IMG/VR virus record: IMGVR_UViG_3300027712_000143
Span: 1-24,500 of that record
Source of the DNA: a virus
Direction: 5' to 3' (one strand)
Length of the DNA: 24,500 nucleotides
The notes beneath the pieces were generated by a model, which ran no database searches, was not told the origin of the DNA, and saw only the letters and a list, made by a program, of their open reading frames with translations. A program made the position numbers and the translations under genes. Below, piece after piece: positions 1 to 24,500 of the stretch. How positions within the stretch are numbered: position 1 is the first letter of the stretch; the number at the start of each line of letters is the position of its first letter.

Positions 1-801
1 CTATTTGCTGGTCAGTGTCAAACATGTTTAGGTATCGACCCTGAGTTAGTTCAAATACGTGGCTACAGTGACCGTGCACCATCCTTTCTTAAGTTCAAGG
101 CTGGCAAATATAGTAAAGCATTATACAAAGACCCTTTGTTTCTTGGTGTAGAAATTGAGTTCGAATCTACTAACACCAATCTAGATGACGACCTTATATT
201 TACTGCCAAGACTTTAGGTAATCATTGCATCTTTAAACGTGACGGTTCTATTCGTAATGGCTTTGAGATTGTATCTACAGCTGCTACATTAGATATTCAC
301 AAAGACGAATGGAAAGCATTCTTTGCTGGTGTCAGGGACAATACTAACTTACATGAACATGACACAGTTGGTATGCATGTCCACGTTAGTCGTAGTCCAT
401 TATCTGTTCTAACTGTAGGTAAGATGACAGAGTTTATGAACAACCCTGACAACAAATCCTATCTAGAAAAAGTTGCTGGTCGTTGGTCAGATAGATTTGC
501 TGGTCAACAAACTCGCTCAATTACGTTTGCATTCCGCAATGAAGGGGGTGGTGAACGTTACAATGCTTTAAACTTACGCAACAAAGAAACTGTTGAGTTT
601 CGTATCTTTGCATCAACTCGTTCTTATGACGAGTTTATAATGCGGTTAGAATTCTGTGAAGCAGTTACACATTATTGTAGCCCATGTCAATCACGAGCTA
701 AGTCACTCAAGGAAGTTCCTACTTGGTATTGGTTCGCTGACTATGTATTCAGTAATGCAAAAGCTTGGCCTCATCTTTCTAAATTCATTAAAGGACTGTA
801 A
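1..801 (+). CDS. Amidoligase (Amidoligase_2 / COOH-NH2 ligase family), 5' end cut off
   Basis: The reading frame is open from the first base, so the gene begins upstream of the window; 266 residues are visible. A CxxC pair (visible residues 6 and 9) looks like the end of an N-terminal zinc-binding region. The amidoligase domain follows: GVEIEFE at 49-55, KRDGSIRNGFEIVS, the GMHVHVS histidine pair (H126, H128), and NLRNKETVEFRIF near the C-terminus. The acidic and histidine residues fit the metal/ATP site of this glutamine-synthetase-fold ligase family, which joins a carboxyl group to an amine. The stop codon is one base before the start of a class II glutamine amidotransferase, and an ATP-grasp ligase follows, so the three probably work in one pathway. 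The substrate is unknown. An in-frame TTG at 136 is not needed as a start. Confidence 0.88.
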   Translation, partial: LFAGQCQTCLGIDPELVQIRGYSDRAPSFLKFKAGKYSKALYKDPLFLGVEIEFESTNTNLDDDLIFTAKTLGNHCIFKRDGSIRNGFEIVSTAATLDIHKDEWKAFFAGVRDNTNLHEHDTVGMHVHVSRSPLSVLTVGKMTEFMNNPDNKSYLEKVAGRWSDRFAGQQTRSITFAFRNEGGGERYNALNLRNKETVEFRIFASTRSYDEFIMRLEFCEAVTHYCSPCQSRAKSLKEVPTWYWFADYVFSNAKAWPHLSKFIKGL

Positions 802-802
802 T

Positions 803-1678
803 ATGTGTATCGCTATTTCTAAACCAGCTGGTTCTATTATCAGCAAAGAAACTTTACAACGTTGTTTCACTGCCAACCCTGATGGTGCTGGCTTCATGTA
901 TGCTACAGGTAGTAAAGTTAAAATCCGCAAAGGCTTCTTTACCTTTGACGAATTCTATAATGCATACAAACCACACGAACATAAAGCGTGTGCTATTCAC
1001 TTCCGTATCAAAACACATGGTGCAGTTGAAGTATCTAACTGTCATCCATTCTATGTTACCAGTGAAGTAGGTTTCATTCATAATGGTATCATTAGTAAAC
1101 ACGGTGGTAACGTTAACAAAAGCGATACACGTGACTTCAATGAGAAAGTATTACGACCTATGGTCAAATCATTTGGCACTACTATCATTCACTCGCCACA
1201 AATTCAACCATTAGTTGAGTCATACATTGGCTTCAGCAAACTTGTATTTATGGACAAAGATAGTAACATGACTATTTACAATGAAGCATCTGGTAACTAC
1301 AATGACAATGTGTGGTACTCTAATCACTCGTGGGAAGAACCAAAACCATATACATATACTGGTGCTAGCTCAGGTTATCCAAAAACAACCTACGTGCCCA
1401 AAAACTATGGCTATGACCTATATGATGACTACAATGACGAACATGTAGGCAAAGATGCACAGTTTAACAAACCATTTAAACACATCAAAGCTGGTGACGT
1501 TGTCAACATTATAACTCATAGCAAATATGGTCTATGTGAAGTAGAAACATTCGATGGTGAATGGGTTAAATATGTTCCTCTTTCTTACTTAGATATTCTA
1601 GAAGATGATACTATTCAAGAAGCTACAGTACCTGCTCTACCTCATTACTCTTATCTTAACCGTTATGATTGGGATTAA
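803..1678 (+). CDS. Class II glutamine amidotransferase (GATase II) domain protein
   Basis: 291 residues. The ATG at 803 is chosen because it puts Cys at position 2, which becomes the N-terminal nucleophile after Met removal, and because AAAGGA lies 7 bases upstream. Visible GATase II marks: MCIAISKPAG, HFRIKTHG (R68, T71-G73), NCHPF (79-83) and FIHNGII (N94, G95). Such domains release ammonia from glutamine for a partner synthase. No synthase domain is fused here, so ammonia would be passed to a partner, most simply the amidoligase or ATP-grasp neighbour. After about residue 165 comes a Tyr/Asn-rich linker and then a short beta-rich stretch (AGDVVNII...) that resembles the opening IGDxxxI of the next two proteins. 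Sequence supports the class firmly; the substrate is unknown. Confidence 0.87.
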   Translation: MCIAISKPAGSIISKETLQRCFTANPDGAGFMYATGSKVKIRKGFFTFDEFYNAYKPHEHKACAIHFRIKTHGAVEVSNCHPFYVTSEVGFIHNGIISKHGGNVNKSDTRDFNEKVLRPMVKSFGTTIIHSPQIQPLVESYIGFSKLVFMDKDSNMTIYNEASGNYNDNVWYSNHSWEEPKPYTYTGASSGYPKTTYVPKNYGYDLYDDYNDEHVGKDAQFNKPFKHIKAGDVVNIITHSKYGLCEVETFDGEWVKYVPLSYLDILEDDTIQEATVPALPHYSYLNRYDWD

Positions 1679-1680
1679 TT

Positions 1681-2004
1681 ATGTATTCTATTGGCGATAA
1701 AATTAAGATTACCTCTACATGGGACTGGATGGAATTTCCATTAGAAGAAGCATATGACAATGCTGACGTACTAACTGTATTAGACATTGATGCAGATGAT
1801 GAGTCTGTTCTTGTTGAAGTAGATTGTTACGACGATGATGGTGATGGATACACTGATACATATTGGGTAAACTTTGGCCATATCACTATGTACAAACCTA
1901 AATTTGATTTTAACTTAACAGCCCATGATTTAAAATATGCAAGTGTAATTAGAAAGATTAAAAGAATGGAACAAGTTCGTAAAGGAAAAGGCTATGCATT
2001 TTAA
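1681..2004 (+). CDS. Small acidic protein, first of two tandem paralogues
   Basis: 107 residues; ATG at 1681, two bases after the amidotransferase stop. No known family recognised. It opens MYSIGDKIKI, has a very acidic middle (DIDADDESVLVEVDCYDDDGDG), and ends VIRKIKRMEQVRKGKGYAF. The start (IGDxhxI) and the end (VIRKhK...GYAF) are shared with the next protein, so the two look like diverged copies. The opening motif and alternation suggest a small beta-barrel (SH3-like) fold, which is a guess. Its last 11 bases overlap the next gene. Its place inside the amidoligase cluster suggests an accessory or substrate role, for example a protein to be modified. Confidence 0.7.
   Translation: MYSIGDKIKITSTWDWMEFPLEEAYDNADVLTVLDIDADDESVLVEVDCYDDDGDGYTDTYWVNFGHITMYKPKFDFNLTAHDLKYASVIRKIKRMEQVRKGKGYAF
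1990..2004 (+). repeat. Gene-junction repeat, copy 1
   Basis: GGCTATGCATTTTAA holds both the GYAF-stop end of one gene and the ATG of the next. It matches the junction at 2276-2290 at 14 of 15 bases, so gene and coupling junction were probably duplicated together. Confidence 0.6.
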
Positions 2005-2290
2005 TATTGGTGATGATGTATATATTAAACAAGGATGGGTGCAAGGCTCCCGTCAATGCACATTTAACTCTGATGAAATGGAACGCTATGTTAATGATGG
2101 AAAAATGTATACTATTACAGACAGTTCTAATTTAGATGACGGAACAATCTATCAACTTGATAATCGCTTCTGGTGGTATCCTGAATGCTTTACAGGTGAC
2201 CAACTTGACACAACCCATCCTAACTGGCTAGTCATTCGCAAAGTAAAAAAATTATCTCAACGCAGAAAGGACCTAGGCTATGCGTTTTAA
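1994..2290 (+). CDS. Small protein, second of two tandem paralogues
   Basis: 98 residues. It starts at the ATG formed within the last codons of its upstream paralogue and ends the same way, with its GYAF-stop codons containing the ATG of the ATP-grasp gene. The N-terminus MHFNIGDDVYIKQGW and C-terminus VIRKVKKLSQRRKDLGYAF match the upstream protein. It is tryptophan-rich in the middle (FWWYPECF). No known family recognised. The purine-rich stretch AAAGGA before its own end serves as the ribosome-binding site for the next gene. Function unknown; the conserved ends suggest that both copies are kept for the same partner. Confidence 0.7.
   Translation: MHFNIGDDVYIKQGWVQGSRQCTFNSDEMERYVNDGKMYTITDSSNLDDGTIYQLDNRFWWYPECFTGDQLDTTHPNWLVIRKVKKLSQRRKDLGYAF
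2276..2290 (+). repeat. Gene-junction repeat, copy 2
   Basis: GGCTATGCGTTTTAA, the same overlapping stop/start junction as at 1990-2004 with one base changed. Here it joins the second paralogue to the ATP-grasp gene. Confidence 0.6.
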
Positions 2291-3071
2291 AGTCTTTCCA
2301 TATAAACTAGGCTCAGCCTCTGGCAAAGCCCTAGCTAATGCTCTACATGTTAGACGTGTTCGTCCTACATATGATGCTAGACGTCGTGATGTTATTATTA
2401 ACTGGGGTAACTCTAGACCGTCTGCTATCTTGCATGCGGAGCATGACCTCAATAAACATAGTGCCATTGCATTAGCTTGTAACAAACTTAAAACGTTTAA
2501 AACATTAAAAGCTGCAGGGTTTCAACACTTACCTTTATGGTGTACAACTCGTTATGAAGCTGACCAACTATTGTATACAAGTTCTAATGGTGGTGAACGT
2601 GAATCTGCAATTTATTGTCGCACAAGCTTGACAGGTCACTCAGGAAGTGGTATCATTATAGCTAAGGGCTCGTATGATTTAGTAGATGCACCGCTATATA
2701 CTGTAGCTACTAAACACAAGTATGAGTTTCGAGTTCATGTATTTAAAGGGAGTGTTATAGATGTTCAACAGAAAAAGAAACGACTGGACTACCAAGGCCC
2801 TAGCACTGGGATACGTAATTTCTCTAATGGCTTTATTTATGCTAGGGCAGATGTTCATATACCAGAGCTTATCAAATCCGCTTCTATTGATGCTGTTAAT
2901 CATCTGGGACTTGATTTTGGGGCTGTTGATATTGGGTATCGGGAGCGAGATAATCGAGCATTTGTTTTCGAAGTCAACACCGCACCAGGACTAGTAGGAA
3001 CTACTCTTGAACTATATGCACAGACCTTCACTAACTATCTAGGAGAACTTAATGCGTTGCGTGGCATGTAA
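2280..3071 (+). CDS. ATP-grasp ligase (RimK-like)
   Basis: 263 residues. ATP-grasp marks in order: NWGNSRP at 41-47, KTFKTLKAAG at 71-80 (lysine of the ATP site), Arg114 and the flexible GHSGSG loop at 119-124, KYEFRVHVFKG at 147-157, QQKKK, GLDFGAVDIGY at 210-220, and FVFEVNTAPGL at 228-238 with the ExN metal ligands E231 and N233. This family activates a carboxylate as acyl phosphate and joins it to an amine or thiol; RimK-like members add amino acids to peptides. Together with the amidoligase and the amidotransferase it makes a three-enzyme amide-bond cluster of the type reported in phages by comparative genomics (Iyer and colleagues, 2009). The substrate is unknown; peptide tagging or cell-wall modification are possibilities. 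Confidence 0.87.
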   Translation: MRFKVFPYKLGSASGKALANALHVRRVRPTYDARRRDVIINWGNSRPSAILHAEHDLNKHSAIALACNKLKTFKTLKAAGFQHLPLWCTTRYEADQLLYTSSNGGERESAIYCRTSLTGHSGSGIIIAKGSYDLVDAPLYTVATKHKYEFRVHVFKGSVIDVQQKKKRLDYQGPSTGIRNFSNGFIYARADVHIPELIKSASIDAVNHLGLDFGAVDIGYRERDNRAFVFEVNTAPGLVGTTLELYAQTFTNYLGELNALRGM

Positions 3072-3282
3072 TAAAAACTTAAACGATTACGAGAGTACCC
3101 GTAAACATGCAGAGACAGGTGAGTATATTGATATGTGTAATACTTGCTTCTATGAAATTGCAAATGATGTATTAGTAGTAGAACGTCCTGACTTAGAAAG
3201 TGAACCAAGTCCTGATGACTGGGATGAAGATAGAACAGACATTGTTGGTGCTAATGGTAATGACGGTTTACATTATGACTAA
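3052..3282 (+). CDS. Small zinc-knuckle protein
   Basis: 76 residues; starts inside the ATP-grasp gene (20-base overlap) behind AGGAGA. Two CxxC pairs (MRCVAC at residues 3/6 and MCNTC about 23 residues later) can hold one zinc. The rest is acidic (PDLESEPSPDDWDEDRTD), without other recognisable domains. It sits between the amide-ligase cluster and the primase, so it may belong to either. Function unknown. Confidence 0.7.
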   Translation: MRCVACNKNLNDYESTRKHAETGEYIDMCNTCFYEIANDVLVVERPDLESEPSPDDWDEDRTDIVGANGNDGLHYD

Positions 3283-3290
3283 GGGGTTCT

Positions 3291-3989
3291 ATGTCTAGTT
3301 TAGTTAAGTCTACAAGGTGCCCTCGCTGTGCTAGTAAAGGAGGGGATAAGTCTGGTAACAATCTAGCTATCTACTCTGATGGGCATGAGTGGTGCTATGC
3401 TTGTGGCTTTTATAAACCAGCTAACATCGTAGACAAATACATAGACAGAAAAAATACACCTATTAGAACTGACAGGTTCAACCCTAGTAATGTGTTTGAT
3501 GTACGTGGTATCAAATGGCTTAAACAATATGGTTTATCTAATCAAGAGATACAAGATAACTTCTTCTGGGATGATACAGGCTATTGTGTATTTAATGGTG
3601 TGATGTTTCATAACGGTAGAAACTTTAATGGTGTAGGTCCTAAGTATAAGACCAAAGGTTCTATTAAAGGCAATGAAGTTATATTTAGGAGCTCGTCAGA
3701 GCGACTACTATCATCATGTGTTATTGTAGAAGATGCTATCAGTGCTATAAAAGTTTCACGTGTATGCGACGCTGTCGCTATTCACAATGCTGTAATACCC
3801 CTAGAACTTCTAATAAAGCTATCTAGACTCTACAAAAATCTTTTTATATGGCTTGATAAGGATAAAAGCAAAGAGATGCTTGGAGAAGCTAATAAAGCAA
3901 GCCCATACTTTGACTCTGTTAGAGTGGTGTTTAGTGACCTAGACCCTAAATGCTATAATGAAGTTGACATAAAGGAAAAACTATGCTAG
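3291..3989 (+). CDS. DNA primase, T7 gp4-like N-terminal half as a separate protein
   Basis: 232 residues. An N-terminal zinc-binding domain has C10, C13, C35 and C38 (CPRC...CYAC). The middle matches the primase RNA-polymerase region (GVMFHNGRNFNGVGPKYKTKG). The Toprim domain shows VIVEDAISA (E147) and IWLDKDKS (D189, D191), the metal ligands for primer synthesis. In phage T7 the primase and helicase are one protein; here the primase ends seven bases into the helicase gene (ATGCTAG), so the two are translationally coupled but separate. It should make RNA primers for lagging-strand synthesis at the fork. Confidence 0.88.
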   Translation: MSSLVKSTRCPRCASKGGDKSGNNLAIYSDGHEWCYACGFYKPANIVDKYIDRKNTPIRTDRFNPSNVFDVRGIKWLKQYGLSNQEIQDNFFWDDTGYCVFNGVMFHNGRNFNGVGPKYKTKGSIKGNEVIFRSSSERLLSSCVIVEDAISAIKVSRVCDAVAIHNAVIPLELLIKLSRLYKNLFIWLDKDKSKEMLGEANKASPYFDSVRVVFSDLDPKCYNEVDIKEKLC

Positions 3990-5203
3990 AATTTATATTA
4001 TTATATTATTTATTAGATAGAAATATATATAATAAATATTATAAGTATACTAATATAACTAATATTACTCTTACTAAGTTATATGATTGTATAAAAGTAT
4101 TAATGGATTCATATGACGAAACAAAGTTTACTCCACAAGATTTAGAAATATGTTTGTTTACACAATATCCGTTCTTAAAAGGTTCCGAGAAGGAACAGTA
4201 TAAAGTTATCTTCGAACGATTCAGTAATGTGTCTGTAGAAGGTAAGGATGTAGAACCTCTATTACGTAAACAACGTGAGATGGCTCAAGCACGTAAACTA
4301 GCAGAACTTGCTTTAGAAGTATCTGAAGGTCGTAAAGACTTCTCTGAGGTCATGGACCATGTTAGTGATATTGACTTCGAACAACCTATTGAGGAAGAGA
4401 TAGACTTTGTATCTGATGACCTTGAAGAGTTATATAAAGAACAAATTGCTACTCCTGGCTTACGCTGGCGTCTCAATTGCCTCAACCGCAGTTTAGGTAG
4501 TCTACGACGTGGTGACTTTGGTTTCATCTTTGCTAGACCTGAGACAGGCAAGACTACCTTCCTAGCTTCAGAAGTCACATTCATGGCTACTCAAACAGAA
4601 AATCCAATACTGTGGTTTAATAACGAAGAACAGGGACAAAAGGTTATGCTTAGATGTATACAAGCATCGTTAGGTCTTGACCAAACACAACTATACTCTG
4701 ACTTAACAGGTAACAAACAACGGTTCTGGGAACGTAGTAAACGTAATATAAAACTTATAGACAATGCTTCTATACACAAACATGATGTAGAACGTATCTG
4801 TAAGCAGATGAAACCATCTCTCATTATCTTTGACCAGATGGATAAAGTAAAAGGGTTTGACGGAGACCGTAACGACTTAGCACTTGGAGCGTGCTATCAA
4901 TGGGCTCGTGAGTTAGCTAAGACCTATGCTCCTGTAATTGCTGTCAGCCAAGCCGATGGGCAAGGTGAGGGCGTTAAATGGTTACACATGGGGCACGTAG
5001 CTAATGCTAAGACATCTAAACAAGCAGAAGCTGACTGGATTCTAGGTCTTGGTAAAAGTAATGATGACGGTATGAATTACATGCGTTATCTTAACATCAG
5101 TAAAAACAAATTACAGGGCGATGCTGATACGCTACCAGCGGAGAGGCATGGACAATTCCAATGTATTATTAGACCAGAGATAGGACGTTATGGTGATACT
5201 TAA
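3983..5203 (+). CDS. Replicative DNA helicase, T7 gp4 C-terminal / DnaB-like
   Basis: 406 residues; start ATG overlaps the primase stop, with AAAGGA upstream. The RecA-like ATPase shows Walker A ARPETGKT at 184-191 (the first Gly is Ala), NNEEQG (E216) as likely catalytic glutamate, Walker B LIIFDQMDK (D284) and VSQADG (Q323), the sensor/DNA-loop region of hexameric helicases. Residues 1-40 (EFILLYYLLDRNIYNKYYKY...) are coded by extremely AT-rich DNA and are rich in Ile, Tyr and Asn, unlike the rest. Residues 85-155 are charged and helical, a probable linker that promotes hexamer assembly or primase contact. It unwinds DNA ahead of the split polymerase. Confidence 0.88.
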   Translation: MLEFILLYYLLDRNIYNKYYKYTNITNITLTKLYDCIKVLMDSYDETKFTPQDLEICLFTQYPFLKGSEKEQYKVIFERFSNVSVEGKDVEPLLRKQREMAQARKLAELALEVSEGRKDFSEVMDHVSDIDFEQPIEEEIDFVSDDLEELYKEQIATPGLRWRLNCLNRSLGSLRRGDFGFIFARPETGKTTFLASEVTFMATQTENPILWFNNEEQGQKVMLRCIQASLGLDQTQLYSDLTGNKQRFWERSKRNIKLIDNASIHKHDVERICKQMKPSLIIFDQMDKVKGFDGDRNDLALGACYQWARELAKTYAPVIAVSQADGQGEGVKWLHMGHVANAKTSKQAEADWILGLGKSNDDGMNYMRYLNISKNKLQGDADTLPAERHGQFQCIIRPEIGRYGDT

Positions 5204-5303
5204 TTATATTTTATGTTATACTAGCAGTTTCTTGTTAGGTTTAGGGTGTGGGTGTTTATTATTTTGGTTAGAGTATAGGAGTAGATATGGTAGCACGGAA
5301 TGA
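5190..5303 (+). CDS. Small single-pass membrane protein (37 aa)
   Basis: An ATG within the last codons of the helicase opens a 37-residue frame (MVILNYILCY...) with a hydrophobic core (SSFLLGLGCGCLLFWLEY) and a basic end, enough for one membrane span. It overlaps the helicase by 14 bases and the next gene by 17, filling what would otherwise be a gap. AGGA lies 5 bases upstream of the start. Packing and hydrophobicity support it; no family is recognised, so it stays tentative. Confidence 0.42.
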   Translation: MVILNYILCYTSSFLLGLGCGCLLFWLEYRSRYGSTE

Positions 5304-5511
5304 CATTACAGGAGATAAGATTCAGTCAAAGGACAACAGTAAAGCTTACTCTGATAACTATGATAAAATCTTTAGTAAAAATAAATTAAAGTTTACTGAA
5401 CAAGAGTTAATGAACATGGAAGTTATACAAGATATGATTGACAATCCTAAAAAGAAATATGTAGCACCAGAACCTCTTAACGAATACCCAGACAACTCAA
5501 AGGATGCATAA
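5287..5511 (+). CDS. Small conserved phage protein of unknown function
   Basis: 74 residues, ATG at 5287 behind AGGAG. The N-terminal part ITGDKIQSKDNSKAYSDNYDKIF resembles a short charged motif I associate with many phage early proteins. The rest is helical, ending in a proline-rich tail (VAPEPLNEYPDN). Lies between helicase and polymerase and shares a TAATG stop/start with the next gene, so a replication accessory role is plausible but not shown. Confidence 0.7.
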   Translation: MVARNDITGDKIQSKDNSKAYSDNYDKIFSKNKLKFTEQELMNMEVIQDMIDNPKKKYVAPEPLNEYPDNSKDA

Positions 5512-5654
5512 TGGATGACGCATTAGAAATTTTAAATGATATACAAGCTATCTTAGATGACTTAGACTCATTTGATTTAGAATTTAGACTACGTAACTAT
5601 GTAGATTATAAACGACATGAGTTTGAACCTGCTAAAGGAGATTGTGTTGGATGA
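5511..5654 (+). CDS. Small acidic protein (47 aa)
   Basis: An ATG inside the preceding TAATG junction opens a 47-residue frame starting MDDALEILNDIQAILDDLDS and ending at a TGA at 5652-5654. It is acidic and strongly helical, so coiled-coil pairing is possible. Its last codons contain the ribosome-binding site (AAAGGAG, 5634-5640) and TTG start of the polymerase. Both ends being coupled to neighbours is the main evidence. Function unknown. Confidence 0.6.
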   Translation: MDDALEILNDIQAILDDLDSFDLEFRLRNYVDYKRHEFEPAKGDCVG

Positions 5655-6819
5655 ACTTATCATCGACGTTGAAACAACTATCTTTCAAAAAGGAGACCCG
5701 TTCAGTGGTAAAAACACTTTGCAGTATGTGGGAGTTCTTGATTCAAGAAATGCTACCAGCCTTTATGATATTGAATATAATGGGAGTCCTTATCGTAATA
5801 AACTTACTAGCTTGGATGTGGCTTGTAAAAACGTTCTTCTTGTAGGGTTTAACATTAAGTTTGACTTACACTGGCTACGTCGTTATGGTATTGACTTTAG
5901 CTCTTGTAAAGTATGGGACTGTCAGCTTGTACACTTTATACTAACCAACCAACAGTTTCCATACCCTAGCCTCAATGCAGTTGCTATGCACTATGGTCTA
6001 GAACAAAAGCTAGACGTTGTAGCTACAGAGTATTGGGATAACGGTATAGATACTCCTGACGTACCACAAGATGTGTTAGAAGCATATTTAGAACAAGACT
6101 TGCGTCTTACACAACAAGTATATCATAAGCAGAAGGAAGCTGTTGCTGCAGCTCCTGCTGCCCTACAAAACCTTATAGCGTTACACAACATGGACCTTAT
6201 GGTTCTAGAGGAGATAGAAGCTAATGGAATTAAGTTTGATGAAAGCGAGTGTCTTGTCCTTGCTATGGAACTTGAAAGTCAAATCAAAACAATTGATGAA
6301 GACCTCCTTAATTATGTTAATATTGACGGTTTCAACTTTAATTCTGGGGACCACTTATCTAGTCTGTTGTATGGGGGAGTTCTTAATTTCCCTAGGAAAG
6401 AAGTTATCGGAGTATACAAAGGCGGTGCTAGAAAAGGTGAGGAAAAACTAGGTTGGATAGACTACTATCATACATTCCCTCAACTTGTACAGCCACTAAA
6501 AGGTAGTGAGTTAAAGAAAGAAGGCTTCTATGCTACTAATGAACAAACACTTAAATCTCTTAAACCTAGTAAAAGTGCTAAACACCTTATAGAAATGCTA
6601 CTAGAACGTGCTGAATTGGAAAAACGTAGGGGTACATACTACCAAGGTTTACCAAACCTACGTGAAGAACATGACTGGGAAGTAAATACATTACATGGTC
6701 AACTAAACCAATGTGTAGCAAGAACAGGTAGACTATCTAGTTCACGTCCTAATATGCAAAACTTTGACGGGCAAATTAAAAACTTATTCTATACGAGGTA
6801 CTATGATGGGTTACTATAA
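5647..6819 (+). CDS. DNA polymerase family A, N-terminal part (3'-5' exonuclease plus thumb)
   Basis: 390 residues from TTG at 5647, chosen because AAAGGAG ends 6 bases before it; an in-frame ATG at 5617 lies upstream of that site and is less likely. Exonuclease motifs are intact: Exo I LIIDVETT (D7, E9), Exo II VGFNIKFD (N69, D73) and Exo III YLEQD (Y147, D151). The polymerase part follows and contains RTGRLSSSRPNMQNF (about 359-373), conserved just before the palm. The frame stops after NLFYTRYYDGLL, immediately before catalytic motif A, which is carried by the next gene. The two should assemble into one replicative polymerase with proofreading. No DnaJ-like insertion was seen between the exonuclease and polymerase regions. 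Confidence 0.85.
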   Translation: MDELIIDVETTIFQKGDPFSGKNTLQYVGVLDSRNATSLYDIEYNGSPYRNKLTSLDVACKNVLLVGFNIKFDLHWLRRYGIDFSSCKVWDCQLVHFILTNQQFPYPSLNAVAMHYGLEQKLDVVATEYWDNGIDTPDVPQDVLEAYLEQDLRLTQQVYHKQKEAVAAAPAALQNLIALHNMDLMVLEEIEANGIKFDESECLVLAMELESQIKTIDEDLLNYVNIDGFNFNSGDHLSSLLYGGVLNFPRKEVIGVYKGGARKGEEKLGWIDYYHTFPQLVQPLKGSELKKEGFYATNEQTLKSLKPSKSAKHLIEMLLERAELEKRRGTYYQGLPNLREEHDWEVNTLHGQLNQCVARTGRLSSSRPNMQNFDGQIKNLFYTRYYDGLL

Positions 6820-6845
6820 AAACTTAGATATTGAAAGGCAAGAAA

Positions 6846-7568
6846 ATGCTGATACAAGGCGATGCAAATGCACTGGAGTGGAGGGCAGCAGCCTTCCTAA
6901 GCCAGGACATGACAGCACACAAGGAGATTTGGGCAGAAGTAGACCAACATACGGACAATCAACTTCGCTTAGGTTTGCCTTCACGTTTAATAGCAAAAAC
7001 TTTTGTGTTCCGTCTGATTTATGGGGGCTCCGCTTACTCGTATGCCAACGACCCAGACTTTGTATCCGTGAGCCGTTCTGAAAAGTATTGGCAAAACATC
7101 ATTGACCAGTTCTATGAAAAGTATAGTGGTTTACGTAAATGGCATACAAATCTAATGCAAGAAGCTACTACAAAAAGCTGTATAACGTTACCAACAGGAA
7201 GAGTATACTATTATGAGCCAAAACAACAACGAGGAGAAATGGTATGGCCTAGAACAACTATTCTTAATTACCCAGTGCAAGGCTTGGGAGCAGACATCAT
7301 GGCTATTGCCAGGGTTGTATTGCATAATCGTCTAAAGAAATTAAATATACCAGAAGTAAAACTTGTTAACACTGTACACGATTCTATTATTCTAGATGCT
7401 CCTGATGAGCATACAGATATGCTATCAAATCTTATTCTAGATGTATTTGAAGCAGTACCTAAGAACTTTGAAAAACTATTCGGAGTACCATTTAACCTAC
7501 CTATGAAAGCCGAAGTGGAGTTCGGTAAAGATTGGAAAAATATGCAGAAATATGTTGCAACACCTTAA
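6846..7568 (+). CDS. DNA polymerase family A, C-terminal part (palm and fingers)
   Basis: 240 residues from ATG 6846 with AAAGG 7 bases upstream; an in-frame TTG at 6831 lacks a ribosome-binding site. It opens with motif A, MLIQGDANALEWR (catalytic D6). The O-helix motif B follows: SRLIAKTFVFRLIYGG with R47, K51, F55, Y59. F55 corresponds to Phe762 of E. coli Pol I, the type that discriminates against dideoxynucleotides. QGLGADIMAIA and motif C NTVHDSI (H178, D179) follow. All catalytic residues are present, so this is a working half rather than debris. Compared with a continuous family A polymerase, about 35 extra bases holding a stop, a ribosome-binding site and a start separate the halves. 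Confidence 0.85.
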   Translation: MLIQGDANALEWRAAAFLSQDMTAHKEIWAEVDQHTDNQLRLGLPSRLIAKTFVFRLIYGGSAYSYANDPDFVSVSRSEKYWQNIIDQFYEKYSGLRKWHTNLMQEATTKSCITLPTGRVYYYEPKQQRGEMVWPRTTILNYPVQGLGADIMAIARVVLHNRLKKLNIPEVKLVNTVHDSIILDAPDEHTDMLSNLILDVFEAVPKNFEKLFGVPFNLPMKAEVEFGKDWKNMQKYVATP

Positions 7569-7583
7569 TATTAATGGTATAAT
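7555..7583 (+). promoter_or_regulatory. Sigma70-type promoter before the SSB gene
   Basis: TTGCAA (7555-7560), a 17-base spacer and a perfect TATAAT (7578-7583), in the last codons of the polymerase and the gap before the SSB gene. It would give extra SSB and 5' nuclease transcription by host RNA polymerase. Position and match support it; no transcript data. Confidence 0.6.
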
Positions 7584-7610
7584 ATATATACACACTGAGA
7601 AAGGAAACAC

Positions 7611-8156
7611 ATGATTATTACTATTGTAAACGTATCATCTCCAGAATCAAAAGGTACATGGCAGTCTTTAGAAGTTATTTATAAAGACGAGATGGGTCGT
7701 ACAAACAACCGCAACATTGTATCGTTTGGTAAAACTGCTAAAACCTTTGTAGACATTCAAGAGTATGCTAATGGTGACGTTGTAGAAGTTACAACAGAAC
7801 AAACTACAGGTAAAGATGGTAAACCATACAACAACTGGATTGCTGTAGGTGCAGTTGGTACAGTACCTAAATCTTCAGCACCAGCTGCTAAGAGTTCTCC
7901 TACAGCGACAGCAGCTCCTAAAGCTGCGGGAGGTGGTGGTAACTGGGAAACACCTGAAGAACGTGCTAAGCGTCAAGTGTTTATTATTCGTCAGTCTTCT
8001 TTGTCTACTGCTGTTGCTACTCTAGCTATTGGTGGTAAACCTACACCTACAGGTAAAGCTGTTATTGCTTTAGCTAAAGAGTACGAAGCATATGTATTTG
8101 GTTTAGATACTGACGTAGCAAACTTTGATGACTTTGACGACGACATTCCACTATAA
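7611..8156 (+). CDS. Single-stranded DNA-binding protein
   Basis: 181 residues; AAAGGA is 6 bases before the ATG, under its own promoter. Residues 1-85 form an OB-like stretch (ITIVNVSSPESKGTWQSLEV...NIVSFG...VVEVTTEQ...NNWIAVG). An Ala/Ser/Pro/Gly linker follows at about 88-111. The protein ends in the acidic tail DFDDDIPL, the usual SSB tip that binds replication partners. An extra helical region lies between linker and tail (ERAKRQVFIIRQSSLSTAV), seen in phage SSBs. It would coat the displaced strand and stimulate polymerase and helicase. Stop and next start overlap as TAATG. Confidence 0.8.
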   Translation: MIITIVNVSSPESKGTWQSLEVIYKDEMGRTNNRNIVSFGKTAKTFVDIQEYANGDVVEVTTEQTTGKDGKPYNNWIAVGAVGTVPKSSAPAAKSSPTATAAPKAAGGGGNWETPEERAKRQVFIIRQSSLSTAVATLAIGGKPTPTGKAVIALAKEYEAYVFGLDTDVANFDDFDDDIPL

Positions 8157-8851
8157 TGTTAGCCTTACTTGATGGAGATATATTCTGTTATCGAGTAGGG
8201 TTCTCTACTGAAGAAGAAGAAGTTGGTATAGCTAAGTGGCGTGTAGATGAGATGATACAAGATTGTCTAAACGTCACAGAAGCTACATCACATAAAGTCT
8301 ACTTAACAGGTAAAGATAACTTTCGATATACTATTAATAAAACATATAAAGCTAATAGGTCTGACAAACCTAAACCAAAACATCTACAAGATTTACGTAA
8401 CCATCTAGTATCTAAGTGGTCTGCAGAAATTGTAAATGGTATGGAAGCTGATGACGCTATGGCAATCAATCAAACAGACAGTTCTATAATCTGTACAATT
8501 GATAAAGACTTATTACAAGTGCCTGGTAAACATTATAACTTTGTAAAGAAAGAGTTTCAAACTATTACTCCTTGGCAAGGTTTAGTTAAGTTTTATACTC
8601 AGTTTCTTGTTGGTGATAAAGCTGATAACATTATAGGTATAGATGGTATTGGTCCTGTAAAGGCTGAGTCTTACCTTAAAGGTTGTAAGTTTGAGTTTGA
8701 GTTGTTTGATAGAGTTAAGAAGATGTATAACGACGACGAACGTATGCTTATGAATGGTAGATGTTTGTACATGAAACGTACACTAGAAGACGATTGGATT
8801 GACCACTACAATGAACTCAAAAAAGAACTGGACGGAAGGAAGGCTTCGTAG
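8156..8851 (+). CDS. 5'-3' exonuclease (T7 gp6-like, FEN/5' nuclease superfamily)
   Basis: 231 residues. Acidic metal-binding clusters: LLDGD (D6, D8), MEADDA (E97, D99, D100), TIDKDLLQ (D116, D118) and GDKADN (D154, D157). The helix-hairpin-helix GIDGIGPVKA at 161-170 binds duplex DNA. These fit the 5' nuclease family, which removes RNA primers and degrades host DNA to supply nucleotides. The arrangement next to SSB and an endonuclease resembles T7-like phages. The gene starts in the SSB stop codon, and the HNH gene starts inside it. Confidence 0.86.
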   Translation: MLALLDGDIFCYRVGFSTEEEEVGIAKWRVDEMIQDCLNVTEATSHKVYLTGKDNFRYTINKTYKANRSDKPKPKHLQDLRNHLVSKWSAEIVNGMEADDAMAINQTDSSIICTIDKDLLQVPGKHYNFVKKEFQTITPWQGLVKFYTQFLVGDKADNIIGIDGIGPVKAESYLKGCKFEFELFDRVKKMYNDDERMLMNGRCLYMKRTLEDDWIDHYNELKKELDGRKAS

Positions 8852-9191
8852 TTTTATTACATCTACTATACGAGGGGGGTTCCGAAGGTACCCTCCTAAG
8901 TATGAGGTGTTAAAAGAAGCTTTCTGGGGTAAAAAGGTAAACAGTAAGACAGGTAGGATGAGTGCTCACTATACATGTAACTTATGTAAACATGAGTTTC
9001 CTACCAAGGAAGTGCAGGTAGACCACATAGAACCTGTAGTAGACCCTAAGATAGGTTTTGTATCTTGGGATAGCTTTATAGCTAGACTCTTCTGTGATAA
9101 AGAGAATCTACAAGTATTATGTAAACCATGTCATTTAACTAAAACAGCTAATGAAAAGAAAGAGAGAAAGAATGCGTCTACACAATATTAA
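8811..9191 (+). CDS. HNH endonuclease
   Basis: 126 residues from ATG 8811 (41-base overlap with the exonuclease; no good ribosome-binding site, so coupling is likely). A zinc-bound HNH core is visible: YTCNLC (C56, C59), VQVDHIEPVV (D71, H72), LFCDKENLQVLCKPCH (C104, C107, H108) and KT. The N-terminus is basic (RRYPPK). HNH proteins at this place in replication modules may cut host DNA or resolve branched phage DNA, as endonuclease I does in T7; a homing role is also possible, although it is not inserted in another gene. Class firm, role inferred. Confidence 0.82.
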   Translation: MNSKKNWTEGRLRSFITSTIRGGFRRYPPKYEVLKEAFWGKKVNSKTGRMSAHYTCNLCKHEFPTKEVQVDHIEPVVDPKIGFVSWDSFIARLFCDKENLQVLCKPCHLTKTANEKKERKNASTQY

Positions 9192-9375
9192 GATTGATGA
9201 AGGTGGTACACACGACTTTGATATTAGTATGACTTCAGATGAGGTACAATTTTTAGTTAACCTTGCTTTAGACTATCTAATTGATAAAGAATATATTGAA
9301 CTTAACAAGACACAATCAGAGTATGACATTGACTTACTCAACAGTCTAGATAAAGAGGACATGTTTAAAGCATGA
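9172..9375 (+). CDS. Small acidic protein of unknown function
   Basis: 67 residues from ATG 9172, preceded by a purine-rich stretch (AGAGAGAAAG); an in-frame ATG at 9151 would add seven very basic residues and is less likely. The sequence MRLHNIKIDEGG...ISMTSDEVQFLVNLALDYLID is probably mixed alpha/beta and acidic. No family recognised. It overlaps the HNH gene and the following exonuclease gene (ATGA-type overlap), which supports translation. Confidence 0.6.
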   Translation: MRLHNIKIDEGGTHDFDISMTSDEVQFLVNLALDYLIDKEYIELNKTQSEYDIDLLNSLDKEDMFKA

Positions 9376-10115
9376 AAATACTTTTATTAGATATTGAAAC
9401 AGCACCTAACCTAGCTCACGTATGGGGTTTGTGGCAACAGAACGTTGCTATCAATCAAATCATGGAGAGTGGTTATACATTATGTTGGGCTGCTAAATGG
9501 TTAGGAGAGGAGAAAGTTTACTTCTCTTCTAAACAAGACCACACCGATATAGAAATGCTTGCTGGTATACATGAATTATTAGAACAAGCTGATGCTGTTA
9601 TATCTTATAATGGTGTTAAGTTTGATATCCCTACTCTCAACAGAGAGTTTGTTGTACACAACTTTGCACCACCTAGTCCTTATAGACAAATAGATTTACT
9701 ACAAGTTGTTAAGAAACAGTTTCGCTTTCCATCTAACAAGCTAGACTATGTAACACAAGCTCTAGGTGTTGGTAAGAAAGTAAAACACATTGGACATGAG
9801 TTGTGGGTTAAGTGTATACAAAAGGATGAAGAAGCCTGGGCTATGATGAAAGAGTATAATGTTAATGACGTAGTCATTCTAGAACAAGTATACAATAGAC
9901 TCTTGCCTTGGATTAAGAACCATGTAAACGCTGGTCTCTATCAAGACAATAAAGAAGTATGTCCTAATTGTGGTGGTACACATTTACAGAAACGTGGTTT
10001 CTCTTACACACATACTAACAAGTATCAACGTATGCGTTGTAATGGTTGTGGTAATTGGTTCCGTTCAACTAAAGCAGAGTCTACACCAGGCCGCAGATAT
10101 GTGAACATAGCATGA
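9372..10115 (+). CDS. DnaQ/PolB-like 3'-5' exonuclease with C-terminal zinc ribbon
   Basis: 247 residues. RNase H-like exonuclease motifs: LLLDIETAP (D7, E9), ISYNGVKFDIP (N80, D85) and YNVNDVVIL (Y162, D166). A zinc ribbon follows: CPNC (197/200) and CNGC (223/226), with aromatic and basic residues between (KRGFSYTHTNKYQRMR), like transposase-type ribbons that touch nucleic acid. Because the split polymerase has its own proofreading domain, this is a second 3'-5' exonuclease and more likely acts in repair, recombination or host DNA breakdown. Fold well supported; substrate unknown. Confidence 0.8.
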   Translation: MKILLLDIETAPNLAHVWGLWQQNVAINQIMESGYTLCWAAKWLGEEKVYFSSKQDHTDIEMLAGIHELLEQADAVISYNGVKFDIPTLNREFVVHNFAPPSPYRQIDLLQVVKKQFRFPSNKLDYVTQALGVGKKVKHIGHELWVKCIQKDEEAWAMMKEYNVNDVVILEQVYNRLLPWIKNHVNAGLYQDNKEVCPNCGGTHLQKRGFSYTHTNKYQRMRCNGCGNWFRSTKAESTPGRRYVNIA

Positions 10116-10168
10116 TGGATTTTATTATAATAGTATTATTATTATGTTTTCTGGCGGAGAGGGTGTAG
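10112..10168 (+). CDS. Possible 18-residue hydrophobic microprotein
   Basis: ATG at 10112 overlaps the exonuclease stop as ATGA and opens MMDFIIIVLLLCFLAERV, one short hydrophobic helix, ending three bases before the next gene. The GGAGAGGG that serves the next gene lies inside it. It could simply be a coupling leader. Weak evidence, no ribosome-binding site of its own. Confidence 0.25.
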   Translation: MMDFIIIVLLLCFLAERV

Positions 10169-10171
10169 TTC

Positions 10172-10345
10172 ATGGCATTAACACTTGAAGAACTTAAAGA
10201 AAGGATGGCAGAACGTATGGATGAACAATCTATTTTAGAAATATTAGCTATTGACTCTTATCAATTAGTAGAAGCTTTTTCAGATACTATTGAAGAGATG
10301 TACGATAAAATTTCACCACAAATGGAGGATGACTTCTTTGATTAA
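10172..10345 (+). CDS. Small helical phage protein (57 aa)
   Basis: Starts MALTLEELKERMAERMDEQS, then ILEILAIDSYQLVEAFSDTIEE, and ends MEDDFFD. It is an acidic, fully helical protein of a type I recall as common in T7-like phages near late-early genes, with no known function. GGAGAGGG lies about 10 bases before the ATG. It overlaps the inner spanin start. Confidence 0.65.
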   Translation: MALTLEELKERMAERMDEQSILEILAIDSYQLVEAFSDTIEEMYDKISPQMEDDFFD

Positions 10346-10823
10346 TCTGGACTTTATAAAATTAAATGCGTTACCTATTGTTGCAGTCGCTGCTTTTGCT
10401 GGTGGTTTATATGTTAGTCATCTATACCATACAGCTATAGAAGTTCAACAAACTAAGGTGTTGTTACAACAAGTAGAGAAACAAAAAGAAATAGACAGTA
10501 ATACTATTGTAACACTACAAACTAACTTAGACTCTTTACAAAAGAGCTACATTACTCTAGGAGAAAAGATTCGTGAAACAAAACTTACTACTACTCCTTG
10601 TACCGTTACTACTGATGGTATCAAGTTGTGGAATGAATCAAACATCTTTAAGGCAAGTTTGCCCACAGATACCAAAACCGTTATTGAAACCTCCAATGCC
10701 TCCAGTGGAATTAACATTGAAGAACTCTTCCAAAACAAATTAGCTAATGATGTTATTTGTAATGGTATGAGAGCACAACTAGAATCAATTATTAAATGGA
10801 ATGAAGACACTTATGGCAACTGA
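10338..10823 (+). CDS. Inner spanin (Rz-like)
   Basis: 161 residues from TTG 10338, which sits 9 bases after GGAGG; an in-frame ATG at 10329 directly touches that GGAGG and is the alternative start. One N-terminal membrane helix (LNALPIVAVAAFAGGLYVSHLY) is followed by a long coiled-coil periplasmic region (IEVQQTKVLLQQVEKQKEID...) and the short Cys-containing stretch PCTVTTDGIKLWNES typical of Rz proteins. Inner spanins pair with an outer-membrane lipoprotein and fuse the two membranes at the end of lysis, which implies a Gram-negative host. A lipoprotein gene is nested inside this gene in another frame. Its position on the plus arm, away from the endolysin, is unusual. Confidence 0.75.
   Translation: MINLDFIKLNALPIVAVAAFAGGLYVSHLYHTAIEVQQTKVLLQQVEKQKEIDSNTIVTLQTNLDSLQKSYITLGEKIRETKLTTTPCTVTTDGIKLWNESNIFKASLPTDTKTVIETSNASSGINIEELFQNKLANDVICNGMRAQLESIIKWNEDTYGN
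10573..10743 (+). CDS. Outer spanin lipoprotein (Rz1-like) nested inside the inner spanin gene
   Basis: A 56-residue frame lies wholly within the inner spanin gene in the +1 frame, from GTG 10573 with AGGAG 9 bases upstream. It reads MKQNLLLLLVPLLLMVSSC: a basic residue, a hydrophobic stretch and the lipobox VSSC, so signal peptidase II cleavage before Cys is expected. The mature part is short and proline-rich (PQIPKPLLKPPMPPVEL), the hallmark of Rz1 proteins. An embedded Rz/Rz1 arrangement is known from lambda. Lipobox, proline-rich tail, ribosome-binding site and host gene all agree. Confidence 0.8.
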   Translation: MKQNLLLLLVPLLLMVSSCGMNQTSLRQVCPQIPKPLLKPPMPPVELTLKNSSKTN

Positions 10824-12696
10824 GTTAAAAGATTATAATCGTTATATCCATGCAAGCCGTTATGCTCGCTGGATTGAAGATGAAAACCGTAGAGAAACCT
10901 GGGAAGAAACTGTAGACCGTTACATCTCTTTTTGGGTAGAACGTTTTGGTGATGTATACCCAGCAGAAGATGTACGTAAGGCTATTCTTAATATGGATGT
11001 TATGCCTTCTATGCGTACACTAATGACAGCTGGTAAAGCTTTATCTAAAGATGAATTAGCAGGTTATAACTGTTCATACATTGCTATTGATAATCCTAGA
11101 GCTTTTGATGAAATCTTATATGTACTTATGGTAGGTACAGGTGTAGGGTTTTCTGTGGAGCGTCAGTTCATTACTAAACTACCTACCATTGCAGAGGAGT
11201 TCCATGACACCGAAACAACAATTACAGTTAAAGATTCAAGAATTGGATGGGCAGCAGCTTACCGAGAACTTATATCTCTCCTCTATAGCGGAGTGGTTCC
11301 AAAGTACGACGTCAGCAAGTTACGACCAGCGGGTGCTAGGCTCAAAACTTTTGGTGGACGTAGCTCAGGCCCACAGCCGCTTGTCGACTTATTTGAGTTC
11401 ACTATTAATAAATTTAGAAACGCAGCAGGACGTAAACTAAACAGTTTGGAGGTCCATGATGTTGTTTGTAAAGTTGCTGATATTGTTGTGGTTGGTGGTG
11501 TGCGACGTTCTGCTCTTATTTCTCTTAGCAATCTTACTGATGAGCGTTTACGTATTGCTAAATCGGGAGCATGGTGGGAACAAGACGGACAACGAGGGTT
11601 AGCTAATAACTCAGTAGCATACACAGAGAAACCTGATATGGGTATCTTTATGAAAGAATGGGAAGCACTATATGAATCTAAGTCAGGAGAACGTGGAGTC
11701 TTTAACCGAGTATCAGCTACAAACAAAGCAGCTAGTACAGGACGTAGAGACACAGTTGGATTTGACTATGGAACAAATCCATGTGGTGAAATCATTCTTA
11801 GGTCTGCAGGACTATGTAACTTGTCAGAGGTTATTGTGCGAGCTAACGATACCGTTGATACACTTAAGGACAAAGTTAGAGTTGCTACAATCATTGGAAC
11901 ATTCCAGTCTACGCTTACTAACTTCAGGTATGTTAGACCTGTATGGAAAAACAATGCTGAGGAGGAACGACTTCTAGGTGTATCACTAACTGGTATTATG
12001 GATAATAAATATCTATCAGACCATTCTAATAAAGAGTTATCAAGTTCATTAGAGGAGCTAAAACATTATGCAGTTGTCACTAATAAAAAGTGGGCTGACA
12101 AACTTGGGATTAACCCTTCTGTGGCTATTACTACTATTAAACCAAGTGGCACAGTCTCCCAGTTGGTGGATAGCAGTAGTGGGATTCATCCTAGGTACAG
12201 TCAGTACTATATTAGAACTGTACGAGCAGATGCAAAAGACCCGCTTGCAGCCTTCCTCGAAAGTCAGGGAGTACCTTGCGAACCAGATGTTACTAAACCA
12301 GATAGCGTTAGAGTCTTTAGCTTCCCGCAACAAGCACCGCAAGGGGCGGTCTTAAGAGAGGATATGACAGCGATAGACCAGTTAGAACATTACCTATTGT
12401 TTAATAAACATTGGGCTGAACATAACTGTTCTATTACTGTATATGTAAGAGAGCATGAGTGGTTAGAAGTTGGTGCTTGGGTGTATAAGAACTTTAATGA
12501 AATTGGTGGTGTAAGTTTCTTACCATACTCAGACCATAGCTATCGTCAAGCTCCTTATCAACCCTGTAGTAAAGAAGTATATGATGAGGCAGTATCTAAG
12601 TTCCCAGAAATTAACTGGGGTAATTTTTTAGAAACAGAGGACACCTTAACAAGTTATAAAGAATTAGCTTGCGTTTCTGGTGTATGTGAGGTATAA
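10801..12696 (+). CDS. nrdJ: Adenosylcobalamin-dependent (class II) ribonucleotide reductase, monomeric RTPR type
   Basis: 631 residues; ATG 10813 (MATELKDYN) is an alternative start. The redox and radical residues match the Lactobacillus leichmannii enzyme in order and spacing: C91 in YNCSY, radical-site C328 with E330 in NPCGEI, C339 in GLCNLSEV (11 after C328, as C408/C419), and the C-terminal pair C624/C629 (CVSGVC, as C731/C736). The TIKPSGTVSQL motif of the 10-stranded barrel is present. It reduces ribonucleotides to deoxyribonucleotides for phage DNA synthesis with no separate radical subunit and no oxygen need, but requires cobalamin from the host. It is about 100 residues shorter than the Lactobacillus protein. 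Stop and next start overlap as TAATG. Confidence 0.9.
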   Translation: MKTLMATELKDYNRYIHASRYARWIEDENRRETWEETVDRYISFWVERFGDVYPAEDVRKAILNMDVMPSMRTLMTAGKALSKDELAGYNCSYIAIDNPRAFDEILYVLMVGTGVGFSVERQFITKLPTIAEEFHDTETTITVKDSRIGWAAAYRELISLLYSGVVPKYDVSKLRPAGARLKTFGGRSSGPQPLVDLFEFTINKFRNAAGRKLNSLEVHDVVCKVADIVVVGGVRRSALISLSNLTDERLRIAKSGAWWEQDGQRGLANNSVAYTEKPDMGIFMKEWEALYESKSGERGVFNRVSATNKAASTGRRDTVGFDYGTNPCGEIILRSAGLCNLSEVIVRANDTVDTLKDKVRVATIIGTFQSTLTNFRYVRPVWKNNAEEERLLGVSLTGIMDNKYLSDHSNKELSSSLEELKHYAVVTNKKWADKLGINPSVAITTIKPSGTVSQLVDSSSGIHPRYSQYYIRTVRADAKDPLAAFLESQGVPCEPDVTKPDSVRVFSFPQQAPQGAVLREDMTAIDQLEHYLLFNKHWAEHNCSITVYVREHEWLEVGAWVYKNFNEIGGVSFLPYSDHSYRQAPYQPCSKEVYDEAVSKFPEINWGNFLETEDTLTSYKELACVSGVCEV

Positions 12697-12818
12697 TGTA
12701 TATATCATTAAGTTTTATTACAGGTATGGCAGTTGGTGTAGAGTGGGTTGAGTTAGATAAAGATTCTTATATCGTATTTGACCTACTTATTTTTAGAGTA
12801 GCATTTTCATTTAACTAG
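12696..12818 (+). CDS. Small conserved-looking protein coupled to nrdJ (40 aa)
   Basis: ATG within the nrdJ stop (TAATG) opens a 40-residue frame: MYISLSFITGMAVGVEWVEL, then a short charged turn and YIVFDLLIFRVAFSF. The pattern of two beta-like stretches with a GhEW motif resembles small proteins I recall next to nucleotide genes in marine phages. The tight coupling and codon make-up support it. Function unknown. Confidence 0.55.
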   Translation: MYISLSFITGMAVGVEWVELDKDSYIVFDLLIFRVAFSFN

Positions 12819-12833
12819 ATAGGAGATAGTATT

Positions 12834-13019
12834 ATGGCAAATTTTACACAAGCAGTAATTCGTAAATTAGAAAATGGTTACGTAGCATCTATTACAAAAC
12901 TAGATGTAGGTGAACGAGGTCTTCAACCAGTAGAATCTCATCACATTGCTAACAACGAAGCTGAAGTATTAAAATTATTAGAACTTGGACATGAAACGTC
13001 TTCTGTAATCGCTTCATAA
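12834..13019 (+). CDS. Small protein of unknown function, last gene of the plus arm
   Basis: 61 residues, MANFTQAVIRKLENGYVASI..., with a strong AGGAG ribosome-binding site 9 bases upstream. Looks like a compact alpha/beta protein without recognisable motifs. It is the last gene before the terminators, and its strong site suggests good expression. Confidence 0.68.
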   Translation: MANFTQAVIRKLENGYVASITKLDVGERGLQPVESHHIANNEAEVLKLLELGHETSSVIAS

Positions 13020-13056
13020 CGCATTATAATAGAGTAGCCTAAGCTACCATATCAAA

Positions 13057-13084
13057 AGAGCCCTGTAATTGCTTACAGAGCTCT
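13057..13084 (-). terminator. Rho-independent terminator for pqqA and minus-arm transcripts
   Basis: Read on the minus strand: AGAGCTCTGTAA, GNRA-type loop GCAA, TTACAGGGCTCT, then TTTTGAT. The 12 pairs are continuous with one U-G wobble; on the plus strand the same position would be a C-A mismatch, which favours function on the minus strand. The U-tract is short. Confidence 0.6.
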
Positions 13085-13108
13085 ATAGATACCTCTATGA
13101 GGATTTGT

Positions 13109-13182
13109 ACTCATTCTAGCTAATTTACGGGTGGCCAGCCAGCCTTTTCTCCTTAGATTAGTTAGAGTGGGTCTTTTTTTTT
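13109..13182 (+). terminator. Strong rho-independent terminator ending the plus arm
   Basis: Arms ACTCATTCTAGCTAATTT (13109-13126) and AGATTAGTTAGAGTGGGT (13155-13172) pair over all 18 positions, counting G-U pairs, followed by a C and nine T. The 28-base loop (GGGTGGCCAGCCAGCC, then TTTTCTCCTT) is unusually long. The T-run touches the stop codon of pqqA on the other strand. Confidence 0.75.
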
Positions 13183-13252
13183 ACTTATTCATAACGTACA
13201 TTGTTACTTCAAAGCCAAAACGCATTTCAGTAGCAGCTGGTTTAGTCCACAT
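13181..13252 (-). CDS. pqqA: PqqA, precursor peptide of pyrroloquinoline quinone
   Basis: A 23-residue gene with AGGAGA 6 bases before its ATG. It starts MWTKPA, has the core RFGFEVTMY and ends VMNK. Glu15 and Tyr19 are spaced ExxxY, the pair cross-linked to build PQQ. From memory, Klebsiella PqqA is also 23 residues, starts MWKKPAF and carries GLEVTLY with the same E15/Y19, and Acinetobacter PqqA has WTKPA and GFEVTMY. In bacteria PqqA is bound by PqqD and modified by the radical SAM enzyme PqqE. No pqqB-E genes are visible here, so the peptide would feed, or compete within, the host's own pathway. PQQ is the cofactor of methanol and other dehydrogenases. It has its own promoter and terminator. 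Identity is strong from sequence; the effect on the host is inference. Confidence 0.88.
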
Positions 13253-13272
13253 GATGTATCTCCTATAGCTCA

Positions 13273-13303
13273 GTACAATATTATACTGTACATATATTAT
13301 AAC
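13273..13303 (-). repeat. Direct and inverted repeats in the pqqA promoter
   Basis: On the plus strand, GTACAATATTATAC (13273-13286) and GTACATATATTATAAC (13288-13303) are near copies, each holding a minus-strand TATAAT. GTACA (13273-13277) and TGTAC (13287-13291) also form an inverted repeat around the proximal one. This may be an operator. Confidence 0.45.
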
Positions 13304-13324
13304 ACAATGTAACTAAATTGTAAT
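13296..13324 (-). promoter_or_regulatory. Promoter of pqqA
   Basis: On the minus strand: ATTACA (13319-13324), a 17-base spacer and a perfect TATAAT (13296-13301), leading to pqqA about 45 bases on. A second TATAAT (13280-13285) lies closer to the gene with a poor -35. Sigma70-type; no transcript data. Confidence 0.55.
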
Positions 13325-13343
13325 CAGTATAATCATTAAAATA

Positions 13344-13435
13344 GTAGGTGCAAATTCGATAGCTATTACATGTAACGCAGAAAGCCGAAAAACTCGTTAC
13401 TTGCTATATCCTCTGTTGTCGGCTTAACCACCTAC
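13344..13435 (-). ncRNA. Candidate structured RNA with pseudoknot, upstream of pqqA
   Basis: Four helices fit within 92 bases. P1: GTAGGTG (13344-13350) with CACCTAC (13429-13435). P2: ATAGC (13359-13363) with GCTAT (13403-13407). P3: GTAACG (13372-13377) with CGTTAC (13395-13400). The P3 loop carries AAGCCGA (13382-13388), complementary over 7 bases to TCGGCTT (13419-13425) in the P1-P2 joint, making a pseudoknot. The minus strand is preferred because the plus strand has just passed a terminator, while minus-arm transcription from the endolysin runs into it and on to pqqA. P1 overlaps the endolysin stop. No Rfam family recognised. Confidence 0.5.
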
Positions 13436-13872
13436 AAAGTTTTACCTGTTAGAAAGTATTCCCTTTCATTCTGTCTACGTCTAAACAAACCTTCACTTCT
13501 TTTACCACCTGCATTACACCATTTTAGAAACTCGTTAGATGCTTCACCATACAGTTGCTCATTAAGTTTTCTTAATAGAGTAGATGTAGCAAAAGCATGA
13601 GCTCCTACGTTGTATGTAAAAGATACAAGAGCATCAAATTGGTTTTGTGATAATGCTACCTCTACTGCAGAGTTAATAGCTGTAACAGCCCACTGTACAT
13701 CTTTCTTTAACAGAGCAGTAGCTTCCATAGAACCTATAGTACCAAACACTTCACCTTGTACAATCTTATGTCCAAACCCTATAGTAGCAAAACCTGCTAT
13801 GTCTTTATAAGGTACTGCACTGTACCCTTCAAACTTCTTTATAAGTTCTAAACCTTCTTTAGATATATTCAT
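13432..13872 (-). CDS. Endolysin, T4-type lysozyme (glycoside hydrolase family 24)
   Basis: 146 residues. The N-terminus MNISKEGLELIKKFEGYSA carries catalytic E15, followed by D24 and T30 with the family spacing E-8-D-5-T, then TIGFGH. The C-terminal QNQFDALVSFTYNVG and FLKWCNAGGKRSEGLFRRRQNE are typical of phage lysozymes. It cuts the glycan strands of peptidoglycan. No signal-anchor helix is present, so it needs a holin to reach the wall. Two holin candidates lie at the far right end of the same strand. It shares a TAATG junction with the gene upstream of it. Confidence 0.9.
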   Translation of the reverse strand: MNISKEGLELIKKFEGYSAVPYKDIAGFATIGFGHKIVQGEVFGTIGSMEATALLKKDVQWAVTAINSAVEVALSQNQFDALVSFTYNVGAHAFATSTLLRKLNEQLYGEASNEFLKWCNAGGKRSEGLFRRRQNEREYFLTGKTL

Positions 13873-14237
13873 TATGTAGCCTGTGTTTGTGCTGTTAAAA
13901 TACCATTAGTAAATGTCATACTACCTTGTGTACCACCTGTAGTAAGAGCAGCAGTTGTAATAGTAACAGATATACCTGTAGATAAATTTTGTACTGTAGC
14001 ATATTCATTAACAGTAAGATGATATCTATTTAGACTATCTCCACCTTGAATGTTATTAAGAGTGTTATGGTCTCTGGTTACTATGTTATCTATATTACTG
14101 TTAGAGAAGTCTAAACTATTAAAACTAATACCAGAACCATTGTTTTGAAACTTAGAGTACAAAGCAAAGAACCATTCTCTCCACTCAAATGTATTGCCTA
14201 CAGGTGTCTGTGGTATTGGTGGTAATGTTAATGCCAT
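13872..14237 (-). CDS. Small probable virion protein
   Basis: 121 residues, start behind GAGGAAG. The N-terminus (MALTLPPIPQTPVGNTFEWREWFFALYSKF) is proline- and aromatic-rich. The C-terminal half (ISVTITTAALTTGGTQGSMTFTNGIL) is Thr/Gly-rich beta structure, as often seen in minor tail or head-decoration proteins. No family recognised. It lies between the endolysin and the PurD-like gene, coupled to both by TAATG overlaps. Confidence 0.6.
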   Translation of the reverse strand: MALTLPPIPQTPVGNTFEWREWFFALYSKFQNNGSGISFNSLDFSNSNIDNIVTRDHNTLNNIQGGDSLNRYHLTVNEYATVQNLSTGISVTITTAALTTGGTQGSMTFTNGILTAQTQAT

Positions 14238-15559
14238 TAATCTTCCTCACTATACTTAAAGTCTGTAGCATAACCTAGCTTGTGTAGCTTAGGTAATTCT
14301 TTTTCTAAACGTTCACCAATGTCATCACGTACAATAATGGAGTTAGGTATCTCAATAGAGTCCATTACCTTGTACGCTTTCTTTGCAGCTTCCTTAACAT
14401 TAGTTGCGGTTCCAGTAGTAACAAGAACGTAATCGCCAGCAGTAACGTACATCTCTCTTTCAACAATAGCACCATCTTCAAATATAGGGGCCTTCCCTAG
14501 TTTAACTTCACACAAGTGTACATCATCGGCTACCTTTTCATATCCATATACAGGGAACCCACTAGGGTCTCTACCAGTAGACTTAGTAAAAGGAAAGTCT
14601 GGAATAGCAGCAAGTACACCTACCGCATGTTTATAACTAGCACGTAATGTATCTACACCTTCAATAAGGTCTACCATCCACTCTACAGGGTCTCCCACAT
14701 GTAGACTAGCTTGTATATTAAATAAAGGCCATCCAGGTCTTGTAGTCCATTCTAGGGGACGTGGTTTACCACTACTATCATCAATAATAAAAGCAAGGTC
14801 TACATAACCAACATAGTTAATATACGATAGATAGTCTTCTAGTTTACCTAGTGTATCATCAAACAATTTAGATTGTTTAACATACTTAAGCACAGTACCC
14901 ATCTCACCAGTATTAACTCCGTAGTTAGATGGCATAAGTTTCTTAAACTCAAAGTTTTCACACTTAAGTTTATTAAAACCATGTGGTCCAAACCACCCAC
15001 CAACAGCTATTTCAATACCACTAGAGAACTCTTGTAGAATAAATGGTTGCTTGTTCTTACCTTTACTCTTCCAACGCTCTAACATAAATATCATGTCAGC
15101 AGGGTTTTTAGAAACATAGCTTAGTGCTTTGTCAACGTCTCCAGACGGCTTAGAGACATAACGTACTGGGTGTGCTTTAACATGCTCAATAGCAGAGTTG
15201 TAGTCATTAAAACTTGTAGAAGGAATAACATCTAAACCTGCTTTCTCTAAAATATTCATACCAAAACTACGGTCTAGTTCTAAATCAGAACCAGTGTTAT
15301 TAGCACCAATAATAGGGTACCCTTCTTTATGGTACTTCTCTAACTTGTGCATTTCATATGCATTGTCAGACAATACAATAATATCAGCCCACTTCATGTG
15401 CTGTTCCCAGTTAGCTACTCTAGGTATAAAACCCTTACCAATCTCAGAGACGTGTCCACGTACTTCACGTTGCCACTGTTTTACATAATGACCTGCTAAC
15501 ATACACTTCATAGCAAAGTCAGTAAAGGCTCCTGCTGGGTCTATTAAAAGTACGTTCAT
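14237..15559 (-). CDS. PurD-like ATP-grasp ligase (phosphoribosylamine-glycine ligase fold)
   Basis: 440 residues, close to the usual PurD length. The N-terminal nucleotide-binding start is MNVLLIDPAG. The ATP-grasp core has RYVSKPSGD, FILQEFSSGIEIAVGGWF, NYGVNTGEMGTV (PurD has a similar GPNTGGMG), YVGYVDLAFII and PLEWTTRPGWP. The PurD C-terminal domain follows (VLAAIPDFPF..., YVTAGDYVLVTTGTATNVKEAAKKAYK). Oddities: the ExN metal motif of PurD is EWT here, so Asn is replaced by Thr, and the DHKR-like stretch is changed, so the substrate may not be phosphoribosylamine. It sits amid virion genes, with ATGA overlap to the large internal protein, which points to late expression. Purine supply or modification of a virion or host molecule are both possible. 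Confidence 0.75.
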   Translation of the reverse strand: MNVLLIDPAGAFTDFAMKCMLAGHYVKQWQREVRGHVSEIGKGFIPRVANWEQHMKWADIIVLSDNAYEMHKLEKYHKEGYPIIGANNTGSDLELDRSFGMNILEKAGLDVIPSTSFNDYNSAIEHVKAHPVRYVSKPSGDVDKALSYVSKNPADMIFMLERWKSKGKNKQPFILQEFSSGIEIAVGGWFGPHGFNKLKCENFEFKKLMPSNYGVNTGEMGTVLKYVKQSKLFDDTLGKLEDYLSYINYVGYVDLAFIIDDSSGKPRPLEWTTRPGWPLFNIQASLHVGDPVEWMVDLIEGVDTLRASYKHAVGVLAAIPDFPFTKSTGRDPSGFPVYGYEKVADDVHLCEVKLGKAPIFEDGAIVEREMYVTAGDYVLVTTGTATNVKEAAKKAYKVMDSIEIPNSIIVRDDIGERLEKELPKLHKLGYATDFKYSEED

Positions 15560-18500
15560 TTCTTAGCAGCCTCTCGTTGTTCTTTAAATTTCTTCTTTTT
15601 AGCTTCTTCACGTTTTATAGCACGTTCTCTTTTAACTTCTCTAGAAGAATGCTGTGCATCTGTTTGACCATAAATAGTAACACCTAATACACCTAATATA
15701 GCACGCTTAGCAGCTTCACCTGGAGGAGCATTAAGCATAGCTGACACAGAGAATGGTAATGCTTGTTGTAACACAGCAGCAATACGACCTGCAGATGTAT
15801 TGTCTTTAATCATAGGAGCATCTGGACTAGGGTAAGCTTTACCAGTAGTAGCAATAACAGCAGCTTTAGGTAAGATAGACATCTTGTTACCAGCTGTTTT
15901 AGAGAAGTCACCTATCCACTCATAAAACTCCATAGCATGTTTAGCTAACTGTACAGATGTACCATCACCTAGTTCTACACGAGTCTTATCTTTTTTGTTA
16001 TCCCAAATAGCATGTCCAGAGAAAGCATAGTTAAGACCATTCAACAAAGTTGTCCATAGAATAGCAGTATGTATAACATAACGTCTAGCTAGGTCTTCCC
16101 TAGTTGTAGCATTAATAATACCTTTAACACCGCCTTTAATATCCATACTCTTAGGTAAAGCAGCTGTACCAGAACGAATAGCAGAGATAGTCCAGTCAGG
16201 TGCAAACATAAGCATTTGCATTACTTGTCTACCAGGCTTACTATATGCTTTCATAGCAATGCTACGTAAAAAGTTGTTGTTAACTTGGTCTGCAATACGT
16301 AACCAGTTCTGTCCACCTAAAGAGTCATTAACATGCTTAGCTACTTCTTTAGCTATCTGTTCATCAGGTAAGTGTGGATTCTTAGCTTTAATGTTATGAA
16401 ATAATTGATGTGATATAAGAAGCTTACCACCTGTATGAGCATAATCCCAAGTAATTTGATTCATACGATGTAGAGTATTTCTATCTACAAAGTCAGCACC
16501 TTTTTCTGCTATAGTTGTACCTAAAACTTTATCAGTCACTTGTCCTATTTTAGTAAGCATACCTGCGGCTACATGAGGGTCTTCAGATGTTACCTCTAAC
16601 CCTTGTTTCATAAGCATTTCAGTTAACTTAGCATGAGGACCACCCATACCCATAAAATCTTTATAAGCTTGTACAACACCAGGAGTACCAGGCATCATTG
16701 ACTGCATAGTCTCTTTAGGAGCCATTAAGAACCTAGCCATAGTAAGGTTGTTTGCATGGAACAAACTACCTACAGTGTTTATCATCTTAACTTTATTAGT
16801 TAGGTTAGCTAAAGCACTTACAATCATACCAGGGTCTTTTTGTCTCCACATATGCTCTAATAATGGAACATATTCAGGATGTACAAAATACCCTTTCAAA
16901 GGGCTAGACTCTTCAGAAGTAAATGGTTGGTACTTCTCTTGTTGTACCATTAAAGGGTCTTTAGATAGAATAGGTTTACCTTCTAAATTTAAATTTTCTA
17001 GATGGTCTATAAGCTGTTTTTCCATAACAGCCTTACCCATAGCTTTCATATAAGCAGCATAGATTTTACCATAATCACGCTCTACTTTAATACCACGTAA
17101 AGGTAGGTTAGTATCTTTCATACCTTTTCTACGAAGCTCATCCTTAACTACAGCTTCTAAGTCTCGTATAGTTCTATATTTACGATGTTGAGTATAGTCT
17201 CTAACAAGTTTTTTACCAGTAGTAGACTCACCTTCTAAAGCAGCTTGTAAGGCTATCTTCTCTTCTTTAGTACCTTCAAACTTAGACCAGTCAATAACGT
17301 GAGGAATATAGTTTTTTATTAAACGTTCCATAAGACCAAGTTCTACAGCCCTATTACCAACCTCTTCTATATGGGCATCCATTTCTTTTTTAACTTCAAT
17401 GGCCACTTCTTCAGAACCTACATGCTCACCCTCTTTAGCACCAAGAGAACGTCTATGTTCTATAGCAGCCTCTAAACCCTTTAGTTTTTCTTCTAAGTGA
17501 CCATACTGACCACCAGGATGGCTTGCAGCATCTGGATTTTTCTTTAGATAGTTAGCCCAAAATTTTTCAGTATTAGGCTTTAATTCTCTAGCAGCACCTC
17601 GTGTAACTTTACCACCAGATAAAGCCCAAGTATAAATGTCTGTAACATCTTTCATACTTTGTAGAGTTCTAAGTTTGTCTTCATCACCAAGTAACAAGTC
17701 ACCTTGTTTACCAGTTAAAGGTACTTCAGTAGACACAGTCATTTGTTTACGAAGCTTCTCATCAGGAACAGCTTCATTAAGTTTTTCTACAGTTGTATCT
17801 ACAATGTGGTCATTAGCACGAATAGCATCTAGAGTATCAGCAGTAGCTTCTGTAGCGCCCTTACCTTTGTGTACAGATTCTAGACCTTGAGATGTAACAG
17901 GATTAGTTTCAGACTCTACCTTACGTACTGTAGTAAGAGCATCTGCTATTTTTTTATTCATAGACTCAGGGAATACCATGCGAGTAAGCTTAGTAGGTTT
18001 ACCACCAAGTACAGGCATAGCAGCTGCAGATATAAGAATCTTAACAGGGTCTATCTTCTCATCAAAAGCAGCTTCTTTAGCAGTTTCTAAACCACCACCT
18101 ACAGTAGCTAGAGCAGCTGCCTTCTTAATAGAGCCAGGTTTAGACAAACCACCTGCAAGAGGGAATGAGGCTAGTTCACCACCAAAAGAAGCATAAGGAT
18201 GCTCTTTTTCTGTCTTAGCTAAATATTTTTTAGTTTTTTCAGGTAGCAAGGCCTGTGTAAGTTTTTCAGTGCCATAACCAGCACCAATACCAGCAAGAGC
18301 AGTTCCTATAATTTGTACAGGAATAGATACACCACCAGTAGCTACAGCTAAACCAGTTTCAACTGCAGCCATAGTACCTACAGCAGCTACAGAAGAAGGA
18401 ATGGACTCAAGCATATGAGCACCAAAAGCTTCTAAAGCAGATGTAGTTTCTTTAGGTTTAGGAGTTGCAGTTTTAGCTTCAGGAGGAGCCCAAGCACCAG

Positions 18501-18564
18501 CTGCTTCTGGAGGTATCCAAGTCTTCTGTGTACTTTGTACTTCTGGAGGAGTCCACTCAGCCAT
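15556..18564 (-). CDS. Large probable internal virion / ejection protein (1002 aa)
   Basis: The N-terminus has three W-x-P-P-E repeats (W4, W16, W25), then an Ala/Gly-rich hydrophobic stretch at about 60-100 (SSVAAVGTMAAVETGLAVATGGVSIPVQ...) able to enter membrane. The middle is long and charged helical, and the last 30 residues are strongly basic (KRERAIKREEAKKKKFKEQREAAKK). Size, composition and the run of three adjacent helical genes resemble the ejected core proteins of T7-like phages (gp14, gp15, gp16). No lysozyme or transglycosylase motif was recognised. It probably helps carry DNA across the cell envelope. Confidence 0.65.
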   Translation of the reverse strand: MAEWTPPEVQSTQKTWIPPEAAGAWAPPEAKTATPKPKETTSALEAFGAHMLESIPSSVAAVGTMAAVETGLAVATGGVSIPVQIIGTALAGIGAGYGTEKLTQALLPEKTKKYLAKTEKEHPYASFGGELASFPLAGGLSKPGSIKKAAALATVGGGLETAKEAAFDEKIDPVKILISAAAMPVLGGKPTKLTRMVFPESMNKKIADALTTVRKVESETNPVTSQGLESVHKGKGATEATADTLDAIRANDHIVDTTVEKLNEAVPDEKLRKQMTVSTEVPLTGKQGDLLLGDEDKLRTLQSMKDVTDIYTWALSGGKVTRGAARELKPNTEKFWANYLKKNPDAASHPGGQYGHLEEKLKGLEAAIEHRRSLGAKEGEHVGSEEVAIEVKKEMDAHIEEVGNRAVELGLMERLIKNYIPHVIDWSKFEGTKEEKIALQAALEGESTTGKKLVRDYTQHRKYRTIRDLEAVVKDELRRKGMKDTNLPLRGIKVERDYGKIYAAYMKAMGKAVMEKQLIDHLENLNLEGKPILSKDPLMVQQEKYQPFTSEESSPLKGYFVHPEYVPLLEHMWRQKDPGMIVSALANLTNKVKMINTVGSLFHANNLTMARFLMAPKETMQSMMPGTPGVVQAYKDFMGMGGPHAKLTEMLMKQGLEVTSEDPHVAAGMLTKIGQVTDKVLGTTIAEKGADFVDRNTLHRMNQITWDYAHTGGKLLISHQLFHNIKAKNPHLPDEQIAKEVAKHVNDSLGGQNWLRIADQVNNNFLRSIAMKAYSKPGRQVMQMLMFAPDWTISAIRSGTAALPKSMDIKGGVKGIINATTREDLARRYVIHTAILWTTLLNGLNYAFSGHAIWDNKKDKTRVELGDGTSVQLAKHAMEFYEWIGDFSKTAGNKMSILPKAAVIATTGKAYPSPDAPMIKDNTSAGRIAAVLQQALPFSVSAMLNAPPGEAAKRAILGVLGVTIYGQTDAQHSSREVKRERAIKREEAKKKKFKEQREAAKK

Positions 18565-19781
18565 TATTTACTACCTTTAGTATGTTCTACCCCATTCCAG
18601 ATATATTTTGCACCATTAGCTAGTTTATCATATTCAGCTTTAGAAGTAATTGTTACTGCCTTACCTGCAGGTTTTGCAGCAGGTTTAGCTTCTTCTTTTT
18701 TATCAGTACCATAAGTGGCATCTCGTAAGTCTTGGCTATAAGTTTGTAGTTCATTCTTAGCATTATCTAGTTCTGTTTGATTAGCCTCTAGTTTACGTTG
18801 TATAACAGCCTTAGCTGCTGCTACATCTTCTTCAGGAGCTAAACTCTTATCTAGTTTAGACATTTGAGATTCTAAATTTTTATTTTCAGACTCTAGAGTA
18901 TTAACATAGCGTTGTTGTGCACCTACAACTTTATTAACATCACCAATGTGTTTTTCTTTATCAGCTGCAGTTTGTTTACTTCTTTGGAAGTCTAAACTAG
19001 CACTCTTATAAGTACGAGCATCAGCTAAAGCACGGTTACGTGTAGCTAAAGTATTATTATGATAACGTTCTGTTTCTTTTAAGGTATCTTCTTTAATTTT
19101 CATACCTTGTGCTTTTAACTGCATGTCTGTAGTTTGTTTAACTGTACGACCTGTATTAATCATAGCATTAGCAACAGCTTCTCTTTGATTACGAGGTACA
19201 GACATTAGCTTAGTAGCTTTTTCATTATCTTGAGTAGATACTTCTTTTAAAAGATTATACCAGTTTTCATCAGTAGGAGCAGTTAAATAACCTTGAGCCA
19301 TTTGTCCATAAAACTCAGCTTGTTTACCTTTTAAAATTAAACCATCTGTTTGGCTCTTCATAGCCTTATTACTTAAGCTATCTAATTCAGCTCTAAACTT
19401 TAAAGCCATTTCTGGATTATTGTTCTTAGCAGAGTTAAGCATAAGAGCTTGTAACTGTTTAGCTTGTTGTTGATAAGTTTGAGCTTGCTGTTGATTAGCA
19501 GCCATTTCATTTTTAAAGTTAACAGCTCTCTCACGGTCTTCACCTGTAGTTTCAGATACAGGGTCATAACCACCAGGACCAGCCTCTTCTTTACGAGGTG
19601 TTAATTGTTCTTGAGGTTGCATAGATTTAGCTAGAATATCAGCTACACCTTTAGACTCTTGTTGTCTATCAGCATAAGCTTTCTTTTCAGCTTCTAATTC
19701 AAACTTACCACGTTCAGCTTGTGTAACAGATTTCTGTCTTTCAGCTTCTTCACCAACAAAATCTACAAATTCAGTAGCCAT
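18564..19781 (-). CDS. Probable internal virion protein, coiled-coil (405 aa)
   Basis: Almost entirely charged helix rich in Gln, Lys, Glu and Ala (EAEKKAYADRQQESKG, ANQQQAQTYQQQAKQLQALM, TLESENKNLESQMSKLDKS), with coiled-coil character, and a short Lys/Pro/Ala-rich stretch near the C-terminus. No catalytic motif. Position and composition suggest the gp15-like member of an ejection set. Its ATG lies three bases after the stop of the gp14-like gene upstream, and its stop overlaps the start of the 1002-residue gene. Confidence 0.6.
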   Translation of the reverse strand: MATEFVDFVGEEAERQKSVTQAERGKFELEAEKKAYADRQQESKGVADILAKSMQPQEQLTPRKEEAGPGGYDPVSETTGEDRERAVNFKNEMAANQQQAQTYQQQAKQLQALMLNSAKNNNPEMALKFRAELDSLSNKAMKSQTDGLILKGKQAEFYGQMAQGYLTAPTDENWYNLLKEVSTQDNEKATKLMSVPRNQREAVANAMINTGRTVKQTTDMQLKAQGMKIKEDTLKETERYHNNTLATRNRALADARTYKSASLDFQRSKQTAADKEKHIGDVNKVVGAQQRYVNTLESENKNLESQMSKLDKSLAPEEDVAAAKAVIQRKLEANQTELDNAKNELQTYSQDLRDATYGTDKKEEAKPAAKPAGKAVTITSKAEYDKLANGAKYIWNGVEHTKGSK

Positions 19782-19784
19782 ATA

Positions 19785-20738
19785 TTATCCCCAGTAACTT
19801 TTCATTAAATCTTGTATACCACCAATACCAGCTACAAGAGAACGTTCTGCATTAGCAGTACTAGCTGCTTGTAATTTTTGTTGTGCAGCATTAGCGTCTT
19901 GTCCTACAGATGGATTTTGCGTAGCACCAGATAGTTGAGCTAATCTACTATATTGATTCTGAAACTGGGTATTAAAATAATCACCAGAAGTAAGAGCCAT
20001 ATTATAGTTACCCATACCAGACATACTTTGTCCTGTTTGAGCAAGTTGTCTTTGTGTACCAGTAAGTGCCTGGTTAAGGCCTTGTTGATAACCAGCTCCA
20101 GAAGTAATAGAACTAGGATTAGCTACAAGTTGATTTAACTGTGCTGCATTAGCTGCTCTGTACTGAGCATAAGGGTCAGCACTGCTTTGAGCTTGACCTG
20201 GAGTTTGTGTATTAAAGCCTTGATAGGCATTATATAAATTACTACCTACTTTAGCAATGTTACCTAATGTCTTAGCACCACTCATAATACTACTCATAGA
20301 GCCAGCACCCTGCTGAACTACTTGACCAGCAACATCTACAGCTGAACCTAAAACATTACCAGAAGCATCATAAGCCATACCACCTAATAACTCTACAGAA
20401 CCATCAGCCACAGATGCTGCATCAATAGCCATACCACTAGCATCATAAACAACTGAAGGAGCTGCATCACTAAATAAGCTACCTGCCCCACCTACACCAC
20501 TTGCACCAACAGCACTACCAATAGCACCTAAAACATTACCCTGAGCTAAAGAGTCTATAGCATTAAAAGCCATAGCTGGCATTTGCCAAGGACCTGGAAT
20601 AAAAGATGCTACTTTTGCAATAGGTTCTATAATATCTACTGCTGTATCAAAAACATCTCCTACAGCAGAAAAAACAGAATCAAAAAAGTTTAATTGGCAA
20701 AAGCCAACAAACCATAGTGGGTTTAAATATTTTAACAT
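19785..20738 (-). CDS. Probable internal virion protein, gp14-like (317 aa)
   Basis: Start ATG with AAAGG 7 bases upstream. The N-terminus is hydrophobic (LNPLWFVGFCQLNFF, then FSAVGDVFDTAVDIIEPIAK), followed by small-residue, membrane-active-looking segments (NVLGAIGSAVGASGVGGAG). The C-terminal half is Gln/Asn/Ala/Gly-rich (AQYRAANAAQLNQLV, GYQQGLNQALTGTQRQLAQTGQSMSGMGNYNMAL). This is typical of gp14-like ejection proteins that form the outer-membrane part of the channel. Overlaps the sulfotransferase stop by seven bases. Confidence 0.6.
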   Translation of the reverse strand: MLKYLNPLWFVGFCQLNFFDSVFSAVGDVFDTAVDIIEPIAKVASFIPGPWQMPAMAFNAIDSLAQGNVLGAIGSAVGASGVGGAGSLFSDAAPSVVYDASGMAIDAASVADGSVELLGGMAYDASGNVLGSAVDVAGQVVQQGAGSMSSIMSGAKTLGNIAKVGSNLYNAYQGFNTQTPGQAQSSADPYAQYRAANAAQLNQLVANPSSITSGAGYQQGLNQALTGTQRQLAQTGQSMSGMGNYNMALTSGDYFNTQFQNQYSRLAQLSGATQNPSVGQDANAAQQKLQAASTANAERSLVAGIGGIQDLMKSYWG

Positions 20739-21235
20739 AAGTTAGCCTTTAGTTCTAGAATAAGTTTTCTAAGGTGCTCTGGATTCATTTTTATTTTATC
20801 TTGTGCTGAATTAACTTGCATTAGTTTAAGTTCATTATGACGTTCTTCATCAAACTCTTTTTGTAAAAGAAACTCATATATAGGTTTAGGGTTATTAAAT
20901 ATGTCTTCCCAATGTACATGCATACCTTTAATAGCATTAAGCATTTCTGTATATTTAGGATTACATAAAGATTCGTCTTGAGAAGACTTTACAATGTCTT
21001 CATAAGGTCTATGTAGTATAACCTTACGAGCAGGATGTTTGTTAACCCACTCTGGAAATCTATATAACCCTGTACAAGATACACCTACAACTCTTTTACT
21101 TTGTATAGCATCTAACTCATTGTAATGCTTAGTCCACATAGGTTCATGTAAACATAAAGTTGTATCTGTAGTAAGCCAGTTGGCTGTCCAAGTAGTTCCT
21201 GACCTGGGTGCAGCTAAAACCATAAACTCAACCAT
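20732..21235 (-). CDS. Minimal sulfotransferase-family protein
   Basis: 167 residues, short for this family (usually well over 200). The N-terminus FMVLAAPRSGTTWTANWL is the phosphosulfate-binding loop (P10-W16) that holds PAPS. KVILHRPYEDIVKSS resembles the RxP(F/Y)xxxxS motif that contacts the 3' phosphate. A likely catalytic His is in LCLHEPMW. It would move sulfate from PAPS to a hydroxyl or amine. Its place between tail and internal virion genes suggests late action on a virion glycan or host surface molecule. It overlaps both neighbours by eight bases or fewer. Family likely, activity unproven. Confidence 0.7.
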   Translation of the reverse strand: MVEFMVLAAPRSGTTWTANWLTTDTTLCLHEPMWTKHYNELDAIQSKRVVGVSCTGLYRFPEWVNKHPARKVILHRPYEDIVKSSQDESLCNPKYTEMLNAIKGMHVHWEDIFNNPKPIYEFLLQKEFDEERHNELKLMQVNSAQDKIKMNPEHLRKLILELKANLC

Positions 21236-23300
21236 CTTGACCTAACTGCCCATTAACAAGTACTTGAGCTGATTCTAAACGTAAAGGATAAGACCCAGTA
21301 TATAAAAACTCATAAGCTCTACGTTTAAAGCTACCAAGGTTATACAAAGCAGGTTTATCTAAAGCAAGATTTAAATCTCTATAATTAGACCAAGTATTAT
21401 AATCATCATCAGAATGTCTAAGACTAATAACATCATTAATAACATCACCTAAAATAGTTATTTGACTATTAGTCTTTCTTTCAAATGTATCTAAGTTAGA
21501 TGATTGTGTAACTATACGCATTGTAATAGGACCAAAAGGGTCCACGTAGTAATTAGGGCTAAGAGTAAACATTAGACCATTAACAGCATCTAATACATAA
21601 TAATTATTACTATTAACAGGGAATGGTGTTACAAAAGAACACTCAAAGTAGTTTTCACCACCACCAATGTATTGTTTATTGGTTGTCCACAAGTGCCATT
21701 CTTTTTCATTCAAGTCATATACAAGTGTAACATTTTGGTCTGTTAACACTAAACCATAAAATGTATGTCCTGATATTTTATATACCCAAGAGTACACACC
21801 AGACAAGTCACTAGCATTAAGGAATGTTTCTACAGGTTTAGTACTAATGTTATGTGCTTTAAGCCCATCTAACATTGCTACACCTCTACCACCTTCTTTA
21901 GTAGAAGACATCCAAATAACAGTTTCTTCTAACTGTTGTATACTATCTCCTGTAGCACAACCAAGCTCAATACGAGCTGCTACGTTAGTAAGAAGAATAG
22001 AACCTACTGGGTTAGCATTATCATATAAGAACTCAGTAGTCCATTGTTTAAATGCTACAAGGTAGTTATAGTGTTTAGCAATACCAACACCTTGGTCTGG
22101 TTCACCTAAAACAGTTATAAAGTTAATAGCACCCCAAGAAGTTGGGTCTTCTAAATCACTTTGCCAAACAGTAGCTGTGCTATCCATAGCAAATACATAT
22201 CCATCTAAATACACCAAACCACTTATAGGGTTTGCTGGAAATGCATTCAAAGCTGCATTAGCTACAGCAGGAGTGCCTACAGAGGCAGTTATAGTTGTAC
22301 TAGCTACTGTTTGTGATATAGTAACTTGATAGGTACCTTGTTGCCCTGCTGTTCTAAAATTATATGTACCAGAACCTTGTGCAGTAAAGTTATTAGTTAA
22401 TGTAATAATACCACCTGATATAGATGATACAAATGTATTAACAGGGAGACCTGTTCCACTTACAAACTGTCCAGGTAAAATACCAGTAAGAGATGTTACA
22501 TTCATTTGGTTGGTGTTAATAGCACCACCAGCTGAAATTGTTGTAGTAGCTGCAGCTGTATTAGTAGCGGTAAGTTGTCCTACAATTTGAGTATTAGTTG
22601 TAACACCTGTACCAGTAATACCTTGTCCTGCTCTAATAACACCAGATGTAACTGCTGTAACTGTTAAAGTTGTAGTAGCTATACTTCCTGTAACAACAGC
22701 ATTAGTACTACTAAAGTTTACAGTAAGGGTACCAGAATAACCTGTACCTCTATTAGTTAATGTTAAATTAGTAATAGAACCGTATTGACCTACAAAGGTA
22801 CCACTAGCCCCAGCTCCACCTCCAGAACCTGATATAGTAAATGTACCTGAGTCAGAGTAACCACCACCACCTTGTACTAAACTAACAGCACCAATCATTT
22901 TACTAATTAAAGCATTATTACCAGCAGCATCCAAATAATAGCCATTAACCTTATCATGTACTACCATATAAGGATGTGGACTACTTGTAGCTTCTGTATT
23001 AACCCAACTAACAGTATTAGTAGTATTTAATCCAGTTATAATTGAAGTACGTGTACCCCCTGTAACAGAATACAATGTACCATTAGTAACAGCATACATA
23101 TTATTATTATATACATGTAAACCTTGACCTACAGCAGGAAGTGCTGGGGTCACTGTGTAAGATTGTTTACCAGGTCTTTTAACAGCATAAACTTTTCCTG
23201 CTACAGTTTCTTTGTAACAGTTAACCATCTTAGCATCTTTAGCAACATCATCTGTCCTAAAGTTTAATGGTACAGCTAATGGAATGTCTGCTTTAGGCAC
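21228..23300 (-). CDS. Tail / packaged-DNA stabilisation protein, P22 gp10-like
   Basis: 690 residues. The N-terminus MPKADIPLAVPLNFRTDDVAKDA...NCYKE...KRPGKQSY and the later GLVYLDGYVFAMDSTATVWQSDLEDPTSWGAINF, VAFKQWTTEFLYDNA and EKEWHLWTT are typical of phage stabilisation proteins that extend the portal-adaptor tube. Residues about 137-345 are a Gly/Thr/Ser/Val-rich beta insert with repeats (TLTVTAVTSGVIRAGQGITGTGV and MNVTSLTGILPGQFVSGTG). It lies next to the gp4-like adaptor, as expected for a P22-like short tail. Confidence 0.8.
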   Translation of the reverse strand: MPKADIPLAVPLNFRTDDVAKDAKMVNCYKETVAGKVYAVKRPGKQSYTVTPALPAVGQGLHVYNNNMYAVTNGTLYSVTGGTRTSIITGLNTTNTVSWVNTEATSSPHPYMVVHDKVNGYYLDAAGNNALISKMIGAVSLVQGGGGYSDSGTFTISGSGGGAGASGTFVGQYGSITNLTLTNRGTGYSGTLTVNFSSTNAVVTGSIATTTLTVTAVTSGVIRAGQGITGTGVTTNTQIVGQLTATNTAAATTTISAGGAINTNQMNVTSLTGILPGQFVSGTGLPVNTFVSSISGGIITLTNNFTAQGSGTYNFRTAGQQGTYQVTISQTVASTTITASVGTPAVANAALNAFPANPISGLVYLDGYVFAMDSTATVWQSDLEDPTSWGAINFITVLGEPDQGVGIAKHYNYLVAFKQWTTEFLYDNANPVGSILLTNVAARIELGCATGDSIQQLEETVIWMSSTKEGGRGVAMLDGLKAHNISTKPVETFLNASDLSGVYSWVYKISGHTFYGLVLTDQNVTLVYDLNEKEWHLWTTNKQYIGGGENYFECSFVTPFPVNSNNYYVLDAVNGLMFTLSPNYYVDPFGPITMRIVTQSSNLDTFERKTNSQITILGDVINDVISLRHSDDDYNTWSNYRDLNLALDKPALYNLGSFKRRAYEFLYTGSYPLRLESAQVLVNGQLGQDG

Positions 23301-24046
23301 TATCTAAATCCTTTATTCATACCCATGCGGATATCAGGTACAAAGTACACTGATGCATTTTCTACATCCCAGTCTTCTACTTCATCTTTAAAAAACTTAG
23401 CCTTAGCATCAATGTATGCACGCTCTTGTAATGTTTTATCATACGTGCTAGATAACTCTGCCATCAAAGCCCACTTAAGAGCTAGGAACCACTCACTAGG
23501 AAAGTCAAAGTTATCAGTAGCAGTTACCATAGTCATTAAAGGACGTTGTACTACAATGATAAGGTCGTAGTTAGTAGCTGTACTACTATCAGGAGTAAGG
23601 TATACGTTAAGCTCACCATAAGTAGCTTTAGGGTTATAAAAATAACTATTAATAAGTCCAGGTGATGTTTTACTACCTAACATGTTATACTCTTGACGAG
23701 AAAGAGCTTGCATAGGAATGTCTACGTTAGGTGTAACAGAAACGTTACGTAGAAAGCCTTGAACCACTTTTAAAGGTCTATCTGATATGATGCTATTAGA
23801 ACTATCTGTTCCGATGGTATAGAGCGTTTGTGAAGCAACTAGAGGTATTGTAAGGTTATCTATAGTCCATAGTTTAATACCAACAGCTTGCCAACTTTTA
23901 ATAATAAGGTTTAAAGCAAAAGAAGCTTTAGAAACAGCAGTAGCTGAGGGTGTTGCTCCCTCTTCTAATACAGATAAATCTTGTAAAGCAGCATTAATAA
24001 TCTGGTCACGAGTGACTACTAAGTTTGTTACACCTGATGTACTCAT
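23300..24046 (-). CDS. Head-tail adaptor, P22 gp4-like tail accessory factor
   Basis: 248 residues. TRDQIINAALQDLSVLEEGATPSATAVSKASFALNLIIKSWQAVGIKLWT is the helical start common to P22 gp4-like adaptors. It is followed by beta-rich middle (LKVVQGFLRN..., QALSRQEYNML..., ELNVYLTPDSS) and a helical end (PSEWFLALKWALMAELSSTY, AYIDAKAKFFKD). Such proteins bind under the portal and close the head after packaging. Its start overlaps the stop of the small membrane protein upstream, and its stop overlaps the start of the gp10-like gene. Confidence 0.8.
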   Translation of the reverse strand: MSTSGVTNLVVTRDQIINAALQDLSVLEEGATPSATAVSKASFALNLIIKSWQAVGIKLWTIDNLTIPLVASQTLYTIGTDSSNSIISDRPLKVVQGFLRNVSVTPNVDIPMQALSRQEYNMLGSKTSPGLINSYFYNPKATYGELNVYLTPDSSTATNYDLIIVVQRPLMTMVTATDNFDFPSEWFLALKWALMAELSSTYDKTLQERAYIDAKAKFFKDEVEDWDVENASVYFVPDIRMGMNKGFR

Positions 24047-24252
24047 TGTGTATTCCCATTGTATTTCATTGATATAAATTTAGACAGTATAGCTGCACCA
24101 CCTACTACACCTAAGTATACAGCCCAAATATCTGCAGATGGATTTGGTATCATAATAAACTTAACAGTACCTGCAAGGTATGCAATGTTACACCATAACT
24201 TAGAATGGCTAACCTTACCTTCTACATTAGTAATGATGTCTTCTATAATCAT
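24043..24252 (-). CDS. Small membrane protein, holin candidate (69 aa)
   Basis: IITNVEGKVSHSKLWCNIAYLAGTVKFIMI is followed by ADIWAVYLGVVGGAAILSKFISMKY. Two hydrophobic segments fit a two-span membrane protein of a type common in phages and often annotated as a putative holin. It is next to the coiled-coil membrane protein upstream (4-base overlap). The endolysin is 10 kb away on the same strand, so the assignment rests on topology. Confidence 0.55.
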   Translation of the reverse strand: MIIEDIITNVEGKVSHSKLWCNIAYLAGTVKFIMIPNPSADIWAVYLGVVGGAAILSKFISMKYNGNTQ

Positions 24253-24461
24253 TTCTTACCTGTTAAAAAGAAATAAAATAATGTACAAGCCCCAGCAACA
24301 GCCACCATCCATCTAGCTGCTCCACCAATCCAAGCTAAAGCTTTTAAAGCACCCTTAGCATCTTGCCATGCAGATAAAAGTTCAGAGGTATCTTTTTTAA
24401 TGTCTAGTAAATCTTTTTTAAGACTATCAACCTCTTGCTTTAACTCAGTCATTGTTGTCAT
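24249..24461 (-). CDS. Coiled-coil protein with C-terminal membrane helix, XhlA-like holin accessory candidate
   Basis: 70 residues: an N-terminal coiled coil (ELKQEVDSLKKDLLDIKKDTSELLSAW), then one membrane span (WMVAVAGACTLFYFFLTGKK). This layout resembles XhlA/haemolysin-type phage proteins that act with holins. A second ATG three codons in is an alternative start. Role inferred only. Confidence 0.55.
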   Translation of the reverse strand: MTTMTELKQEVDSLKKDLLDIKKDTSELLSAWQDAKGALKALAWIGGAARWMVAVAGACTLFYFFLTGKK

Positions 24462-24500
24462 TTTAAAAACCTAATACGTAAATTAAAACCAGAATAAAAA

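Follow-up and report, generated by a model that had tools for sequence, protein, structure and literature searches.

A split DNA polymerase has already been published for the OM43 phages MEP401 and MEP402, together with the suggestion of an intron (PMC10580990). In phage T4, gene 39 is split by a homing endonuclease and gene 60 carries a 50-nt bypassed insert, which may guard against cleavage (PMC5009743); the same 2016 review records no known natural occurrence of in-frame stop-hopping, and a 2010 paper described the 39/mobA/60 arrangement as unique to T4 (PMC3014915). Activity as two chains has been reported for gp43 of phage 25 and for the split nrdA of Aeh1 (PMC2988022). A survey of virioplankton PolA (PMC6302109) does not mention the words “split” or “intein”, and the topic of PMC6892783 and PMC7824862 is family B and Pol III splits.

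Here we describe a split family A polymerase in 24,500 nt of viral DNA (positions 1 to 24,500 of IMG/VR record IMGVR_UViG_3300027712_000143, hereafter “the window”). MEP401, MEP402 and their kin (Zobellviridae) share with it the place of the cut and the order of the parts (C-half identity 57%), as well as a polymerase located behind primase and DnaB-type helicase genes, but MEP401 and MEP402 carry a 77–78 aa gene between the halves where the window has only a stub. The T4-like gp43 made of 43A and 43B (phages 25 and 44RR) is also a two-chain phage polymerase, reported to co-purify and to be active (PMC2988022), but is a family B enzyme with a different cut site. In Vibrio phage ICP2 (NC_024791; L016 2953–5046), a family A polymerase is likewise encoded in two ORFs with a cut in the palm, but the cut lies ~20 residues earlier, the ORFs are in the same frame with the first base of the stop 9 nt ahead of the second ATG, and the protein falls with the outgroup in our tree. 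Overall, it is very probable that the window encodes a two-chain polymerase whose split is ancestral, with a stub for a linker, a junction that is a nuclease hot spot, and a plausible origin through a nuclease. With its cut next to the catalytic Asp and a split kept across diverse phages, this replicative polymerase would provide a natural model of enzyme fission and assembly.

Organization of the polymerase locus

A sequence-only reading of the window had proposed a family A polymerase split just before motif A, and this was borne out by the stop codon of the first ORF, the ATG at 6846 (Table 1), and DNA_pol_A matches in both halves (PF00476; 63.3 bits for the N-half and 94.9 bits for the C-half, Pfam gathering cut-off 34.3). 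The N-half ends TRYYDGLL-TAA and the C-half begins MLIQGD in a different frame, with motif A itself unbroken; the window polymerase carries motifs A, B, and C within its DNA_pol_A domain. The N-chain ORF opens with an ATG at 5617, and a TTG at 5647 would be the likelier start, an AGGAG being found at 5636–5640. Conserved residues are found in both halves: D6, E11, R47, K51, F55, Y59, H178, and D179 are invariant in the C-half (33 aligned rows), and in the N-half the TGRLS...PN.QN box shows little or no variation (30 rows). The 3'-5' exonuclease family PF01612 reached 17.8 bits on the N-half, below its 23.6 cut-off, and the exonuclease-like D/E and N-K-F-D positions are conserved in the aligned rows.

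Table 1. Coordinates of the split polymerase and its linker in the window.
Feature	Position	Strand	Content or basis
N-chain of polymerase	5617..6819	+	3'-5' exonuclease-like domain, thumb, first palm part
Third-frame stub MMGYYKNLDIERQENAD, putative start of small linker gene	6803..6853	+	overlaps N-chain tail YDGLL
TAA, N-chain stop codon	6817..6819	+	sequence
Linker, 26 nt, N-chain stop to C-chain ATG	6820..6845	+	sequence
TAG closing the C-chain frame upstream	6825..6827	+	sequence
AAAGG, possible Shine-Dalgarno for C-chain	6834..6838	+	sequence
C-chain of polymerase	6846..7568	+	motif A strand, fingers (motif B), motif C, remaining palm
Motif A catalytic Asp codon, C-chain residue 6	6861..6863	+	sequence, alignment

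Modeled alone, the C-half reached a pLDDT of 95.2 and a pTM of 0.89, with Bst and Taq polymerase I as the closest structures. The N-half model (pLDDT 87.2, structure matches including Klenow, DpoZ, and T7 polymerase) is of low confidence in its last ~40 residues, the part of the palm expected to contact the C-half. When aligned by sequence to Taq, the N-half match ends at residue 586 and the C-half begins at ~605–606, hence the cut falls between these positions, in what is presumably the hairpin turn before motif A. The N-chain would then end at this turn of the palm and the C-chain begin on its own ATG right before the motif A strand; the earlier proposal of two separately initiated chains, with the palm cut just upstream of motif A, is supported. 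These chains most likely assemble non-covalently, the last palm strand of the N-chain and the strand that opens the C-chain probably forming a pair, and the window would require only separate initiation and chain assembly. A split intein was considered and rejected: no intein family was detected in the Pfam scan of either half, and both facing ends are polymerase sequence.

A small gene between the halves

Read in the third frame, the linker and the DGLL tail of the N-half resemble the start of a gene of the sister group (MGYYKNLDIERQE vs. MGYYSEMDIQNQE), in a frame which remains open to 7081 in the window. The best matches to this stub were MGYYSEMDIQNQEDED in L104 (score 55), MGHFKNLDIDRQEELL in L181 (53), and MGYYSEQDIQNQEDED in L028 (51), the next-best among 45,874 distinct start-codon 16-mers from the gathered loci scoring 31. 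In L104, L105, and L028, the matched start is the beginning of a 76-residue linker gene, whole in these loci, which suggests that the window linker is likely the 5' stub of a small gene whose body was deleted, the YDGLL tail being the N-half frame that would run on through this remnant. However, the L181 match belongs to a gene located elsewhere in that genome, not in the linker (8543 onwards, starting MGHFKNLDIDRQE), and aligning the DNA of the window linker to L104, L105, L028, and L107 gave scores of 24–26, no better than shuffles (maxima 32–39), so that this source of the stub is likely but not certain. No match to the window's own linker was found in the viral contigs scanned. The alignment of GLL with IQGD, previously taken as the trace of an insert, is probably a coincidence given the match of the linker and DGLL tail to the small-gene start.

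Members of the small-gene family were identified in 40 of the 71 junctions with a gap of at least 100 nt, MEP401 and MEP402 included. They are acidic proteins of about 60–77 aa with a ..EEAYFYHT..F.. pattern (e.g., L011 2766–2999), without PHROG match for the two members checked, and perhaps act as an accessory factor.

The split across the lineage

Relatives were drawn from a phage collection and from viral contigs, and the removal of duplicates left 135 junctions with both halves. This set is a sample (the family scans gave the best 80 of 581, 426, and 577 relatives), start and gap positions were derived from a profile alignment, and loci missing one half or below 150/100 bits (L001, L049, L066, L376, L016) were left out before counting. 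The comparison with related phage polymerases that the sequence-only reading had called for showed that the cut falls at the same turn in all 135 distinct readable junctions of the sampled relatives, isolates MEP401 and MEP402 among them, and none is fused, the only fused polymerases among the loci being those of four distant phages chosen on purpose (L018, L019, L020, L022). Neither chance nor an assembly error, the alternative first envisaged, accounts for a split that recurs in two isolates and in many samples. The idea of about 35 bases (6817–6851) inserted in an otherwise continuous gene also fails here, as no junction is continuous and the gap length varies between −17 and 3598 nt; the stop, AAAGG, and ATG of the supposed re-initiation cassette are present, but a 35-base insert acting as such a cassette is unsupported.

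A start codon is found at the C-chain start of all 126 junctions with an unbroken motif A (ATG at position 1 in 119, TTG in two, and an ATG or GTG just before it in five). Shine-Dalgarno-like 4-mers precede it in 85/126, vs. 176/1302 internal in-frame ATGs; AAAGG was not included among these 4-mers, so the window is counted with the 41 junctions lacking one. The N-half ends 0 to 5 residues past (S/T)R(Y/F), a loose pattern, in 130/135 junctions, three others having tails of 12–15 residues and two having no match to the pattern. Between these two ends, gap lengths take 60 distinct values and all three frame relations (126 junctions): the halves overlap or abut in 39 junctions and are separated by 2–99 nt in 25, by 100–999 nt in 60, and by more in two, among which MW202796 has seven annotated genes, one of them a cytosine methyltransferase, within 3598 nt. 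The C-half is in a different frame from the N-half in 94 of these junctions and in the same frame but behind stops in the other 32. Two cistrons, a conserved start, a variable linker, and a shared cut can be read directly from these data, which are most simply explained by a second cistron of its own for the C-half.

In a phylogenetic tree, the 122 split rows come together vs. five outgroup rows, and the window groups with L028, L104, and L105 at 99 (quick tree without bootstrap, with 26 open forks and long-branch warnings, rows with an incomplete half and L110 being left out). From these sequence comparisons, the split is ancestral to the lineage, not recent in the window. A scan of genome_contigs matched 89 stretches, none of them a relative. 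L110 has an N-half frame that stops short, at profile position 345.

Nuclease cassettes and a possible origin of the split

An HNH-type nuclease gene is inserted in motif A in 8 of the 135 junctions, one of them retaining a remnant (nine contigs: L043; L062; L081 = L173; L088; L101; L122; L175; L181). The cassette proteins are 142–153 aa long, with a 31-codon remnant in L181, and each of the six examined gave a match to endonuclease families of the PHROGs (phrog_3322, best e-value 9e-33; also endonuclease VII and HNH). No Pfam endonuclease match was obtained for the three members tested, hence the “HNH-type” label relies on the PHROGs and a SIDRIDP..GY..N pattern, and the comparison with PDB sequences gave no meaningful match. 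In the other 127 junctions the linker is free of this nuclease family, and the window, which is one of them, has no homing-type nuclease gene between its halves.

Comparison of alleles illustrates how the cassette sits in the gene. The empty allele of L071 reads ATGTTACTACAAGCAGATGCTAAACAATTAGAGTGG, vs. ATGTTACTACAAGCAGA, the nuclease gene, GAAGGAGGATATAAAGTG, a respelled second ATGTTACTCCAAGCGGATGCAAAACAACTT, a frame break, and CTTGAGTGG in the filled alleles of L088 and L175. The insertion lies inside the Asp codon here, as in relatives of clade A, four codons' length further on in L173, and after the next codon in L101. In each case the cassette rebuilds the C-half start, the nuclease gene being followed by a duplicate ribosome site, an ATG, and about ten codons. 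A remnant of the original start was detected upstream of the cassette by script in seven of the eight junctions, and that of L101 (LVNGDV), not detected by script, was read by eye. Empty, filled, and decayed alleles are all found at the cut within the lineage. A promoter-like site at the left end of the cassette was no more frequent than in shuffles (3 sites in the region vs. 2.7). The contig L001 (IMGVR_UViG_3300009151_002668), near-identical to the window, has as its first base window position 6863, the last base of the Asp codon; this end coincides with the clade A insertion place, perhaps as an assembly break between empty and filled alleles.

Other nuclease types occupy the junction as well, Endonuclease_7 in L104 and HNH_3 in L098, whose cluster includes L329 and L360, with motif A unbroken in all four. 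Three nuclease families use this junction, a hot spot for homing-type nucleases. Relatives of the cassette nuclease were also noted elsewhere in the loci (L043 200–605; also L003, L061, L087, L100, L110, L130) and in 151 phage records, of which two were inspected: in Mycobacterium phage jiawei the nuclease gene is next to a polymerase gene of 651 aa, while in the second record its neighbors are unrelated.

The rebuilding step is visible in these eight junctions, and a nuclease origin is plausible, i.e., the ancestral split would have arisen when a nuclease gene landed at motif A and rebuilt the downstream start, to which we give about an even chance. Somewhat short of that stands a split by simple frameshift and internal initiation, with nucleases arriving later at an already split gene. 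Speaking for it are the 28 junctions with a gap of −17 (e.g., L034), the C-half ATG being made of the codons that end the N-half (SRY, AGR TAT G) and the N-half stop being a TGA overlapping the Asp codon. The same doubt was raised by Edgell et al. for gp43 of phage 25 (PMC2988022), and most junctions (127/135) have no nuclease of the cassette family. However, this class is found mostly among inner rows of the tree and is not basal, though L080 (−17) and L103 (−11) branch early, and the use of the junction by nucleases of three families also argues against this scenario.

Frame breaks beside the catalytic Asp

All eight nuclease junctions have a frame break at most six codons from the catalytic Asp, vs. 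one of the 127 junctions without nuclease (L014). With kinship ignored, a Fisher test gave a p-value of 4e-12; on the tree, the nuclease changes seven times and the break eight times, jointly in seven independent pairs (sign test, median p-value 0.016, range 0.016–0.031). The break reads CTG TAA CTG GAG in L062, CTT TAG CTA GAG in L101, and CTT T CTT GAG in L081, L088, L173, and L175, while L043, L122, and L181 have one A fewer (GCA AAG C) and L014, with no nuclease beside it, one A more. At each of these, an ordinary motif A would result if the peptidyl-tRNA slipped or hopped to a codon that is identical or synonymous; unless recoded, the frame that continues downstream has no motif A Asp. 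These breaks look like recoding sites, CTG TAA CTG included as a candidate stop-hop.

An alternative which we consider possible, while leaning against it, is that the breaks mark dead genes or assembly errors. The contigs are metagenomic, one type of break is a one-base change in an A-run, L014 has its break without adjoining nuclease, and recoding is putative, proposed from a sequence signature. Yet besides the eight-of-eight association, the same break occurs in separate contigs (L081 and L173, which share a junction), no stop was found in the C-half downstream of the break in nine of nine cases, and the nine records searched (L088, L122, L043, L062, L101, L173, L175, L181, and L014), several being fragments, have a single C-half each. 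The C-half dN/dS is 0.11–0.13 for the nuclease-bearing pairs of clades A and B and 0.10–0.14 for three nuclease-free pairs; pairs with L101 gave 0.23 and 0.44, near saturation, and were set aside. Part of this selection signal may be older than the insertions. The best sign that the break is tolerated comes from L181, in which it has outlasted its decayed nuclease. A scan with the −1 pattern returned 21 stretches, whose only lineage members are L043 and contigs of L122 and L181, and a gapped pattern scan for frame breaks revealed no new polymerase locus among the matches listed.

If the breaks are indeed recoded, they would be short natural sites of ribosome slipping or hopping. It is tempting to go further and speculate, tentatively and with somewhat less than even confidence in the whole, that a start-rebuilding homing endonuclease, recoded breaks, and repeated gain and loss of the cassette made and maintain the two-chain polymerase. 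An HNH-type gene would land in an essential polymerase gene, within the codon for the catalytic Asp. Its cassette would supply its own downstream ribosome site and start codon (ATG), along with a respelled version of the initial ~10 codons, and would leave the frame broken no more than six codons from the Asp, a break that would shield the target from cleavage. Translation would then proceed by a −1 slip at A AAG, a hop at CTT-T-CTT, or in-frame stop-hops at CTG TAA CTG and CTT TAG CTA. Chain assembly, recoding in the cassette-bearing relatives, self-protection by the break, and the origin of the split through an earlier cassette are all steps that we infer. The T4 39/mobA/60 arrangement resembles these eight junctions, not the window, in that an essential replication gene is split by an HNH nuclease with a frame-breaking insert downstream; it differs in the gene concerned and in its 50-nt insert, whereas the breaks of the relatives, with recoding putative, consist of one base lost or 1–6 extra at the end of the duplicated start region. 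The scenario above, if true, would make a second natural system beside T4 39/60, and one with natural stop-hop sites. In the literature searched, which covers few subscription journals, we found no description of the cassette, the duplicated start, or the breaks, and we regard the nuclease cassette in motif A, the rebuilt C-chain start, and the nearby frame break as new here.

One chain or two in the window

Joining of the window halves into one chain, by ribosome bypassing or frameshifting over the junction, is very improbable. Fusing YYDGLL to IQGD does give an Asp spacing equal to that of RFVGGYIMECD in ICP2, and a shift is possible on paper in the 38 of 126 junctions whose C-chain frame meets no stop until upstream of the end of the N-chain. 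In the window, however, the C-chain frame is closed by a TAG (6825) downstream of the N-half stop (6817), hence no single frameshift can fuse the halves; moreover, the small-gene stub accounts for the N-half tail, and across the lineage a start codon is conserved over gaps of −17 to 3598 nt. For the −17 class, a frameshift is also possible on paper but not favored, as a fused protein would be missing the final part of the SRY strand. A self-splicing intron joining the halves at the RNA level, as suggested for MEP401/402 in PMC10580990, which also describes introns as common in phage polymerase genes, is scarcely credible: the 12 sources scanned with Rfam, MEP401 and MEP402 included, gave no family at gathering level, with none up to an E-value of 1 in window 6600–7100, and no room for an intron in the 39 of 126 junctions that overlap or abut. 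Two separately initiated chains are thus retained for the window, where the bypassing once offered as an alternative is not needed; recoding may nonetheless act a few codons further on in the relatives with a nuclease cassette.

Other genes of the window

Elsewhere in the window, a gene at 20732–21235 (− strand) starts with a sulfotransferase-like APRSGTTW, recognized by eye and without Pfam match. A small HNH protein (8799–9191) overlaps the end of the 5'-3' exonuclease gene and scores 21.2 bits for a Pfam cut-off of 21.4. Finally, alongside amidotransferase-like and ATP-grasp-like genes, both identified by eye with no Pfam match, the region 1–3071 includes an Amidoligase_2 gene (Pfam e-value 2.5e-6).

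Follow-up and report, generated by a model that had tools for sequence, protein, structure and literature searches.

Why would a phage carry a gene of 23 codons that encodes nothing but the raw material of a host cofactor? The question arises from a minus-strand open reading frame in the window, the whole 24,500-base stretch of a virus record analysed here, which a sequence-only reading had taken for pqqA, the gene of the PQQ precursor peptide. The frame is indeed a phage-borne pqqA, at exactly the coordinates proposed, and its interval, stop codon included, encodes a full-length PqqA of 23 residues. Both profiles named as a check exceed their curated cut-offs over the full length: PF08042 gives 40.2 bits over all 19 positions (E 1.6e-11; cut-off 21.1 bits) and TIGR02107 gives 40.4 bits over 21/21 positions (cut-off 20 bits). 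PF08042 has no match in 14 control genomes. The stretch E15-V-T-M-Y19 contains the two residues, spaced E-x-x-x-Y, from which PQQ is formed.

The peptide also points to its host. Letter for letter it equals a PqqA of Methylophilaceae, with the same leader and cross-link residues, and 26 of 130 host copies are identical to it. This identity makes it likely that PqqE, together with PqqD, cross-links the peptide and that PQQ is formed from it. In GTDB genomes the PqqA pattern falls mostly in records whose titles name Methylophilaceae or one of its genera; the remaining matches are mostly titled at a higher rank, and one is titled Rhodocyclaceae. pqqA is present in every Methylophilaceae genome searched (159/159), at between 1 and 12 copies each, in line with a 2014 study in which these bacteria multiply pqqA and keep the other pqq genes, as a rule, single (PMC4109929). 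This multiplication in the host points to substrate dosage. Unlike the host genes, the window copy stands alone in a phage genome.

That the surrounding DNA belongs to a phage, not to a host, is clear from its polymerase, helicase, lysozyme and head closure genes, and from the presence of the gene in sequenced isolates. A plus-strand replication module comprises a DnaB-like helicase, a split family A polymerase, an exonuclease and a class II ribonucleotide reductase (Pfam, PHROGs), and a minus-strand module includes the lysozyme and the head closure protein. pqqA sits where the two modules converge, downstream of the lysozyme gene (Table 1). Nine window proteins, all from the plus-strand module, match the OM43 phage MEP401 (Zobellviridae), and none of the minus-strand proteins does. 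On these protein matches, the MEP401-type replication module places the window phage near OM43 phages, and the layout fits the 'group II' phages, which combine such a module with a different morphogenesis module (PMC10580990). MEP401 has its pqqA at another place, before the minus-strand genes near the end of the record, so the gene has changed position or been acquired repeatedly. By ribonucleotide reductase the nearest relative is ct2os315, for which tblastn gives no pqqA match.

Table 1. Features of the window around pqqA
Feature	Positions	Strand	Basis and remarks
MEP401-type replication module up to class II ribonucleotide reductase	3291..12696	+	MEP401 homologues, Pfam, PHROGs
Small ORF, 61 aa	12834..13019	+	convergent with pqqA, ends plus-strand module; no PHROG
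Hairpin with T-run, likely pqqA terminator	13057..13084	-	fold -22.8 kcal/mol, z -5.0
pqqA	13181..13252	-	23 codons plus stop; PF08042 and TIGR02107 above cut-off; conserved in many phages
Shine-Dalgarno AGGAG	13260..13264	-	sequence
Candidate sigma-70-type promoter ATTACA-17-TATAAT	13296..13324	-	consensus scan, not significant alone
Phage lysozyme	13432..13872	-	PF00959 137 bits, phrog_7; upstream neighbour of pqqA, same strand

Two other features of the window deserve mention. Two ORFs, 5617-6819 and 6831-7568 (plus strand), together encode the family A DNA polymerase; as MEP401 shares this division, with a small ORF separating the parts, it looks like a trait of the lineage, not a sequencing error. 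Positions 1-801, 2280-3071 and 14237-15559 encode an amidoligase, a protein resembling S6 glutaminyl-transferase and a weak, sub-threshold match to ATP-grasp (GARS-like); together they may form a set for modifying peptides or glycans.

The expression signals claimed for the gene hold in part. The ribosome-binding site AGGAG is present, and a 12-bp hairpin with a minus-strand T-run about 100 nt downstream fits a terminator. The promoter, taken alone, is no better than shuffled sequence, as a single scan finds 6 candidates against 5.2 expected. It rests instead on the whole set: two TATAAT hexamers (13301-13296 and 13285-13280) precede the window gene, and this hexamer occurs upstream of 41 phage pqqA copies against 12.2 +/- 3.5 in shuffles, an enrichment that is lacking in host copies (1 against 7.5 expected). 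A Shine-Dalgarno-like motif stands before 121 of 126 phage copies, with 13% expected. Both neighbours lie on the opposite strand for 42 of the 128 copies; many of them must therefore be transcribed separately. Neither an RNA family nor a tRNA was found in the window.

The sequence-only reading had also asked whether other phages conserve the gene, and both related and little-related ones do. A tblastn search over 50,697 phage records finds pqqA in ten phages; MEP431-434, Venkman EXVC038S, MG-MtP1 and RSA-MfP1, all listed in the taxonomy, were not among the phages located. Nine are Methylophilales isolates (P19250A, Venkman, MEP301, MEP401, MEP402 and four Melnitz phages), and the tenth is a metagenomic podovirus. 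With two Acinetobacter-labelled matches excluded, every record with a named host and pqqA is a Methylophilales phage. The excluded matches, labelled Acinetobacter phage MD-2021a, are most likely bacterial DNA filed as phage: the record, CAKLQF020000010.1, carries a pqqA-E cluster beside polyphosphate kinase. As the first reading had foreseen, gene finders miss the gene: it is unannotated in the GenBank records of P19250A, Venkman, MEP301, MEP401 and MEP402, and in Melnitz and ctXG6705 its place is covered only by a hypothetical ORF on the wrong strand.

The isolates encode the same peptide family as the window (77-96% identity, one copy per genome), but represent other phage lineages and carry the gene at other genome positions. 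P19250A and MEP401 share no proteins, P19250A and Venkman four, Venkman and MEP401 six, and Venkman and ctXG6705 22. By this measure only Venkman and ctXG6705 are clearly akin among the phages compared; deposited taxonomy assigns MEP401 to Zobellviridae and Melnitz to Kyanoviridae. An 85-bp stretch with pqqA, 91% identical between Venkman and ctXG6705, is the sole near-identical DNA over 25 kb of Venkman, which suggests that a pqqA cassette is exchanged between phages.

Metagenomic phages extend this range considerably. A DNA pattern for GFEVTMY yields at least 120 matches in IMG/VR, and all 120 listed are true PqqA, which together with the profile scores rules out a chance open reading frame. 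One codon spelling, 16% of this first set, yields at least 120 matches in a scan of its own, again with all 120 listed being PqqA. We estimate that more than 700 IMG/VR contigs carry pqqA, provided the first 120 are representative. An Alphaproteobacteria-type pattern gives 38 matches with 3 true PqqA, which shows what chance matches look like, and an Acinetobacter PqqA query finds no further phages in the named-phage collection. These two results indicate that, in these collections, pqqA belongs mainly to Methylophilaceae phages.

Several contigs stand out within this material. The 356-kb IMG/VR contig 3300023174_000036, of jumbo-phage size, carries a pqqA for MWTKPTAQEMRFGFEITMYVMNR. Three IMG/VR contigs, phage or bacterial (L261, L270 and L283), encode Alphaproteobacteria-type PqqA such as MKWSAPIVQEVCVGMEVTSY, with no pqqB-E in the stretches fetched. 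Five loci (L013, L022, L027, L033 and L037) share a second type of phage PqqA, which may come from phages of another methylotroph or methanotroph group.

Selection on the peptide, a further point raised by the sequence-only reading, is purifying. Across 107 unique phage genes, the codons that the search left free show a pN/pS of 0.27, and Arg11, one of these, is invariant. A leader-only IMG/VR pattern that leaves codons 14-19 free, and so avoids core bias, gives at least 120 matches; Glu15 and Tyr19 are kept in all 120 listed, and GFEVTMY is exact in 113 of them. Phage pqqA is thus a homologue of a host metabolic gene under purifying selection, as is typical of an auxiliary metabolic gene (AMG). 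Ser6 occurs in 54 of 170 unique phage genes against 4 of 112 host genes (p 1e-9), a phage signature showing that the copies come partly from an old pool and are not just fresh captures.

The phages carry this gene without its partners, as had been noted for the window. None of pqqB, C, D or E occurs in 127 related pqqA-bearing phage loci, although pqqB turns up in 29 host loci by this search. Across 48 whole records, exactly one pqqA is present in each (48/48), PqqD is absent and no PqqE scores above cut-off. The window encodes no radical SAM protein, and none of these phage loci and records holds a complete PQQ operon, with pqqB, C, D and E beside pqqA.

One 72-kb IMG/VR contig (3300025120_009955) encodes a full-length XoxF-type methanol dehydrogenase at 9989-11863 of the locus, about 6 kb from pqqA. 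The enzyme is intact, with 608 bits to TIGR03075, and its best solved relative is XoxF (6oc5). It lies among genes with PHROG matches, and a 946-aa protein beside XoxF matches a PHROG named DmsA.

Phage pqqA is likely a substrate-only AMG that sustains host PQQ for XoxF. This reading builds on the identity of the peptide, its breadth, the selection on it, the absence of partner genes and the match to the host. Of the pathway, the phage encodes only PqqA, a ribosomal peptide whose Glu and Tyr would become PQQ. During infection, expression of the phage gene would yield the peptide, host PqqD/PqqE would bind and cross-link it, and host proteases, PqqB and PqqC would complete the synthesis. We infer that these phages shut off their hosts; replacing the substrate alone could then keep PQQ flowing after host transcription falls. 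The PQQ would load the methanol dehydrogenase XoxF, on which the methylotrophic Methylophilaceae host chiefly relies for energy, and so maintain energy and carbon for phage replication, presumably to the benefit of the phage. Substrate-only supply would be the cheapest route to continued PQQ and methanol oxidation once host transcription fails.

Stoichiometry makes this economy plausible. One PqqA is consumed per PQQ, and the pathway enzymes are reused, so replacing the substrate alone should suffice for PQQ flow. Because the phage peptide equals that of the host, the phage copy can change dosage and timing only. The fact that hosts already have several pqqA copies counts against a benefit. 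Results on whether extra PqqA raises PQQ are mixed. A study cited in PMC7936290 reportedly achieved a rise in Gluconobacter by overexpressing pqqA alone; in Acetobacter, pqqAB brought a gain of only 29%, compared with 8-fold for the complete operon (PMC7936290). The modest Acetobacter gain means that PqqA need not be limiting.

PQQ might instead be raised for a purpose other than XoxF, such as redox protection of the infected cell, since the uses of PQQ look alike in sequence data. We regard this as improbable. The phage set is tied to methylotrophs in which the PQQ protein XoxF is the core energy enzyme, one phage carries XoxF itself, and the Acinetobacter query added no named phage.

The sequence-only reading had left supply and interference as alternatives. 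As a decoy or competitive inhibitor, phage PqqA would occupy PqqD/PqqE and stop host PQQ synthesis, and an excess of PqqA of any kind would compete with host PqqA for PqqD. The cross-linked residues are dispensable for such a decoy, yet Glu15 and Tyr19 persist in every copy listed by a search that leaves both free; the retention of residues needed only for processing disfavours interference. A window peptide identical to host PqqA should, moreover, become PQQ, and XoxF beside pqqA on one phage contig argues for raised methanol oxidation. Supply is accordingly favoured, and interference is very unlikely.

A genetic by-product, whether host contamination, recently captured scrap or an attachment site copied from a multi-copy host gene, is hardly credible: four phage copies are DNA-identical to a copy in a host assembly and the many host copies could serve as attachment sites, but the gene has phage neighbours in the window and in isolates, pqqB-E are missing from the 127 phage loci although 29 host loci have pqqB, Phage_integrase is absent from 34 records, a pS of 0.55 is high for a site held by DNA identity, and the Ser6 signature indicates that phages have long kept the gene.

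With substrate supply as the preferred reading, a broader pattern emerges that we consider likely: several little-related Methylophilaceae phage lineages convergently carry only the substrate of the PQQ pathway, among their commonest metabolic genes and hidden by gene callers, and thereby steer methanol oxidation stoichiometrically. pqqA is probably a common way for Methylophilaceae viruses to sustain the energy supply of their hosts. The methylotrophs OM43 and Methylopumilus abound in coastal seas and lakes, with PQQ-dependent XoxF as their main entry to methanol oxidation. In OM43, no transcript is more abundant than xoxF (PMC5120137). If phages commonly supply PqqA, infected cells may go on oxidising methanol, a matter of relevance to carbon turnover in the sea and in fresh water. 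The peptide is also a clue to the host of viral contigs that lack an assignment, and it exposes genes below about 30 codons as a blind spot of viral annotation. Cultured phage-host pairs exist for Venkman, Melnitz, MEP301, MEP401, MEP402 and P19250A, making the idea testable at once.

Phage PqqA as such is already known. It was named in 2020 in one Lake Baikal phage population, VP_266, and proposed as an AMG for PQQ; Baikal phage populations carry both methanol dehydrogenase and PqqA (PMC7678222). PqqA is also listed among viral genes of reservoir sediments in a 2026 report (PMC13188868). pqqA goes unmentioned in the main texts of the Venkman, MEP401/402 and Melnitz papers; in the last of these, PQQ appears only as an additive to the medium. 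No account of the breadth of phage pqqA was found in the open-access literature. Its breadth, its convergence and its absence from the main texts of the isolate papers therefore look unreported.

The window phage and VP_266 share a PqqA in predicted Methylophilaceae phages and the same proposed role. VP_266 is T4-like and also encodes methanol dehydrogenase, whereas the window carries pqqA alone, next to a MEP401-type replication module; and where that report described one population, the present survey shows pqqA to be far more widespread. A second comparison is with the AMGs of cyanophages. Those of the psbA type are phage copies of a fast-consumed host component and keep the main energy process of the host running. 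Phage pqqA is likewise a copy of a fast-consumed host component, but its product, rather than being a protein of the energy machinery, serves a RiPP-type cofactor pathway as peptide substrate.

Follow-up and report, generated by a model that had tools for sequence, protein, structure and literature searches.

The window analysed here, the first 24,500 nucleotides of the virus record IMGVR_UViG_3300027712_000143, carries on its minus strand a 92-nucleotide element which, as its homologues settle, is a real RNA. Comparison of sequences shows its pseudoknotted fold, its strand, that it follows a gene and that at orthologous sites in related phages it is exchanged for terminator-like hairpins, and from this we infer that it does a terminator's job. 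The element would then be a 3'-end RNA of Methylophilaceae phages standing in place of an intrinsic terminator, a reading which we consider evenly poised between right and wrong. As far as Rfam 15 and the literature searched show, this is an undescribed phage RNA family. It occurs widely in uncultured phages whose inferred hosts are Methylophilaceae, has strong covariation support and is linked to pqqA, which encodes the precursor of the methanol dehydrogenase cofactor.

The first-pass annotation had proposed three helices (P1, P2 and P3) and a 7-bp loop-to-joint pairing within 92 bases, with P1 crossing the endolysin stop codon and pqqA as a neighbor. All of this was confirmed, the coordinates and lengths included: the stop codon is 13434-13432 and the 23-aa ORF at 13181-13252 matches the Pfam PqqA family. 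When the element is numbered along the minus strand (position p is window position 13436-p, reading from 13435 to 13344), P1 takes element positions 1-7/86-92 (7 bp), P2 29-33/73-77 (5 bp), P3 36-41/59-64 (6 bp) and the loop-to-joint pairing 11-17/48-54 (7 bp), all of them perfect Watson-Crick helices. An extra 4-bp helix absent from that earlier list, P1b, pairs positions 21-24/82-85. The features are as follows:

13344-13435, minus strand: whole element, putative pseudoknotted 3'-end RNA (topology unique in the window; 24 of 29 pairs covary in 34 homologues)
13429-13435, minus strand: P1 5' strand, overlapping the endolysin stop codon 13432-13434 (7 of 7 pairs changed on both sides)
13344-13350, minus strand: P1 3' strand (same basis)
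13419-13425, minus strand: pseudoknot 5' strand, in the joint between P1 and P1b (4 of 7 pairs changed on both sides)
13382-13388, minus strand: pseudoknot 3' strand, in the P3 loop (same basis)
13412-13415, minus strand: P1b 5' strand (3 of 4 pairs changed on both sides; also predicted by RNAalifold)
13351-13354, minus strand: P1b 3' strand (same basis)
13403-13407, minus strand: P2 5' strand (5 of 5 pairs changed on both sides)
13359-13363, minus strand: P2 3' strand (same basis)
13395-13400, minus strand: P3 5' strand (5 of 6 pairs changed on both sides)
13372-13377, minus strand: P3 3' strand (same basis)
13432-13872, minus strand: endolysin gene before the element (Pfam Phage_lysozyme, E 5e-40; PHROG 7, endolysin)
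13181-13252, minus strand: pqqA, 23 codons (Pfam PF08042, E 6e-11, 42.4 bits against a cut-off of 21.1)
13296-13324, minus strand: promoter-like site between element and pqqA (ATTACA, 17, TG-TATAAT; consensus 10 of 12)
13057-13084, minus strand: terminator-like hairpin after pqqA (1 found against 0.2 expected)

This topology at the window's helix lengths did not arise in any of 20,000 dinucleotide shuffles, at relaxed lengths it arose in 14 of 4,000, and on the two strands of the whole window it was found at one place, the element. The nested minimum free energy is unremarkable (z -0.13; 88 of 200 shuffles equally or more stable), therefore stability by itself gives no support for the element. 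Equally stable shuffled controls, which had been named beforehand as counter-evidence, thus exist for the nested fold and not for the topology. Rfam 15 gave no covariance-model match at gathering score in the window, and three sub-threshold matches at chance level in 13300-13480 with E up to 10, the best of them 14.7 bits against a threshold of 60, so the element is not filed under any ribozyme, riboswitch or terminator family. The compact pseudoknotted RNA of the initial description holds; to its riboswitch or ribozyme form no known class in Rfam corresponds. No mention of this RNA was found in the literature searched, nor the terms PQQ, riboswitch or ncRNA in the OM43 phage papers PMC10580990 and PMC8024684. 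ARAGORN found no tRNA or tmRNA in the window. Elsewhere in the window a DNA-polymerase-like sequence, recognized by eye, extends over two adjacent ORFs (5617-6819 and 6831-7568) and could be a split gene, an intron or a frameshift.

Homologues were collected with a PqqA pattern that retrieved contigs from IMG/VR, within which BLASTN gave element copies of 71-93% identity, while a pattern for the element found at least 119 stretches in IMG/VR; locus counts from IMG/VR refer to the matches listed and are not frequencies. Of the 119 pqqA-pattern loci listed, 13 have the element according to a covariance model made from 28 distinct sequences; one of these copies, L130, is divergent. Relaxed patterns for divergent copies hit 2 and 4 contigs (copies L442-L445), and a bacterial copy, L452 (79 bits), was found in one Methylophilaceae genome out of 187. 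Four rows were left out: L214 and L299 because they duplicate the window contig, L454 because it duplicates L452, and L260 because its element sits at the edge of a contig. The L452 copy lies between two 194-nt direct repeats of 76% identity (L452:1189-1999) and, by eye, next to a CTP-synthase-like gene, and parts recur twice in one other genome. The element was not found in 399, 369 and 398 genomes from the order, class and phylum, respectively, in six pqqA phage records (P19250A, Venkman, ctXG6705, MEP402, MEP301 and Melnitz) or, as an exact pattern, in GTDB contigs. Neither phage records nor plasmids gave more than 40-bit chance matches in BLASTN searches with the element, and the endolysin, used as bait for relatives, brought generic lysozymes only, none with the element. 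Weak model matches, none above 22.3 bits, in five genomes of hosts were taken as chance.

In the alignment of 34 sequences 95.3% of cells are paired, and 24 of the 29 pairs are changed on both sides yet still paired, with all helices contributing; the shuffle control gave a mean of 14.4 with 0 of 500 as high, and slid partners at most 11. The pseudoknot, AAGCCGA in the joint after P1 with TCGGCTT in the P3 loop of the window, is paired in 97.5% of cells, with one mismatch in six sequences of one phage group. Both-side changes in its pairs come from L130 and L442, where it is re-paired as AAACTAC/GTAGTTT, and from L452, where it reads AAGCAGA/TCTGCTT. P1b was found by RNAalifold and its first pair alternates between U-A and C-G. 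When column pairs are ranked by plain covariation the proposed pairs are the top 6, and 13 of the top 20. On the given strand there are 20 G-U pairs to 8 A-C pairs, an excess which fits the window minus strand as the RNA strand. The compensatory changes that the first-pass annotation had asked for are present, and its compact, folded RNA with a pseudoknot next to pqqA is borne out. P1 is paired in 85.7% of cells, its outer two pairs being often unpaired. It varies more than any other helix (1.40 bits per column) and lies at the ends of an element whose middle is conserved. Integron attC sites have conserved complementary ends and a variable middle, and since the element shows the reverse, an attC site was rejected. 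Seventeen unpaired columns are invariant in all 34 sequences; they include GGAU between P1b and P2, AA between P2 and P3 and, in the loop, UUUU and UC. Many conserved positions are fixed in the pattern by which the first 28 sequences were retrieved, so that it enforces part of this invariance; nevertheless L130 and L452, recognized by the covariance model independently of that pattern, keep all 17 positions.

With the window copies removed, at least 124 element loci with 42 upstream and 30 downstream contexts fall in 19 groups when linked by either flank. Among the loci listed, pqqA stands on the same strand before the element in 91 of 124 and after it in 3, and none lies within 800 nt in 30, the corresponding numbers of groups being 11, 3 and 5; pqqA follows the element in the window contig (L086), L158 and L221. 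The pqqA stop is 4-6 nt before the element in 22 loci listed, larger gaps are common, and the distance to the same-strand gene in front of the element is usually between a few and 60 nt; these distances may be off by one base. Other upstream neighbors are the endolysin (window), HNH_3 (L251), a major head protein (L270), endonuclease VII (L266), a gene without assigned function (L216) and one that is weakly ADP-ribosyltransferase-like, below the Pfam cut-off (L297). Of the 23 downstream contexts with enough sequence, 15 begin with a gene on the opposite strand, 5 with one on the same strand and 3 with pqqA; 7 more, with too little sequence, are left out of this count. The layout of the window is the end of the late genes, the element and then a promoter-like site for pqqA; such sites number 3 against 1.8 expected, which is no proof of a promoter. 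L195 and L218 are laid out like the window, with TTGACA after the element, and a promoter consensus follows it also in L270 (all by eye). Similarity to the Methylophilaceae phage P19250A begins inside the P1 3' strand (window 13323-13349) and continues to pqqA, which on this comparison places a recombination joint at the element edge. Phage-type PqqA peptides in GTDB occur mainly in Methylophilaceae (Methylotenera, Methylophilus, Methylopumilus and OM43), some records being titled merely unclassified proteobacteria, and hosts of the pqqA-bearing phages are for this reason probably Methylophilaceae. The presence of pqqA in Methylophilaceae phages is already published (PMC7678222).

Other RNA-like stretches were seen near the element or pqqA. 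A second possible leader, CTACCAG...TTAGCGGTCA...CGGCTTCAGTAACCG...CTGGTAG...ACTGAAAGGTA, lies between pqqA and the next ORF start at four loci (L221:9230-9340 and L125:3517-3627 on the plus strand, and the minus strand of L245 and L251, the next ORF in L251 being HNH) and has no match in Rfam. L443 and L444 have in common a stretch, GCATAGCCCGAAG...CCACCAAGAAACAGAAGG, about 60 nt before the element, possibly another RNA. Downstream of the element in L270, L226 and L319 a structural gene is preceded by a conserved leader, AACCGGGAAT..ATCCGGCTTA.TAGAC.GTCCCGGC, which in turn follows a TTGACA promoter-like site.

The evidence for the 3'-end role comes mostly from loci that have the same flanks and lack the element. 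In the nine such empty slots, seen in two phage groups, there is a terminator-like hairpin with a T-tract (7 of 9) or a plain GC hairpin without one (2 of 9). L165, with the element, aligns with L196, L213 and L105, which have none, up to the element borders, and so does L195 with L156, L113, L097 and L184. Behind the endolysin of a relative of the window phage (L092) there is first a hairpin with a T-tract and next the convergent genes, with neither element nor pqqA. Of 80 pqqA clusters lacking the element, 52 have a terminator-like hairpin within 110 nt, a distance which may be off by one base; of 26 with it on either side, 9 do (Fisher p 0.011; 107 of 630 for random stretches). T is enriched behind P1 (3.5 of 8 against 2.3); by the measure of a GC hairpin followed directly by a T-tract, P1 has a mean of 5.7 bp, and the 8 nt behind it contain five T or more in 10 of 29 contexts, where 5.6% would be expected. 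The T-tract is missing after the element in many contexts, for example L195 and L107, and the element is therefore hardly a canonical intrinsic terminator. Terminators consistently flanking the element were not found, a terminator-like hairpin being present on the same strand within 120 nt before it in 8 of 41 contexts and after it in 3 of 26. Since such a hairpin stands before the element in those eight contexts or, by eye, right behind it in L130 and L442, the element is not always the sole end signal. These extra hairpins and missing T-tracts fit the making or protection of an mRNA end, or a separate ncRNA, as well as termination.

The 3'-end role is thus favored because slots without the element, that of L092 alike, hold hairpins, because pqqA without it more often has a terminator-like hairpin, because the pseudoknot and helices covary and T is enriched after P1, and because the next gene is mostly on the opposite strand and a promoter consensus follows in several cases. 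Against it speak the 17 invariant unpaired positions, which exceed the needs of a simple stop hairpin, and the limitation of the swaps to two large phage groups and that of the window. At the border of a transcription unit the element would fix or protect the end of the upstream mRNA, that of the late/endolysin operon in the window and of pqqA in most relatives, possibly by halting RNA polymerase, by keeping off 3'-5' exonucleases or by an end made by cleavage. That the late mRNA might be processed here, as initially suggested, is compatible with the data, since the element occupies the terminator site of the relatives. More tentatively, and with the balance leaning against it, the element could represent a new functional RNA class: in methylotroph phages a pseudoknotted structure would substitute for the intrinsic terminator by a mechanism of its own (self-cleavage or a polymerase stop free of a T-tract). 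If terminator replacement is true, it would be a compact and testable case of an elaborate RNA in a simple hairpin's job and a way into how phages shape the mRNA ends of accessory genes.

The element could instead be a new class of small self-cleaving ribozyme in phage intergenic regions, cutting the mRNA behind the stop codon. We hold this for rather unlikely and still for a serious rival because of the element's size of about 92 nt, its five helices with a pseudoknot and its 17 unpaired positions invariant in 34 of 34 sequences. Neither does the element have a fixed downstream gene, as is reported of hammerhead (PMC3088659) and pistol (PMC4604425) ribozymes at intergenic places in phages. 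However, no Rfam ribozyme family was matched, and aptamers and protein-binding RNAs can have the same appearance.

A gene for a trans-acting ncRNA (a protein-binding RNA, a decoy or a regulator), which the phage would carry as cargo in the manner of pqqA or a tRNA, is distinctly unlikely. It would account for the single copy in 27 of 27 element-bearing contigs and for positions that vary over the 19 groups; a tRNA gene found by Rfam lies directly before the element in L296 (142-212, minus strand), and in L261 and L283 the element is kept where, by eye, pqqA is gone save its start and end. A separate promoter was rejected, however, as -10 sites before the element are not enriched (13 seen against 9.2 expected, p 0.15), and the usual position just behind a same-strand gene and the swaps with terminator hairpins also argue against such a gene.

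Control of pqqA by a riboswitch or another 5' leader, proposed in the first-pass annotation, has become improbable. The order it needs exists in the window contig, L158 and L221, but a leader of pqqA is not supported, because the element usually lies just behind pqqA on the same strand. The next gene is most often on the opposite strand, in the window itself the promoter-like site (13324-13296) separates element and pqqA, and no Rfam riboswitch was matched.

It is very improbable that the element acts as DNA, as a cruciform or as a conserved target of the homing endonucleases often beside it. HNH/endonuclease VII genes repeatedly adjoin it (12 of 53 contexts by motif, with PHROG/Pfam matches), as in L224 (3061-3471, minus strand), L165 and L266, and on the upstream side in L251 and L245; one of them ends inside P1, and the pqqA end is duplicated near such insertions in L245 and L319 (by eye). 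The excess of G-U over A-C pairs and the covarying pseudoknot nevertheless point to an RNA in the given direction. A short peptide gene through the element (V-K-P-T-x-E-D ... F-F-G-F-L-R-Y) is scarcely credible and, like readthrough, was rejected: one frame (VKPT...FFGFLRYM) is open for about 20 codons in 34 of 34 sequences, but third codon positions have no excess variation (0.44, 0.55 and 0.55 bits), an in-frame start is missing in 19 of 34, and the spacing from the upstream pqqA stop does not preserve the frame.

Among known systems, sib of phage lambda retroregulation is a 3' UTR regulator and, as a plain RNase III hairpin, differs from the element. Like sib and the L17 downstream element (PMC2864571) our element is a structured RNA behind a possibly affected gene; it matches no Rfam 3' UTR element. 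The manA and wcaG RNAs, according to PMC2864571, are structured RNAs carried by cyanophages along with metabolic genes, manA in 5' UTRs; the element is likewise a phage-borne structured RNA near a metabolic gene, but it lies mostly behind genes and has no Rfam match. With the pistol, twister and hammerhead ribozymes of phages it shares size, a compact pseudoknotted fold, many invariant unpaired bases and an intergenic location, and it differs from small self-cleaving ribozymes in having no covariance-model match. In its pseudoknot the joint after P1 pairs with the loop that closes a single long hairpin, whereas in pistol the P1 loop pairs with the P2/P3 junction (PMC4604425). With intrinsic terminators the element has in common the genomic slot, in which the two are swapped in related phages, and sometimes a T-rich sequence after it. 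An intrinsic terminator is one GC hairpin, while the element has five helices, a pseudoknot and 17 invariant unpaired bases, and many copies go without a T-tract. The genomic slot is thus that of a known kind of signal, and the novelty is an architecture that differs from that kind.
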